Source of the DNA: Candidatus Cloacimonadota bacterium
GTDB lineage: Bacteria > Cloacimonadota > Cloacimonadia > Cloacimonadales > TCS61
DNA length: 52,928 nt
Assembly: GCA_021735645.1 (NCBI GenBank)
Contig: JAIPGP010000015.1
Coordinates: 1-52,928 of the forward strand
Reading direction: 5' to 3'
Program-made: the position numbers and the translations under genes
Notes under the pieces: model-generated
Told to the model about the DNA's origin: nothing
Databases searched by the model: none
What the model saw: the letters and a program-made list of their open reading frames with translations, nothing else
In this document: positions 1 through 52,928 of the stretch, one piece after another
Position numbering within the stretch: the first letter of the stretch is position 1
Layout of the letters: each line of letters begins with the position of its first letter

Positions 1-75
1 AAATATATGATGAAGTCACTGAAGTGACTATACTTCGTTTGTTTATCTTAACCACCAACTGAAGTTGGTGGTTAA
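1..75. repeat. REP-like element copy A (two palindromes)
   Basis: Two near-perfect palindromes lie 18 bases apart. The first is AGTCACT-GA-AGTGACT at 14-29 and the second TTAACCACCAACT-GA-AGTTGGTGGTTAA at 48-75. The whole stretch recurs in reverse complement at 15057-15131 with only a few differences. Paired short palindromes of this kind resemble REP/BIME sequences mobilised by RAYT (Y1-type) transposases; no such transposase is encoded in this window. Confidence 0.75.
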
Positions 76-193
76 TGAGATTAGTGTATGGAAGAAAATT
101 ATGCGATGCTGCCTATCCGATTAATTCCGGGGGGATGCCTGATTAAATATATTTAAGGTTGACAATTGATAAGTGAGTTAAGAAATTATATAA

Positions 194-313
194 AAAGTAA
201 TAATATTAACAGCAGGATATGTTGTTTCATATGCTGAAGGGCAGGAACCGGCAGTAGAGCAGGAAACAGAACAATCAGAAATAATTGTACATTCAGGTGA
301 ATTTCGTGAATAG
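194..313 (+). pseudogene. Possible remnant of a secreted-protein gene
   Basis: An open frame without a convincing start reads through about 39 codons to a TAG at 311-313. It begins with a hydrophobic run (VIILTAGYVVSYAEG) like the end of a signal peptide, then an acidic Gln/Glu-rich stretch ending HSGEFRE. An in-frame TAA at 191-193 closes it upstream. I read it as the 5' scrap of a lost exported-protein gene, but a chance open frame is also possible. The rest of 76-513 holds no other gene that I can see. Confidence 0.25.
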
Positions 314-421
314 GTCAGATGATGCGGAACAGATGACGGATTGTTTTGTGGTGGTTACTGATCAACCCTTCCAAAGGTTTTCAACCATTTGGAGGTTATA
401 GTTGGAGGAAAATTTTTCTAC

Positions 422-449
422 TTGACAAATAAAAAAGAAAACTCGTAAT
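422..449 (+). promoter_or_regulatory. Weak candidate promoter for the surface-glycan operon
   Basis: A perfect -35 hexamer TTGACA at 422-427 is followed after 16 bases by CGTAAT (4 of 6 matches to TATAAT). It sits about 65 bases ahead of the first gene at 514. The -35 is convincing and the -10 is poor. Another TTGACA at 159-164 has no properly spaced -10. Confidence 0.3.
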
Positions 450-513
450 TAAAAAGTCTGCAGATTATCACTGGGTGTAACTAAGGGAAAATTATCATTT
501 AGGGAGGAAGGAG

Positions 514-984
514 ATGGATATGGGATCAGCATATGGCAGATATCTGGAAGGATTTCAAGCAGGAGAAATGATAAAGCATGAGCCAGCAAAGACGATCACG
601 GAGAGTGATAATAATTTATTCTGTCTATTAACGATGAATCATCACCCCCTGCACCTGGACCAGACATATGCTGAGGGCACGGAATTCGGCAGGCGGGTTG
701 TAGTGGGTACCCTGGTATTTTCGCTGGTGGTGGGATTAACTGTGAGAGATATCAGCGGAAAAGCGATAGCTAATCTTGATTATGAAAGTATTCAGCATGC
801 TGCGCCGGTATTTATTGGAGACACAATCAGGGCTGAGACTGAGATACTGAATGTGAGAAGATCAAGATCAAAACCTGACCGGGGAATAGTGCGTGTACAA
901 ACTTCTGCTTATAATCAAAAGAACCAGCTTGTGCTGACCTTCATCAGGAATGTTCTGATCCCAGTGGGAGTGAGCAGTGAATAA
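514..984 (+). CDS. MaoC-family hydratase (hot-dog fold)
   Basis: 156 residues, the usual size of a single-domain MaoC dehydratase/enoyl-CoA hydratase. Seen: an N-terminal segment ending in FCLLTMNHHPLHLD, where the Asn/His/His region matches the catalytic hydratase loop, then GTEFGRRVVVGTLVFSLVVGLT, which fits the central hot-dog helix, and FIGDTIRAETEILNVR, which fits the following strands. Family members add or remove water on 2-enoyl- or mesaconyl-type acyl-CoA. The start has GGGAGG six bases upstream. It overlaps the next gene, a CitE-like lyase, by 8 bases. MaoC plus CitE-like pairs commonly act together on branched or hydroxylated acyl-CoA. Substrate unknown. Confidence 0.85.
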   Translation: MDMGSAYGRYLEGFQAGEMIKHEPAKTITESDNNLFCLLTMNHHPLHLDQTYAEGTEFGRRVVVGTLVFSLVVGLTVRDISGKAIANLDYESIQHAAPVFIGDTIRAETEILNVRRSRSKPDRGIVRVQTSAYNQKNQLVLTFIRNVLIPVGVSSE

Positions 985-1873
985 TTTTGTCCTGCGTTCG
1001 CTGCTATTTGTGCCTGGGCATCGGGAAAAGCTTTTACGCAAAGCATCTACTACAAAGGCAGATGCCATAATCCTTGATCTTGAGGATTCGGTAGTTCCTG
1101 TGTCAAACAAGGTCAAAGCCAGGATTTTATGTAGTCAACTGATCAAAGAAGGGATATTTCAACATTATTTAATATTTATCAGGATAAATGACCGGGAGAG
1201 TGAATTAATTCGGGAAGAAGTGCGAATATTCAGCAAATCAGGAGTCACGGGATTTATGTTTCCTAAAGCATTTGACGGAGATGATATTCGTTTTATTGAC
1301 AGTCTGCTTCTGGAAGCTGAGCGGGAAAACAACCTGAAAGCCAATACCCTGAAGCTGATTCCGATAATAGAGACCTGTTCCGGATTGGTGCATCTGGATG
1401 ATATTTGTCAGGCATCCGGGCGGATCATAGCTATTGCTTTCGGGTGTGAGGATTTTATCACAGACCTGCGGGGTATACATGACCGGAGAGGAGACAGTCT
1501 TTTTTATCCTCGAGCTCAGATAGCGATCACAGCACGGGCAAATTCAATAATCCCGATAGATACTGTTCATGTGAATGTTCATGATCTGGAAGATCTGGAA
1601 AGCAATCTTGAACTGGCTAAGAATCTGGGATTTGAAGGGATGCTGGTTTTGCATCCTAAAGAGATAGAACTGGTACACCGGTATTTTACACCTTCCAAGG
1701 CAGAAGTTGAAGAAGCGCAGGAGATCATCCGGCTTACTGAAATTGCCCAGACAGAGGAAAGGGGGGTGGCATTGATCAATAATCGATTTATTGGACCGCC
1801 AATGCTGAAAAAGGCAAAATATATCCTGAATCGCAGTAAAATAATTGAAAACTGGGAAAGATGCAGAGAGTGA
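977..1873 (+). CDS. HpcH/HpaI-CitE family C-C lyase
   Basis: 298 residues, typical of CitE-like (citramalyl/malyl-CoA) lyases. The N-terminus LRSLLFVPGHREKLLRKA is the family hallmark, followed by DAIILDLEDSVVP with acidic metal-binding residues, FIRIND with the substrate arginine, LIPIIET with a metal-binding glutamate, and AFGCEDFITDLRG. The start is GTG, inside the end of the MaoC gene. Known members cleave or form 3-hydroxyacyl-CoA from a 2-oxo acid or acetyl-CoA. With the neighbouring hydratase and CoA ligase, it could build a hydroxylated acyl group for a surface sugar; that role is inference. It could also be a metabolic citramalyl-CoA lyase. Confidence 0.85.
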   Translation: MNNFVLRSLLFVPGHREKLLRKASTTKADAIILDLEDSVVPVSNKVKARILCSQLIKEGIFQHYLIFIRINDRESELIREEVRIFSKSGVTGFMFPKAFDGDDIRFIDSLLLEAERENNLKANTLKLIPIIETCSGLVHLDDICQASGRIIAIAFGCEDFITDLRGIHDRRGDSLFYPRAQIAITARANSIIPIDTVHVNVHDLEDLESNLELAKNLGFEGMLVLHPKEIELVHRYFTPSKAEVEEAQEIIRLTEIAQTEERGVALINNRFIGPPMLKKAKYILNRSKIIENWERCRE

Positions 1874-1876
1874 AAT

Positions 1877-3169
1877 GTGGAAAAATCAATATATCAACTG
1901 CCGCTGCAAGTATTAGCCAGGCACCTGTTCTATAGTCGGTCACAGTACTGGAATGCTGAGAAGCTGCGAAGCTGGCAGAATGAACGTCTTAAGCTGCTGA
2001 TAAGTTATGCCGATAAACATGTGCCGTATTATCGAAACTTGTTCAGGGAGATAAATTTTGAAGCGGATAAATTCAGAGGGATTGAAGACATGGTTAAAAT
2101 TCCGCTTCTGGATAAAGAGACTGTACGGACAAGAAAAGAGGAATTTTTGTCTGATGAAGCCCATAGCAAGAATATTATCTGGGATTCAACCAGCGGTTCT
2201 ACGGGGACTCCTCTGCATTTTGCCTTGAATAATTCTGTGCAGGCAAATAAGATTGCAGCTCTATTGCGCAGTTTCTTCTGGGCAGGATATCGTCTGCGTC
2301 AGCGGACGCTGATGGTGCAGAGTTATTATTTTAAAGATGTGGATTTTCAATCTGATAAGTTTTATAATGTTATCCGCTTTGATTCCAACAGGCTAAGCAG
2401 AGATTCAGCCTTGAGACTGGCGGAAGTAATAATTAAAAAACCTGTGAAAACTGTAATCGGATTTCCCTTTGATATTTTGATGATCGGCAGATATGCTGCT
2501 GAAGCCGGCAGAAAAATACCTTCTCCCCAAAGGATAATCACTTATGGAGAGAAACTATCGGCTGAAAGACGCAAAATGCTCAGTGAGTATTATGGCTGTC
2601 CGGTTTTTGATTTTCATTCCATGCACGAATGCAGTGCCATGATCTCACAATGCCAGGAAGGCAGACTGCATTTAATAGAAGATTTTGCTTATATGGAAAT
2701 AGTGGACGATGAGGGTCAGTGGGTGGAGGGAAAAGGAATGCTGGCGGGTACAAGTTATTATAATTATATGATGCCATTGATCCGTTATAATACACGTGAT
2801 GCAGTGCAGCCTTCTGAAGCAGCATGTTCTTGTGGCAGAGCTTTCAGAAGAGTGGATGAGATATTTGGTAAGGAATGTGATGCTATCCAGACACCTGATG
2901 GGAGAATCCTGGGAGCAGTGATGTCACATTCTGTGGATCAGGCAAAGGGAGTGATCATGTCTCAGTGTGTTCAAAGAGCAATAGATCACCTTCTGGTGCG
3001 AATAATAGTCGATGAGAGCTATGATGATAAATCGCAGGAAGCTTTGGAATCAGGACTGCGGAAGCGGACAGGCAGTGCCATGAAGCTGGATTTTGAGAAA
3101 GTAACCCAGCTTGAGAAAACTGCTGGTGGCAAAACACCCTTCATTATTTCAAAAATTACCAATCATTAA
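1877..3169 (+). CDS. CapK/PaaK-type adenylate-forming (acyl-CoA ligase-like) enzyme
   Basis: 430 residues, the length of phenylacetate-CoA ligase relatives (the CapK group in capsule clusters). Seen: an N-terminal YADKHVPYYRNLF motif usual in the family, the nucleotide-binding loop TSGSTGTPLHF near residues 105-115, YGEKLS, DFHSMHECSAMISQ, and a Cys-rich segment ACSCGRAF near 313-320 as in PaaK-type proteins. The expected reaction is ATP-dependent activation of a carboxylic acid to an acyl-adenylate and then a thioester. GTG start, 3 bases after the lyase stop. Its place between acyl-CoA enzymes and glycan genes suggests it activates an acid destined for a sugar (inference). Confidence 0.8.
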   Translation: MEKSIYQLPLQVLARHLFYSRSQYWNAEKLRSWQNERLKLLISYADKHVPYYRNLFREINFEADKFRGIEDMVKIPLLDKETVRTRKEEFLSDEAHSKNIIWDSTSGSTGTPLHFALNNSVQANKIAALLRSFFWAGYRLRQRTLMVQSYYFKDVDFQSDKFYNVIRFDSNRLSRDSALRLAEVIIKKPVKTVIGFPFDILMIGRYAAEAGRKIPSPQRIITYGEKLSAERRKMLSEYYGCPVFDFHSMHECSAMISQCQEGRLHLIEDFAYMEIVDDEGQWVEGKGMLAGTSYYNYMMPLIRYNTRDAVQPSEAACSCGRAFRRVDEIFGKECDAIQTPDGRILGAVMSHSVDQAKGVIMSQCVQRAIDHLLVRIIVDESYDDKSQEALESGLRKRTGSAMKLDFEKVTQLEKTAGGKTPFIISKITNH

Positions 3170-3184
3170 TTATAAGGAGTTATA

Positions 3185-4111
3185 GTGTATCATTTGGATC
3201 AAACTGAGATCGCCGGATTAAAAGAAAAGATACTTTCGCTGAAGCGGAAGAAGAACTATTTTATTATTGCGCACAACTATGTGGATACTGAGGTACAGGA
3301 AATTGCTGATTATGTGGGCGATTCCCTGCAAATGGCATTAAAGGCAGCGGAATCGGCTGCAGAAAAAGTACTGGTTGCCAGTATAAAGATAATGGGAGAA
3401 TCAGCGAAACTACTTAATCCTGATAAGAAAGTTTTCATGGCTCATCCCTATGCGGATTGCCGATTGGCAAATCTTAATAATGTCGAGGAATTAAAGGAGC
3501 TAAAGAGGAAATATCCGCAAGCGGAAGTGGTGTGTTATGTGAATTCGGCTATAGAATTACGGGCTGAAAGCACAGTTACCTGCACATCCGCCAATTGTGT
3601 GAAGATAGTGCAGGCAATCCCGGAAGAGAAGCAGATAATTTTCATACCTGACAGTAATATCGGAAAGTGGGTGGAATACCAGACGGGCAGAAAACTGGTC
3701 ATGCTCAATAGTAATTGCTATGTGCACCATCAGATAAGTCTTGATGAGGCAAAGCAGGTGAAGGTACAATATCCTGATTTCTCGCTGCTGGTACATCCGG
3801 AATGTGGATTGGAAGTATGCAAACTGGCAGACGAAGTTTTGTCCACCAGTCAGATGATCGATTATGCATCAAAGCACGACAGGGTGATACTGGGTACAGA
3901 GACAGGTTTATATGACCAGTTACTGAAGCGTTATCCTCAAAAGAGCCTGGTTCCCCTGAGCTCGCGGATGATCTGTGAAGATATGAAACTGATCAATCTT
4001 AAGCTGGTTGCCCAGGCTCTGGCAGAAGAGCAGTATGAAGTAAATCTTGAAGGAAAAATGGCTGAAAAGTCTCTAAACTCTTTGAAGAGGATGTGGGAGA
4101 TATTGGGGTGA
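3185..4111 (+). CDS. nadA: Quinolinate synthase NadA
   Basis: 308 residues, as expected. NadA condenses iminoaspartate with dihydroxyacetone phosphate to quinolinate for NAD synthesis, using a [4Fe-4S] cluster. The three cluster cysteines are visible: Cys92 in ADCRLAN, Cys207 in HPECG and Cys264 in MICEDMK. Other motifs are AHNYVDTEVQEIADYVGDS, IMGESAKLLNPDK, YVNSAIELRAES, PDSNIG and GTETGL. The start is GTG with AAGGAG five bases upstream. No nadB or nadC is in the window. It sits oddly inside a surface-glycan gene run, co-oriented and tightly packed; most likely ordinary NAD synthesis in a mixed operon. Confidence 0.95.
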   Translation: MYHLDQTEIAGLKEKILSLKRKKNYFIIAHNYVDTEVQEIADYVGDSLQMALKAAESAAEKVLVASIKIMGESAKLLNPDKKVFMAHPYADCRLANLNNVEELKELKRKYPQAEVVCYVNSAIELRAESTVTCTSANCVKIVQAIPEEKQIIFIPDSNIGKWVEYQTGRKLVMLNSNCYVHHQISLDEAKQVKVQYPDFSLLVHPECGLEVCKLADEVLSTSQMIDYASKHDRVILGTETGLYDQLLKRYPQKSLVPLSSRMICEDMKLINLKLVAQALAEEQYEVNLEGKMAEKSLNSLKRMWEILG

Positions 4112-5079
4112 CTGGTAGAAAAAAAATCCTGAAACTGGTGCAACTTGCAGTTACGATACTACTGCTTTCCTATCTGGTTATTCACTGGGGATATTCACTT
4201 AAATCACTCAGATCAGATGTTAAAGCACCTTTCTGGCTGCTGCCCTGCATTATAAGCTCGGCAATACTAACACCGTTGATAGCTGGCTGGCGCTGGCGGA
4301 TTTTTCTTAAAGCGGTTAATGTAACAATAGATGTAATCGAGCTGATCAAGATCAATTTTTTATCGATATTCTGGGGAGTGATGCTGCCTTCTTCGGATGG
4401 TTTTGCCTTTATCAGAATGGCTCTGGCAGCACGAAGATATCCAGAGATCAAAGAGAAAACGATAGGTTCCATTGTTCTGGAAAAATATTTTGGGATATTG
4501 ATCCTTTTGACTACTTCTCTGATAGCGGGATTCTTCCTGGATCATCCTCAGGCAGCCAGATTGCGGATAATACTGGGCGCTTTGCTTTTGATCATGCTTG
4601 GTCTGGTAGCGATAATTGCTCTGATGCCGCAATTGAAAAAGCCGGCAGAGGGAAAGAATCTATTCCAACGGGTGCAGCGTTTTGGGCAGATGCTTTTACT
4701 TTCCTGGAAGAATGCGCACAAAGGGAAGCTTGTATTGGCAGGTCTATTTGTCCTAATGGTTCAGTTGACAGGATATTTTATCGTATTTTGCCTGTTCCGT
4801 TTGATGGGTTATGATCTGCCTGTAATTAATCATCTTTGCCTGATCCCGGTTATTCAGGTGATCTCGCTGATACCGATTACTGTTAGTGGTTTTGGAATAC
4901 GGGAAGGTGCGTTCCTTTATTTCTATCAGCAACTGGGTGTTCCGGTTAGCTCACTGATATCAATTTCACTACTGAATTTCTTTATTCAAACCGGTATTCC
5001 GGCATTGATCGGGGGAGCTTACAGTCTTACGGTCCATATTTCACCTCCGGGGGGAAAAAAGCATGACAGCCGGTATTGA
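4108..5079 (+). CDS. LPG-synthase-like (UPF0104/flippase-like) membrane protein
   Basis: About 323 residues with roughly eight membrane helices, and the signature region IPITVSGFGIREGAFLYF near the C-terminus, matching the lysylphosphatidylglycerol-synthase transmembrane/UPF0104 family. Relatives are proposed lipid flippases or membrane partners in glycolipid export. I prefer the GTG at 4108, which overlaps the nadA stop as GTGA and has GGGAG upstream, over the ATG at 4093. The 3' end overlaps the glycosyltransferase gene by 17 bases, as is common for this pair. It likely acts in the inner membrane on a lipid-linked product of the same cluster. Confidence 0.8.
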   Translation: MTGRKKILKLVQLAVTILLLSYLVIHWGYSLKSLRSDVKAPFWLLPCIISSAILTPLIAGWRWRIFLKAVNVTIDVIELIKINFLSIFWGVMLPSSDGFAFIRMALAARRYPEIKEKTIGSIVLEKYFGILILLTTSLIAGFFLDHPQAARLRIILGALLLIMLGLVAIIALMPQLKKPAEGKNLFQRVQRFGQMLLLSWKNAHKGKLVLAGLFVLMVQLTGYFIVFCLFRLMGYDLPVINHLCLIPVIQVISLIPITVSGFGIREGAFLYFYQQLGVPVSSLISISLLNFFIQTGIPALIGGAYSLTVHISPPGGKKHDSRY

Positions 5080-5827
5080 AATATCAGTAGTAGCTCCTGT
5101 GTTAAATGGTGTTGATACCATCTTTGAATATATCTTAAGAACAGAGAATATACTGCAGGTATTGAATAACCCCTATCAGATAATTTTGGTAGATGATGGT
5201 TCTACAGATTCTTCACTATCATTGATGAGAGAGCTTCAAGAAGAGAATCCGGCAGTGATGATCATCAAACTGGCGAAAAACTATGGACAGTCAAATGCAA
5301 TAGCAGCAGGTCTTTTGAAAGCAGAGGGCAATTACATTGTGGTAATGGATTCAGATCTGCAGGATATGCCAGAAGATATCATTTTGCTCTATCACGAGAT
5401 CATGAAGGTGAAGGAAGATATGATTATCGTGACCAGAAGGAATGCAAACATGCCCTTATGGCGGAATTTGTGTTCTTTAGCTTTTTATATTTTCACTGTT
5501 TTATTGACGAAATTGAGATTTCCCTATGGCTCCGGGGTGTTCCGGATCATGAAGCATAAGTGTATTGATCATCTGGAAGACGCTTTGCAGACTCCCGGAA
5601 CAGTGCTCAGCTATATTCATGCCAGGGGATATTCCTGGACGACAATGTTTCTATCTCGTGATGATAAAAGATTGCAGAAAAGTAATTATAATCTGAGAAA
5701 AATGTTGCATTTGGCTCAGTGTCGCATATTTCCTTATTGTCGTCTGCCCCTTATGAGGCAGAATGGGGATTTTGTACCAGAATTTTCAATAGAAGAGATT
5801 TACGGGGAAAAGCAGATTGAAAGATAA
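5063..5827 (+). CDS. Family 2 glycosyltransferase (DPM1/ArnC-like)
   Basis: 254 residues with a GT-A fold. Seen: the start VVAPVLNGVDTI, ILVDDGSTDSS for nucleotide binding, KNYGQSNAIAAGL typical of polyprenyl-phosphate mannosyl/aminoarabinosyl-type enzymes, and the metal-binding VMDSDLQDMPED. The usual pair of C-terminal membrane helices is missing; only one hydrophobic stretch near residues 134-147 is visible. Such enzymes move a sugar from a nucleotide donor to undecaprenyl phosphate at the cytoplasmic face. It is translationally coupled to the flippase-like gene before it and the acyltransferase after it. Confidence 0.85.
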   Translation: MTAGIEISVVAPVLNGVDTIFEYILRTENILQVLNNPYQIILVDDGSTDSSLSLMRELQEENPAVMIIKLAKNYGQSNAIAAGLLKAEGNYIVVMDSDLQDMPEDIILLYHEIMKVKEDMIIVTRRNANMPLWRNLCSLAFYIFTVLLTKLRFPYGSGVFRIMKHKCIDHLEDALQTPGTVLSYIHARGYSWTTMFLSRDDKRLQKSNYNLRKMLHLAQCRIFPYCRLPLMRQNGDFVPEFSIEEIYGEKQIER

Positions 5828-6476
5828 TATTATAATCATTGGCGGTGAAGGCAATGGCAGTGTTATTGCGGACGCTATTACTGATGCTCATTTGCGTGGC
5901 AGCACCAGTGCCCGGATTTATGGCTTTTTGAATGACAGGATGAATAAGGGAGACCTGATTGCTGGTTATCCAGTACTGGGCAGTTTAGCTGACGTGCAGT
6001 TTTATCTCAAGCAGGATTGCAGATTTGTGTACGCTATATACCGTATAGACGGGCAAAAGCAGCGGATTGAATTATTTAGAAATTTGAAAATATCAGAGGA
6101 TTCTATGCTTACTTTTATCCATCCACTGGCTTATGTAGCTCCCTCTGCCAGGATTGGACAAGGTGTTATAATCATGCCCCAGGTCTCTGTCTCAGCAGAA
6201 GCTGTGATTGGTGATTGCTGTCTTTTGATGGTGCATGCCACAATAGGCCACAATACTGTGCTGGGATCGCATTGTCATCTGGCAGCTCAAAGCTGCCTTA
6301 GTTCTCACGTGACGCTTGAGGAAGGAGTTCATATAGGGCTAAATGCCACTGTGAGAGAGCATTTGACCCTGAAAAAAAACTCTACTCTTGGTATGGGCTC
6401 AGTGTTATTGAATGATATTTGCGAGCAGGATATCTGGGCTGGCAATCCGGCAAGGTTTATCAGAAAAGCTTTATGA
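5817..6476 (+). CDS. NeuD/PglD-type left-handed beta-helix acyltransferase
   Basis: 219 residues. The N-terminal half IIIGGEGNGSVIADAI is the Rossmann-like sugar-nucleotide binding part typical of NeuD/PglD. The second half is a hexapeptide-repeat helix (SARIGQGVIIMPQVSVS, AEAVIGDCC, IGHNTVLGSHCHLAAQS) with the catalytic-type His in MVHATIGHN, ending in AGNPARFIRKAL. Family enzymes N- or O-acylate (acetyl or longer) UDP-amino sugars or sialic acid. The start is TTG, overlapping the glycosyltransferase by 11 bases. With the aminotransferase at 7156 it could acylate the new amino group using the acyl-CoA made by the upstream genes (inference). Confidence 0.85.
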   Translation: MKDNIIIIGGEGNGSVIADAITDAHLRGSTSARIYGFLNDRMNKGDLIAGYPVLGSLADVQFYLKQDCRFVYAIYRIDGQKQRIELFRNLKISEDSMLTFIHPLAYVAPSARIGQGVIIMPQVSVSAEAVIGDCCLLMVHATIGHNTVLGSHCHLAAQSCLSSHVTLEEGVHIGLNATVREHLTLKKNSTLGMGSVLLNDICEQDIWAGNPARFIRKAL

Positions 6477-7156
6477 GCCGTGTGGGAATCATTCAGTCTA
6501 ATTACCTGCCCTGGAAAGGATATTTTCATATCATCCAGTCAGTGGATCATTTTGTCTTTCTGGACTCAGTGAAATACACCAGAAGAGACTGGCGAAACCG
6601 CAATCTAATTAAAACTCCCGAAGGAGTTGTCTGGTTGACTATACCCGTACATGCATCAGGAAACACGCCAATAAATCAAGCAGTCATAGCAGACTTCCGC
6701 TGGCAGAAAAATCATCTGAAGACTTTAAAACAATTTTATGGTAAATGTCCCTATTTTGAGGAATATTTCCCCTTGCTGGAAGAATTGTATTCCCGGCGCT
6801 GGAAATATCTGTCCGATCTTAATCAGACTCTAATCAGAGAAATATCTCAATTATTGGGTATAAAGACCAGGTTTTATGATGACCGGCAGTTTTCTACCTC
6901 TGATAATAAAAGCAGGAGGCTAAGGGATATAGTGGAAGCTCTGGGTGCGGATATCTATATCACAGGACCTTCAGCAAAGGCATATCTGCAGGAAGATATC
7001 TACCGGCAGGCAGGAATAAATGTAGAATATTTCAAATATCCGACATATCCTGAATATGAACAGGTCTGGGGTAAATTTCTTTCGCAGGTTTCTATTCTTG
7101 ACCTTTTATTTCATCAGGGAGATAAAAGTGGAAACAATATCTGGGGAAATCACTAA
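6473..7156 (+). CDS. WbqC-family protein
   Basis: 227 residues from the ATG at 6473, which overlaps the previous stop as ATGA. The motifs IIQSNYLPWKGYFHII, DHFVFLDSVKYTRRDWRNRN and LTIPV, plus the C-terminal YITGPSAKAYLQ and FKYPTYPEYEQVWG, are the WbqC hallmarks. WbqC-like genes occur in O-antigen and capsule clusters, usually beside sugar aminotransferases. Their biochemical role is not settled; a part in modifying amino sugars has been suggested by context. It sits directly before the aminotransferase, overlapping by one base. Confidence 0.9.
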   Translation: MSRVGIIQSNYLPWKGYFHIIQSVDHFVFLDSVKYTRRDWRNRNLIKTPEGVVWLTIPVHASGNTPINQAVIADFRWQKNHLKTLKQFYGKCPYFEEYFPLLEELYSRRWKYLSDLNQTLIREISQLLGIKTRFYDDRQFSTSDNKSRRLRDIVEALGADIYITGPSAKAYLQEDIYRQAGINVEYFKYPTYPEYEQVWGKFLSQVSILDLLFHQGDKSGNNIWGNH

Positions 7157-8298
7157 TGATAGTGTTTAATGAACCTCTTATAATTGGGACAGAGCAGGAA
7201 AACCTTAATCAGGTGATTAGGGGTGGTTATTTCTGCGGGAATGGTGAATTTACTAAAATTTGTGAGACATTGCTTGCTAATCAGTTTCAGGCAAAAAAAG
7301 TGCTATTGACATCTTCGGGGAGCTCAGCACTATCTATTGCTGCTGAGCTGCTTGATATTCAGCCAGGAGATGAAATAATCCTACCCTCTTTCACTCATGT
7401 GGGAACAGCATCCGCATTTGCTCTACGTAAGGCAAATCTTATCTGGTGTGAGATAAAAACTTTAACAAGGAATCTTGATGAAGAAGCACTGGAAAGCCTG
7501 ATCACCCGCAAAACGAAAGCTGTAATTGCGGTCAATTACGCTGGAATGACTGATAATATAGACAAAATCAAAGAAATTTGCACTCATCACTCATTGATCC
7601 TGATTGAGGATAATGCCTCGGGTATTGGAGCTGACTATCAGAACCAGCCCTTAGGGTCTTTTGGTGATCTGGCAATTATCAGTTTTCATCAAACCAAAAA
7701 TATTCATTGTGGTGAAGGGGGCGCTCTCATTATTAATACACCAAAATTTTTGCAACCAGCGCAAAAGATCAGAGACCGGGGAACGGATCGGAAAGATTTT
7801 AATGAAGGCAGAATAAATACCTGGACCTGGCATCTTAATGGCTCAAATTATTATCTTAGTGAATTTCAGGCAGCTTTTCTATTTGCCCAGATTATAAAAT
7901 TGGGAGAAGTAAATTTCTATCGCCAGTCATTACTCAAAGGATATTTGCAAAACCTCAAGGGTATCCTGCCGGAACGCTCTCTTCCGCTGATTGATGAAAA
8001 CTGTTATTCAAACGGGCATTGCTTTTCAATACTAACAGAAAGCGAGCAGCACAGACAATATATTATTGATAAATTACATCAAAAAGGCATTCAATCTGCA
8101 TTTCATTATCAGCCTCTGCATAAAGCGCCCTATTGGCAGGGATTATATAAAAATCTCAAGCTTCCGGCAACAGAAAAAGTGGCAGAAACTATTTTAAGAT
8201 TACCGATGCATCATAATCTGTGTTTGAATGATATAAATGAAATTTGCCAGGCATTGGCAGATGCCTTTACTTCAGGGAGAAATCATGAGTGCAAATAG
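7156..8298 (+). CDS. DegT/DnrJ/EryC1 sugar aminotransferase (WecE/RffA-like)
   Basis: 380 residues. The PLP-binding lysine lies in ISFHQTKNIHCGEGGA near residue 180, the family's active-site segment. Other motifs are TSSGSSALSIAAELL, EIILPSFTHVGTASAFAL and LIEDNASGIGADYQ, which bind the cofactor. The short spacing and TKNIHCGEGGA resemble WecE, which makes dTDP-4-amino-4,6-dideoxygalactose from the 4-keto sugar and glutamate. The exact sugar cannot be told. It pairs with the NeuD-type acyltransferase and WbqC to suggest an acylated amino-deoxysugar. Confidence 0.88.
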   Translation: MIVFNEPLIIGTEQENLNQVIRGGYFCGNGEFTKICETLLANQFQAKKVLLTSSGSSALSIAAELLDIQPGDEIILPSFTHVGTASAFALRKANLIWCEIKTLTRNLDEEALESLITRKTKAVIAVNYAGMTDNIDKIKEICTHHSLILIEDNASGIGADYQNQPLGSFGDLAIISFHQTKNIHCGEGGALIINTPKFLQPAQKIRDRGTDRKDFNEGRINTWTWHLNGSNYYLSEFQAAFLFAQIIKLGEVNFYRQSLLKGYLQNLKGILPERSLPLIDENCYSNGHCFSILTESEQHRQYIIDKLHQKGIQSAFHYQPLHKAPYWQGLYKNLKLPATEKVAETILRLPMHHNLCLNDINEICQALADAFTSGRNHECK

Positions 8299-10015
8299 TA
8301 GAGAAGAATTTTCGCAAACCAGGTTCTGGAAAGTTCTCGATAACCCGAAAGTCATACTCTGGCTGATTGTATTGTTATTTATTTTCTATTTCCTGCCCTA
8401 TTTCATTAAGGGTGAAAATGTTTTTATTCCCCAATTCGATAATCTTGACCAGATGAGTTATCTGGGGCATTTTGATGGCAGGTTCCAGGGGCATTTTTTT
8501 CTGAATGACCAGATGGAGGAATACTATCTTCCGGGAATGGAACCCGTTTTCAGGCTGGCAGTAATATCTGTGCCTAAACTTTTCTGGCTGCTGGGCTTTT
8601 TCCGGGGTTATGTACTTAATGAGTTCGTTTACAGGTTGCTGGCATTTCTGGGATTCTATCTGCTTTTAAATCGATATCTTATGAAGGGAATTCCCAGAAT
8701 GTTTCCCGCCTTGATCTCTATTGCATATATATATCTGCCCTTTTGGCCTCAGGGAGGCTTGTCGGTTTCGGGATTGCCGTTAGTGGGTTTGATACTGCTG
8801 AATATTTATCACAAAAGACAAGTTCTGCTCTCCTATATTTTTCTATTGGTTTATATTGCTTATTCAGGATTTTTTCTGACGGGAATTTTTGTGCTGGCAA
8901 TTCTCAGTTTTCTCATCGTGATCAGATTGTGTTGCGGCTTGAGCTATAAAAGACTGATCCCGCCACTACTTCTGATGACCGTAATTTATCTAATCACAAA
9001 TTATCCTTATTTTCTGATCGCTTTTTATTATAAAATTCCCACCAACAGGTCAGAAATTCAGATATTATCTAAAAATCTGGCAGATGTCTGGAAAGACCTG
9101 TTTGTGAATTACTTTGTCACGTCACATAAACATGCTCCCTCTTTGCATCAATATCTTCTGCTGCCTGTGGCAATAATTTCCGGTTATCTAATTATCCGCA
9201 ATCGCTCTTTTTTTCTTCGTAAACTAACAATCCAACTACTCGGATTCATTATACTAAGTGCGCTGTTATTTTCGCTTTATCGTTTTGAACCGGTTAATCA
9301 GTGGTACACTAAATTACAATTCGGCTTTGATTATTCCCGGTTATTTTTCTTGAATCCACCGGTTTGGTATCTACTTGCCGGTACAGTTATCACCTTTTTT
9401 TATCAAAATTACAGCAGGAAAAAGGTCATCCTGATCATTGCCCTTTTTATTCTGATTGCTCAAATCACAATAAATTATTATTATTCCAGTAATAAGACCT
9501 GGACAGAACTGCCTACTTACCATCAGGTAGTTTCAGAAAACCAGTTCGATGAAATTTCAAATTATCTCAGTGAGTACGAACCGGGATTTTCCAAATCAGA
9601 AACCCGTATCGGCTGTGTGGGATTCCAGCCGGCTGTAGCAAATTTTAATGGTTTTAAAACACTGGGAGCTTATTGTCCCATGTATCCACTGCATCTCAAG
9701 CAGACCTTTCTGGACATTCTGGAAGGTGAAATGGATAAAAACCCGAGATTAAAGCTATACATGAAAAGATGGGGTTCACAATTATACCTCTTTGATGATC
9801 AGATATTTATCGAGATGCTGGATCAGAAATACCTGAGAAGTAATGTAAAAGACATCACCTGTGAACTGAATACTTTTAAACTAAAAGAGTTAGGGGTAGA
9901 TTACCTTTTCAGTACTGCGAAAGTTACCAATGCTGCAGACAAAGGGTTAAGAGAAGTATATCGTGAAAAGAATCCCTTCAACTATTATCGCTTCTTTGTC
10001 TATGCTATAGAATAA
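8285..10015 (+). CDS. Large polytopic membrane protein of the glycan cluster
   Basis: 576 residues from the ATG at 8285; the upstream in-frame ATG at 8237 lies deep in the aminotransferase gene. The first 430 residues hold about ten to twelve hydrophobic segments, and the first loop contains FIPQFDNLDQMSY with acidic residues. The last 140 residues are a soluble-looking domain. The layout fits GT-C-like or YfhO/DUF6044-type membrane glycosyltransferases; I am not certain of the family. It is the last gene of the operon and ends convergent to, and one base from, the SRAP gene. The N-terminal overlap of 14 bases suggests translational coupling. Confidence 0.7.
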   Translation: MSANSREEFSQTRFWKVLDNPKVILWLIVLLFIFYFLPYFIKGENVFIPQFDNLDQMSYLGHFDGRFQGHFFLNDQMEEYYLPGMEPVFRLAVISVPKLFWLLGFFRGYVLNEFVYRLLAFLGFYLLLNRYLMKGIPRMFPALISIAYIYLPFWPQGGLSVSGLPLVGLILLNIYHKRQVLLSYIFLLVYIAYSGFFLTGIFVLAILSFLIVIRLCCGLSYKRLIPPLLLMTVIYLITNYPYFLIAFYYKIPTNRSEIQILSKNLADVWKDLFVNYFVTSHKHAPSLHQYLLLPVAIISGYLIIRNRSFFLRKLTIQLLGFIILSALLFSLYRFEPVNQWYTKLQFGFDYSRLFFLNPPVWYLLAGTVITFFYQNYSRKKVILIIALFILIAQITINYYYSSNKTWTELPTYHQVVSENQFDEISNYLSEYEPGFSKSETRIGCVGFQPAVANFNGFKTLGAYCPMYPLHLKQTFLDILEGEMDKNPRLKLYMKRWGSQLYLFDDQIFIEMLDQKYLRSNVKDITCELNTFKLKELGVDYLFSTAKVTNAADKGLREVYREKNPFNYYRFFVYAIE

Positions 10016-10615
10016 TTATTTCCCAATTATCTTCATATCTGACGCAGGATAAGGTACCAGTAAGTTTTTCAGGGCAATAATATCTTCACTATTCAGCCAG
10101 ATCTGTTCATCTTCCTTTTTCAGGATCACGGGCATTCTCTCATGCACTGGTGCCACTATTTCATTGGACTGGCAGGTGATAATTGTGCAGGTGGGAATGA
10201 TCTCTCCCTGGGGATTTGTCCATTTCTCCCAGATGCCTGCAAAAGAGAAGAGCTCTCTGCTTTTCAATTCAAAATAGAATTTAGTTTTATCCGGTTTGCG
10301 CCATTCAAAGAAACCATTCGCCGGGATGAGGCAGCGTCTGGATTTAAAACCTGCCCGGAAGCTGGGTTTCACGTCAATTGTCTCTGCTCTGGCATTGAAT
10401 AATTTATATCCTATTTTATCATCTTTTGCCCAAAAGGGGATAAGACCCCAACGGACAAAACCTAGATACTTTCTGCCTTGTTTGATTACGATCACCGGAA
10501 CCTGCTGCGAGGGACGGATATTTTTATCAGGAGGAATTTCGCCTAAATCCTGCAACAGTTTATGGTAATCCTTGATCGCCTGCACTGAACTGTAGAGAGC
10601 AAAATTACCGCACAT
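10016..10615 (-). CDS. SRAP-family protein (YedK/HMCES-like)
   Basis: 199 residues from the third Met (10615), chosen because it places the catalytic cysteine at residue 2: MCGNFALY. Also seen are NARAETIDVKPSFR (Asn and Arg of the DNA-binding site), IPANGFFEWRK (catalytic Glu) and PVHERMPVIL (catalytic His). SRAP proteins form a covalent thiazolidine link to abasic sites in single-stranded DNA and shield them. The gene is last in a three-gene minus-strand run after DUF975 and a UmuD-like gene, agreeing with a DNA-damage role. It converges with the glycan operon end. Confidence 0.93.
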   Translation of the reverse strand: MCGNFALYSSVQAIKDYHKLLQDLGEIPPDKNIRPSQQVPVIVIKQGRKYLGFVRWGLIPFWAKDDKIGYKLFNARAETIDVKPSFRAGFKSRRCLIPANGFFEWRKPDKTKFYFELKSRELFSFAGIWEKWTNPQGEIIPTCTIITCQSNEIVAPVHERMPVILKKEDEQIWLNSEDIIALKNLLVPYPASDMKIIGK

Positions 10616-10617
10616 GA

Positions 10618-11226
10618 TCAATAATCAGAAATTTCCTGCAGCGATTCGTAGAATTCTGTGATCGTAGCAAAGTAAAGGGGTCCTACGTAGAAAATAAAGA
10701 GGATACCACAGGTAATAAGGCTCAGGAAAAGCCAGCCGATAAAGCTGAGTTGTAGTTTGAAAAGCTCTGTTTTATGACCTTTCATCATCAGTTTGCTGCG
10801 TCTAAGAGCTTCTAAAGGTTTGGATTCCGGATTATCTGCCAGAATATAAAAAGACATACTGTAACTAAGTGCGGCTATAATGCCAGGCACCAGCAGAAAG
10901 ATTGACCAGAAAGCAATTATCATCACTGATAGTAAAATTGTGAGAAAAGCATTTATCCAGTTATCAAAGCCTTTGAAGAGGAGCGAAACCTGAGGATTGG
11001 AATTTCGGCTGTTGCTCAGAAAGAACATCATCATGCCCAGGGTAACAGGTCCTTGAAAAACCAGCCGCAGGCAGAGGATAAAGAACCCACCATCCAAATA
11101 TGTTTTACCAAAAATGGCATCGATGGCAGCAAATACCAGAAAGCCGAGAAGAACGGTTACTATGGCACTTTCCCATTTGCCTTCCAGATTGCGTCTGGCA
11201 CGCACCTTATAAAATGCAGTTCTCAT
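10618..11226 (-). CDS. DUF975-family membrane protein
   Basis: 202 residues with four to five membrane segments. The family motifs are visible: an N-terminal ARRNLEGKWESAIV like the usual A-K-x-x-L-x-G-N-W entry, and the conserved middle LLVPGIIAALSYSMSFYILADNPESKPLEALRRSKLMMKGHKTELF. This last segment is diagnostic. Function is unknown for the family. The start has GGGAG four bases upstream. It lies 9 bases after the UmuD-like gene and 2 bases before the SRAP gene, so the three are probably cotranscribed. Confidence 0.85.
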   Translation of the reverse strand: MRTAFYKVRARRNLEGKWESAIVTVLLGFLVFAAIDAIFGKTYLDGGFFILCLRLVFQGPVTLGMMMFFLSNSRNSNPQVSLLFKGFDNWINAFLTILLSVMIIAFWSIFLLVPGIIAALSYSMSFYILADNPESKPLEALRRSKLMMKGHKTELFKLQLSFIGWLFLSLITCGILFIFYVGPLYFATITEFYESLQEISDY

Positions 11227-11234
11227 TACACTCC

Positions 11235-11687
11235 CTATAATTTATGAATACAGTAAGTAACCACTCCCCAGACCGAGAAATCAGTATCTTCTGTGATGAT
11301 AATTTCCGGATAAGCAGGATTCTCAGGGTGGAGAGACCAGTATTTAGCAGAAATTTTTAATCTTTTCACCGTAAGTTCGCTATTGAGCACGGCTACGATC
11401 ACATTTCCATCCGCAGCATTCAAAGCTCTATCCACAATGAGCACATCATCAGGGAAAATCCCTGCTCCAATCATGGAATCACCCTCTACACGTATAAAGA
11501 AAGTAGCAACCGGATGCGAGATCAATTGCTCATTAAGATCAATTGTCTTTTCTATATAGTCCTGGGCTGGAGAGGGAAATCCGGCAGCAATATTAGCTCC
11601 CAATAGCGGCCTTTTCAACCTCTTATGCTGCTGAAAACCAGAGATTTCTTTGATGTTATCTCCCAATATGACTTTTTTATCTTTCAT
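11235..11687 (-). CDS. umuD: UmuD-like S24 self-cleaving peptidase
   Basis: 150 residues from the ATG at 11687. UmuD is cut by RecA-triggered self-cleavage and then joins UmuC in translesion polymerase V. Seen: the cleavage site Ala35-Gly36 in AAGFPSPAQDY, the nucleophile Ser71 in VEGDSMIGAGI, and the general-base Lys108 in ELTVKRL. The layout matches UmuD rather than full LexA, since no winged-helix domain is present. No umuC is in the window; transcription continues into DUF975 and SRAP instead. The start codon abuts the T-tract of an intrinsic terminator and has no visible Shine-Dalgarno, so the true start or promoter is uncertain. Confidence 0.88.
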   Translation of the reverse strand: MKDKKVILGDNIKEISGFQQHKRLKRPLLGANIAAGFPSPAQDYIEKTIDLNEQLISHPVATFFIRVEGDSMIGAGIFPDDVLIVDRALNAADGNVIVAVLNSELTVKRLKISAKYWSLHPENPAYPEIIITEDTDFSVWGVVTYCIHKL

Positions 11688-11712
11688 AAAAAAAAGGCTG
11701 CCGAAGCAGCCT
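11687..11712 (-). terminator. Intrinsic terminator between the surface-protein genes and umuD
   Basis: Read on the minus strand, AGGCTGC-TTCG-GCAGCCT forms a perfect 7-bp stem with a stable UUCG loop (11695-11712) followed by eight T. It ends the 14920-11722 surface gene run. The plus strand also carries a T-run after the stem, so it may work both ways. Confidence 0.9.
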
Positions 11713-11721
11713 GTATTTTTT

Positions 11722-12759
11722 TCATTTGAGCAGCAGCATTCTGCTGTATGCCTTGCTGGATGCACCTTTTATCTGACAAAAATAAACTCCGCTAGCTACT
11801 GCATTGCCCCGCTCATCTGTTCCCTGCCAGGTTACTCGTGATAGTGAATTTGGCACTAAACCGCTCAAATGAAAGCCCTTCACAAGCTGACCTTTGACTG
11901 AATAAACATTCACTTCCACGCTGGTCTCATCGCAGGGAACCAGGAAGTTTATGGTCGTGCTGGGATTAAATGGATTAGGACTGATGCTGTGGATCCCCAC
12001 TTCTGTGATATGAGTCGGAACATTATCCAGAGCATTTACATTGATAACTGTGACCACGATCTCATCAGGCAGCGAATTATGGATGCCGTCATTAACAATG
12101 AGAGAGATAATATATTCAGTGTCTTCGGTTACTGTGGGAGCTGTGAAAGATGGGGTGGCAGAAGTGGGATCACTAAGGATTATTTCAGCCGGAGCTGTCC
12201 AGAGATAGGTGAGATTATTACCTTCAGGATCATAGGAATTGCTGCCATCCAGATTTGCTGCAGTTTCTTCATCGACAGCAATATCAGCACCTGCATCTGC
12301 TAAAGGCAGCAGGTTCTGACCATTGACTGTGATGCTGCCATCTGTAGTGTTGTTGATGGGAGTGGCATTAAATTTAAAATCGTGAATATCAAGATCAGAA
12401 TTGCCGGATATCCCTGTAAAAGTTAATCTTATAATAACCCCTGTTCCGGTCTGTGCTTCGTAATGACTGTAGGCAGCTATCAGGTTTCCAGGCTCAGTTT
12501 CATTCACCAGCAGCATACCATCTGTGAAGATGTCACCTTCGTCAAAATCATTATAGGTAATAGTATTCGGATCATAATTCATTTCAAATTGAAAACTGAT
12601 AACGTCATAGTCCTCGATCAGTTCAGAAGTTGCAATATCAATAGATATACTTTCTCCGGCGTTAACGTTACCAGAAGAAACGATGATCGCAGCGTCTTCC
12701 AGATCTGCAAACATACTAAATGCGATTAACAGCAGTGAGATAATTATAATTTTTTTCAT
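11722..12759 (-). CDS. Secreted cohesin-PKD protein with T9SS-type sorting domain
   Basis: 345 residues. A signal peptide (KKIIIISLLLIAFSMFA) leads into a cohesin-like domain at about 20-148, with paired strands such as ISFQFEMNYDPNTITY and GVIIRLTFTGI. A PKD/REJ-like beta domain follows at about 150-245 (DAGADIAVDEETAANLDGSNSYDPEGNNLTYLW). The C-terminal 85 residues (SPNPFNPSTTINF...ERGNAVASGVYFCQIK...RMLLLK) are a FlgD-like/type A sorting domain used for type IX secretion and surface attachment. Downstream partner of a second cohesin and a dockerin enzyme. I infer it anchors dockerin proteins to the cell surface. Confidence 0.88.
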   Translation of the reverse strand: MKKIIIISLLLIAFSMFADLEDAAIIVSSGNVNAGESISIDIATSELIEDYDVISFQFEMNYDPNTITYNDFDEGDIFTDGMLLVNETEPGNLIAAYSHYEAQTGTGVIIRLTFTGISGNSDLDIHDFKFNATPINNTTDGSITVNGQNLLPLADAGADIAVDEETAANLDGSNSYDPEGNNLTYLWTAPAEIILSDPTSATPSFTAPTVTEDTEYIISLIVNDGIHNSLPDEIVVTVINVNALDNVPTHITEVGIHSISPNPFNPSTTINFLVPCDETSVEVNVYSVKGQLVKGFHLSGLVPNSLSRVTWQGTDERGNAVASGVYFCQIKGASSKAYSRMLLLK

Positions 12760-12773
12760 AGTTCTTTCCTGAT

Positions 12774-13238
12774 TTATTTTTTTGTATTGGGAGGCAGCAC
12801 TTTGATAGCTGCGTCATAAACCTGTGTCATTATATCCGAGTTCATTTTAAATTTATCAAACTGCAGGTGAGTATCACCTATGGTTTTGGCGATAAAGATC
12901 AATTCTACCAGAGTTCCATTGCCTTTTTGGGGCTGGTAGTGACTGCAGGCTACTTTAATGAGACCAGCTTCTTGTCCATTAGCCATCAGCATGGCATTTT
13001 CAAAGAGATCTCCCGGTTTATGATTGATGTATTGCAGTATTTCACTATCGTAATAAGCATCGAATTGAAAGGCGATCACCCGCATGTCTTCTGTTATATC
13101 ATTAGCATTTACATAAATACGGATAGTATCTCCCACCGTGGCAGTATAGTTTCCGCCATCAATGGAAATGTCTCGAATATCAGCAGCCAGAAGACTGGCT
13201 ATCAGCAATAATCCTGCGATAAACACTACTTTTTTCAT
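12774..13238 (-). CDS. Secreted single-domain cohesin protein
   Basis: 154 residues: a signal peptide (VVFIAGLLLIASLLAA) and then one cohesin-like domain to the end (VGDTIRIYVNANDITEDMRVIAFQFDAYYDSEILQY...GTLVELIFIA). It is clearly a diverged paralogue of residues 20-148 of the neighbouring cohesin-PKD protein: both share the I/V-x-FQF-x-x-YD, G-D-x-F-x-x-x-ML and AxSHYxxQxGxG patterns. There is no sorting domain. AGGAG lies before the start. It sits between the dockerin enzyme and the anchored cohesin protein in the same transcript, so it may be a free adaptor or a split scaffold piece. Confidence 0.82.
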   Translation of the reverse strand: MKKVVFIAGLLLIASLLAADIRDISIDGGNYTATVGDTIRIYVNANDITEDMRVIAFQFDAYYDSEILQYINHKPGDLFENAMLMANGQEAGLIKVACSHYQPQKGNGTLVELIFIAKTIGDTHLQFDKFKMNSDIMTQVYDAAIKVLPPNTKK

Positions 13239-13303
13239 ATTTTTTAACTCCTGTAATAAAGACTTATATTTCTTTTAATACTGTCAATAGAAATCTTGCT
13301 CTA

Positions 13304-14920
13304 TCATCGCTCAACCGGAAACTGCTCAATGATACCCACGAAATACTGCAGTATCAGCGATACATCATAGCTGTCCAGTTCCTGGCTGCCATCCACATCT
13401 GCTGCAATTATCCTGGCTGCGTCCCAGGGCAGTGGATCAAGCTCCGGTAAAGGGTCAAGACCAACCACATATTGCAGCAGCAGAGCAGCATCAAAAGATT
13501 CCACACTGCCATTTTCGTCCAGGTCGCCATAAGCAATTGCCTGCAGAATGGCAAACTGATGCGGATCATATTCACCAGCGAGCGGATGGTCGATCTGATT
13601 GCCTTCCACATCCGCAGCATGAAGGTAATACTGAAATATCCCTTCTGTGTTCGGCAGCACCAGACTTGATTCCCAGTTTCCGGAACCATTATTTGTCATG
13701 GGCTCAAAATTCCATGCTTCACCCTGTATTCTCCAGCCGATATATATGGAATCTGCCAATAGAGCTACCTGACTATATGCCTTAATCTGAGCACTGAAAT
13801 CAAGTTCTATTCCTCCGGACTGCTCCTGCCAGTAAGGCAGATGCTCCACGTGCAGCATATTGCGGTCGGCTATGCCTTTCGTGCGGCAGTGCAGGGCGTC
13901 TGTACTCACCCAGCTTCCGGTGAATCCGGCGATTTCATAGCCCGGTAGAGCAGTTTCATATACTTCCAGAGCTTCATCATCCCAATTGCTGCCTGTGATG
14001 GGAACAAATACACGCTTATTAAGTATTAGAGAATTTGTATAGGGTTGATCACTGGGTGTGTAAACCCGGTAAACTTCATAAGGATAGCCCCAGGAACAGT
14101 TCTGAGATGCAAAATAATCTGCTGTTTCTTCTATCTCATCATATTGGGCATGACTGGCAGGCACTTCTCTAATCAATACTTTGTCAACTGCCAGAAATTT
14201 GCCCCAGCAGTCTATATGGTCAATATAGGTATTATTAGGGTCAGGCAGGATATGATAATTATTTATACCCAGATAATCAGACATCAGTGTATTGATTTCC
14301 TGGGTAGTGAGATCAGGATTTTCATAGATTACCAGATCTGTAGCAGCGGAAATCCCATAGCCATCAGTCATATAATTTCCACCGGTTTGCTCCAGCGGCA
14401 TGCCGTAAAGCGGAATATTCAAAAAATCTGCTACTTCTATGGGAATATCATTATCATTTGGACGCGGTCTGTTATAGATAAAATTCACAATTGCTATTTC
14501 ACTGCCGTCATAGATATACCAGGGTCCATAATCCCGACACCAGTAGCTGTCAGATGGTGCAATCAAGAATTCGCAGTTTGCCAGATTAACGCCATTGCTG
14601 TTATAACTGGCAGTTACAGTATTCTGAGCTGCAGTGCTGGAGACTATGGTAACCACTTTATCTTCCTGAGAGAAGCTGGCAATCAGGCTGTAGCTGATGC
14701 CAAAGGGGTAGCGGATCAAAACTCCTTCCATAGGCTCAAATTCCGCAATGTTCCGGGCAGAGGCAGGAGGGTCGGTTTGATAAAAGTCTCTTGAAGCTGG
14801 AATCTCGATTTCCTGCTTCGACAAATAATGCCCTCGCTGTGGATTATCACGCAACAGTGGTGATTCTGACCTTAGTCCCATCAGCATAATAAGTAATAAT
14901 ACCAAGATAAGCTTTCGCAT
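13304..14920 (-). CDS. Secreted peptidylarginine/agmatine deiminase-like enzyme with dockerin
   Basis: 538 residues: a signal peptide (1-18), a guanidine-deiminase catalytic domain (about 40-360), a beta domain (about 370-460) and a C-terminal dockerin (about 465-535). Catalytic residues match Porphyromonas PPAD in order and spacing: Asp130 in WCRDYGPW, His235 and Asp237 in DHIDCW, Asn296 in YTNSL and Cys345 in ALHCRTKG. The dockerin has two EF-hand-like calcium loops, DLDENGSVESFD and DVDGSQELDSYD, each followed by a helix ending LLQYVVGL or ILQYFVGI. The expected reaction is arginine to citrulline or agmatine to carbamoylputrescine, outside the cell. Two cohesin genes follow downstream. Confidence 0.92.
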   Translation of the reverse strand: MRKLILVLLLIMLMGLRSESPLLRDNPQRGHYLSKQEIEIPASRDFYQTDPPASARNIAEFEPMEGVLIRYPFGISYSLIASFSQEDKVVTIVSSTAAQNTVTASYNSNGVNLANCEFLIAPSDSYWCRDYGPWYIYDGSEIAIVNFIYNRPRPNDNDIPIEVADFLNIPLYGMPLEQTGGNYMTDGYGISAATDLVIYENPDLTTQEINTLMSDYLGINNYHILPDPNNTYIDHIDCWGKFLAVDKVLIREVPASHAQYDEIEETADYFASQNCSWGYPYEVYRVYTPSDQPYTNSLILNKRVFVPITGSNWDDEALEVYETALPGYEIAGFTGSWVSTDALHCRTKGIADRNMLHVEHLPYWQEQSGGIELDFSAQIKAYSQVALLADSIYIGWRIQGEAWNFEPMTNNGSGNWESSLVLPNTEGIFQYYLHAADVEGNQIDHPLAGEYDPHQFAILQAIAYGDLDENGSVESFDAALLLQYVVGLDPLPELDPLPWDAARIIAADVDGSQELDSYDVSLILQYFVGIIEQFPVER

Positions 14921-15056
14921 ATTTTACTCCTGAAACCATTTCAATTTTTCTAAATATCGCCTTCCTTAATTGTCAAGTATAAATATTATCGGCATCACCC
15001 CGAAATTAATCGCGAATGTAGCATCGTTGAATTTACTGCCAAACACAATCTTAATA

Positions 15057-15131
15057 ACCACCAACTTCAGTTGGTGGTAAAGATAAACAAACGAAGTATA
15101 GTCACTTCAGTGACTTCATCAAATATTTAAG
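15057..15131. repeat. REP-like element copy B (inverted relative to copy A)
   Basis: ACCACCAACT-TC-AGTTGGTGGT at 15057-15078 and AGTCACT-TC-AGTGACT at 15100-15115, with the same connecting sequence as at 1-75 but in reverse orientation. It is the first of several palindromic elements in the gene-free stretch 14921-15789. Confidence 0.8.
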
Positions 15132-15177
15132 TAAGATACAGTGAATTTATAAATGTGTTAACTCTTAATTATTATGA

Positions 15178-15241
15178 AGTGGTTGAAACCACTAGCTCTC
15201 TCTTTGCGATCATTAACACCAGATTTAAATCTGGTGTTAAT
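15178..15241. repeat. REP-like palindrome pair C
   Basis: AGTGGTT-GA-AACCACT at 15178-15193 and a perfect 30-base palindrome centred on ACCAGATTTAAATCTGGT at 15212-15241. The layout (short palindrome, spacer of about 18, longer palindrome bounded by TTAA) is the same as copies A and B, but the stem sequences differ. Confidence 0.65.
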
Positions 15242-15347
15242 GAGATCGGGAGATACAAATTATGCAGAGATTTATATTGATATAATTGTCCTATACAAAA
15301 TGATTTAGCTATCTTATTACTCTTATAAAACAGGGGGATGCCTGTAA

Positions 15348-15466
15348 CTAAGTCATATGTGCACCGCTGGGTATTTCCATGTCCATCCTTCGCCTACTCC
15401 GTCACTAAAGTTAAGGAGCACTTTCAGAAGGCTACGGCACGGTCTACGAGGGGCGCAGATGACGAC
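15348..15466. repeat. Dispersed repeat family R1, long copy
   Basis: This shares ends with 20347-20434: CTAAGTCA, then GTGCACCGCYGGGTATT, GTCCATCCTTCG, AAGGCTACGGCACGGTCTA and GAGGGGCGCAGATGACGAC. The long copy has about 30 extra central bases with an internal inverted repeat (CTCC...GGAG). Noncoding in all frames. Confidence 0.7.
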
Positions 15467-15560
15467 TGCTACCAACTGATTCCAGCTCGATGCATTTCTA
15501 AGGTTGAAATTTAGAATAGGTTAGCTGCTCAGTCCTAGTTCTCGCTCCACTTCCTCTTAT

Positions 15561-15620
15561 TAACCCCCAAATTAATTTGGGGTTAAGATGTACGAACAAA
15601 ATATAGTCGCTTCAGTGGCT
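15561..15620. repeat. REP-like palindrome pair D
   Basis: CCCCAAATT-AATTTGGGG at 15565-15582 flanked by TTAA-like ends, followed after 22 bases by AGTCGCTTCAGTGGCT at 15605-15620. It has the same architecture as copies A-C, with the second palindrome now imperfect. Confidence 0.65.
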
Positions 15621-15714
15621 TCTTATACCACCCGGATAAGCAGGCGTTTTAGACTTTACCAGGGACAAGAATCCTGGCGGCCATTAATTGCCTGCCATAT
15701 TCTTAAATATTATT

Positions 15715-15779
15715 AGTCGATGTCGCTCATCCCGATAATTCGGGACTGTCCCGGGTTCCGTTCAGAAGTCCTGGCTTGG
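15715..15779 (-). repeat. Dispersed repeat family R2, inverted copy
   Basis: In reverse complement it reads AAGCCAGGACTTCTGAACGG...CAGTCCCGAATTATCGGGATGAGCGACATCGACT, related to 20757-20823 and 23846-23914, which carry GCCAGTCCCG, CATCAGGATGAACTG, GTTCTGA and GAYATHGACTGA. Order of parts differs somewhat, so homology is partial. It ends just before the PTS-IIA gene. Confidence 0.45.
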
Positions 15780-15789
15780 TTTTCTCATT

Positions 15790-16599
15790 TTATATTCCTT
15801 TACTAAAGAATATATCCAGCACGATTAGTGCTAATCCAGTAAAATCATCCAGATTGCCAAAAGCGTCTTCCAGACCGTGAACTAATGCCTGCAGGTAATC
15901 ACGAGGCAGCTTCACCATGATCAGTTTACCCGATTTTTCACGGTCTCCGGTGAAATCAAAGAAACCCAGAAAGAGCGGAACATGTGAAAGGATGCCTTCC
16001 ATACTGCTTGTATCAAGGATAGTAGCTTCTTCCACGCCATATTCCATGAAAATTTCACTGATCTCTTCCATGATATCCGGATCACGAACTACCAGCAGCA
16101 GCAGTTTATCTTTGCCCTGAGCACTCACTGTATGCGTTTCCGGACTATGCCTCAGAAATTCGTCCAGCAGACCTATTTTGCTTTCCTGATGCAGGAGATG
16201 CTGCTCAATCTGCGGTTCTTTGAGGATTCGTGAAACGGTTGCCAGCAATTGCAAATGCCCGCTGCGGCTTTCCAGAGGCCCCACGATTACTACAAATATT
16301 TTTACTTTTTTATGATCTATGGCATCATATTCCACGCCTTTATGACTAATGCCAATTCCCACCACAAAATCCTTTATCCCGCTTATCTGGCAGTGAGGGA
16401 TCGCGATTCCTTTGCCAAAGCCAGTACTTCCCTGGCGCTCCCGCTTATGAAAACTTTCCAGTAATTCAGCGACAGGAACATCCTTGAGAATCTCGTTACG
16501 CTTCACCAGTTTCACCAGTTCTTCTAATACCAGTTCTTTAGTTTGGGACTGGATATTCGTGCTGCAGCATTCCAGTTTTAATATTCCTGTAAGGTCCAT
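15790..16599 (-). CDS. PTS EIIA type-2-like protein with extra C-terminal domain
   Basis: 269 residues. Residues 1-150 are a fructose/nitrogen-type PTS EIIA domain (PtsN-like) with the phosphorylatable His69 in GKGIAIPHCQI, and VVIVGPLESRSGHLQLLATVSRIL. Residues 155-269 are a different domain, DKLLLLVVRDPDIMEEISEIFMEYGVEEATILDTSSMEG, with the look of an ACT or PII-type ligand sensor. The ATG overlaps the antiporter stop as TAATG, with GGAGAAGATA ahead of it. I infer that it regulates the antiporter according to phosphorylation or a metabolite, rather than transporting sugar; no IIB or IIC is present. Confidence 0.85.
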   Translation of the reverse strand: MDLTGILKLECCSTNIQSQTKELVLEELVKLVKRNEILKDVPVAELLESFHKRERQGSTGFGKGIAIPHCQISGIKDFVVGIGISHKGVEYDAIDHKKVKIFVVIVGPLESRSGHLQLLATVSRILKEPQIEQHLLHQESKIGLLDEFLRHSPETHTVSAQGKDKLLLLVVRDPDIMEEISEIFMEYGVEEATILDTSSMEGILSHVPLFLGFFDFTGDREKSGKLIMVKLPRDYLQALVHGLEDAFGNLDDFTGLALIVLDIFFSKGI

Positions 16600-17843
16600 T
16601 ATCTTCTCCTTAGATTTTTGCGGATAGCTATTTTTGCCAAGGGTGGTCCCAGTATTTCATTAAAAAATACACTCATCAGGATAATATTGATCATTTCCGT
16701 GATTTCAAGCTGAATTGCCGGACTGGCAGCACCCACCACACTTGAGCCCTGCACAAATAGCACCAGCCCGATGGCAACTCCTGCCTGCGGCAGAAGTGCC
16801 AGTCCCAGCCAGTTGCTGATACCGGGTTTCAGCTTTAGTAAATGACCGGAAGCAAACACTCCACCATATTTTCCGATTGCCCGCATCAGGATGAATACTA
16901 ATCCAGCAGTCAAGGCAGACCCGGAAGTAAAAATCCCCAAATGCAATTCTGTACCCGCAATTGTGAAAAATATGGCATAAAGCGGTGGGGTGAGAGGCTG
17001 CAGGGCAGTTAGTATCCTGATATTTTTGCGACTGAGATTTACCAGCAGCATACCCACTGTCATATTGGCGATCAGCGGGGAAAGGTGCAGGCTGATGCAC
17101 ACAGAAGTCGTTAGAAAGATGATACCCAGAGTGATGATCTTCATTTCACCCAGATTCTTGCTGTTACGGGTGCTGAAATGGATCAGGGCACCACCGATCA
17201 CTCCTGCAATAATCGAATATAATATTTCTTTGCCGGCCTGCAGAAGTCCTATCCAGAAATTCACTTCTGTTCCGCTGATCACTGCACTGGCAATCGCAAA
17301 GGCTACCGAAAATAATATCACTGTCCCCGCATCATCTAGAGCCACTATGCCATAGAGGTAATCTACAAATTCTCCGCGTGCACGTAGCTTCTCTACTATC
17401 ACTACAGTTGCTGCCGGTGCTGTAGCTGCCCCGATCGCACCCAGAATAAAGGCGATATAGGTGGATAATCCCAGCACGATTAGCCCCGCAGAGATTAAAC
17501 CAAAAGTCAAAAACATCTGAACCAGGGTGATTATTACTACTTTAGTGCCATAAGCCCGTAATTTACTAAAAGAAAACTCGCAGCCGATGATCACAGCAAT
17601 AAAAGAAAGTGTGATCTCGGATAGTATATTCAGTTGATCGATATTTTCTGCTCTGATCAGGTTGAAACCTGCCTCACCCAGCAGGATGCCGGCAAATATG
17701 TATCCGGTTATAGACGGCAGCTTGATCTTCTCCGATAGCTGACCCATGATGAAACCCATGATCAGCAGTAACCCTGCCGAAAATATGATATGATGGGCAA
17801 AACCTTCCCGTACCAATTCTAATATTTTCATAAGCCTCTTCAC
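16599..17843 (-). CDS. CPA2-family cation:proton antiporter
   Basis: 414 residues with about 12 membrane helices. Seen: the start helix LLLIMGFIMGQLSEKIKLPSITGYIFAGILLGEAGFN typical of Kef/NapA-type exchangers, AATAPAATVVIVEKLRARG, and the ion-binding-like DDAGTVILFS. There is no C-terminal TrkA-N nucleotide-binding domain. It swaps K+ or Na+ for protons in the inner membrane. The GTG at 17843 (given) and the ATG at 17831, preceded by AAGAGG, are both possible starts. The PTS-IIA-like gene that follows may serve as its regulatory subunit. Confidence 0.88.
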   Translation of the reverse strand: MKRLMKILELVREGFAHHIIFSAGLLLIMGFIMGQLSEKIKLPSITGYIFAGILLGEAGFNLIRAENIDQLNILSEITLSFIAVIIGCEFSFSKLRAYGTKVVIITLVQMFLTFGLISAGLIVLGLSTYIAFILGAIGAATAPAATVVIVEKLRARGEFVDYLYGIVALDDAGTVILFSVAFAIASAVISGTEVNFWIGLLQAGKEILYSIIAGVIGGALIHFSTRNSKNLGEMKIITLGIIFLTTSVCISLHLSPLIANMTVGMLLVNLSRKNIRILTALQPLTPPLYAIFFTIAGTELHLGIFTSGSALTAGLVFILMRAIGKYGGVFASGHLLKLKPGISNWLGLALLPQAGVAIGLVLFVQGSSVVGAASPAIQLEITEMINIILMSVFFNEILGPPLAKIAIRKNLRRR

Positions 17844-18096
17844 TGTCCCAAGATTTATACCAGAAACTTGTCTAACTCAATTTAAAGTCAATTCTTTTCT
17901 AAATATTTACAAGAAGTGGACAGAGTAAGATTGTATCCAGACCATCCAGGTATGGGTTTTAAAAGATTACTTGCAGAAAGAAGGTAGAATACTTATCCAG
18001 TGAAAGATTTTAGTTCAGCTGCAAGAGCGAATTCAACCAAGAGAGCCTCTTAGACTCATCAACTCAAAGACATTACATGGCAGGAGACAGCAGCTT

Positions 18097-18141
18097 TGTC
18101 CATATTGTCTATAATGTCCATATTGTCCATTCTGTCCATAA
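18097..18141. repeat. 9-bp tandem repeat (TGTCCATAT type), five units
   Basis: Five 9-base units run in a row: TGTCCATAT, TGTCTATAA, TGTCCATAT, TGTCCATTC, TGTCCATAA. They lie just past the stop of the PEGA gene. The same unit recurs at 38025-38060. The rest of the spacer 17844-18144 shows nothing else. Confidence 0.9.
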
Positions 18142-18144
18142 CCC

Positions 18145-20244
18145 CTAAAAATGTACGTTTATTAAAGGAAAAAACGGCATCGCTCCGCCTAAACCATCTT
18201 TTACTATATTGATTACCCCAATCTGGACTCCTTTCAATTTATCAGCATAATTTACTAAGCCTATTTGAATGCCTGCATGTTTACCACCAGTATAATTAGC
18301 TATTGTTCCCATTGCAATACCATTGAAATTATAATCTGCTCCAGCCATAAATCCTCCAATGGCTAGACCATTGAAGTTACCTGCTGCAGCAAAAAGACCT
18401 CCAATTGCAACACCATTAAAATCTCCCGAATTTTCATCATCATAAAACCACACATTCCCTGCAATTAATGGATTGATTTCAAATCCATACATCTTCTTAT
18501 AATCAGGTGAATAAATTATGGGCAGCCTAATACCATAAAACACTGCTTCTTTATCAGGAATTAATCCAATGCCATACTTTTTCCTAAAATAATCTTTATA
18601 TTTTTCTAATCTATAGCTATTGTAATTCGTCGTTAAGGTATCATTGATTGTTACAGTAGAATACTTAGGTATCTTAAACTTAACTTTATTCTCCCTTTTA
18701 TCGCTTATTAACAATAGGTTTTTCCCTTCATCAATTTTTCTGCCATTACTATAAAGCTCACTGCCATCAGAAGGAGCAAAATAAGTCTTGTAATATGGTA
18801 CAATTTCAGGATGTTTCTGACTAGTAATATTAATATTTCTTGTGTAAAGAGTATTCTTCCCTTTATTTAAATTCAGCTTGTACCTGCCAGCTTTTTCAAC
18901 CAGATAGCGATTATCTGTTTTATGCAGTTTTACAGTTTTACCATTTTTATCAAGGAGTGTAATACTCAAATCATTCATTAATTCATGCGGTATTTCCAAG
19001 GTAAAATACATTTCAGCCTTACTGAGGGTTTTAGCAATTTTCTTCACTTTTCCCTCTTCCAGAATAAATGTTTCTTCATAATTCAGGTGCTGAGGATGAG
19101 TAATCTCTATCTTGTATTGCCCGACAGGGATATCAGCAAATTTAGAAATTCCACTATCAGTAAATCGCTCTCCACTATCACCGGTAAGTAATATCTGAGC
19201 ATCTATTGGGTCAGGTGTAACCAGCACAGTACCCGTTATGGGCTCAGGCATCAGATCAATCTCCAGCTTATCACCGGAATTCAAGATCTGCCGTTTTTCT
19301 GCCGGATGATGTTTTGCAAGTTCTACTTTCATGTTTAGTGTTTGTGGAACAAGACGAAGATTTTTATATTCACTGATCAATTCATCATTCAGATAAACTT
19401 TTGCACCCGGTAATGTATATATGGTAAGAGTACCAAAATTCTGGATAGCCTTCACACTGATCCTTTTATGCTCCTCTGGTTTTAGATCAAATTCCTGCTC
19501 TTCTGCTACATATAATTCATGTTCTGCTCTCAATTTATAAGTTCCACTTATCTGCCTTTTCAAGGTCAAAGGTGTTTTCCCAACTTTTACGTCATTCAAA
19601 AAAACTTCCATATTCACTTCTGGCTCAGAGACAATTTCAATAGTCCCAAAATCAGGTTTTAGCACATAGTGTTTTTCAACTTCCGGCGGCAGTATCTCAA
19701 TTTCTGTCGTAAAAATCTGATAATCAGCCAGCTCTATTCTGATCGGGTAAGTGCCAGCCACAAAGAAATCTCCGGAAGGGGTTTTCTTTGCCAGTTTGAC
19801 GTTATTGATGTAGACTGTTGCTCCCGCTGGCTCAGTAGTAATCGTAACTCCAATATTATTTATATCTTCACCTTCACCAGAGCCAAAGAGCGTCAATACA
19901 TAAGTTCTTTCCGGTTCCAGGTTTTCCGGCATAGAATATTTACAGGGCAGATACTTTTCAGTAGTTATAGTGACCGCTTTCTCCCACTTGCTGATATAAA
20001 AATAAACAACATTCCCTGCTTCTTTTTGTCTTTTAAATACCTCCACATCTATAAGATGTACATCTCCAGAAAGATTATGCTCAATCCTGATCAAAGCACA
20101 GTTATCTCCATTTGCATCTTTGATAGGATTTACGAAACCTCGTATATCATAAGGGTCTTCTTCAAATGACAATACTTCAAGACCTTCGGCAAATATAATC
20201 GAGACAAATAAAGTAATAAAAAATAAAAACAAAACTCTCTTCAC
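18145..20244 (-). CDS. Exported PEGA-repeat surface protein with LA_2272-like C-terminus
   Basis: 699 residues from the GTG at 20244, which has GGGGGGA six bases upstream; the more upstream ATT is not a likely start. After a signal peptide (RVLFLFFITLFVSIIFA) come at least four PEGA-type beta domains at about 125-440, each starting like VTITTEPAGATVYINNVKL or GTIEIVSEPEVNMEVFLNDV. The last 110 residues repeat N-G-hydrophobic-A/Q-I-G (GVAIGGLFAAAGNFNGLAIGGF, GIQIGLVNYADKLKGVQIGVI), as in LA_2272-type surface repeats, which usually form a membrane-linked or extracellular beta structure. Function unknown. It stands alone between two repeat-rich spacers. Confidence 0.85.
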   Translation of the reverse strand: MKRVLFLFFITLFVSIIFAEGLEVLSFEEDPYDIRGFVNPIKDANGDNCALIRIEHNLSGDVHLIDVEVFKRQKEAGNVVYFYISKWEKAVTITTEKYLPCKYSMPENLEPERTYVLTLFGSGEGEDINNIGVTITTEPAGATVYINNVKLAKKTPSGDFFVAGTYPIRIELADYQIFTTEIEILPPEVEKHYVLKPDFGTIEIVSEPEVNMEVFLNDVKVGKTPLTLKRQISGTYKLRAEHELYVAEEQEFDLKPEEHKRISVKAIQNFGTLTIYTLPGAKVYLNDELISEYKNLRLVPQTLNMKVELAKHHPAEKRQILNSGDKLEIDLMPEPITGTVLVTPDPIDAQILLTGDSGERFTDSGISKFADIPVGQYKIEITHPQHLNYEETFILEEGKVKKIAKTLSKAEMYFTLEIPHELMNDLSITLLDKNGKTVKLHKTDNRYLVEKAGRYKLNLNKGKNTLYTRNINITSQKHPEIVPYYKTYFAPSDGSELYSNGRKIDEGKNLLLISDKRENKVKFKIPKYSTVTINDTLTTNYNSYRLEKYKDYFRKKYGIGLIPDKEAVFYGIRLPIIYSPDYKKMYGFEINPLIAGNVWFYDDENSGDFNGVAIGGLFAAAGNFNGLAIGGFMAGADYNFNGIAMGTIANYTGGKHAGIQIGLVNYADKLKGVQIGVINIVKDGLGGAMPFFPLINVHF

Positions 20245-20346
20245 GAATCCCCCCAATAAATTTAATCTATTAAAGCTAAAATGTCGTTAATTCGAATTAA
20301 TGTCAATTATTTTGCTAAAGCCTACCCCCACTCCAATATTCTCCAG

Positions 20347-20434
20347 CTAAGTCAAAATGTGCACCGCCGGGTATTCCCAGGTCCATCCTTCGTACAAGGC
20401 TACGGCACGGTCTAAGAGGGGCGCAGATGACGAC
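20347..20434. repeat. Dispersed repeat family R1, short copy
   Basis: Matches 15348-15466 at both ends but lacks about 30 central bases (CCTTCGTACAAGGCTACGG here). It lies in the 20245-20928 spacer, which carries repeats and no gene. Confidence 0.7.
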
Positions 20435-20443
20435 CAATTAGTA

Positions 20444-20484
20444 TAGTCCCTATAAGTCCTATAAGTCCTATAAGTCCTATAAGG
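20444..20484. repeat. 9-bp tandem repeat (TATAAGTCC)
   Basis: Three exact TATAAGTCC units at 20451-20477, with partial units on both sides. It begins ten bases after the R1 copy. Confidence 0.9.
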
Positions 20485-20610
20485 CATACAACCCCAATAA
20501 TAAATAAAACCGAGTGTTTCATCTAAATAGATACTTTTTGCTCTCTGTAACTGATTTTTTACTACCTGAATACTCGAAAAATAGCTTGATTATCTGTAAA
20601 GTTAAAATCT

Positions 20611-20635
20611 TGCGGATGGTTGCTAAACCACCGCA
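20611..20635. repeat. Short inverted repeat (hairpin)
   Basis: TGCGG-A-TGGTT, loop GCTA, AACCA-CCGCA: a 10-bp stem with one bulged A. No T-run follows, so it is not an evident terminator. A related TGGTTGACTTTAGCAAC follows directly and could pair with part of it. Confidence 0.5.
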
Positions 20636-20756
20636 ATGGTTGACTTTAGCAACGAATATGATAGGTCGGGTTTCGAGAGTTTAATTGACTGATTTTCCTT
20701 CTCACTTCTCATTTCTTTATTATCTCACTGGTAAAGAATACAATATGAAAACTAAA

Positions 20757-20823
20757 GCAAGCCAGTCCCGGTTCATCAGGATGAACTGCACTCGGGATAG
20801 TAGTTCTGAGCGATATAGACTGA
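20757..20823 (+). repeat. Dispersed repeat family R2, plus copy 1
   Basis: AAGCAAGCCAGTCCCGGTTCATC then AGGATGAACTG, TAGTTCTGAGCGATATAGACTGA. It aligns with 23846-23914 along its whole length. Both copies also have TTTCCTTCTCACTT nearby. Confidence 0.65.
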
Positions 20824-20928
20824 TAAAATCTGGTAAAATAATCGCCCAGAAATACCGTTCATAACTGACTTATCGTTCTGAAACCTGAGAAACTATAGAA
20901 AAGTCATTGAAGTAAAACACTTTGTAAT

Positions 20929-22500
20929 TTACTTCTTGTTAGGCTCTTGATTTAAATCTTCTGAATTAACTACTCCTATACCGTAATTAATACTAAAACC
21001 TGATATAAAATTACCCTCAGACGAGTTTGGATCATCAAAATCTTTGCCGAAATTACAGGTAAGAACTATATTGTCTCTGAAATTGTAATTCATGCTAAAG
21101 GTGTATTTCTCATCACTAAAGCTAAAATCTGACTCGCAAAATCTGTTAATGTATTCAATTTCAAAGGATAGTTTCTTTTCCGAATAGGCAATTTGACCAC
21201 CAAATTCAGTGATTGAATCATAGATTTTATCGTCGTCCAAATCACTGTAATCATGATAAAAATCCTCATTGTTGAAAATATACCGACCTAATAGCGTTAA
21301 GTTCAAATCTTTATATTTTTTATGAGACCAGGTAAGATTTGTCCAAAAACCGAATTTGGGTGTGATGCTCTCGTCGAAAGAATTTGATGGAAAAACATAG
21401 GCAGATGCAAAATCTAAATCCCATTTCCAACCGTAGCGAGTAAGCTTATCTTTGTCTAAGCGTTTTTGCAGTGGAATAAGAGTTGATTTATCAATGCCTT
21501 TACAAAAATTATCGGCAATTTTGCCTTTTATATTTTTATAGTTCTTTGACTGTATAATTTGATTGATAATGTCATCTAACTTTTTTAAACATTCCGCTTT
21601 CATAGAAGCAGAAAAGTTATTAACTTCAAAAAAACTCCCTGATTTAGCCACAATGTCGGTTCTATAACCATTAATGAAATCAATATATTTTTGAGTTGAA
21701 TCAATTTCAGTTGCTATAGTCAAAGTAGTATCTTTTAGAATGATAACCTTTGGACTTACTTTGTTCTTAGTTACAATTTTTAGAGTGGTATCTTTCAGGG
21801 TTATAGCTTTATGATTTGCAATAGTAAAAGTAGTATCTTTTAGAATAAATACATCTGTTGTTGCTTCATATTTAGATGCAGTTGTATAAGTTATGTCTTT
21901 CAGAATTATAGCTTTATGAGATGTTTTATCTTGGTAAGTATCTTTTTGAAGTGGATTATTTATAGATTTTAAATATATATTATAACTATTCATCAGGAAT
22001 GAATTAAATGTCAATAACTTCCTGTTTGCATCAAATAGCATCTCCAAATCTACTTTGTCTTTATCATCAAGCTTTCCTCTGAGAAGTGTTGATCTAAATC
22101 CGATACCAAGAGCCTTGCAGAACGTAGAGTCACCTATTGGATACTCGGTTGTTGAAGCTATAGAAACAGAGAAGTTTTGCCAAAGGTTGTTAATGACTGT
22201 ATCATCGATATATGCTTTGTAATCGAAGTTTGGTTGACCACTGACTCGATATGGATTTATCTCAATTGCATACTCATTGGGGATAACAAATTTTTCCTCA
22301 TCAAAATAGTTGGCCAAAATGGAAGCTTCTAAGTCATCAATTGTCTTGGGGGTATCAATATCACCAATATTCAGACCTAATATATAGGCTGATGGCGTTG
22401 ATGGGGCTTCTAAGTTTTCCAGGTTAAAAGCCTTTTCTTCTGCATAAATACTTGTGAAACAGAATATAACTGGCAAAATTACTAATATTAGCTTTTTCAT
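20929..22500 (-). CDS. Unrecognised exported protein, probable outer-membrane barrel at C-terminus
   Basis: 523 residues, no family recognised. A signal peptide (KLILVILPVIFCFTSIYA) comes first. Residues 195-270 hold four copies of a short strand-like unit, hydrophobic-ILKDTT-x-TIA, spaced 15 or 20 residues apart. Residues 350-515 alternate polar and hydrophobic as in beta strands (FGFWTNLTWSHKKYKDLNLTLLGRYIF, LSFEIEYINRF, FSMNYNFRDNIVLTCNFG), suggesting an outer-membrane barrel, though the last residues (NQEPNKK) are not the usual aromatic ending. Separated by 3 bases from the gene at 22504, so the two form an operon. Confidence 0.7.
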   Translation of the reverse strand: MKKLILVILPVIFCFTSIYAEEKAFNLENLEAPSTPSAYILGLNIGDIDTPKTIDDLEASILANYFDEEKFVIPNEYAIEINPYRVSGQPNFDYKAYIDDTVINNLWQNFSVSIASTTEYPIGDSTFCKALGIGFRSTLLRGKLDDKDKVDLEMLFDANRKLLTFNSFLMNSYNIYLKSINNPLQKDTYQDKTSHKAIILKDITYTTASKYEATTDVFILKDTTFTIANHKAITLKDTTLKIVTKNKVSPKVIILKDTTLTIATEIDSTQKYIDFINGYRTDIVAKSGSFFEVNNFSASMKAECLKKLDDIINQIIQSKNYKNIKGKIADNFCKGIDKSTLIPLQKRLDKDKLTRYGWKWDLDFASAYVFPSNSFDESITPKFGFWTNLTWSHKKYKDLNLTLLGRYIFNNEDFYHDYSDLDDDKIYDSITEFGGQIAYSEKKLSFEIEYINRFCESDFSFSDEKYTFSMNYNFRDNIVLTCNFGKDFDDPNSSEGNFISGFSINYGIGVVNSEDLNQEPNKK

Positions 22501-22503
22501 GAT

Positions 22504-22878
22504 TTACTCAAACTTTACCTGAAATTCGTAATAACAGGTCTTACCATTATCGTTCTCGAATTGAGGAGTTCCGTCATAATCGCCTGGAAAAGTATAGGTT
22601 TTTGTGTTCCCCCCTTTTTCTCTGATAATATGCTTCACTTTGATCTCTCTCTCAAATGGATTATTGACCGTACAGCAAAAAGTGATTGTTGTTCCTTTCA
22701 ATTCTTTAGAATTACCGATTGGGTTTTCTTCTCGACATCCAATAGAGATGCTTTCATCACCATATACGATTCCCACATCAATTTTATTATAACAAAAAAT
22801 GTCAATTTCGACAGAATTATCAAATCCTGATAATTCTAGCTTCAACGGTCTCTCTTTTACATAGCTTCTTGCACACAT
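22504..22878 (-). CDS. Small unrecognised protein
   Basis: 124 residues from the ATG at 22878, preferred over the earlier ATG at 22908 because AAGGAG lies seven bases ahead of it. No signal peptide. It contains five cysteines spread along its length, including CC in TTITFCCTVNN, and beta-rich stretches (VEIDIFCYNKIDVGIVYG, EIKVKHIIRE). No family recognised. First gene of a pair with the exported protein at 20929. Confidence 0.6.
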   Translation of the reverse strand: MCARSYVKERPLKLELSGFDNSVEIDIFCYNKIDVGIVYGDESISIGCREENPIGNSKELKGTTITFCCTVNNPFEREIKVKHIIREKGGNTKTYTFPGDYDGTPQFENDNGKTCYYEFQVKFE

Positions 22879-23349
22879 AATAATTCTCCTTGTTTTTATT
22901 TTCAGCATAATGCTGTTATATTTAGATTTTACATATCGAGTAAGCTATTAGCACTCACAGTAGAGCGAATAAATTCAATGTTCAACTGGAACAAATATGT
23001 AAATAACCAGCTACTATGTCAAATAAAAAAAATTATTGTATGATAAATATGATTGATAAAGTAAATAGTATTAAATCTATTGATAGCAAAGTATCACAGT
23101 ATATGAAATGAAACCTGATACATATTTAATTGATATTATTTAATCATAATAAAATAGTATAAAAAAATCAAATATTTGATGTGTGATAGTTTTTACACTA
23201 CTAAATTGTAACTGATTATAATATTGTTGTCAGGATTTTATCAGTTGAACTGTTTATTATTAGAAGATGGAGGTTGTATACAGACTAAATATGAATAATC
23301 TGCATATTAACCACCGAATACATTGAAATGCCATGTGAGAAACTAAGGC

Positions 23350-23484
23350 TTATCCCAGGATAATTTCTATTAGGTTTTCGTTACCAATTTCTCCTTCAAC
23401 AGCATCTGCTCTGATCCCGCCAAGCACTGCAACAGAGAATTTATGCTTAATAACTCCGGGTTCTAATAAATCCCAGATTACTTT
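23350..23484 (-). pseudogene. Possible C-terminal gene remnant
   Basis: About 44 codons without a start, in protein-like composition: KVIWDLLEPGVI, then FSVAVLGGIRADAVEGEI and GNENLIEIILG before a TAA. It is closed upstream by an in-frame TAG. It reads as the decayed end of a lost gene of unknown family. The rest of 22879-24015 has no gene that I can support. Confidence 0.35.
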
Positions 23485-23795
23485 CTATAAGATAACTATT
23501 AGAACTCTTGTACCTTAATCTGAATTTTGCTTTTTTCAGCGAAATAGATTGTTAAAGATGTTCCAAAATTAAAAATCCCTCTCTTTTTGGACTAATAAAG
23601 ACACAATTAACTGCAAAATAATATCTTACGAATATAAATTGACCATTATAACCTCCCCGTGCCTTTAGAGTGGCTTCCCTGTGGGTTACAAGAGTATGAA
23701 ACAATATTACCTCATATATTCTCTCTATCAATAACATGTAATATAATTAATACGTAAATCATATGTAAATCATATTTTCAGGTTTAATTGAAGAA

Positions 23796-23823
23796 AAAGC
23801 TTAATCTGCGAAGATTAAGCTTT
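23796..23823. terminator. Perfect 12-bp hairpin, terminator-like
   Basis: AAAGCTTAATCT-GCGA-AGATTAAGCTTT. On the minus strand the stem is followed by TTCTTC. The GC content is low and no intact gene ends here, so it may be a leftover terminator or a small repeat. Confidence 0.4.
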
Positions 23824-23845
23824 ATAAATAAGTGAAAAACATAAT

Positions 23846-23914
23846 CAAGCCAGTCCCGATACATCAGGATGAACTGAACGCCAGACAAGTGTTCTGACCG
23901 ACATCGACTGACTA
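23846..23914 (+). repeat. Dispersed repeat family R2, plus copy 2
   Basis: AAGCCAGTCCCGATACATC, AGGATGAACTG, GTGTTCTGACCGACATCGACTGAC. See copy 1 at 20757. It lies about 100 bases before the insertion sequence. Confidence 0.65.
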
Positions 23915-24015
23915 ACAATTGATTTCCTTCTCACTTTTTTCCTTCTCACTGGATTAAATGATATATTCTGGCATCCCCCTGCTTTATTTACTAATAATAA
24001 CACATAACAGGTAAA

Positions 24016-24034
24016 TTCAGAACACTTGACCTCA
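24016..24034 (+). repeat. Left terminal inverted repeat of the IS
   Basis: TTCAGAACACTTGACCTCA; pairs with 25936-25954 at 18 of 19 bases. Confidence 0.88.
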
Positions 24035-24160
24035 TAAAAAGTAAAAAAAATGTAATGCCATACATTTCAATATATTATCTCTTATTTACAATTTTTTCCT
24101 TGCCAAAATAAAGATTTAAAATTGGACTTACTTTTTGAAAAATATATGGAGGATAAAATA

Positions 24161-25929
24161 ATGCCCTAAATGTTATTACCTGTTTTTCCTGATGAAATAA
24201 AATTAATAAATTCGCTAATTGGATTTGTTAAGAAAAATAATTATATCTACTATTTTAATGGTCAGATGCCCATATTTCATCATACCGAAGATGATCTTAA
24301 TTCTTTCAAAATGTTTGTTAGTCAACTTTACATTTGCGGTAATGCCAGCCAATCAGATATTGTCCGAGCTTTCGGTATAAGTAACAGTAGTATAAAGAGA
24401 TGGGTAAAGAAATATAGAAAAGGCGGACCATCAGCTTTTTTTAATAAGACTGTACACCGCACAGCGAAAGTTATGACGCCTCAGAAAATTGCAGAAATTC
24501 AATCCTTACTTGATTCTGAAGAAGAAGTGGATTATATTTCCAAACTAACAGGAGTAAAAAAAGCAACAATTTTGAAAGGTATCTATCAAAAAAAAACTGC
24601 ATAAGCCCCAAAAAAAAGTAACTGAGGAGATTTCGAGTACTAAAAGTCAGAGAAGTCAAGCTGATTGTGAGCAAGGTATGGGAGTTGCCTGTAGCCGTTC
24701 TGAAGAAAGAGTATTAGCTTCAGTTGGTCAACTTGAGGAAGCTGAAACTCGGTTTGAATCAAATCACGATGTATCCATGGGAGGTGTTCTTCTCGCTTTA
24801 CCAGCCCTTTTGGCAAATGGACTTCTCAGGCATTTAAAGAAATATTACCATCTTCCTTTCGGCTTCTATTCAATCCATCAACTCTTTTTAACTCTTGCGT
24901 TAATGGCTTTACTTCGCCTTAAATCTCCTGAGAATCTTCGTAATGTCGCTCCTGGAGAGTTTGGAAAATTAATTGGTCTCGATAGAATACCTGAAGTAAA
25001 AACCCTCAGAAACAAATTAGAAATTTTATCTTCACAAGAACAAGCTTGCATTTGGAATACTGAATTATCAAAAGATTGGATGGCTGATAATCCCGAAGCA
25101 GTCGGTGTTTTGTATATTGATGGACACATAAAAACTTATTACGGTAACCAAACAAAGCTACCCAGGCGTTATGTTTCCCGACAAAGATTATGCCTCCGTG
25201 GTATGTCTAATTATTGGATAAATGACTATCTCGGATCTCCTTTTTTCGTAATAAATGAAGCAGTCAGTAAAGGGTTACTTTCAATTTTAGAGAGTGATAT
25301 TGTTCCCAGTTTATTAGAAGATGTACCTGATCAGCCGACTGCAGAACAATTAAAAGCTAATCCCAATTTATACCGTTTTATTTTAGTTTTTGATAGAGAA
25401 GGATACAGTCCCAGCTTTTTTTAAGCTCATGTGGGAAAAAAGAATAGCTTGCTGTACTTATCGTAAATTCGTCAAAGATGAATGGTCTGAGTCTGAATTT
25501 GAGCTTTTTGATGTAAAATTGAGCAATGGCGAAATGGAGCAAATGATGTTGGCGGAACGAGGGCTATTTCTTGGGAGAGCTTTTGGGTAAGAGAGATCAG
25601 AAAGATTTAAAAGTCTTGCTAAAGACAAAAAACTTATAGTAGATACTGTAAAGATGATTGCTTATAGAGCAGAAACGGCAATGGTTGGAATAATCCGTCA
25701 ATATATGTCCCGAAAGGATGATGCCAGGGCTTTGCTCAGACAGGTGTTTAATACCGAGGCTGATATTAAACCGGATTATAAAAATAATACTTTAGAAATC
25801 TCATTACATCACCTGACAAATAGAGCTTCCGATAAAATTATACAGAAATTATGCGAGCAAATCAATAAATCAGAAACTATCTACCCTGATACTAATTTAA
25901 GGCTTATTGTAAAATTGGGGTCAGTTTAA
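24161..25929 (+). pseudogene. Frameshifted DDE-type transposase
   Basis: The reading frame is conserved as protein but broken in several places. GGAGG and an ATG at 24161 are followed by an in-frame TAA two codons later, after which the frame resumes at 24170. Segment 24170-24604 has a helix-turn-helix (SQSDIVRAFGISNSSIKRWVKK). A one-base slip follows at an A9 run (24588-24596). Segment 24597-25424 holds the catalytic-like VLYIDGHIKTYYG and LVFDREGYSP. A second slip lies at CCCAGCTTTTTTT, and a stop with jumbled sequence around 25588. The last part, with YRAETAMVGIIRQY, ends at 25929. It resembles widespread putative transposases of anaerobes; I cannot name the IS family. Confidence 0.88.
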
Positions 25930-25935
25930 TATCTT

Positions 25936-25954
25936 TGAGGTCAGGTGTTCTGAA
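25936..25954 (-). repeat. Right terminal inverted repeat of the IS
   Basis: TGAGGTCAGGTGTTCTGAA; the reverse complement of the left end with one mismatch. It starts 7 bases after the transposase stop at 25929. Confidence 0.88.
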
Positions 25955-25994
25955 ATTAATATAGATTTACAGGTTATTATCTTTTGAAATTATT

Positions 25995-26182
25995 CTTTAC
26001 CCTGAAAGGGTTGTACTATAATAGTCCCGATATATCGGATGAAACCCATGGAAAAATGAACGAAAATATCCCCCCCCCTTCCCGCTTTCGGCAAAGCGGG
26101 AAGGGGGGGGGGGGCTTCACGTGGTTTTGGGTCCATGGGTTAAAACCCATGGCTATTATAGTTATACCCTTTCAGGGTGAAG
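25995..26182. repeat. Nested hairpin element with C8/G13 tracts
   Basis: Three nested inverted repeats. The outer arms are 25995-26024 and 26153-26182 (ACCCTGAAAGGGT... and ...ACCCTTTCAGGGT, ATAATAG/CTATTAT). The middle arms are AACCCATGG (26043-26051) and CCATGGGTT (26133-26141), the latter doubled as a palindrome to 26152. The inner one is an 18-bp perfect stem, C8-TTCCCGCTTT, loop CGGC, AAAGCGGGAA-G8, with the G tract running on to 13. Noncoding, filling most of the gap between the insertion sequence and the large kinase gene. Confidence 0.9.
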
Positions 26183-26304
26183 ATGAAAACAAAAACCCTG
26201 AGAAATTTCGGGGGGATGCGAGATTAAATGATATATTATGTTGACAGTTCTGGTAAAATAGCAGGAATAGAGACTTGTAAAAAAGTGTTTTATAAGGAGC
26301 GGGA

Positions 26305-29300
26305 ATGATAATAGATTCACGCTATAAAGTTCAGGAAGAGATGGGACGTGGTCCCTGGTCAATCGTTTATCGGGTCAAAGATATGCGTGAGGGCAGTGAA
26401 TATGCCTTAAAGCTGTTTGATGAAGTAAGCAGTGCGAAATATTTACTATCATTTCCACCCGAACGCATGCATCATATCATGAAAATCCGGCATAATAATC
26501 TGGTGAAAATCTATGACTTTGGTAATTTTAACCAGCATATATATTATGTAAGCGAGTTTTATAATAAGTCCACCCTGGCAAAATTTACTTTTACACCAGC
26601 GACTCTGGAGCTGCTCTATGATATCGTCGTGAAGTTGTGCTATGGTTTAAGTGCCCTGCACAGTCAGAAGCTCGTTCATCAATTATTAAAACCAACTAAT
26701 ATAGGATTTAATGTCAAAAACGGTAAAGTAGAAGTAAAGATCATGGATTACGGCTACACAAAGATAGATTTCACCAAGAGCAACGGTATGTCTGATTATC
26801 TGCCTTATATTGCTCCAGAGACCTTTAAGAAACAAAAAGCCACCCCCCAAAGTGATTTTTTCAGTCTGGGTGTAATTTTATACCAAATAGTCACAGGCAC
26901 GATGCCGTTTTCTGTTACGCACATGCATCAATTTCAGGATAATCCCAAGCTTAGCTTAATACCCCAATTTCCACGGCAGATAAATCCGACTATTCCGGTA
27001 TCATTGGAAAATATGATACTGCAGCTTCTGGATATGGACCCTGAAGAGCGTTTTGATAAAGCAGAAGATATTATATCATATATAAATAATACTCAGCCAA
27101 AAAAATATGCCTTTTCTCAGGTTCATTCTCATGTGAATAAAATTCAGCTTAGTGATTACATCGTGCGGGAGGATTATGCTCATAATCTCGTAGATCATGT
27201 AGAAACCGTGAAAAAGGGCAATGGCAAACTTGTGATGCTCTATGGCGGTAAAGGAATGGGCAAGACAGATGCTCTGGTTTTGTTCCGCTATCACTTGCTT
27301 AGCGGAGAGTATTTTATTTTTGATTATAATTGCAGTGCTCAGAACAAAGACCCCTTCTTTGCCTTGATTAGAGAATTTTATCATTCTGTGGAGAATAATA
27401 GCAAATTACAGCAGAATATGTGTCAAATATCAGATTGGATGAATGAAATTGTATTTCAGGACGATAAAAAACCTGTGATTGATACTGAAGAAAATCTGGA
27501 GCGGGATTTTCATGCTGCCAGTGAATTCCTGCAGCTTCTTTCCCGGATCAGACCTTTGGTTTTCACAATTCGTTCCTGCAAATACATGACCAGTCAGGTT
27601 GTAGATTTTCTGAATTATTTCTCCGATAGTTATTTATCTCAATTACCGATTATGATCATTTTAAGCGTTAATGACCCGCGAAAACTGAAAAGACTGGTTC
27701 ACCCGATTGAAATGAAGATGGAGCCTTTGAGCCTGGACAATACTGAAGAATATGTGAGCAAATTATTAAATACAACCCCGGGAAAGGAGTTTCTGCACGA
27801 ACTATGGGAAAGATCATACGGCAATCCGGGTTTTATGGAAAGAATACTCATTGATATGACCCGTAGGCAGATCATCTGGCAGAAAGGTGAATTTATCTTT
27901 GAGGGTAAAATGCAAGATTATAAACTGCCCAAAGAACTGGTGGAGGCTATTTACAGCAAGATGAGCCACCTTTCGCAACATACCTATCTGAAACTCGTCC
28001 AAATGGCAAATATCAAACTTCCCCGAACGCATGGGCTCCTGAGACATGTGCTGGAACTAAGTGATCAGGAACTGTATTTTGTCTTGAATGATGGAGTCAA
28101 TAATGAAATATTATATGAAAAAAATCATCAGGTAAATTTTACTTATAAAGAAGCAGGAGAGCGTTTCTTTAGTGAATGCGAAATCAAAATGCGTCAGCAT
28201 CTCTCCCAACTGGTGCTGTCATATTTTGCCGATGATGACCAGATGATAGACGGAGAAGATGTGAAAACCTTGTCTGTTCCGGTTGATAAGAGATTTGAGG
28301 AAATTGATTGTCTGAGAACTAATAATCTGCTCGTTTATATCAATGATAACAGCATTGATGATGAAAAGACCCTGCAGGGCTTGATCTATCACAGCGGCAA
28401 TTGTGAAGAATATTACCAGCAGAAGCTTTTTCAAAAGTATCTGGCACGACAATACAGCGAGAAGAAGCAGTTCGTGAAGGCGTTTCTTACTATGGTGGAA
28501 GTGATCAAGCTTGATCTTGATGATAATTTACAGCCGGAAATGAAGAGTCTGCGGGAAGATATATATATATTAATAGAATACGCTAACTGGATGAATTTGC
28601 AGCACATGCCTCCCGATTTCGCCCGTCTGGTGCGTCGCATGAAAGGCGGGTTTGAGAGAAGTTTCTTAATGGGAGCCTTTGATCTGGAAATTGAGCGTAA
28701 CTACCGGGCTTATATCTCGTTTAAAAAAGCGCTGGCAACTGCCGAAACTAAAGAAGAAAAAATGCGCGTTTTGCTGTATCTGGGTAGATATTACGTGCGG
28801 GTGAGTGAATATAAAGAACTGCATAAAGTGCTGGAAAAACTGGGAAAAATGAAGCTTGTTGAAGAATTTGAGACTATGTATATCAGTTTGCGTTGTTTTG
28901 AACTGGTGCATAATGGAGAAGTGCAAAGTGCCATCAAGCTGATAACTGATTATCTGGCCCGACAGGCAGGCAGCACCAAACCGAGTTTTTTTGTGGAATT
29001 AGGCGGATTATATATCAATCTGGGACAATATTATAACCTTGAGGGGGATTATAAGAAGGAGTTTGACTGCTATCAGGCAGCCCTTGATATCTGGCAGTCC
29101 ATAGGTTATGAACGTAAGCTGGGCATTGTCTATAACAACCTGGGGGATATTGCTTTGCGCCAGGGCAAAACACTTAAGGCATTTGAGCACTTTTTAAATG
29201 CCATCACTATCAGTGAGAAGGTTAATAATGTCACAAGCCTGATTCTCAGTTATTTGAATTATGGAGAAGCTTACATTAAGCAGGGTGACTTTGGCAAGGC

Positions 29301-31866
29301 TGAGGAGAATCTTCTGAAAGCTCAGGAATTGAGTGCAAAAATTGAAACGAATAGATTTGGAGCATCTATCATCAATAATCTGGCGATAGCACGCAGCAAA
29401 CAGCATAATTTTGATTATTACCGGAGTTTTATCGCCGAAAACCAGCCGGAACTGCTAAGGCATGAATTTAAAACAATCACGCCAATAGTGAAGACCTGGT
29501 TTTATTATCTCTCGCTGATTGGTGATATCAGTACTTTGGAGCGTCTGCTGAATGAGTCTGAAAATATTATAAATACTCAACCGGAATTTTACTGGCAGAC
29601 TATGGGTAATCTTCACTTCATGAAGCAGGAATATGACGAGGCACAGTATGCCTATGAGAATTGCCTGGAATATGCAAAACGCAGCAATAGCGAATATGCT
29701 TTGGCAATAGTCAATCTGTATCTCTCAAAGGTGAAATCAATCAAGGGAATGATTCGCGAAGCTTTATTCCATGAAAAAGTGGCAGGTGATCTGTGCCGGC
29801 GGAACCGGTTTAATTACTGGTCGCTGGTAATTCAGCTCAATCATCAATACCTGGATTTGCAGGATGAAAGAGTGAATCTGCGTAAGATTATCCGTGAATT
29901 GAATCGAATTGTGAAAGAAGCCGAGGTAAAAGGCTATTTCCAGATTGAGTTGCAAGGCTATGAACTTATACATTATATATTCAGTTTTCTGAAAAAGAAA
30001 CGTGAAAGCAGTTATTACCTGAAAATTTATCGGCAGAAACTTTTGAGTGCGGCAGCAGGAATTCCAGCAGAAGAAAAGGACAGCTACCTGAATTTCTATC
30101 ATTTTTATGATCAGGAACCGGTTAACTCAGCAGTAAAAATAATCAAACGCAACATCACCACCAATAATGTCTGGCAGGAGAATCTTTATGAACTGGTGAA
30201 AATAAAAGAACCTCAAAGAGTGCCATATCTGGTGCAGAAGATTTTTAACGATATCTTTGCACCGCACAAGATTGCCTTAATGCTCAAAGAACAGCTCAAA
30301 GAAAAATCTCTGCCCATGCTCTTCCAAAATATTGATCTGGAAGAACTTTATAGTGAGGAATACCTGAAACATATCAGGGAAAGCCTCAAACAAAACCTCA
30401 TCCTCCAGAAAAAGATCAAGGGCTGCAATGTTATCTTTGTGCCGCTGCAGATCAAATCATTGCAGAAAGGCTGTCTCGTACTGGCAGACAGCGGTGAACT
30501 TAACTTTCAGAAATATGAATTAGAAATGCTGTCTTTTATCAGATTACATCTCACTGCCATGCTGATGCGCGGCGAAGAATTTCATCAATTGAATGATCGC
30601 ATTGTTCTAATGAATAAACTGATTGATGCTACCGGCAATCTGTTTGAGGTAGTCAGTGCCCGGCGTATGCAGGAAGCTATCACTCGCTCAGCTATTAGTA
30701 TGATGAATGCTGTGCGGGGCTTTTTTATCACTCAGGAAGGTCTGGGCAATTTATCTTATACTGTGGCAATTGATGAAACCAATAATATTTTAGACCGATT
30801 CCAACACATTGGCAGGGAAGTATTAGCACAGGCAGCAGATAATAAACTGCCTGTATTTGTTAATAATAAACGAAACTCTAATCTGGTGCCCCAGATGGCT
30901 TCCGGCAGACTGCTTAATCTGGAAATTTTTGTGGCTCCAATGATCATTGACGAACAGACCTACGGCTATCTGTATCTGGATAATGCAAATTCCCAGAAAC
31001 GTAAACTTACGGTTAATCGTGAGTTTACTCCATTATTTTTGAAGCTGATGACTGCTATGCTGCGGAATGCCCTGCGCTATGAACGCGTGCTTGATCTGGA
31101 TAGAAAATCCACCCGACTCGAAGACCACAAAGAAAAATTTATCCAGATAGTTTCTCATGAATTGCAGCAGCCGGTTGCGGTTCTTAGAAATCTGATGAAT
31201 ACTATCAGCAGCTATAAACATGATGAAGACCTGGATGAATTAATAGAAAGCTTCAATGAGAAATCTACCCAGCTAAATCAGAGAATCATTGAAATAGTAG
31301 AACATTTCCACTACAGTATGCTGGAAAAGATCGAGATGCAAAAAGTAGATTTGCGGACTATTCTGGAAGCAGCCAAAGAACGCGCCGAGGGATATAGTAA
31401 ATCGCGACGGCTTTATTTCACCCTTGATCTGCCTTCCAAACCCCAATATGTGGCTATAGATGTTCGCATATTTAATATTCTGCTGGATAAAGTGCTGCTG
31501 AACACTATCAGGTTCTCCATTGACCTGAGCCTCACTACAATCGGCATGCGTCCAGCTACCACGCTGGCAGAAAAAGTGCAGAATATGGAGAGTATTATTA
31601 TCTATATCAAAGATGAAGGAATTGGTATCAAAGCAAATGAACTGGAAAATATCTTTCAGGAATTTTATGAAGTCAATAATATATACAGCCATAGATCCGG
31701 AACCACTGAGTTCAATTCTTCAGGATTGGGTCTGGGACTGGCAACGGCTCGAAAAATTGCGGAACTGCACGGAGGTAGAATCTGGGCAGCTGCTAATGAT
31801 AATGGGAAGGGAACTACATTTTATATTTCCCTGCCCCTGGTGAATGTGGAAAATACTTCACTATAA
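26305..31866 (+). CDS. Giant pseudokinase/AAA-ATPase/TPR/GAF/histidine kinase
   Basis: 1853 residues, start preceded by AAGGAG. Order: a Ser/Thr-kinase fold (about 7-265) with glycine loop GRGPWSIVY, Lys36 and DYG at 148-150; a P-loop ATPase (about 290-560) with Walker A GGKGMGKT at 314-321; helical TPR repeats (about 820-1240); a GAF domain (about 1435-1595); a HisKA box with His1618 in VSHELQQPV; and a HATPase with DEGIGI and GLGLGLA. No membrane segments, so cytosolic. This is the layout of the trifunctional kinase/ATPase/sensor kinase family. In the kinase catalytic loop, the usual H-R-D-L-K-P is HQLLKP: the Asp is Leu127, so Ser/Thr phosphorylation is probably lost. It is first in a four-gene operon ending with a response regulator. 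Confidence 0.92.
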   Translation: MIIDSRYKVQEEMGRGPWSIVYRVKDMREGSEYALKLFDEVSSAKYLLSFPPERMHHIMKIRHNNLVKIYDFGNFNQHIYYVSEFYNKSTLAKFTFTPATLELLYDIVVKLCYGLSALHSQKLVHQLLKPTNIGFNVKNGKVEVKIMDYGYTKIDFTKSNGMSDYLPYIAPETFKKQKATPQSDFFSLGVILYQIVTGTMPFSVTHMHQFQDNPKLSLIPQFPRQINPTIPVSLENMILQLLDMDPEERFDKAEDIISYINNTQPKKYAFSQVHSHVNKIQLSDYIVREDYAHNLVDHVETVKKGNGKLVMLYGGKGMGKTDALVLFRYHLLSGEYFIFDYNCSAQNKDPFFALIREFYHSVENNSKLQQNMCQISDWMNEIVFQDDKKPVIDTEENLERDFHAASEFLQLLSRIRPLVFTIRSCKYMTSQVVDFLNYFSDSYLSQLPIMIILSVNDPRKLKRLVHPIEMKMEPLSLDNTEEYVSKLLNTTPGKEFLHELWERSYGNPGFMERILIDMTRRQIIWQKGEFIFEGKMQDYKLPKELVEAIYSKMSHLSQHTYLKLVQMANIKLPRTHGLLRHVLELSDQELYFVLNDGVNNEILYEKNHQVNFTYKEAGERFFSECEIKMRQHLSQLVLSYFADDDQMIDGEDVKTLSVPVDKRFEEIDCLRTNNLLVYINDNSIDDEKTLQGLIYHSGNCEEYYQQKLFQKYLARQYSEKKQFVKAFLTMVEVIKLDLDDNLQPEMKSLREDIYILIEYANWMNLQHMPPDFARLVRRMKGGFERSFLMGAFDLEIERNYRAYISFKKALATAETKEEKMRVLLYLGRYYVRVSEYKELHKVLEKLGKMKLVEEFETMYISLRCFELVHNGEVQSAIKLITDYLARQAGSTKPSFFVELGGLYINLGQYYNLEGDYKKEFDCYQAALDIWQSIGYERKLGIVYNNLGDIALRQGKTLKAFEHFLNAITISEKVNNVTSLILSYLNYGEAYIKQGDFGKAEENLLKAQELSAKIETNRFGASIINNLAIARSKQHNFDYYRSFIAENQPELLRHEFKTITPIVKTWFYYLSLIGDISTLERLLNESENIINTQPEFYWQTMGNLHFMKQEYDEAQYAYENCLEYAKRSNSEYALAIVNLYLSKVKSIKGMIREALFHEKVAGDLCRRNRFNYWSLVIQLNHQYLDLQDERVNLRKIIRELNRIVKEAEVKGYFQIELQGYELIHYIFSFLKKKRESSYYLKIYRQKLLSAAAGIPAEEKDSYLNFYHFYDQEPVNSAVKIIKRNITTNNVWQENLYELVKIKEPQRVPYLVQKIFNDIFAPHKIALMLKEQLKEKSLPMLFQNIDLEELYSEEYLKHIRESLKQNLILQKKIKGCNVIFVPLQIKSLQKGCLVLADSGELNFQKYELEMLSFIRLHLTAMLMRGEEFHQLNDRIVLMNKLIDATGNLFEVVSARRMQEAITRSAISMMNAVRGFFITQEGLGNLSYTVAIDETNNILDRFQHIGREVLAQAADNKLPVFVNNKRNSNLVPQMASGRLLNLEIFVAPMIIDEQTYGYLYLDNANSQKRKLTVNREFTPLFLKLMTAMLRNALRYERVLDLDRKSTRLEDHKEKFIQIVSHELQQPVAVLRNLMNTISSYKHDEDLDELIESFNEKSTQLNQRIIEIVEHFHYSMLEKIEMQKVDLRTILEAAKERAEGYSKSRRLYFTLDLPSKPQYVAIDVRIFNILLDKVLLNTIRFSIDLSLTTIGMRPATTLAEKVQNMESIIIYIKDEGIGIKANELENIFQEFYEVNNIYSHRSGTTEFNSSGLGLGLATARKIAELHGGRIWAAANDNGKGTTFYISLPLVNVENTSL

Positions 31867-31897
31867 CTTGAAATAGAGGAATTTGGGAGAAGAAATA

Positions 31898-34753
31898 ATG
31901 AGAATTAAATTTTGGGCAATTATCTTACTAACTGTTTTATGCATCACTTTAACGGCTTCTGCCAGTGAAGACCTGATGTTTGCCGTAGGTCTGTATGAAG
32001 ACGGCAATTATTCTCTGGCTGAGCAGGAACTCGTTCGCTATCTGGCTGCCTATCCCGCCAGTGACTTCGCTGCTGAAGCCAGCTATCTGCTGGGAGATGT
32101 TTATTTGAATCAGGGAAAATATCAGCAGGCTATTGAAATATTTTTTGAGCTGCGAAAATCTCCACCAGCAAGCATACCTTTTTCTGATGTGCTTTTTGGA
32201 TTGGGACAATCATACTATCATCTGGCAAACTATGCCGAGGCAAAGAAAATCTTTGCCGAACTCATCAAAAAATACCCGTCAAATGATCAAAGCAGCAGCT
32301 TTTATTATTTCCTGGGAACCTGCCAGATGGAAACCGGTGAATTGGCGAAAGCGGAAACAAATCTGAAAAACGCTTTAGTTGCTGAGGATCGTATGACCGT
32401 GAGATTGAAGCTGGTGCAGCTTTATTTGTCAAATAGCAACTGGACAGCAGCTGAAGAGATACTGCTTTCTGCCGCTGATTTATACCGTGGTGATGAGAAT
32501 TTTAATTATGCTCTGATATTGTTTCATAACCAGAATATTATTCGAGCCCAATATGAGAAGGTGCTGAATATTGGTGATGACCTGATAGATAGCTCTTCCG
32601 AGTATTATGACCAGTACCGGATGCTGAAGGGAATTGCTCACTTTGAGCTGGGAGATTTTCAGCAGGCAGTTGCCTGTCTGCAAGACTTAACTTTTACTAA
32701 AGCCCGGTATTACTACGCTCTCAGCTTGATTAAGCTTGATGATCCGGCTCAGGCAAAAACTATTTTACTCGCTCTGGCCAGCTCTGACCAGCCTGAGATT
32801 GCGGCAAACAGCCATTTCTATCTCGCAGACCTGGCAGAAAGCCCTGAGAAAAAGGAAAAATTGCTGCAGGAATTCCTGAATGACTATCCCGATAATATCT
32901 TTGCTGCCGAAGCTCTGTATTTGCTGGGTAATTGCCAGTTTGATCAGAATAAATTTGCCTCAGCAGCCGATAATATCTCCAGAAGCCTGACTGCGGGACT
33001 TTCCCGTGAGTATCAACAACGGGCATATTATCTGAAAGCCGAAGCAAAATATCTGGATAATAACCAGGATGCAGCCTTACAGGCTTTCAGCGAATACCTG
33101 GAAAAATATCCCTCCGGTCAATTTGCCGATGAAGCATATTTCAAAAGAGGAATGTGCTATTACACTGCCGGTGATTTTGCTCATGCTAAAGCAGAATTCG
33201 AACTGGTGATCTATAATTTTGAGTCCAGCGATAAGCAGGGAATGAGTAATTTCTATCTGGGCGAAACCGCTTTACTGGCAAAAGACTTTGAAACCGCCCG
33301 CAAGTATTATTCAATAGCTCTTAATCAAAAATCAGATAAAAACCTGGTCTGGCTGAGAATTGCCCAAAGCTGGCAGCAGAACAAAAATTATCCCAAGGCA
33401 GCAGCTGCTCTGGAAAATGTGGATTCCAGTTCTATCTACGCGATTGATAAACTGGTGCTCCTGGGTGATATCCGCTTTGCCCAGAAAGATTATGATAATG
33501 CCCTGCAGGCTTATGATCAGGCAGTAAATCTGGAAACTGCTAATACCCGTAAAGAAAGTATTCAGGCAAAACAAGCCTGGACTTACTACCAGAAAGGCGA
33601 ATATGATATTGCCAGTGATATATATAAACGGCTCTCAATCCGTACTGATAACCCGGCTGCATACACTTTCCAGTCCGCTACTGCCATGTTTAGTGCTCAG
33701 CAATATGACACTGCCCTTAAGCAGTACAGAATGTTTGTGGAGAACTTCCCGGATAGCCCAAATGCCCTTACTGCTCAGGTGGGAATTGGGGATTGTCTGT
33801 ATAATCTGGGTAAATTTGCCGCCGCAGGCAGCCAATATAGAAGTCTGATCACACAGATAACTAATCCTGAAATGCACCAAAGCATCATGGATGGATGGAA
33901 ATGGTCAACTGAGCAGGCAGGAAAAGATTTTCTCGCTGAAATGAATAACTATCTGGCAGGAGATGTCCAGATCAATTTCCGCTTCATGGTTGATGAATAT
34001 AAAGCAAAATATCTCTTCCATCTGCATAAGTATCAGGAAGTAAGTGACCTGGTTGACGAAATGAAAGGCAAATATATCTATCCTATGCAGGATTTAGAAT
34101 ACCTGAAAGCAAGAAGTTATAAGAACCTGGAAATGTGGGACGCTGCCGATGATTTCTATGCCCGCCTCTTCACGGTGTATAAAGATGCTAATCTGCAATA
34201 TGAATGGGCAGATATTACCCTGATACAGGGCAGGATACAAACAACGGTCAGCAAACTGCAATATGCCGCTGAAAAGGTCAAAAAACCGGAGTATATCCTG
34301 CGATTGCTGCAAATTGAAGTGCAGTATGACCAGCCGGAATTTGAAGATGACTATCCGCTGTATATAGATATGCTCAGCGGAATTGACCACGAAAAAGCTC
34401 TGCTCGAAAGAACTAAATGGCTTCTGAATAAGCAGAAAATCGCTGATGCTGATCAAATTATCATGCAACTGAAAGAAAGCACTACCGAAGAAATTAAAGC
34501 TGAAGCACAATACCTGAGTGGCTTCAGCCTCTATCAGCAGCAGAATTATTCGGCAGCTGTGCCTGAACTACTGCGGGTGCGTCACCTGTTCCCTTACCTC
34601 AGAGATATCAGACATCGCTCAGAAGTTCTTGCCTTCAAAGCCTATCTCAAAATGGATAAAAAGCAGGAAGCAAAAAACCTGCTCGATAATATCCGCGACG
34701 ATCTGGATGCAGATTCTGTTAATGAACTCGAAAAACTGCTGGCAGGAGAATAA
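31898..34753 (+). CDS. Exported TPR-repeat protein
   Basis: 951 residues from the ATG at 31898, with GGGAGAAG just upstream. A signal peptide (KFWAIILLTVLCITLTASA) is followed by TPR/YbgF-like helical repeats over nearly the whole chain, for example YSLAEQELVRYLAAYPASDFAAEASYLLGDVYLNQGKYQQAIEIFFEL and similar units with the S/D-x-x-A-x-x-A-x-Y-x-L-G pattern. Likely periplasmic or lipid-independent envelope scaffold that binds partners. It lies 31 bases after the giant kinase and 3 bases before an outer-membrane barrel gene, which suggests an envelope complex with the barrel. Confidence 0.88.
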   Translation: MRIKFWAIILLTVLCITLTASASEDLMFAVGLYEDGNYSLAEQELVRYLAAYPASDFAAEASYLLGDVYLNQGKYQQAIEIFFELRKSPPASIPFSDVLFGLGQSYYHLANYAEAKKIFAELIKKYPSNDQSSSFYYFLGTCQMETGELAKAETNLKNALVAEDRMTVRLKLVQLYLSNSNWTAAEEILLSAADLYRGDENFNYALILFHNQNIIRAQYEKVLNIGDDLIDSSSEYYDQYRMLKGIAHFELGDFQQAVACLQDLTFTKARYYYALSLIKLDDPAQAKTILLALASSDQPEIAANSHFYLADLAESPEKKEKLLQEFLNDYPDNIFAAEALYLLGNCQFDQNKFASAADNISRSLTAGLSREYQQRAYYLKAEAKYLDNNQDAALQAFSEYLEKYPSGQFADEAYFKRGMCYYTAGDFAHAKAEFELVIYNFESSDKQGMSNFYLGETALLAKDFETARKYYSIALNQKSDKNLVWLRIAQSWQQNKNYPKAAAALENVDSSSIYAIDKLVLLGDIRFAQKDYDNALQAYDQAVNLETANTRKESIQAKQAWTYYQKGEYDIASDIYKRLSIRTDNPAAYTFQSATAMFSAQQYDTALKQYRMFVENFPDSPNALTAQVGIGDCLYNLGKFAAAGSQYRSLITQITNPEMHQSIMDGWKWSTEQAGKDFLAEMNNYLAGDVQINFRFMVDEYKAKYLFHLHKYQEVSDLVDEMKGKYIYPMQDLEYLKARSYKNLEMWDAADDFYARLFTVYKDANLQYEWADITLIQGRIQTTVSKLQYAAEKVKKPEYILRLLQIEVQYDQPEFEDDYPLYIDMLSGIDHEKALLERTKWLLNKQKIADADQIIMQLKESTTEEIKAEAQYLSGFSLYQQQNYSAAVPELLRVRHLFPYLRDIRHRSEVLAFKAYLKMDKKQEAKNLLDNIRDDLDADSVNELEKLLAGE

Positions 34754-34756
34754 ATA

Positions 34757-36220
34757 ATGATGTATAATAAAATTATTTTCCTGACTATTTTTCTGGCTGT
34801 ATTATTCACTGCTTTCGCCCAGAAAAATGATGATATGCTGGAATTAGAAGATATTATTGTAGTCGGTAAGAGCCAGGGTTTCACAGACAGCCTCAAAACT
34901 GTGCCGGAAAATTTAACTTATACCCGCAAAGCTGATTTGAGTGATTTTGCTTATATCCCGAAATTACAGACATTTTCCGTCACAAAAAACCATACTTCTG
35001 CCCTGCCTGTTGATCAGTTCCTCTGGCTTCTGGATGCCGGCAGTCAGTCTGTCATAAACTCCCGGCTATTATATAATTCTACAAAAAGCAGTCTTCTGAA
35101 ATTCCAGGCAGATTTTCATAACGAGCAAACCACTTCCGATTGGCGGAATAATGAGCTTTCATTTGCCTGGATGCCGCAGTTTTATCAGCATCAGGCAATC
35201 TTCTCCTACTATCGTGAGCTTTATGAATTTGATGAGAGCAGCACTATGATCAATACGGCTCAGGCAGCTGTGCCGGACTGGAAAATTGATCTGGCAGCAA
35301 AGGGCGCAGCAGAAATCAGTGCCAGATTGTCTTACACATTTCTGCAGCAGGATCTGGATGATGATACCGAAGTTACACGGAATTATGATGCCAGCCTGGG
35401 AATAAAATGGCAGAAGAACCGCCTGCTGGCAGGAGTTTCTGCTGATTTTCTGGCGGAGCAATTCATGACGCAGGCCTGGCTGGCAAAAAATGACCTGCTG
35501 CTGGATCAAATGGGATTGTGGCTGGCTACTGACCAGAAACAATTGGCTGTTTCACTCAAATACAGCCAGGCATTTAGTCTGGGACATGATTTCAGTCTTA
35601 TCCTCAAAAACGAACCTTATCAGGGAAAAAGTACTCTGCGTCAAGTCCTGGAAGATAATCACTATCTGGATATATCAAGTGATTTCCGGCAGGAAATTGT
35701 GCCAGCTAACAACTTTATCTGCTGGCAATATGAAAGCAACTTTCAGACTGCCCTGTGGCTAAATTCCAGATATATCCTGAACCGGATGAATTATGTGCAA
35801 TCCGAAGAATGGCCAGAACTTATTTATGAACCGGAATATCTGAATGTCTGGGAAAATGAGATAGCGCTTAGCATTAACTGGCAATGGAAGAACATGAGCT
35901 ATGAGCATCGGGCGGGATATCCGATTTATGATAAAGATATTAATTTTGCCCCTATCTTCACCTGTCGGAATGAAGTTAATTATCAATATAAAAAAATGAA
36001 GGCTGGCTTTTCATTAAAGTATAACACCGGACGTAAAGATACTGAGCAATCTTATCTGCCAGATGTGATGCTGATCAATATAAATCTGGGCTATCAGCTA
36101 ATGCCAAACTTGAGTTTCTCAGCAAAAGCTATTAATATTGCTGATTCGGACTACCGTGAATTTGATCTTCCTGCTGAAGATAAAATGAGCATTACAGGAG
36201 GATTTGAACTGAGTTTTTAA
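34757..36220 (+). CDS. Plug-less TonB-receptor-like outer-membrane barrel
   Basis: 487 residues. A signal peptide (NKIIFLTIFLAVLFTAFA) is followed by LEDIIVVGKS, a motif like the region just before the plug of TonB-dependent receptors, but no plug domain follows. The rest is amphipathic beta strands (LLKFQADFHNEQTTSDWRNNELSFAW and others) ending in SAKAINIADSDYREFD and a terminal Phe (GGFELSF), the usual sign of barrel insertion. At under 500 residues it is short for a TonB receptor. Starts 3 bases after the TPR gene. Probably works with the TPR protein; whether it transports or anchors is unknown. Confidence 0.78.
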   Translation: MMYNKIIFLTIFLAVLFTAFAQKNDDMLELEDIIVVGKSQGFTDSLKTVPENLTYTRKADLSDFAYIPKLQTFSVTKNHTSALPVDQFLWLLDAGSQSVINSRLLYNSTKSSLLKFQADFHNEQTTSDWRNNELSFAWMPQFYQHQAIFSYYRELYEFDESSTMINTAQAAVPDWKIDLAAKGAAEISARLSYTFLQQDLDDDTEVTRNYDASLGIKWQKNRLLAGVSADFLAEQFMTQAWLAKNDLLLDQMGLWLATDQKQLAVSLKYSQAFSLGHDFSLILKNEPYQGKSTLRQVLEDNHYLDISSDFRQEIVPANNFICWQYESNFQTALWLNSRYILNRMNYVQSEEWPELIYEPEYLNVWENEIALSINWQWKNMSYEHRAGYPIYDKDINFAPIFTCRNEVNYQYKKMKAGFSLKYNTGRKDTEQSYLPDVMLININLGYQLMPNLSFSAKAINIADSDYREFDLPAEDKMSITGGFELSF

Positions 36221-36275
36221 AGGGCTTTTTATCAGGGAGCAGATAAAAAGTACATCAATAATGAGAGGGTTTATT

Positions 36276-37184
36276 ATGAGGAAAAAGGTAAAACTCCGGG
36301 ATAATATCACTACTATTATGCTGGTGGAAGATGAAGAAATTAACCTGAGATTGATGGAGGGGATGCTGGGACATCTGGGGCACAGGCTCATTCTGGCACG
36401 TAACGGCAGAGAGGCTATCAAAAAATTTAATAAATTCCAGCCCGATATCGTGATACTAGATATCCTGATGCCAAGAATCTCCGGCATTGAAGTGCTGAAA
36501 GAGATCAGAAGCTCAGAAAGCGGCACGATTGTCATTATGGTCACTGCTTCTAATAAAGAAGAACATGCTATTGAATCTCTGCGGCTCGGAGCTAATAATT
36601 ATCTCAAAAAACCAGTGCATTATGACGATCTGGTGCCGCTTATTCATAAATATAATTCTACTATTCAAAAACGCACCATGGAAAAACTGGTGCTCAGCAA
36701 AATGGTCAGTAGAAAATTTGTTATGGAAATAGAAAATGACTTGCAGATCATTCCTAAAATTGCCCAGTATCTGGCAAATGAAACCAGTACTATATTTGAT
36801 AAAGATGAAATTGTCTCAGTGAATATCGCCCTGCTGGAACTGCTCGTGAATGCCTTTGAACACGGAAATCTGGGCATTTCTTACCAGGATAAATCCAAAG
36901 CTATTGCTGAAAAACGCCTCGAAAAACTCTATGCAGAAAGACTGGTTGACCCTCGTTTCTCCAATCGCAAAATTGTGATTGATTTCACCCTCGAAAAAGA
37001 TGCCTGCGAATGGATCATTACTGATGAAGGTGAGGGATTCCAAAGCCGGGAATATACCACTCTTAATGAAGATGATCGCGAAAATGAGCATGGCAGAGGT
37101 ATTTTCATCAGCAATTTCCATCTCGATGAACTGGAATACATCGGCAAAGGAAATAAAGTGAGAGCTCTTAAGAAAAAGAAATAA
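36276..37184 (+). CDS. Response regulator fused to RsbW-like ATPase domain
   Basis: 302 residues from the ATG at 36276 (GAGAGGG ahead), preferred to the ATG at 36261. Residues 12-130 are a receiver domain with acidic pair in VEDEE, phosphoacceptor Asp62 in ILDILMP and the conserved Lys in LKKP. Residues 150-300 are a GHKL ATPase of the RsbW/SpoIIAB anti-sigma type: ALLELLVNAFEHGNLG (N box), ITDEGEGF (G1) and HGRGIFI (G2). Such modules bind sigma or anti-sigma partners or act as kinases. As the only regulator near the giant histidine kinase, it is its likely target (inference). Confidence 0.88.
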   Translation: MRKKVKLRDNITTIMLVEDEEINLRLMEGMLGHLGHRLILARNGREAIKKFNKFQPDIVILDILMPRISGIEVLKEIRSSESGTIVIMVTASNKEEHAIESLRLGANNYLKKPVHYDDLVPLIHKYNSTIQKRTMEKLVLSKMVSRKFVMEIENDLQIIPKIAQYLANETSTIFDKDEIVSVNIALLELLVNAFEHGNLGISYQDKSKAIAEKRLEKLYAERLVDPRFSNRKIVIDFTLEKDACEWIITDEGEGFQSREYTTLNEDDRENEHGRGIFISNFHLDELEYIGKGNKVRALKKKK

Positions 37185-37262
37185 ACCCCAGATTTTTGGC
37201 TTGATATAAGCTGGAAATAGTCTTATCTTTTCCTCTGATATAATCATGTTTCTCTGTGATCA

Positions 37263-37307
37263 CAGTAAACGCAGTAAATGAAGTAAACACTGTAAACCAG
37301 GTTAACA
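37263..37307. repeat. Degenerate 9-bp tandem repeat (CAGTAAACG type)
   Basis: Five 9-base units: CAGTAAACG, CAGTAAATG, AAGTAAACA, CTGTAAACC, AGGTTAACA. The units share GTAAA at the same phase. It opens the gene-free stretch 37185-38103. Confidence 0.7.
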
Positions 37308-37502
37308 TGATAATCTTAGATCAATATGTCCACTGCTTGACACTAAGATTAGTTGCTTATTCTTTGTTCTCCACTTTCACTGCGTTCACAATCATGTTTT
37401 CGTTTCCTCATGTTGTCGCATTTCTTCACACTTCTCGCTGCTGGGAAGCAACCCCAATTTTTCTTTTTAGACATAGTACTTTCCCATTTTCACTCCTTCA
37501 CC

Positions 37503-37638
37503 TCAAACCCTCAAACCCTCTAACCCTCAAACCCTCAAACCCTCAAACCCTCAAACCCTCAAACCCTCTAACCCTCTAACCCTCTAACCCTCTAACCCTC
37601 TAACCCTCTAACCCTCTAACCCTCTAACCCTCTAACCC
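37503..37638. repeat. 8-bp tandem repeat, 17 units (TCAAACCC / TCTAACCC)
   Basis: Seventeen 8-base units: units 1-2 and 4-8 are TCAAACCC, while unit 3 and units 9-17 are TCTAACCC. Except for one unit, the two variants form separate blocks, showing slippage-driven homogenisation. It is telomere-like in look but internal to the window. Confidence 0.95.
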
Positions 37639-37840
37639 TTCCATGTCTAAAACACCCATAAAACGGAATTTTTATCCTTTACAAGAAAACCCGATATGGC
37701 GCAATATTGCACCAGGTTGGTTAAGTCCTTTATAATATCATATCAGTAAATAAGTTTTGGCAGTAAATAGGGTTATTTTGAATCTTGCATTCATGCCATC
37801 ACTGTTCACTATTCACTAATCACCAATCACTAATAAAAAA

Positions 37841-37869
37841 AATGTAAGGAATGTAAGGAAAATGTAAGG
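37841..37869. repeat. Short tandem repeat (AATGTAAGG)
   Basis: AATGTAAGG occurs at 37841-37849 and 37850-37858, then again after AA at 37861-37869. The bases just before it (ATTCACTAATCACCAATCACTAAT) are also a degenerate short repeat. Confidence 0.8.
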
Positions 37870-38024
37870 TCATAACTCCCTGTAATAAAATTAATTACAA
37901 CAAAAACTTACATTTTTGCCCTTTTTTGAAAATACATACCCCAATATTTAACTTTTTTAGAAAACAGTTTTCTTAAAACAACTTCAATCTCTTTGGCACA
38001 CTATAGCAAATCCTCTACCTCAAC

Positions 38025-38060
38025 TGTCCATAATGTCCATAATGTCCATTTTGTCCATAA
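38025..38060. repeat. 9-bp tandem repeat (TGTCCATAA), four units
   Basis: TGTCCATAA, TGTCCATAA, TGTCCATTT, TGTCCATAA. It has the same unit as 18097-18141, about 20 kb away. Each array lies about 3 to 45 bases beyond the stop codon of a minus-strand gene. The rest of 37185-38103 shows nothing else recognisable. Confidence 0.92.
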
Positions 38061-38103
38061 AGCACACTCAAACCAGATTAACTGATTAAAGCAGGAATAA
38101 AAA

Positions 38104-38838
38104 TTATCTCAGTGTTAGCATTGTAAATAAAGTGAGGAGGAGTGTTACCATGATTATTATCAGGTCTATGGTATGCAGTTTATTCTCATGCAGATAGGTG
38201 CGGGTGGGGTGGAGGCGGAAGGCTCTTAGCTCCAGGGAGATGGAGCGGTTTTGGATATTATGGATAGCATTTGCCAGGACAGGGATTAGGAGAGTTCTGA
38301 AAGCTTTCAGGCGTTGTTTGAGAGTAAGTTTTTTTAAAGAGATACTGCGGAGTGCGAGAGTTTCCATTTTATTATCAAAAATGCTTTTAAATACTGGCAG
38401 GAAATGGATGGTGGCTGCTACTATGAAGGCAATTTCGTAGGGGAACTTCCAGGCATTGAGAGCTATCAGATAGTCCTGAAAAGGATAATCCATCAGTAAC
38501 CCGGCAACCAGGATGATCAGAAAGAAGCGAAGTGAGGAGGCAAGGGCATAATTTATTCCTATATCAGTGATTCGCAGGATACTATACTCAAATATGACAT
38601 TTCCAGTACGTCTAAATAGCAATTGAAAGATGAATATCACCAGGATGATCCTGCCGATACTTGACAGGCGGTGAAGCAGTTTTTGCCGTGCTTTGGCAGA
38701 AGGTCGCAGGATAAAAAGCAGTGCTATTGTAACAGCCAGCAAAACAATTTGCACCAGTGGTTGTTGATATATAACTGAGATACCCGTAAGGCAGATAACA
38801 ATAACAAGAATTGTACGGAGATTAATTTTGAATGACAT
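38104..38838 (-). CDS. ECF transporter T component (EcfT/CbiQ family)
   Basis: 244 residues: five or six membrane helices and a long cytosolic loop with the coupling motif SLELRAFRL near residues 202-210, matching the Ala-Arg-type motifs by which EcfT grips the ATPases. It also has the conserved FIVAATIHFLPVF segment. In ECF transporters T links the two ATPases to the substrate-binding S component in the inner membrane. It is the last gene of the operon, 4 bases after the TonB-receptor gene. S, A and A' are all in the same run, so this is a dedicated (group I) system. Confidence 0.85.
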   Translation of the reverse strand: MSFKINLRTILVIVICLTGISVIYQQPLVQIVLLAVTIALLFILRPSAKARQKLLHRLSSIGRIILVIFIFQLLFRRTGNVIFEYSILRITDIGINYALASSLRFFLIILVAGLLMDYPFQDYLIALNAWKFPYEIAFIVAATIHFLPVFKSIFDNKMETLALRSISLKKLTLKQRLKAFRTLLIPVLANAIHNIQNRSISLELRAFRLHPTRTYLHENKLHTIDLIIIMVTLLLTLFTMLTLR

Positions 38839-38842
38839 ACAA

Positions 38843-40753
38843 TTATATACTGGCTTCCAGCGTCAGGATAATATCTCTACCGGGTTGCGGGTAGCCATAT
38901 TTTTCCTGATAGTTCTGGTCAAAGACGTTTTCTATACCGAGTTTAATCTTGAAATGGGAGAATGATTTATTCAAGTAGAAATTATTCAGCCAGTAGGAGG
39001 GTAGGATTTCATCTTCGCTGTGAGAAATATCATGCCAGGAAGCTTCATATACGAAGAAGATGTCATAGGGCAACATTACCTTTTCAGTAATATTAACAAT
39101 ATTCTGAGGGTTTTCATAAAGCGGTCTATCACTATCCTTTGTATATTGCAAATAGCGATACTGGATAACATATTCCCAGAGAAATTTACATTTAAAGGCA
39201 GCTTCCAGTCCATAACTATTCACCTGATCAATATTTTCATATTGGGATGATTGAGTATAATATACTTTTTCGACCAGATTTTCTATGGCATTATAAAATA
39301 CAGCAACATTCAGGTTTCCGGCAAGTGAACCGGCTGTGAAGGGCTGCAGTGTAGAAATTTCATATTTCCAGGCACTTTCTTCTTTCAGGTCAGGATTCCC
39401 GGAAGAAGAAGAAAAGAGTTCATGTAATCCAGGATAATTAACGTTGTTAGAAACCGCCAGGTTATACTGAGCAAAGCGTTCTGATTCGTAAAACAGTCCT
39501 GCCGAGGGTTCAAGGTGGTATATCCAGTTATTACGGTGGTTTTGATGAAAGATAGAGAAACCGGAGCCGGCAGAAAGCGTGAATTTATTCAGCCTGAATT
39601 CCATCTGGCAAAAGGGGTTTTGCAGTAATTGCCAGTTAGAAGTCCAATCCTTATATTCATCGTTATCTTTTCTATTAAATGATTGATATTCGGCACGGTA
39701 GCCGGCTATGAGGTCGTAATTATTCATTTTGAGGGTAAATTTATTAATAGTGCCGAAATTATAGCTAAGCAGTCTGGAATTGAGATCAAGATCAGTATCA
39801 TCAGGTTGTCTGTAGGTATGATAAATATCATCATAGCCATCAAAGTACAGGTTCATATTCAAGGTTTTATTCCAGTCCATCTGCAGATCGTTTTGCATAC
39901 TGAACTGATACCTTTTCCAGTCTACAAATTTACGGAAAATATCCGAAGGATAGCTGGGATTATAAAATTCATTGGTAGCTACTGGTATTTGTTTTTCATC
40001 CATCCAGGTATAAGAAGCGGAGAGACCAACACGGTGCAAATCAGAGAAATCGTAATTTAAACGTCCCTGCAGGTCATACTGTCTTTGGGCTGAATGGTCT
40101 CTGATACCGCCGTTTTCCAGAGTGACGGGGACAAAATCCTCCGAGAGCGGGAAGCCAATGGTATTATATCTGGCAAAAGAGAGCAGGTAATCCCAGTTCG
40201 TGAATTTATGAGATGAAGAGAGCTGGAAGCGGTTGGTGTTATTGCGTTGAATTTGTAAAACACCTTTCAGCCAGGTTGAATTATCAGGAGCAGCAGAAAC
40301 GATATTTACTACTCCACCCATAGTATTACTACCATAGAGTGCAGACGCCGGACCCTTGATAACCTGAATTTCCTTAATTTCCGAGACTGGCAGTGTGCTC
40401 AAATCAACGGCATCAAAATAACCTCCGCCTATCGGTCTGCCATCGATCATGATCATCACATCTTCTTTGGCAAAGCCACGAATACTAAGATCTGACCCGC
40501 TTTTACCTCCCTTGCTGATATTAATACCGGGTAGATCAGTGACTACATCAGCCATATTTGTAGCGCTGTTGATAGTGCGGTCATCTATGATCTTGATGTC
40601 TATTTTTCCTATTGCCTGAGTAGGTTTCTCAGCTGTAATACTTGCCCCTTCCAGGATATATTTGGGTTCCGGATGTGTTTTCAGGCTGTCAGGTTCGGTC
40701 GCTAACAGGTTGCAGGAATATATAATTACCAGGGTCAATAATATTTTTCTCAT
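38843..40753 (-). CDS. TonB-dependent outer-membrane receptor
   Basis: 636 residues, close to BtuB size. A signal peptide is followed by a plug domain (about 35-160) with NMADVVTDLPGINISKGGKSGSDLSIRGF, VMIMIDGRPIGGGYFDAVDL, IKEIQVIKGPASALYGSNTMGGVVNIVS, all hallmark segments, then a 22-strand type barrel with PGLHELFSSSSGNPDLKEESAWKYE and a C-terminal IENVFDQNYQEKYGYPQPGR. GAGGAAAGA precedes the ATG. It overlaps the preceding ATPase gene by 4 bases. TonB-driven import of a scarce, large nutrient (cofactor, corrinoid, haem or metal chelate) is expected; the substrate is not readable. Confidence 0.93.
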   Translation of the reverse strand: MRKILLTLVIIYSCNLLATEPDSLKTHPEPKYILEGASITAEKPTQAIGKIDIKIIDDRTINSATNMADVVTDLPGINISKGGKSGSDLSIRGFAKEDVMIMIDGRPIGGGYFDAVDLSTLPVSEIKEIQVIKGPASALYGSNTMGGVVNIVSAAPDNSTWLKGVLQIQRNNTNRFQLSSSHKFTNWDYLLSFARYNTIGFPLSEDFVPVTLENGGIRDHSAQRQYDLQGRLNYDFSDLHRVGLSASYTWMDEKQIPVATNEFYNPSYPSDIFRKFVDWKRYQFSMQNDLQMDWNKTLNMNLYFDGYDDIYHTYRQPDDTDLDLNSRLLSYNFGTINKFTLKMNNYDLIAGYRAEYQSFNRKDNDEYKDWTSNWQLLQNPFCQMEFRLNKFTLSAGSGFSIFHQNHRNNWIYHLEPSAGLFYESERFAQYNLAVSNNVNYPGLHELFSSSSGNPDLKEESAWKYEISTLQPFTAGSLAGNLNVAVFYNAIENLVEKVYYTQSSQYENIDQVNSYGLEAAFKCKFLWEYVIQYRYLQYTKDSDRPLYENPQNIVNITEKVMLPYDIFFVYEASWHDISHSEDEILPSYWLNNFYLNKSFSHFKIKLGIENVFDQNYQEKYGYPQPGRDIILTLEASI

Positions 40754-41406
40754 TCTTTCCTCAAAATTATGGACTTATTCCTAATTTCATATATTTTATC
40801 TGAGATATCAGCAAAGAGATCATATCTGTGAGAAATGATCAATATTCCCCTATGTCTGCTTTGCTCAGCTATCAGGTTTTTTAATTTAATTTGCCGAATA
40901 ATATCCAGTCCCGAGGCAGGTTCATCCAGCAGCCAGACTTTCTGGCGGTTCAAAAGAAGTGCAGCCAGTACAGCACGTTGACGCTGACCTTCAGAAAGTT
41001 CCCAGACGGGTTTATCCTGGAGATCCAGCAGGTCAAAATAATTCAGAGCAACTTCAATAGCTGCTTCATCTGGCTCATTTAATTCAAAACCTGCCTGCCA
41101 GATCACCAGATCAAGCATGGAAGTGGCAGCCAGAAGATTCAAAGATGAAGATTGTTTAAGATAAGTGATCTCGGAAGCTATGGAAATAGTATCAGCAGTA
41201 GATATCTCCAGATCATTGAAAAGCAGATTGCCGCTATATCCTGATTGCAAAGCAAGAAGTAATCGGCAGAATGTAGATTTCCCAGACCCATTTTCTCCGC
41301 TGAGCAAAGTTACTCCACTCAGGGAGATATCAAGATCAATATTCCGGAAAATATCCTTTTCCGGGAAAGAAAATGAGAAGTTTTGCAGGCGGATCAGATC
41401 TTTCAT
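40750..41406 (-). CDS. ECF transporter ATP-binding subunit A
   Basis: 218 residues, a single ABC ATPase domain. Walker A is SGENGSGKST, signature LSEGQRQRAVLAALLL, Walker B VWLLDEPASGLD, and the switch His is in ILIISHRYD. It pairs with the ATPase encoded just upstream and drives the T and S components. Overlaps both neighbours by 4 bases. Confidence 0.9.
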   Translation of the reverse strand: MKDLIRLQNFSFSFPEKDIFRNIDLDISLSGVTLLSGENGSGKSTFCRLLLALQSGYSGNLLFNDLEISTADTISIASEITYLKQSSSLNLLAATSMLDLVIWQAGFELNEPDEAAIEVALNYFDLLDLQDKPVWELSEGQRQRAVLAALLLNRQKVWLLDEPASGLDIIRQIKLKNLIAEQSRHRGILIISHRYDLFADISDKIYEIRNKSIILRKE

Positions 41407-42059
41407 GTTTTGCTCAGGTTTATAACGTATTCTGCCAGCTCAATCAGTCTGGAATGATGGTCTGCAATAATCACTGCCTTTCCTGAAGCGGCATATTCCC
41501 TGATCAATTTGATCACTGCTGCTAATTTAACTTCATCAAGACCACTGGATATCTCATCGAGTAAGAGGATTGCAGGCTGAAGAGTATGAATAGCAGCTAA
41601 AGCCACCAGTTTCTGCTGACCGAAGGAAAGCTTATCAGTATCAGCAAATCTTAGGGGATAAATATTCAGCAATCTGAGTGCTTGATCGATCCGCTGCTCA
41701 ATTTCTGGTACGCTAAGGCACAGGTTTTCTGGTGCAAAAGCGAGTTCCTGCTCTACTGTGGGAAAAAATATCTGGTCTTCCGGCTGCTGCATCACCAGTG
41801 AGATTATAGTAGAAAGTTGTGACAGATCAGCATTTTTATGGTTAATTCCTGCCAGACTAATATTTCCTGCTATCTCACCCTGCCTGTGCCGTGGAATTAT
41901 GCCAGCCAGCAGATAAAGCAGAGAGGTTTTTCCTGAACCGTTATTTCCAGAAATAGCCATTATTTGCCCTGCTGAAAGGGAAAAATTTAGCCCCGAAAAC
42001 AGCCAGTCCTCTTGATCAGGATATCTAAAACTAAGGTCTTCCACCTGCAGAAGTTTCAT
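41403..42059 (-). CDS. ECF transporter ATP-binding subunit A'
   Basis: 218 residues, the second ABC ATPase. Walker A is SGNNGSGKTS, signature LSFGQQKLVALAA, Walker B ILLLDEISSGLD, then VIIADHHSRLIE with the switch His. The signature and the D-E-I-S-S-G-L-D form are typical of EcfA-type ATPases rather than of ABC exporters. The gene starts 4 bases inside the gene before it. Confidence 0.9.
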   Translation of the reverse strand: MKLLQVEDLSFRYPDQEDWLFSGLNFSLSAGQIMAISGNNGSGKTSLLYLLAGIIPRHRQGEIAGNISLAGINHKNADLSQLSTIISLVMQQPEDQIFFPTVEQELAFAPENLCLSVPEIEQRIDQALRLLNIYPLRFADTDKLSFGQQKLVALAAIHTLQPAILLLDEISSGLDEVKLAAVIKLIREYAASGKAVIIADHHSRLIELAEYVINLSKT

Positions 42060-42472
42060 TTTAATTCAATCTGAGTAATGTATTTAAGCCATCTCTGATG
42101 AAAATCATCTGTGGGAATGATCAATCTCAGGTATGACTCTTCACCATTACTGATCATTGATAAATAAAGCGAATCAAGTTCCTCTTTATCAATAGTAAGC
42201 TGGGCATTATCGCGGGAAATAAATGTCAGTTTTGCCCATTTTTGCTCAGTTTTCAAGAAATATGAAACCGGTACAACCTGCTCAGATTTCCCCTGCCCGA
42301 TTGGTAAAACCTGTATTTCATCTGCCGGAAAACTGCTTATTTCTATCTTCTCCTGGTTAGGCAGAATGATGGTCAATAATACTTCAGGAGCCGCTTTATC
42401 ACGATTAATTAGCCAGACAAGACCAAACATCACAATGACTAATGCAAAAAGAATAATGAGTATATTTTTCAT
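42056..42472 (-). CDS. Small membrane-anchored protein of the uptake operon
   Basis: 138 residues. A single N-terminal membrane helix (NILIILFALVIVMFGLVWLI) is followed by an exported domain. Its end, EESYLRLIIPTDDFHQRWLKYITQIEL, resembles the final part of the sulfite-oxidase/molybdopterin-binding fold, where R/L-hydrophobic-IP leads to W-hydrophobic-x-x-I. The same ending is seen in the 43094 protein. No catalytic Cys is visible, so it may be a binding module. Role in the operon unknown. Confidence 0.65.
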   Translation of the reverse strand: MKNILIILFALVIVMFGLVWLINRDKAAPEVLLTIILPNQEKIEISSFPADEIQVLPIGQGKSEQVVPVSYFLKTEQKWAKLTFISRDNAQLTIDKEELDSLYLSMISNGEESYLRLIIPTDDFHQRWLKYITQIELK

Positions 42473-43089
42473 GGTTTCTCTTGAGAAAGTTTTTTTATCT
42501 GTTTAGCATCATACCAGAACATGCAGCCATCAAAACGAAATTTATCAAACTCAAAGGATGTCTGCACTTCAGTATCGTCACTAAAAACTATTGTCATTAC
42601 CCCTGAAAGGTCATTATTTTTCAATTCTTCACCCTTCTTATACTTCTCTACCTGATAGCCGTTTTTGGCAGAAGTGGCAAGATAATTGAAGTCCTTCATT
42701 ATCCAGGTGAAAGGAGTATATATTTGCGGATAATTGATTATATTATCCACTTCAAGCTGAATATCCCAGGGATTTTGCCACAGGGCAATTTCCGTCAAAT
42801 CCTTGATGTTGCACACTGGCGGCAGACTGGTGCTCACAGAACTCCATCCGGGATCATCATAATGCAAAAGTATCAGCTCAAAGGCAGATTTTTCGATCAA
42901 GGCAGCAGTTCCATCGGAGCCGATTAAAAGCGCTGCATCTGCCCTGATACCCTTATCAGTCAGTAGTTCAGCAAAACATCCCCTGGTTTCGATTACTTCT
43001 GGTGAAATATTACCGCTCAAGGGCAAAGGATTAGATATCAGCAGCAAATTACTGCCTAGAACGAGGATTATTAGATAGTATTTTATCAT
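42469..43089 (-). CDS. Exported protein of the uptake operon
   Basis: 206 residues with an N-terminal signal (YYLIILVLGSNLLLISNPLPL). The middle, LLIGSDGTAALIEKSAFELILLHYDDPGWSSVS, has the G-S-D-G pattern seen in molybdopterin-fold and related binding domains. It ends in a Lys/Gln-rich tail. Three cysteines are spread through the mature part. No family recognised with confidence. Overlaps the next gene by 4 bases. Confidence 0.6.
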   Translation of the reverse strand: MIKYYLIILVLGSNLLLISNPLPLSGNISPEVIETRGCFAELLTDKGIRADAALLIGSDGTAALIEKSAFELILLHYDDPGWSSVSTSLPPVCNIKDLTEIALWQNPWDIQLEVDNIINYPQIYTPFTWIMKDFNYLATSAKNGYQVEKYKKGEELKNNDLSGVMTIVFSDDTEVQTSFEFDKFRFDGCMFWYDAKQIKKLSQEKP

Positions 43090-43093
43090 CTTT

Positions 43094-43924
43094 TCAGAAA
43101 TCTATTGCTCTAAATTCTTTCGGGACAGTCCACCAGCCAGTTAGAGTTTTAACTTCCTCCCAGCTCGAAAATTGTGCTCGAAAGATAATAGCAATATCAC
43201 CTTTCTGTATATAGGCAATATCTTTGATCCACATACCGCCTGGCATTTGAGGACTCTGCAGGATGTATCCGCTTTCGCTTTTCACCAGCACTGCCTTTGC
43301 CAGGTAATCATTATAGTCCAGCAGATGCGAAATGCCGTCTCGACCTATTAACTGATATTGCCCCTGCATTGAAGGCATCACCATTTGCAAAAGTTGTGGC
43401 AGATAATATCCTTCCACATCAACAAAAGGTTCAGGATTTTGGATTAACTTAAAATCATCCAGATAGCCTTCAGCAAATTGAAACATACTGGGCAGATCAA
43501 GATTTGCCTGAGCCTCTGTCTCGATCAAAGAAATATTGCTTATCCAGTACATTCCGGGCATATCAGGAATTATCAGTCTATTACCTTCAAGTTTTTCTCC
43601 ATTCAGATAAAGAGCGATCAAAGATTCATGACTGCTGATCTCTGCTTTGGTCAATCGCACCAGGTAATTATCATCAGAGCTGAATTTCACCAGGTCATAA
43701 TCGGCAAGGTTATACTTTTTCAGCAAATCTGTGAGTTTAACTCCTTTCCAGGTCCGCGTAAAAATTTCACCGTCTTTTTCTTTTTCTGTTACCAGCTCAG
43801 ATGGAACTGCCATATATAATGCTTCAACATCAAGATTATTGCTTTGTTCTGAAGTCTTTAATGTAAGTGCCATAAGAGAAGAAAATATGCCCAGCAATAT
43901 TATAAGAAAGGTCAGTCTTTTCAT
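43094..43924 (-). CDS. Exported protein with two sulfite-oxidase-fold-like repeats
   Basis: 276 residues from the ATG at 43924 (AGGAG five bases ahead), preferred to the GTG two codons upstream. After a signal peptide there are two related halves. The first, TWKGVKLTDLLKKYNLADYDLVKFSSDDNYLVRLTKAEI and RLIIPDMPGMYWISNISLIE, has the pattern of the oxidoreductase molybdopterin-binding domain. The second repeats it (DVEGYYLPQLLQMV, QLIGRDGISHLLDYNDYLA, QMPGGMWIKDIAYIQ). No cofactor-ligand Cys is visible. It may bind a ligand on its way from the receptor to the ECF S component (inference). Confidence 0.7.
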   Translation of the reverse strand: MKRLTFLIILLGIFSSLMALTLKTSEQSNNLDVEALYMAVPSELVTEKEKDGEIFTRTWKGVKLTDLLKKYNLADYDLVKFSSDDNYLVRLTKAEISSHESLIALYLNGEKLEGNRLIIPDMPGMYWISNISLIETEAQANLDLPSMFQFAEGYLDDFKLIQNPEPFVDVEGYYLPQLLQMVMPSMQGQYQLIGRDGISHLLDYNDYLAKAVLVKSESGYILQSPQMPGGMWIKDIAYIQKGDIAIIFRAQFSSWEEVKTLTGWWTVPKEFRAIDF

Positions 43925-43932
43925 AATCACTC

Positions 43933-44469
43933 CTAAATCAGTCTGTATTGTTTGAGTTCCTGATATATCTTATGTGATAATATTCCGCCAATGATCCCGC
44001 TGACAGCTGCTGCTGTAAGTGACAAAAGGGTTGGTAACAGCGGTAATCTCATCACCAGCCAGGCTACGATCATCGCTCCTGTCATATTGGCGGAAGCGCA
44101 TAATATTACATGAGTGACTGGAGATTCGGGATTATGAAGTATCAGCCATACAAACTCAAGAACCAGAGCCGGAAGGGTATAACTGATCAGCGATACTGCA
44201 CCGTGAGAACCGAAGTACCCTAGTCCCACCATCACCAGAGCTTGGGCTATACCCATTAGCAAAGCTGCCCCACTTTTGCGCACCAGGCAGATGAGCAGCA
44301 CCATCCACAGCAGATATAATCCTCCTGCTAATGAACCGCCCGGAATCAATAAAGGAGCAGAGATAAGATGCACCAGGGGCGTGACTACCGGTTTGATAGC
44401 CAGCCCCAGTGCACTCATTACTGCTATATATAATAAATCTCGAGATGTAAATTTTGCCAGATATGACAT
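43933..44469 (-). CDS. ECF transporter substrate-binding S component-like protein
   Basis: 178 residues from the ATG at 44469; an upstream TTG at 44493 would overlap the preceding gene. There are about five to six membrane helices and an N-terminal TSRDLLYIAVMSALGLAIKPVVTPLVHLISAPLLIPGG that looks like ECF S components. No water-soluble domain. The substrate specificity group is not clear from motifs. It is followed by three exported proteins and then A', A, the TonB receptor and T. Confidence 0.75.
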   Translation of the reverse strand: MSYLAKFTSRDLLYIAVMSALGLAIKPVVTPLVHLISAPLLIPGGSLAGGLYLLWMVLLICLVRKSGAALLMGIAQALVMVGLGYFGSHGAVSLISYTLPALVLEFVWLILHNPESPVTHVILCASANMTGAMIVAWLVMRLPLLPTLLSLTAAAVSGIIGGILSHKIYQELKQYRLI

Positions 44470-44473
44470 CAGA

Positions 44474-45292
44474 TTATTCCCAGACTTCTCCAATATAACC
44501 GGTTAAATCTTCCGGGAAACTAAATGACCAGTCAGCAGAATTTTCATCAGCCATAGCTGGATTGATGTATTCTTCTATTTCTTCATATGCGCCAAATATC
44601 TGCGTACTCTGCAGGAACTTGAATTTCTTTTTGGAACCCGGCAGATCAAGACCCGGGAAGATTGTTTTTTGAGAATCAATCAGCCAGTAACCAGCCTCAA
44701 TTTCTTCTGGATAATAAGTCTGCTGATAGCCGTCTATTGCGGTGAAAGTTACAGAGTCCAGCACTGTTACATGCTCAGGAATAAAGTCTGCCAGTGGTAT
44801 GGCATTTTCCATCCCTCCATCATAATTCTCCACCTGAACCACATCCATACCATTAAATTCAAAAACTACACTCAGAGTATCATTGATATTTGTTCTCACA
44901 CCCCGATAAACGTGAACTGTATTGATCCATTTCACGTTATAAGCTCCCACTCCCAGAGAATCATATTGCGGGAATCTTATCCTGTTCTTGTCCAAAGGAA
45001 TATAAACTCCCTGTGCCATGTCATTCCAGTTCAGGTCATCATAACCGGCTGGACGCGGGCTGTAGCCATCATCTGCTACTGACCAGAAATAAAACAGATT
45101 ACGCCAGTCATAGTCATCGTCATCATCATGGATGATCTGGTCAGCAAAAATCTCTGCTGGTACAAACTGGTCTAAAGAATAAGCATAAATAATCTCGGGT
45201 TCCACTAAATTGTCATTGTTGTCATCTTCACTGCAAGCGGTAAATAATAAAATAAAAGCTACCAGCAGTCCTAATAGTATGATTTTTTTCAT
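44474..45292 (-). CDS. Lipoprotein heading the uptake operon
   Basis: 272 residues. A lipoprotein signal with lipobox LFTAC-S (Cys20) is followed by the acidic linker EDDNND. A run of five Asp in IHDDDDDYDWRN (about residues 54-65) could bind metal. Later parts (SVTFTAIDGYQQTYYPEEIEAGYWLI, GSKKKFKFLQSTQIFG) faintly echo the molybdopterin-fold pattern of the other exported proteins. AGGAGGAAGT precedes the ATG. It is the first gene of the run, so it probably captures the ligand at the membrane. No family name recognised. Confidence 0.7.
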   Translation of the reverse strand: MKKIILLGLLVAFILLFTACSEDDNNDNLVEPEIIYAYSLDQFVPAEIFADQIIHDDDDDYDWRNLFYFWSVADDGYSPRPAGYDDLNWNDMAQGVYIPLDKNRIRFPQYDSLGVGAYNVKWINTVHVYRGVRTNINDTLSVVFEFNGMDVVQVENYDGGMENAIPLADFIPEHVTVLDSVTFTAIDGYQQTYYPEEIEAGYWLIDSQKTIFPGLDLPGSKKKFKFLQSTQIFGAYEEIEEYINPAMADENSADWSFSFPEDLTGYIGEVWE

Positions 45293-45300
45293 ACTTCCTC

Positions 45301-45470
45301 CTAACTTTTTTATTTATTTAGTTAGAAAGGGGAGTCCTAATATAGTCATCCCACCTTTCCAAGCACGGGAGGCATAAAAGTTTCCCTTTATACCCATTGG
45401 CAGAGCTCCTTGCCTTACGGTTTAGAAGGTTCTGCTCGGTGTTTACCAGACAAAAATCTCACATTACGTT
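45301..45470 (-). promoter_or_regulatory. Possibly structured leader of the uptake operon
   Basis: The stretch upstream of the lipoprotein gene can fold in several ways. GGGA at 45367-45370 can pair either with TCCC at 45349-45352 or with TCCC at 45383-45386, so the two stems exclude each other. ATAAA/TTTAT, GGCA/TGCC and CCTT/AAGG pairs are also present, and CTAAC/GTTAG (45301-45325) ends next to the ribosome site. It does not match TPP, cobalamin, FMN, SAM or lysine riboswitches as I recall them. It may be a new leader RNA or only a dispersed repeat. The remainder to 45593 shows nothing. Confidence 0.35.
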
Positions 45471-45593
45471 TCATGTCAAGCTAAACTCCCTTCAAGTGGT
45501 AATTATAAAGAGGTTGGGAGTATATTGCAGGAGTTTTATCTTGTCATAAATAGTCGAGAAATCTTTTTGGATTAAAATATATGATGTGGGGTT

Positions 45594-46136
45594 GTGGTGA
45601 ATAAGAGATTATTAATTGCTTTAATATTTACCTGGGTGAGTATTGGTTTGCTGGGGATTGATTTGGGAGATAAGATGCCGCATTTCAGTCTGGAATCAGG
45701 GGATTGTCATGAGCTGAGCAGTAGTGAATTACTGGGCAAAGTGATATTCATATTTTATGATAACAAGAATACTTTTAAACGAAATAGTGATTTCAAGCAT
45801 GAACTTTTTCAGGAATATCTGGCATTAACGGAAGCTGAACGGGCAAGTATAGAAATCCTTCAGGTGATAGATTGTACAGAAGCCCGGTTGATATCCAGTT
45901 TTTTCTGGAAGAAGGCGTTAGTGAGAAATTCACGGAAATACAATTTACAACTCTGGGGAGACTGGGATGGTGGATTAAAGCGGAATTATCACTTTCTGGA
46001 TGAAGAATCCTATATGCTGATAATAGATCAGATGGGCAAGGTGATCTATTATCAGGATGCGTTGTTTTTACCGGCGAGGATACAGGGAATAACGGAAATC
46101 GTGAAAGAGATACTCAGCAGTGCAGATATGCGCTGA
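45594..46136 (+). CDS. YtfJ-like exported thioredoxin-fold protein
   Basis: 180 residues, GTG start (a second GTG follows directly). A signal peptide (RLLIALIFTWVSIGLLG) is followed by a thioredoxin-like fold: DLGDKMPHFSLES, LLGKVIFIFYDNKNT, IEILQVIDC, and WGDWDGGLKRNYHFLDEESYMLIIDQMGKVIYYQDALF, whose E-E-S-x-x-x-x-I-I-D-x-x-G-K-V pattern fits YtfJ-type proteins. No CXXC motif, so it should not be a disulfide enzyme. Stand-alone gene; role unknown. Confidence 0.7.
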   Translation: MVNKRLLIALIFTWVSIGLLGIDLGDKMPHFSLESGDCHELSSSELLGKVIFIFYDNKNTFKRNSDFKHELFQEYLALTEAERASIEILQVIDCTEARLISSFFWKKALVRNSRKYNLQLWGDWDGGLKRNYHFLDEESYMLIIDQMGKVIYYQDALFLPARIQGITEIVKEILSSADMR

Positions 46137-46193
46137 GAAGAAGTCAATTTTGTCGAGGAAAGATCAGCAGCAGGCTGGATGATTTCTTTTTAC

Positions 46194-46222
46194 TTGTCAA
46201 AATAAAGCTAATTCATTATATT
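46194..46222 (+). promoter_or_regulatory. Sigma-70-type promoter for the phosphodiesterase gene
   Basis: TTGTCA at 46194-46199, a 17-base spacer, and TATATT at 46217-46222, ending 26 bases before the ATG at 46249. Both boxes match the consensus in 5 of 6 positions. Confidence 0.65.
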
Positions 46223-46248
46223 ATCATAAAAGTATTAAGCAGGTAATA

Positions 46249-47412
46249 ATGAAAAAAGATATAACAATATTCATGTTTATAGATGCCATGGGCTGGGAAG
46301 TATTAAAAGGGCGGACTTTTCTGGAAGAATTGCTGCCCTACCGTCAGCCGGTAGGCATGCAGTTTGGCTATTCCTGTACAGCGATTCCCACGATTTTGAC
46401 AGGAGAGCGACCTGCAGAGCACAAGCATTTGAGTTTTTACTATTACAATCCGGAAGATTCACCCTTTAAAATGTTCAAGAATTTAGGTTTGCATTATTTG
46501 CCGTCAGTTATCATGGATCGATGGCGGGTACGGCATCAACTCTCAAAAATCGTAAAAAAGATGTATAATTTCACCGGTTATTTTGAGATGTATGCCATGC
46601 CTTTTAACCGGCTGCATTATTTTGATTATATAGAGAAGACGGATTTATTTGTAGCGGGTGGACTTTCACCTACCCCTAATCTGGCAGACCTGCTGGTGAA
46701 GAACAATGTACCTCATTCTATCAGCAACTGGCGATTAACTGAAGAGCAGAATATAGAAGCCATGATAGATCAGGTAAAGCAGGGTGATATCCGGTTTGCC
46801 TTTTTATATACTGCAGCTATGGACGGTTTATTGCATCGAGTAACTAAAGATGGCAAAGAGATACAGGAGAAACTGGACTGGTATGCGGGCAAGGTGGAAA
46901 AGCTGGTGAGTGCAATCAAGGAACATTATGAGGACTATTCACTGTTTTTGATCAGCGATCACGGAATGACAACTTTGACGGGTACTCAGGATGTGAAGGG
47001 AAAAATTGAGGGGCTTGGTCTGGAATTTGGCAAAGATTATGTGGCAGTGTATGATTCCACTATGGCGAGATTCTGGTATTTTAATGACAAAGCGAGGACA
47101 ATTATCCTGGAAGCACTGGCAGAAATCCCGCAATCATCTATCCTGGATGAGGAGTATTTACGGAAGCATGGAGTGTGGTTTGAAGATAAGTTGTTCGGCG
47201 AGACGTATCTTTTGATGGAGCCGGGAGTTCAGATAGAACCTTGCGATATGGGCAGGAAGGCATTAGCTGGGATGCATGGATTTGCCCCGGAGCATCCGGA
47301 TTCTATGGCAGCTTTTTTGGGGAGTGAACCGATAAATGATCAGGAAATCAACTGGGTAGGTGACTATTTCAAGGTAATGAAAAGCAGGATAGAAAAGATA
47401 GCGGCAGAGTAA
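46249..47412 (+). CDS. Type I phosphodiesterase/alkaline-phosphatase-superfamily hydrolase
   Basis: 387 residues. The two-metal site residues are visible: Asp12 in MFIDAMGW, nucleophile Thr44 in SCTAIPTILTGERP, Asp and His in YTAAMDGLLHR, Asp-His in ISDHGM, and His in GMHGF. No signal peptide, so cytosolic. Members hydrolyse phosphomonoesters, phosphodiesters or nucleotide pyrophosphates; this one keeps the Asp-x-x-x-His of nucleotide pyrophosphatases. The substrate is unknown. It has its own promoter and converges with the Lon gene pair. Confidence 0.85.
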   Translation: MKKDITIFMFIDAMGWEVLKGRTFLEELLPYRQPVGMQFGYSCTAIPTILTGERPAEHKHLSFYYYNPEDSPFKMFKNLGLHYLPSVIMDRWRVRHQLSKIVKKMYNFTGYFEMYAMPFNRLHYFDYIEKTDLFVAGGLSPTPNLADLLVKNNVPHSISNWRLTEEQNIEAMIDQVKQGDIRFAFLYTAAMDGLLHRVTKDGKEIQEKLDWYAGKVEKLVSAIKEHYEDYSLFLISDHGMTTLTGTQDVKGKIEGLGLEFGKDYVAVYDSTMARFWYFNDKARTIILEALAEIPQSSILDEEYLRKHGVWFEDKLFGETYLLMEPGVQIEPCDMGRKALAGMHGFAPEHPDSMAAFLGSEPINDQEINWVGDYFKVMKSRIEKIAAE

Positions 47413-47413
47413 A

Positions 47414-47647
47414 TCAGAAACTTAATTTCCTGATAGCCGTGATAATTTCCTGAAAATTGTTCAGCAGATCAGGAACTACATCCACCTGCATGATCCCTTT
47501 ATTTTCGGGAGGATTTGTATAGAGGCAAAGCCCTTCCAGACTTTCCAGAATATATCCCAGATAAAGAAAATTTGCGGATGGCGTTATATATTGAAAGCGA
47601 ACAACACCATCCGGCAATATAATATTAGAAAGTTCAGTAATTTCCAT
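47414..47647 (-). CDS. Small DUF4911-like protein
   Basis: 77 residues. The pattern LYLGYILESLEGLCLYTNPPENKGIMQVDVVPDLLNNFQEIITAI fits DUF4911, a family of short bacterial proteins with no known function. Its ATG overlaps the lon stop by one base (TAATG), so it is translationally coupled to Lon. Confidence 0.65.
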   Translation of the reverse strand: MEITELSNIILPDGVVRFQYITPSANFLYLGYILESLEGLCLYTNPPENKGIMQVDVVPDLLNNFQEIITAIRKLSF

Positions 47648-49992
47648 TAAAGAAGTACTTCGTTCAGCACCTGGTCAATTTTATCAACCAGTATCACATT
47701 CATACCCTTTTTAATTTCTTCGGGGATCTCTTTCAGGTTCGGCTCATTCTTACTGGGAATGATCACATTTTTGATTCCAGAGCGTTTTGCAGCGATCAGT
47801 TTCTCCGATAAACCTCCGATAGGCAGAACCAGACCGGTGAGTGTGATCTCTCCAGTCATGGCAATATCATGACGGACTGGTTTTCCGGAAAGTACGGAAA
47901 TGATAGCTGTAGCCATAGTAACTCCAGCGGAGGGACCATCCTTGGGAATGGCACCTTCGGGGATATGCAGATGGATATCCAGATTCTTATAAAATTCACC
48001 CTCGATGCCATATTTATCAGCCTGCAGACGGGCATAACTATAGGCTGCCTGGGCAGATTCCTGCATCACATCACCTAATTGACCAGTGAGTTTGAGTTTG
48101 CCGCTGCCCTTCATTTTCACCACTTCCACCTGAAGCGTTTCTCCACCGTAGGCTGTCCAGGCTAAACCGGTGACCACACCGATGGCATCTTGCCGATTAA
48201 CCTCAGAATAGAGGTGTTTGGGGATACCGAGATATCTTTCCAGATTTTTGGCTTTGATAGAGATGCTGTTTTTAACTTCACCTTCCAGATAGGCACGGAT
48301 GATTTTCCGGACTACCTGGGCAATCTGACGTTCCAGATTTCTCACACCGGCTTCACGGGTATATTTATCAATAATGTCCTGAATGGAGTCTTTTAGAAAG
48401 GTGATAGCGATTTTATCATTAACTTCATGTTCCAGGAGAACCTTGGGGATGAGATGCCTGGAGGCAATATTGAGCTTTTCAAAAGAAGTATATCCCGGTA
48501 ATTCAATAATTTCCATTCTATCACGCAGAGGTTGCGGGATGGTGGTGAGTGTGTTTGCCGTGGTGATAAAAAGCACTTTGCTGAGATCATAGCTGAAATC
48601 CAGATAGTGATCGCGGAAGCTGTTATTCTGTTCCGGGTCAAGCACTTCCAGAAGTGCACTGGCAGGGTCGCCGTGAAAATCCGTACTCAATTTATCAATT
48701 TCATCAAGCATGATCAGCGGATTGCTGGTACCGGCTTTTTTGAGACTTTGGATGATCACGCCGGGCATAGCGCCTATATAGGTTCTTCTGTGCCCGCGGA
48801 TTTCGGCTTCATCCCGCACTCCGCCTAAAGAGAGGCGGACAAATTTGCGGCTAAGAGCTTTGGCAATAGATTTACCGAGTGATGTTTTCCCCACGCCTGG
48901 AGGTCCCACAAAGCATAGAATCTGACCTTTCACAGTGCTGGCAAGTTTCATAACCGCCAGGTATTCCAGAATTCGCTCTTTCACTTTCTGGAGTCCATAA
49001 TGATCAGCATCCAGGATTTGACGTGCTTCCGGCAGCTCAAAATCGTGCATCACAGGTGTTTCCCAGGGAAGATCAAACAGCCAGGTTAGATAGTTGTGAA
49101 CTACTGAATATTCAGGAGACATTGTACTGAGTCTGCTGAGTTTTTGAATTTCTTCTTCGGCTTTTTGAGCGACTTCTTCGGGAAGAGTAGTGTTTTTAAG
49201 TTTTTCCTGAAAGTCAATGAGATCGGCTTTCTCTTCGCGGGAAATACCCAATTCTCGATGAATCACCTTGAGCTGCTCATTCAGGTAGTATTCTTTTTGG
49301 ATTTTATTAAGTTTTTCTTTAACATCAACGTCAATTTTCTTTTCCAGCTTCATGATCTCAATTTCTCTTTTAATAATGCTGAAAAGCCTCTTTATGGACA
49401 TAGTGAGGTCATTGATCTCAAATAATTCCTGCTTAGCAAGAACGTCTATCTGGGTGTTTGCCAGCACAAAGTAGAAAAAGTCACGCGGACTGTGGGTTTC
49501 GTTTATCGGCACTAAAGCTTCGTCCGGGATAGATTTATTCAGCTTAATATAATCTGAAAATGTTTTCCGGAAGGAGCGTAATAACGCCTCGGTTTCCAGC
49601 GGTTCTGCATGGATTTCCTTGCTGTCATAGGTGTATGAGGCATTCAGATAATCTCTAGTCCGGGAAAATCGTGTGATTTTTACGCGATAATCACCCTCTA
49701 CTAAAAGACGTAGATTGCCATCCGGTAGACGCAGAACCTGAAGTATTGTACAACGGGTTCCGACGCGGAACAGATTAGCTGCCTTGGGATCAAGTTCACT
49801 GTCAATAACAGTTTTTTGTGGTACACAGATAATCCGCTTGGACTGTAAAAGAGCTTTTTCTGCTGCACTGATAGAGCCACTACGGCCTACCAGAAGAGGT
49901 GTAACTGTCTGGGGGAATACTATCGTATTCCGCAGAGGAATAACCGGGAGGTTATTTTTTATTTCTTTTTTTTTATTCTTTTTTTCTATCAT
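47647..49992 (-). CDS. lon: ATP-dependent Lon protease
   Basis: 781 residues from the ATG at 49992, preferred because GGAG lies six bases ahead; a TTG nine codons upstream is the alternative. N-terminal substrate-recognition domain starting [26 protein letters not shown] module with Walker [12 protein letters not shown] and Walker [13 protein letters not shown]-terminal peptidase with catalytic Ser in [14 protein letters not shown] and Lys in [15 protein letters not shown]. Lon degrades misfolded and regulatory proteins in the cytosol. Length is normal. Followed by a coupled DUF4911-like gene. Upstream is the nitrilase-family gene in the same direction, 76 bases away. Confidence 0.97.
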
Positions 49993-50068
49993 TTCAATCT
50001 CCAATTTCTTCTCTGCCAATAATTATCAAGTGCAGAAACACGTCAACCTTAAAATTAGCAGTCTGGGA

Positions 50069-50866
50069 CTATGAGTGATAATATTTCTGTCTCCGGTCGG
50101 TTATCAGGTCGTTCATTGCTGTTACTGATTTATTGTCAGCAATTTCGGGAAAAATATCAAAGATGCCGGTTATTTGGGAGGAATCATCAGCCTGGAGCAA
50201 TCTTTCACCGAGCGGACTGGTGATCTGGCTTTGCCCTGTAAACGCATTGGAGAGAGAATTATTTTTTTCTACCCCGGTTCGATTAGCAGTGATCGTGAAG
50301 ACCCTGTTTTCAATTGAGCGGGTGAGCATAGCCTGCTGACACCAGGGCAGCACGAGGTTAGCAGGATGAGCAATGATCTGGGCACCATTGAGCATCAGGG
50401 ATCTGGCAGCTTCGGGGAAAATCCAGTCAAAGCAGATCATGATGCCGATTTTGATGTTATTTTTAGCCGGGAAAACCTGGAAGCCGGTATCACCGGGCGA
50501 GAAGAAACTTTTTTCATGCAAAAAGAGATGTGTTTTGCGATAAAGATAGGAAGAGCCGTCAGGATTGATCAGCATGGCACTATTATAGAAGTTTCCGGCA
50601 TCCTCTTCGACAAAGCCCAGCACAATACTGCAGTTATTATCCCAGGCAGCTTTTTTCATCACAATATATGTGAGACCTTTCTGGAATGTTTCTGCTACCT
50701 GCTCAACTTCCGAGAGGTTGATAAAGGTATAGCCGGAAGTAGCCAATTCAGGGAAGACAATCAGGTCAGCTTTTGTTTTAGAGACAAGATTGACCATAGT
50801 TTCCAGGTTTTTCTCTTTTGCCATAAATTCCGGTTTAAACTGACAAAATCCTGCTTTATATTTCAA
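50069..50866 (-). CDS. Carbon-nitrogen hydrolase (nitrilase superfamily)
   Basis: 265 residues. The catalytic triad is complete: Glu40 in IVFPELATSGY, Lys111 in LYRKTHLF and Cys145 in MICFDWIFPEAARSL. The DWIFPE segment recalls aliphatic and omega-amidase-like branches (amide or carbamoyl hydrolysis); the substrate is not clear. Start is TTG with GGAGG five bases upstream. It may be cotranscribed with lon; no partner gene hints at its pathway, though the extracellular deiminase at 13304 could supply carbamoyl or citrulline-type substrates (speculative). Confidence 0.9.
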   Translation of the reverse strand: MKYKAGFCQFKPEFMAKEKNLETMVNLVSKTKADLIVFPELATSGYTFINLSEVEQVAETFQKGLTYIVMKKAAWDNNCSIVLGFVEEDAGNFYNSAMLINPDGSSYLYRKTHLFLHEKSFFSPGDTGFQVFPAKNNIKIGIMICFDWIFPEAARSLMLNGAQIIAHPANLVLPWCQQAMLTRSIENRVFTITANRTGVEKNNSLSNAFTGQSQITSPLGERLLQADDSSQITGIFDIFPEIADNKSVTAMNDLITDRRQKYYHS

Positions 50867-50911
50867 AATATCCTCCTCACTGGCGATTTCAGGATAAATA
50901 TAACAATAAAT

Positions 50912-50938
50912 CCCGGCAGTGGTTGAACTGCTGCCGGG
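50912..50938 (-). terminator. Hairpin terminator after the outer-membrane protein gene
   Basis: CCCGGCAG...CTGCCGGG, an 8-bp GC-rich stem with an 11-base loop, lies about 30 bases past the stop of the 50970 gene. The T-tract after it on the minus strand is weak (ATTTATTGTTATATTT). On the plus strand it is followed by a GTATATAGAG stretch. Confidence 0.6.
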
Positions 50939-50969
50939 TATATAGAGTACTTTTAAAAAAAAAAGACTG

Positions 50970-52025
50970 CTAAAACGCGAAAGCCAGTCCTATAGTTACA
51001 GATTTATACTCTCCCACATTGTAATCAATATTGAAGTGAGTGATACCCAATCTAAATGTCGAGCCGAGAGTAAGGCGAGACTTATTTTTACCATCTATAT
51101 CAAAATTGATTTTCACGGGGTCTTGCTCCTCAGAGATCAGGAAATCATAAGAGAATTCCATATTAGAGTTTTCCAGCATATATCCGGCATAAGGAGTGAT
51201 AGAAAACATTTCAGGGCCAAATGTTTTACTGACATTAATGCCGGCGGTGAAGGCATTTGCAGTTACATATTCGCCTAGTTTAAGGGTTTGCATAAAGGCT
51301 GCCAGAGAGATGTCAACCGGTATAGGCAGTGGCATCCAGGCTTTGATATTGTGCTGCAGACCTCCGCCGTAATAACTCACTTCACCCAGGTCTTTTACAT
51401 CGAATGCCGGTAATATCCGAGCGGTGAGCATGGTGCCAAAGAGAGTCCCAATGGCAATCTGAGGGGCAAAGAAAGGCAGGGCGTCAGCACCATCCAGTAT
51501 GCCATTAATATCAGTTCCGATAGTTTGCCCTGGGATAAGTTCTGATCCTGTGCTGCCATCAGGAGCTTCCCAGTCTATGTATTGAGCGGGAAAATCAATT
51601 TCTATTTCTTCAGCACTTGAGCCAATGATAGTGGGTCCATACATATTGACCAGAAATTCCTGTTCAAGGATCGCTTTGATCACATAGGGTCTGATATTCG
51701 GGTCGATATTAGTAGTGAGGTCTTCAGCCTGTTTTGGAACAAACTGAAACCAGGCATTTGTGCTGAAATTATCATCTTCATCATTAAACATGGTGCCCAT
51801 ACCCACGATCCCGATTTCAAAATCCAGACCGAGGAATTTTGATTTGGGAGATTTGTGAAACCAGCCTCCATTCAGGTTTGTGCCAAAGCCGGAAACTATT
51901 GGTCCCACATACATTTCGGCAGCAGTTCCTGAAAGTTTTTCCAGAGTTTGATCCAGTCCTTCGGCAGACAGGGCAGATAGAGAAAAAGTTAAAATCACAA
52001 AAATCAATATCACTTTACTATTCAT
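50970..52025 (-). CDS. Probable outer-membrane protein (DUF6588-like)
   Basis: 351 residues from the ATG at 52025 (AGGAGGAATAAA ahead). A signal peptide (VILIFVILTFSLSALSA) leads to a mature protein with an even spread of amphipathic strands: MYVGPIVSGFGTNLNGGWFH, LGLDFEIGIVGMGTMF, LPFFAPQIAIGTLFGTMLTARILP, VSYYGGGLQHNIKAW, and a final YKSVTIGLAFAF with terminal Phe, typical of barrel proteins. The layout resembles DUF6588 proteins of Bacteroidota-related bacteria, with moderate confidence. Function unknown. Stands alone with its own terminator. Confidence 0.75.
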   Translation of the reverse strand: MNSKVILIFVILTFSLSALSAEGLDQTLEKLSGTAAEMYVGPIVSGFGTNLNGGWFHKSPKSKFLGLDFEIGIVGMGTMFNDEDDNFSTNAWFQFVPKQAEDLTTNIDPNIRPYVIKAILEQEFLVNMYGPTIIGSSAEEIEIDFPAQYIDWEAPDGSTGSELIPGQTIGTDINGILDGADALPFFAPQIAIGTLFGTMLTARILPAFDVKDLGEVSYYGGGLQHNIKAWMPLPIPVDISLAAFMQTLKLGEYVTANAFTAGINVSKTFGPEMFSITPYAGYMLENSNMEFSYDFLISEEQDPVKINFDIDGKNKSRLTLGSTFRLGITHFNIDYNVGEYKSVTIGLAFAF

Positions 52026-52136
52026 TTTATTCCTCCTGAGAATTACTTGTTTAAAAAAATAAGACAACACACTAAGATGTCAATACAATCTTTTGATTTT
52101 TTTATTAGCAATTACACGAAGTTGCTTAATTTCAGA

Positions 52137-52850
52137 CTAATTTAGCAGGAAGGAATTGATGATTTTATTAACTTTGCCTGATTTTTCGATATACACGAGG
52201 TGCCCGGAATTGAGTTCTGAGATTTTTACATTAGCCAGATTGGCTGCCAGCGGGATAATATTCTTTGGACTGCCAATGACCTGATCGTCACTACCTAAAA
52301 TGAGCAGAACTGGAAGGTTGACGGCTTGCAGTTCTGGAGGAGTAAACAATCGGGAGGGAGTAAATTTTGTGGAAGTAACCTGCATGGAAATGTAGAGCCA
52401 GTTATAGCAGAGGCTTCTGACGATGGGAGAATCACCCAAAATAGTATTGCAGGTATATTCAATAAATTGAGAGGTAGGGAAGACTTTTACCAGAGCACTT
52501 GTTGTGAAATCTTTGATCGGTTTAGAAAAGCCCTGCGGGGCAATCAGGACAAGTTTTTCAACTTTTTCCGGCTCAGTCTGGGCAAATCTGAGTGCCAGAT
52601 GCCCATTCCCGGAAGCGGCAATGAAAACTGCCCTATCTAAACAGAGACTATCCAGAATCTCGTTGAAATGCCGGCAGATTTCCTGATCAGTAACCGGGAA
52701 ACTGTTAATATCTGCTAAACTGCTTTTTCCTGCCTCACCTATGGGGTCAATGAGAAAGGTATGAAAAGATTTATTCAGATTAACCACGTTATAAATAAAA
52801 ATGACTATCCGTATAGCTCCGCATAAGTAATTCCGCAAGAATTTGTACAA
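52137..52850 (-). CDS. Alpha/beta hydrolase, probably N-terminally damaged
   Basis: 237 residues with a weak TTG start. It begins at FHTFLIDPIGEAGKS, the second strand region of the fold; the usual first strands with the His-Gly oxyanion motif are missing. The nucleophile elbow is AASGNG where G-x-S-x-G is expected, so Ser is kept but both glycines are altered. The acid Asp in GSDDQVI and the base His in NSGHLVYIEKSG are present. The next frame just upstream (52790-52815) reads SYTDSHFY, which would fit the missing part, so a frameshift is likely. Similar to YdjP/esterase-like hydrolases. Confidence 0.7.
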   Translation of the reverse strand: MYKFLRNYLCGAIRIVIFIYNVVNLNKSFHTFLIDPIGEAGKSSLADINSFPVTDQEICRHFNEILDSLCLDRAVFIAASGNGHLALRFAQTEPEKVEKLVLIAPQGFSKPIKDFTTSALVKVFPTSQFIEYTCNTILGDSPIVRSLCYNWLYISMQVTSTKFTPSRLFTPPELQAVNLPVLLILGSDDQVIGSPKNIIPLAANLANVKISELNSGHLVYIEKSGKVNKIINSFLLN

Positions 52851-52928
52851 GCCGTAATTACTCTGTCTAATAACTCATTCTCATGAAATCTCCTATTCAA
52901 CCTGTAGCAGAATTCATCAAGATATGAC

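Follow-up and report, generated by a model that had tools for sequence, protein, structure and literature searches.

The PPAD of Porphyromonas gingivalis is a deiminase investigated for its role in driving rheumatoid arthritis. The literature presents the enzyme either as exclusive to pathogenic Porphyromonas (PMC6147916) or as the sole prokaryotic peptidylarginine deiminase known (PMC4585897). In Ca. Stygibacter, Williams et al. (2021, PMC8542988) proposed a cellulosome-like complex in which GH18, GH57 and C25 enzymes are borne on dockerins and a large cohesin scaffoldin carries a sorting domain. They call it distinct from the planctosome that Andrei et al. (2019, cited in PMC8542988) described in freshwater Planctomycetes, a cellulosome-like structure proposed for polypeptide degradation. 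The clostridial cellulosomes, with type I cohesin-dockerin binding, complete the closest described systems.

The window analyzed here, a stretch of 52,928 nucleotides from a genome of the Ca. Stygibacter genus, contains a three-gene locus that combines a deiminase with a dockerin and two cohesins. Like P. gingivalis PPAD, the window enzyme has a catalytic and an Ig-like domain with all catalytic and carboxylate-binding residues, is predicted to be secreted, and belongs to a host that has parts of the T9SS as well as numerous gingipain-family proteins; unlike it, this putatively active enzyme bears a dockerin in place of the sorting domain, its anchoring partner is separately encoded, and it comes from an anaerobic species of the Cloacimonadota rather than from an animal pathogen. 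With clostridial cellulosomes the organism shares the dockerin and cohesin folds, multi-cohesin scaffoldins and small cohesin anchors whose role can be compared with that of OlpA, with binding predicted for the window proteins; it differs in its outer membrane, its T9SS-like sorting domains, a scanned cargo that is protease-rich and free of cellulases, and a free single-cohesin protein without an anchor. The first-pass annotation considered a deiminase an unusual cargo for such display. This holds in part: dockerin-borne non-glycosidases, peptidases included, were already known in the genus (PMC8542988), whereas a deiminase cargo is not reported there, the word "deiminase" occurring 0 times in the main text; nor does that paper report a small pair of free and anchored cohesins or list M14 carboxypeptidases among its docked enzymes. 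Our reading, which we hold to be probable, is that a surface-held deiminase citrullinates peptide C-terminal arginines as a component of a genome-wide, protease-rich, cellulosome-like complex.

Layout and conservation of the locus

The three open reading frames occupy the minus strand from 14920 to 11722 and encode, in order, a PPAD-type deiminase with a C-terminal dockerin (13304-14920, 538 aa), a free cohesin (12774-13238, 154 aa), and a cohesin-PKD-sorting-domain protein that is the putative surface anchor (11722-12759, 345 aa). Gaps of 65 bp and then 14 bp separate them, and an intrinsic-terminator-like stem-loop (minus strand, 11712-11695; 7 bp stem, UUCG loop, T7) begins 10 nt past the third stop codon; the spacing and this stem-loop with its T-run support the predicted single transcript that had been assigned to the trio. 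Each of the three proteins opens with a hydrophobic stretch that, judged by eye, resembles a signal peptide. The region upstream (14921-15789) is non-coding and consists of sequences that recur elsewhere in the genome; it spans ~870 bp, versus only ~15 bp upstream of PPAD in Ca. Stygibacter frigidus, and no Rfam family for a structured RNA reached threshold within it.

The order of the trio is kept in four genomes, three of Ca. Stygibacter and one relative: besides the window genome, the same three genes recur in Ca. Stygibacter frigidus (L050), in a further genome of that genus (G088) and in the relative (L051/G083). Such synteny across independent MAGs rules out chance, misassembly or contamination as its source. 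The anchor orthologues in L050 and G088 are shorter, at 252 aa, and have no PKD-like domain.

Dockerin, cohesins and the proposed genome-wide complex

Both cohesins match the Pfam family PF00963 above its curated cut-offs (E 1.5e-10 for the free protein, 5.7e-7 for the anchored one), and the top Foldseek matches of both predicted models are solved cohesins, so that the unrelated beta sandwich which the first-pass annotation had named as a refutation was not what the models showed. The AF2 model of the free cohesin has a pLDDT of 71.5, and its top folds are all cohesins; the full anchor-protein model (mean pLDDT 58.8) is poor in its middle, and we therefore used only its cohesin and sorting parts. 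The best sequence match is 3ul4, the cohesin of OlpA. Within the anchor protein (PF22352, E 4.1e-10), a cohesin domain (aa 28-145; 12325-12678) is followed by a PKD-like domain supported by Pfam and an alignment (aa 156-238; 12046-12294) and, at the C-terminus, by a type IX-like sorting domain (aa 259-341; 11737-11985), which scores 29.3 bits with TIGR04183 (cut-off 23) and, just under the cut-off of 27, 25.9 with Por_Secre_tail (PF18962). This confirms the free cohesin and the sorting-domain fusion as first annotated. In a tree the two cohesins of the trio group apart from the rest as a pair (98/87), in which the free cohesin is the strongly diverged sister of the anchored one; a test for clustering of its unique substitutions on the sheet that canonically binds dockerin gave no signal, with 5 of 19 conserved columns there and 4 of 14 on the other sheet.

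The PPAD dockerin lies at the extreme C-terminus (aa 463-537; 13310-13534) and matches Dockerin_1 (PF00404, E 1.2e-6, 29 bits versus a cut-off of 22.9), with both calcium-loop repeats complete by direct reading and in an alignment of 39 dockerins of the genome. It is far from alone. The genome encodes about 31 cohesins and 38 dockerin proteins, including scaffoldins with two to nine cohesins on contigs C43, C69, C98 and C110, and the PPAD dockerin is 50-70% identical to most of the others, its canonical recognition positions ([AS][FY] before the last loop Asp) carrying residues identical to theirs; its nearest relative in the genome, 70% identical, is carried by a C25 protein. For these reasons the self-contained mini-cellulosome envisaged by the first-pass annotation finds no support. 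Its dedicated anchor is likewise unproven, since the PPAD dockerin is indistinguishable from the rest; the recognition residues, weighed as evidence that PPAD and anchor pair privately, proved uniform across the genome's dockerins and were set aside, and only conserved adjacency suggests such a pairing.

The same uniformity, together with the large scaffoldins, makes it quite possible, if not our first choice, that PPAD is a general passenger of the multi-cohesin scaffoldins, with the neighbouring pair of small cohesin proteins having some different function (other dockerins, for instance) or contributing just a single extra landing site. Two PPAD paralogues on C110, which end in a sorting-domain-like tail, adjoin a 5-cohesin scaffoldin and docked C25 genes, in keeping with this arrangement. 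Against it, the trio stays linked at ~70% identity in four genomes, matches to the free cohesin (E < 1e-15) are nearly absent outside the trio among 125 Cloacimonadota genomes, and the two cohesins branch as a pair of their own. Under the reading that we prefer, of a deiminase working within the genome-wide complex, its dockerin has two candidate partners, the anchor from its own trio and a large scaffoldin, and would bind one or both of these.

The docked proteins scanned, which are part of the genome's dockerin proteins, include C25, M14, GH18, GH57, CotH and others; those identified as enzymes act mostly on proteins (gingipain-family C25 and M14 carboxypeptidases), alongside a chitinase (GH18) and GH57, and no cellulase or hemicellulase was found among them. 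Co-bound C25 endopeptidases and M14 carboxypeptidases may supply the deiminase with peptides ending in arginine. For the docked C25 proteins this supply is a guess, because the catalytic His column holds Tyr or Phe in four of eight and their Arg-specificity is at most presumptive: in the one docked C25 compared with gingipain R, the aligned region was too divergent and the catalytic His column contained Tyr.

Sorting domains, export and binding

PPAD relatives mostly end in a sorting domain, and the trio clade has a dockerin at the same point, so that the window enzyme has no T9SS C-terminal sorting domain of its own. PPAD acquired a dockerin at least twice, and in genome G060 a PPAD carries dockerin and sorting domain together. 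Among the complete C25 proteins of the window genome, a sorting domain is present in 30 of the 33 without a dockerin (two of the three exceptions are fragments) versus three of the eight with one (Fisher p = 0.003), which indicates that a dockerin can stand in for a sorting domain; five docked C25 proteins and three docked M14 carboxypeptidases have none of their own. Cohesin-dockerin binding, and not a sorting domain of its own, would then hold the deiminase at the cell surface, as part of a complex that we expect to lie outside the cell.

How sorting-domain-less enzymes leave a cell with an outer membrane is a question that the docked PPAD raises directly; T9SS export is reported to require a C-terminal domain (PMC11285876). 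A survey that covered SprA, PorV and PorU found SprA (449 bits, cut-off 200) and PorV (242, cut-off 90) in the genome, with a PorU-like protein at 384, below the family cut-off of 420. We tentatively raise the idea, with little confidence, that the cohesin-dockerin pair is a co-export adaptor, whereby enzymes without a sorting domain would bind cohesin in the periplasm and cross the T9SS on their partner's sorting domain, while the diverged free cohesin would hold or release the dockerin in the periplasm; if true, the pair would have a new function that goes beyond surface display. Somewhat less likely still, PPAD and the free cohesin could remain a soluble periplasmic pair acting on imported peptides while the third protein alone reaches the surface, as the reported export requirement and the free cohesin's missing anchor and sorting domain might imply; a sorting domain is missing, however, from at least 21 of the genome's dockerin proteins, including C25 proteins of 1,200-1,800 aa and a chitinase, all of which would serve little purpose in the periplasm, and the doubly equipped G060 PPAD also speaks against a periplasmic site.

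It is very unlikely that the cohesin-like and dockerin-like modules do not bind one another at all. Such modules are widespread outside cellulosomes, according to Peer et al. (2009, cited in PMC8542988), and some non-cellulosomal ones may serve stability or adhesion. In the Cloacimonadota, however, dockerin numbers are sharply bimodal, with 21-45 in seven genomes and at most four in the other 118, and cohesins, sought with the free cohesin of the trio (E < 1e-15), occur in the dockerin-rich genomes only; the calcium loops are intact, and the fold is that of binding cohesins.

The deiminase and its spread across Cloacimonadota

Preceded by the signal-peptide-like stretch, the catalytic domain (aa 59-347; 13880-14746) matches PAD_porph above its curated cut-off (PF04371, E 2.1e-28), and the protein aligns with solved PPAD structures (6i0x, E 7.2e-128) over residues 46-459, a span that takes in the Ig-like domain (~aa 348-459; 13544-13879) packed on the catalytic domain in PPAD. 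The window residues Asp130, His235, Asp237, Asn296 and Cys345 align with catalytic Asp130, His236, Asp238, Asn297 and Cys351 of PPAD, upholding the full catalytic set first assigned to a secreted enzyme of this type. The PPAD pair that binds a C-terminal arginine through its carboxylate, Arg152/Arg154 (PMC4893104), is present as Arg151 and Arg153. Together with equivalents of Trp127, Tyr233 and Ile234 (roles of the active-site residues as given in PMC4893104), this pair and the catalytic residues are conserved in 83-84 of 84 homologues. Judged by its sequence, the enzyme is a true PPAD and not an agmatine deiminase; the arginine-derived amines once suggested as substrates conflict with the conserved carboxylate-binding pair. 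Least probable of all is an agmatine or free-arginine deiminase, for although the PAD_porph family and its catalytic set are common to agmatine deiminases, and free arginine is among the reported substrates of PPAD itself (PMC4893104), the agmatine deiminase models reach 46 bits (E about 1e-12) versus cut-offs of 382-483, the Arg pair and Ig-like domain are conserved, and the protein appears to be secreted.

We return to a docked deiminase which, once exported and active, would turn the C-terminal arginine of peptides, its likely real substrate, into citrulline with release of ammonia. Docked copies occur in all six dockerin-rich genomes that have a complete PPAD, and PPAD-like genes are found in 109 of the 125 Cloacimonadota genomes. 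On sequence grounds, what appears to be new here is the presence of PPAD-like genes in most Cloacimonadota, the repeated joining of PPAD to a dockerin, and the diverged free cohesin. Complete PPADs in the majority of genomes from a free-living anaerobic phylum, beside gingipain-family proteases, suggest that the pairing of protease and deiminase is an old peptide-feeding trait and not an invention of virulence, an idea for which the docked PPAD offers a clean test case.

The deiminase and its gene neighbourhood

The window corresponds to contig C130 of a metagenome-assembled genome of 3.77 Mb. Its host is a further Ca. Stygibacter species of Cloacimonadota: two more genomes of the genus were identified, in one of which the PPAD gene has the coordinates that it has on the Ca. 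Stygibacter frigidus contig. The minus strand of the window encodes, within 14920-11722, a PPAD-type deiminase with a C-terminal dockerin (538 aa), then a free cohesin (154 aa), and finally an anchor protein in which a cohesin is joined to a PKD and a sorting domain (345 aa). The intergenic gaps of 65 and 14 bp, together with a strong stem-loop and T-run located 10 nt past the last stop codon, make it likely that the trio is transcribed as one unit, as the first-pass annotation had proposed. The downstream neighbours (a UmuD-like S24 peptidase, DUF975, and SRAP) are conserved too, but lie past this terminator.

The proposal that the first gene encodes a PPAD-type deiminase with a full catalytic set was borne out: solved PPAD chains match it at E 7e-128 across the catalytic and Ig-like domains, agmatine deiminase models match weakly, and 5/5 catalytic residues are present, as are the arginine pair responsible for binding the carboxylate group of a C-terminal arginine and, in the pocket, Trp127, Tyr233, and Ile234 (residue functions from PMC4893104). 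Because these residues are present and are kept in 83-84 of 84 homologues, the enzyme is expected to convert the C-terminal arginine of peptides to citrulline.

The identical three-gene order is found in Ca. Stygibacter frigidus (identity of 76% for PPAD and 71% for the free cohesin), and the order is also kept in a second Stygibacter (G088) and in a relative (G083; 70% and 69%). Beyond the trio genomes, no free-cohesin orthologue was found at E 1e-15 among 125 genomes of the phylum; the sole further match, at 29%, lies inside a larger protein of genome G092.

The 870-bp non-coding gap 5' of the PPAD gene (14921-15789) consists of elements repeated at many intergenic sites genome-wide (e.g., near loci L187, L190, L204, and L263, and at window positions 1-167 and 20347-20434), one copy of which forms the start of the contig; an Rfam search of this region returned no fitting family. 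Elsewhere in the window, a molybdenum/tungsten cofactor riboswitch (45336-45453, minus strand; scoring 65 bits where the cut-off is 36) sits upstream of a minus-strand gene cluster (45292-38104). The plus strand at 26305-31866 encodes a 1,853-aa protein combining a Ser/Thr protein kinase, TPR repeats, and a histidine kinase, with weak AAA and GAF matches; next come a TPR protein (956 aa), a protein of 487 aa without a Pfam match, and a response regulator.

Docking modules in the host genome

The PPAD dockerin contains two complete calcium loops and directly follows the Ig-like domain, at the point from which most relatives run on into a sorting domain. Solved cohesins rank first in Foldseek for the free-cohesin model (mean pLDDT 71.5) as well as for the modelled cohesin part of the anchor protein; the cohesin identity assigned earlier thus holds at the model level, where an unrelated fold is excluded.

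In the host genome, 38 dockerin proteins were found (37 complete, of which 21 lack a sorting domain), along with about 31 cohesins, mostly within large scaffoldins. Among the predicted docked proteins that lack a sorting domain are five C25 peptidases of the gingipain family, three M14 carboxypeptidases, a GH18, a GH57, a CotH-kinase protein, and PPAD. Contig C110 has a row made up of a pair of docked C25 genes, another dockerin protein, and a scaffoldin with five cohesins; some 5-12 kb beyond it lie two PPAD paralogues whose tails resemble sorting domains. The type IX secretion system (T9SS) of P. gingivalis exports gingipains, PPAD, and the metallocarboxypeptidase CPG70 (PMC11285876); the host genome holds a comparable enzyme set, partly wired via cohesin-dockerin modules.

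Some docked C25 proteins may be inactive, since four of the eight carry Tyr or Phe at the position of the catalytic His. Genome-wide there are 44 Peptidase_C25 matches; the catalytic Cys is kept in 41/41 aligned domains covering the site and the catalytic His in only 19, which suggests that many members are inactive or altered. Adjoining one docked C25 gene on contig C32 is a 300-aa dockerin protein (L181:5091-5993) whose overlapping dockerin matches suggest a third or partial repeat. Many other Cloacimonadota genomes (e.g., G001, G004, G012, and G014) have just one dockerin each; it lies on a protein of some 950-980 aa, the length of the host's docked GH57 (contig C123, 971 aa). A single conserved dockerin is odd in genomes that may be without cohesins.

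Distribution, descent, and export

PPAD-like proteins occur in 109/125 Cloacimonadota genomes (67/71 of good quality; E up to 1e-60), counts that include hits of 35-45% identity of which only part were checked residue by residue, and also on Bacteroidales and Marinimicrobia contigs. The number of dockerins per genome has a bimodal distribution, with seven genomes at 21-45 and the others at four or fewer, and a docked PPAD is found in six of the seven dockerin-rich genomes; in the seventh, the PPAD gene is cut by a contig end. On the PPAD tree, the dockerin requires three changes, at least two forced by well-supported branches, so PPAD recruited a dockerin more than once.

The two trio cohesins are sisters in the cohesin tree (98/87). 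The long stem of the free cohesin (1.67 changes per site) and its short inner branches indicate strong change after duplication followed by constancy, which points to a job other than that of the anchored cohesin; its unique residues showed no concentration on the presumed binding sheet.

A dockerin can, judging by domain counts, replace a sorting domain: among complete C25 proteins, a terminal sorting domain is present in 30/33 without a dockerin (fragments account for two of the remaining three) versus only 3/8 with one (Fisher p = 0.003; 0.0005 without fragments). T9SS export is reported to require that domain (PMC11285876); in a novel, speculative reading, docked proteins would be carried out by a cohesin partner bearing a sorting domain.

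Proposed role of the dockerin-bearing deiminase

In P. gingivalis, Arg-gingipains provide peptides with C-terminal arginine (PMC4893104, PMC9559808). The most likely mechanism here, which we consider fairly probable, is that neighbouring proteases would likewise yield such peptides and that surface-held PPAD would citrullinate them. Alternatively, PPAD may be a general passenger of the large multi-cohesin scaffoldins, the small neighbouring cohesins serving otherwise or providing just an additional landing site. The PPAD dockerin is not distinguishable from others of the genome and so does not decide between anchor and scaffoldins; this alternative overlaps surface-held citrullination, which allows either partner. 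The gain is speculative: ammonia and citrulline could feed catabolism, or peptides could be protected from carboxypeptidases. With catabolism in view, the genome encodes ornithine carbamoyltransferase (430 bits) and carbamate kinase (382 bits), both above cut-off.

PPAD has been called unique to Porphyromonas (PMC6147916, PMC4585897), and earlier mentions of homologues elsewhere may exist beyond the literature searched; within that literature, which included few subscription journals, PPAD and dockerins were not joined, bar one unrelated co-mention. A 2021 paper (PMC8542988) already described the cellulosome-like complex of Ca. Stygibacter and its docked C25, GH18, and GH57 proteins; what appears new is a deiminase cargo, alongside an unusual free cohesin, within a complex of known type.

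Follow-up and report, generated by a model that had tools for sequence, protein, structure and literature searches.

In cobalamin uptake a receptor (BtuB), a carrier and an ATP-driven ABC or ECF transporter import a costly metal cofactor under the control of its riboswitch. The operon described here resembles BtuB-type uptake in having a TonB receptor, a carrier, an ATP-driven inner-membrane step and a cofactor riboswitch, but its predicted substrate differs, its carriers have the sulfite-oxidase fold instead of being BtuF, and its riboswitch belongs to the Moco and not to the cobalamin class. YkoE-type ECF transporters share the S family (PF09819), the two ATPases and the T component; unlike these, the operon has a Moco riboswitch and outer-membrane parts, and no thiamine riboswitch.

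Three further systems bear on the comparison. PruR (PMC13259868) and the operon's carriers both have a sulfite-oxidase fold without the Mo-binding Cys and with the pterin-contact Tyr and Trp conserved; however, PruR is about 170 aa long and paired with the signalling proteins DcpA/DTB, whereas the carriers have tandem or multiple domains, stand in a transport operon and carry an extra Arg common to sulfite dehydrogenases. The TupABC and WtpABC transporters with their moa/moe genes (PMC2408646; in our set, genomes G004 and G030) show the same riboswitch class and the same cofactor economy, but they import the oxyanion and make the cofactor, while MoaC and MoeA were not detected in operon-bearing genomes. 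Finally, Caenorhabditis elegans uses dietary Moco made by other organisms; according to PMC9793310 the transport genes are unknown in this animal, whereas here there is a candidate bacterial operon.

The window (the whole 52,928-nt stretch of a Candidatus Cloacimonadota contig) contains nine tightly packed minus-strand open reading frames between 45292 and 38104, adjacent frames being spaced by -20 to +4 nt, and two RNA elements precede them. In order of transcription the features are:

45336..45453, minus strand: aptamer of the Moco/tungsten-cofactor riboswitch (RF01055), covering model positions 1-135, P3 hairpin absent
45297..45329, minus strand: predicted hairpin over the first gene's ribosome-binding site AGGAGG, possible expression platform
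44474..45292, minus strand: lipoprotein of 272 aa, exported; residues from about 130 to 235 form a PruR/sulfite-oxidase-like domain
43933..44493, minus strand: S component of the ECF transporter (186 aa, PF09819 family), starting at TTG
43094..43930, minus strand: Cys-free exported protein of 278 aa with the sulfite-oxidase/PruR fold, putative carrier of the pterin cofactor
42469..43089, minus strand: 206-aa exported protein
42056..42472, minus strand: 138-aa protein, exported or anchored in the membrane, a relative of the 278-aa protein's N-terminal half
41403..42059, minus strand: ECF ATPase A
40750..41406, minus strand: ECF ATPase A'
38843..40753, minus strand: outer-membrane receptor of the TonB-dependent type (636 aa), distantly BtuB-like
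38104..38838, minus strand: ECF T component, CbiQ family

The gene order (lipoprotein, S, 278-aa, 206-aa and 138-aa proteins, A, A', TonB receptor, T) is kept in relatives. The ECF transporter is complete, each part scoring above its cut-off: the S component matches PF09819 (8.6e-12), the T component matches CbiQ (PF02361, 3.5e-16) and the two ATPases match PF00005. The receptor contains a Plug domain (PF07715; 83.6 bits against a cut-off of 23.9, 1.8e-23). The initial annotation had described a single-run uptake operon of TonB receptor, S, A, A' and T, a lipoprotein and three exported proteins, and all nine genes were recovered. Its interval, 38104-45292, stops short of the riboswitch at 45336-45453. 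Homologues of the S component suggest an ATG start at 44469 in place of the annotated TTG, and a search of the S profile against solved chains gave zero matches.

The RF01055 covariance model matches over its full length with 65.3 bits (gathering score 36), 43 nt upstream of the first gene, and no other riboswitch family was detected in the window. The segment for stem P3 is deleted in the alignment, which places the aptamer in the class attributed to the tungsten cofactor; P3 is likewise absent from 29 of 30 aligned riboswitches, drawn from 40 riboswitch rows in relatives. Here the presence of P3 was judged by alignment, a regular-expression scan having proved too strict and caught few riboswitches. 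A 131-nt fold that includes the AGGAGG hairpin has a predicted energy of -36.7 kcal/mol (z -3.8), and aptamer and hairpin together may switch expression of the operon.

The association extends beyond this genome. The 278-aa gene occurs in 23 of 40 related genomes, and in 16 of these a riboswitch lies just upstream on the same strand; among the other seven, three loci are cut by a contig end and four are without an upstream riboswitch. Viewed from the riboswitches, 26 of the 40 rows precede this operon or split parts of it (as assigned by position), the remaining 14 standing before AOR (seven), aldehyde dehydrogenases (four), tungstate transport or Moa genes (two) and a hydrogenase-like gene (one). 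The suggestion that riboswitches be sought ahead of homologous operons was thus borne out, with RF01055 found here and in relatives. A separate Rfam scan covered 30 of 43 named loci (L158 and L159 lay outside it; 11 of the 13 unscanned loci are apparently the same as genomes already used) and found a riboswitch upstream on the same strand in ten, downstream in one and none in 19. Several of these 19 loci are cut by contig ends.

Analysis of the exported proteins shows that the 278-aa protein matches PF00174 (Oxidored_molyb; 34.7 bits, cut-off 24), and its predicted fold aligns with PruR (VIA Z 16.0) and with sulfite oxidase (15.9). It contains no Cys, and any Cys column is common to at most two of 20 homologues; Y89 and W129, which align with the pterin-contact residues Tyr104 and Trp160 of PruR, are kept in 20 of 20. 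Profile comparison ties the 138-aa protein closely to the 278-aa family (E 2e-17, probability 98.9); with the 206-aa protein the same comparison gives a weak match at a probability of 18, and neither of these smaller proteins matches Pfam above cut-off. The lipoprotein has an LFTAC lipobox whose Cys20 is kept in 18 of 18 cases, and PruR is the top match to its predicted fold (Z 10.0). This last fold call is based on VIA-align and profile comparison, Foldseek alone giving no match with E below 0.001. Predicted structures thus favor a sulfite-oxidase/PruR-like reading, and the earlier expectation that at least two exported proteins, and probably more, would be of this kind without the catalytic Cys is borne out by the 278-aa protein, the lipoprotein and the 138-aa protein, and weakly by the 206-aa protein. 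In several relatives a nucleotide-pyrophosphatase-like domain is fused to the 206-aa protein. Two identities considered for the 278-aa protein were rejected: PruR itself, as the neighbors are transport genes in place of DcpA/DTB, and a sulfite oxidase-type molybdoenzyme, as the Mo-ligating Cys is absent.

The genome that carries the operon (about 95% complete, 151 contigs) has genes for two enzymes of the AOR type, for a formate dehydrogenase containing selenocysteine and for a MobA-like protein; MoaC, MoeA and MoaE were not found in it by family searches that each match 11 of 14 controls. From this gene content (AOR and formate dehydrogenase present, the three biosynthetic proteins undetected) the organism appears auxotrophic for the cofactor. 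Related genomes show a similar pattern, with AOR in 30 of 40, MoaC in three, MoeA in two and MoaE in none. The absence of MoaE taken alone says little, because MoaC-bearing relatives are also without it. An operon part or MoaC is present in 29 of 33 genomes with AOR or a strong PF00384 match, as against one of seven others (P = 3e-4, Fisher's exact test, the groups and the cut-off for "strong" having been picked after the data were seen). The four of these 33 with neither are 73-82% complete, and one genome that carries the operon, G019, yielded neither AOR nor a strong PF00384 match. Operon and MoaC never occur together, which with three MoaC genomes happens by chance 7% of the time and is not significant taken alone; in a set of 87 genomes MoaC occurs in two and the 278-aa family in 51, with no overlap.

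A riboswitch for the cofactor, together with a genome that uses but apparently does not make it, suggests that the operon imports finished cofactor. We therefore regard it as likely that the operon serves to salvage the Mo/W pyranopterin cofactor (molybdopterin loaded with W or Mo, or a closely related compound). The initial annotation had supposed that a cofactor-like nutrient passes from receptor to S component by way of a new sulfite-oxidase-fold family; folds and riboswitch agree with this, and the riboswitch and the missing biosynthesis genes, unseen at that stage, allow a substrate to be proposed. Because the PruR pocket is reported to be too small to hold Moco (PMC13259868), a shared fold is not by itself evidence that Moco is bound. 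The narrower claim, that this is a dedicated outer-to-inner-membrane importer of finished, metal-loaded W/Mo cofactor and the first in bacteria, seems to us evenly poised. A literature search found no bacterial importer of the cofactor and no substrate assigned to homologous operons; PMC13119186 concerns cobalt.

Other substrates would account for parts of the evidence. TonB receptors take up metal chelates, so the operon might import metal, as tungstate, molybdate or a metal-ligand complex (metallophore). Transporters of molybdate and tungstate, too, are under the control of Moco riboswitches (PMC2408646), as for TupA in G004 and WtpA/WtpB in G030. Yet no route for using the metal is detected in the absence of MoaC, MoaE and MoeA; the two relatives with tungstate ABC genes are those with MoaC and MoeA and are without S and the 278-aa protein, and the exported proteins share a pterin-binding fold. 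Metal import is accordingly improbable. Somewhat less so, though still unlikely, is import of a metal-free precursor (cPMP or molybdopterin) to which as yet unknown enzymes add the metal: the carriers resemble PruR, a binder of metal-free pterins, and relatives without MoaE show that non-standard steps exist in the phylum, but MoeA, which inserts the metal, was not found in operon-bearing genomes despite its detection in two of three MoaC genomes. 

A vitamin-like compound of another kind (a simple tetrahydropterin, a thiamine precursor or cobalamin), with the riboswitch there indirectly, is the least probable of these readings. Pfam describes the S family, PF09819, as cobalt transport, and the family also includes YkoE; the receptor, moreover, is distantly BtuB-like. 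Against this, the receptor falls far short of the NCBIfam equivalog cut-offs for BtuB (106.5 bits against 836; 109.6 against 599.7), RF01055 is the sole riboswitch detected in the window, most Moco riboswitches in relatives (the 26 of 40 above) precede parts of the operon, and the neighboring genes, unlike those of PruR, are not DcpA or DTB.

If the operon does salvage the Mo/W cofactor, then the TonB receptor and lipoprotein would carry it through the outer membrane, and the Cys-free sulfite-oxidase/PruR-fold proteins would bind and shield it in the periplasm and pass it on. In those relatives that have the fusion, the nucleotide-pyrophosphatase-like domain may remove GMP or CMP from dinucleotide forms. 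The S component with A, A' and T would move the cofactor inward, where it could be used directly by AOR or converted by the MobA-like protein to the guanine dinucleotide for formate dehydrogenase. Once internal cofactor suffices, the riboswitch would fold and the hairpin hide the first ribosome-binding site.

To our knowledge, cells are generally thought to make their own Mo/W cofactor. Were import of the finished, metal-loaded form confirmed, most of the phylum would need the cofactor as a vitamin, its synthesis lost and its supply dependent on release by neighbors, with some members trimming dinucleotide forms in the periplasm; a compound thought too fragile to share would be exchanged within anaerobic communities. 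The operon offers specific genes that can be tested, both for a route of import into bacteria and for a family of Cys-free carriers. The free cofactor is reported to oxidize very readily (PMC9571131), so the imported form may be protein-bound or derived. The C. elegans study (PMC9793310) draws a link between the uptake of exogenous Moco and therapeutic Moco.

The nine genes of the operon lie on the minus strand, with -20 to +4 nt between neighbors, in the order lipoprotein, ECF S component (PF09819), exported proteins of 278, 206 and 138 aa, ECF A, ECF A', TonB-dependent receptor and ECF T (CbiQ); the composition given in the initial annotation is right. An Rfam scan of the whole window gave a single match above threshold – RF01055, the riboswitch of the pyranopterin Mo/W cofactor (Moco) – 43 nt upstream of the lipoprotein gene.

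45336-45453, minus strand: Moco/tungsten riboswitch (RF01055)
45297-45329, 3' of the aptamer: predicted hairpin over the ribosome-binding site AGGAGG
45292 to 38104, minus strand: nine-gene operon

The hairpin is as expected for a translational off-switch; the switching itself we infer. The aptamer is complete save for stem P3, which is absent. According to the portions of Regulski et al. 2008 (PMC2408646) drawn on here, P3 is absent from 58 of 176 Moco RNAs, and tungsten-cofactor genes occur in 17 of 19 organisms with P3-less RNAs; those authors propose the tungsten cofactor as the ligand sensed by this class. Among 30 aligned riboswitches a P3-like hairpin is found in one (genome G007, G007:C70:9115-9260), which may sense the molybdenum form.

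The order riboswitch-lipoprotein-S-278-206-138-A-A'-receptor-T is repeated in relatives. Among 40 genomes (the window's own assembly plus relatives) the 278-aa protein is present in 23, S in 22 and the riboswitch in 24, and 42 of the 43 named loci matched by the 278-aa family are, judged by title, from the phylum Cloacimonadota, the other being probably mislabelled. In G001 and G027, where the operon had seemed absent, a receptor search revealed 138-A-A'-receptor-T at contig edges. A diverged second paralogue of the 278-aa protein (L101:5951-6856), divergent from and adjoining a riboswitch-lipoprotein-receptor unit, occurs in the genus of G032; G040-G043 also give second matches to the family.

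A search for riboswitches before homologous operons, proposed in the initial annotation, placed one just upstream of the 278-aa-bearing operon in 16 of 23 genomes (one of them G023, whose riboswitch scores 33.7 bits, under the family cut-off). Three are interrupted by a contig end (G002, G008, G014) and four lack an upstream riboswitch (G019, G028, G032, G039). G028, G032 and G039 carry one upstream of a lipoprotein-receptor pair at a separate site, G028 has a further one upstream of an S-...-138-A-A'-T set, and in G019 no riboswitch was found. All 40 riboswitches could be assigned a downstream gene: the operon or its split parts (26), AFOR_N-bearing enzymes, here AOR (7), WtpABC or TupABC-MoeA-MoaA-MoaC (2), aldehyde dehydrogenases (4; by family scan, TIGR01236, in G032 and by length and N-terminal sequence in the other three) and a hydrogenase-like gene (1). 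The aldehyde dehydrogenases are of ~545 aa (loci L105, G032:C1:1350080; L103, G039; L169, G025; L171, G017); that of G032 is L-glutamate gamma-semialdehyde dehydrogenase by NCBIfam. Perhaps they are cofactor-free stand-ins for AOR, made when cofactor is short. At L114 (G031:C93:7979-8101) the riboswitch lies a short way upstream of a gene that matches the group A6 [FeFe] hydrogenases with 801 bits.

In the window's own genome, of 3.77 Mb and 95% completeness, there are genes for two AFOR_N proteins, of which one lies immediately 3' of a second riboswitch. It also has a formate dehydrogenase gene with a TGA codon in frame, whose neighbors encode a formate transporter and a protein resembling MobA (PF12804 above cut-off, MobA equivalog models below theirs). 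Searches of this genome for MoaC, MoeA and MoaE found none. AFOR_N is present in 30 of the 40 genomes, MoaC in 3, MoeA in 2 and MoaE in 0; each biosynthesis family was detected in 11 of 14 control genomes. Of 87 genomes of the phylum searched (completeness limit 85%), 2 have MoaC and 51 the 278-aa family, and none has both. Two of the three MoaC genomes, G004 and G030, carry tungstate transporter genes, with a riboswitch upstream, and MoeA-MoaA-MoaC genes; in the third (G016, 61% complete) neither riboswitch nor MoeA was found. The clusters concerned (L108 in G004, L107 in G030) also hold MOSC- and MogA-like genes by eye and resemble the Caldithrix locus as described in the part of PMC5317091 consulted; no MoaE for the molybdopterin synthase step was detected genome-wide in either.

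Cofactor users, defined by AFOR_N or by a PF00384 match below 1e-20, number 33 of 40: 26 have an operon part, 3 have MoaC and 4 have neither (G006, G009, G022, G037; 73-82% complete). One of the 7 non-users has the operon (G019). Fisher tests of users vs. non-users gave p = 3e-4 (operon or MoaC) and 3e-3 (operon alone), values that serve as a guide only, because cut-offs were chosen after the data were seen and the genomes share kinship; taken alone, MoaC and the 278-aa gene would fail to co-occur by chance 7% of the time. A conserved protein with weak PF00384 similarity (open frame about 1,120-1,180 aa; G007, G012, G019, G020, G028 and others) is present also where AOR and strong PF00384 matches are absent, and is perhaps a cofactor-free ActB-like protein.

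Structure prediction, likewise proposed at the outset, gave models of the 278-aa protein (pLDDT 88.5) and the lipoprotein (pLDDT 91) that both match PruR, a periplasmic pterin-binding protein of sulfite-oxidase fold. The former superposes on PruR 7KOM at 2.2 A over 117 residues (Z 16.0), with Z 15.9 for sulfite oxidase 3HBG and Z 14.9 for the neopterin-bound PruR 7RKB; at sequence level its profile recovers SorA with E 1e-4 and PruR with E 2e-3. For the latter, PruR ranks first in VIA, with Z 10.0 and 103 residues aligned at 2.6 A. The 278-aa protein has no Cys. The pterin-contact residues of PruR, Tyr104 and Trp160 in the relevant part of a review (PMC13259868), align with Y89 and W129, each kept in 20/20 sequences. 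Asn102 aligns with D87 (20/20), PruR numbering being transferred by eye from two plasmid-borne homologues. The RLVVP..WVK stretch of sulfite dehydrogenase aligns with R118 of the 278-aa protein (20/20) and, in the 138-aa family, with R116 and K130 (18/18), positions whose equivalents we take to contact the cofactor in sulfite oxidase. The same review holds that the truncated PruR site probably cannot accommodate Moco, so the predicted fold is insufficient by itself to establish that the 278-aa protein, the proposed carrier, binds the larger cofactor.

A riboswitch for the finished cofactor, dependent enzymes, no detected synthesis route, putative carriers with a pterin-binding fold, a MobA-like protein – which would perform the final step to the guanine dinucleotide form (MGD) – and a full set of uptake components from outer to inner membrane point to a salvage system for the pyranopterin Mo/W cofactor. 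The absence of MoeA favors the metal-loaded cofactor as the imported form. Cofactor uptake via TonB and ECF is already known: what is new is the proposed substrate and the putative carriers. A literature search (mostly open-access papers, no preprints) found no bacterial importer of this cofactor.

In nine aligned relatives the 206-aa slot is occupied by a protein of 420-457 aa with an extra C-terminal domain.

Relatives with a long 206-aa slot, by alignment
L080, L088, L091, L092, L093 (looks degenerate), L097, L098, L113, L117

A scan of L088 (G010) identified the domain as type I phosphodiesterase/nucleotide pyrophosphatase (PF01663, 1e-12), the other eight being judged by alignment. Such a domain could cleave the pyrophosphate of MGD or of the cytosine dinucleotide form (MCD). 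The window's own 206-aa protein lacks it. Near the operon, at 46249-47412 on the plus strand, lies a 387-aa protein that by eye has the look of the alkaline-phosphatase/phosphodiesterase superfamily.
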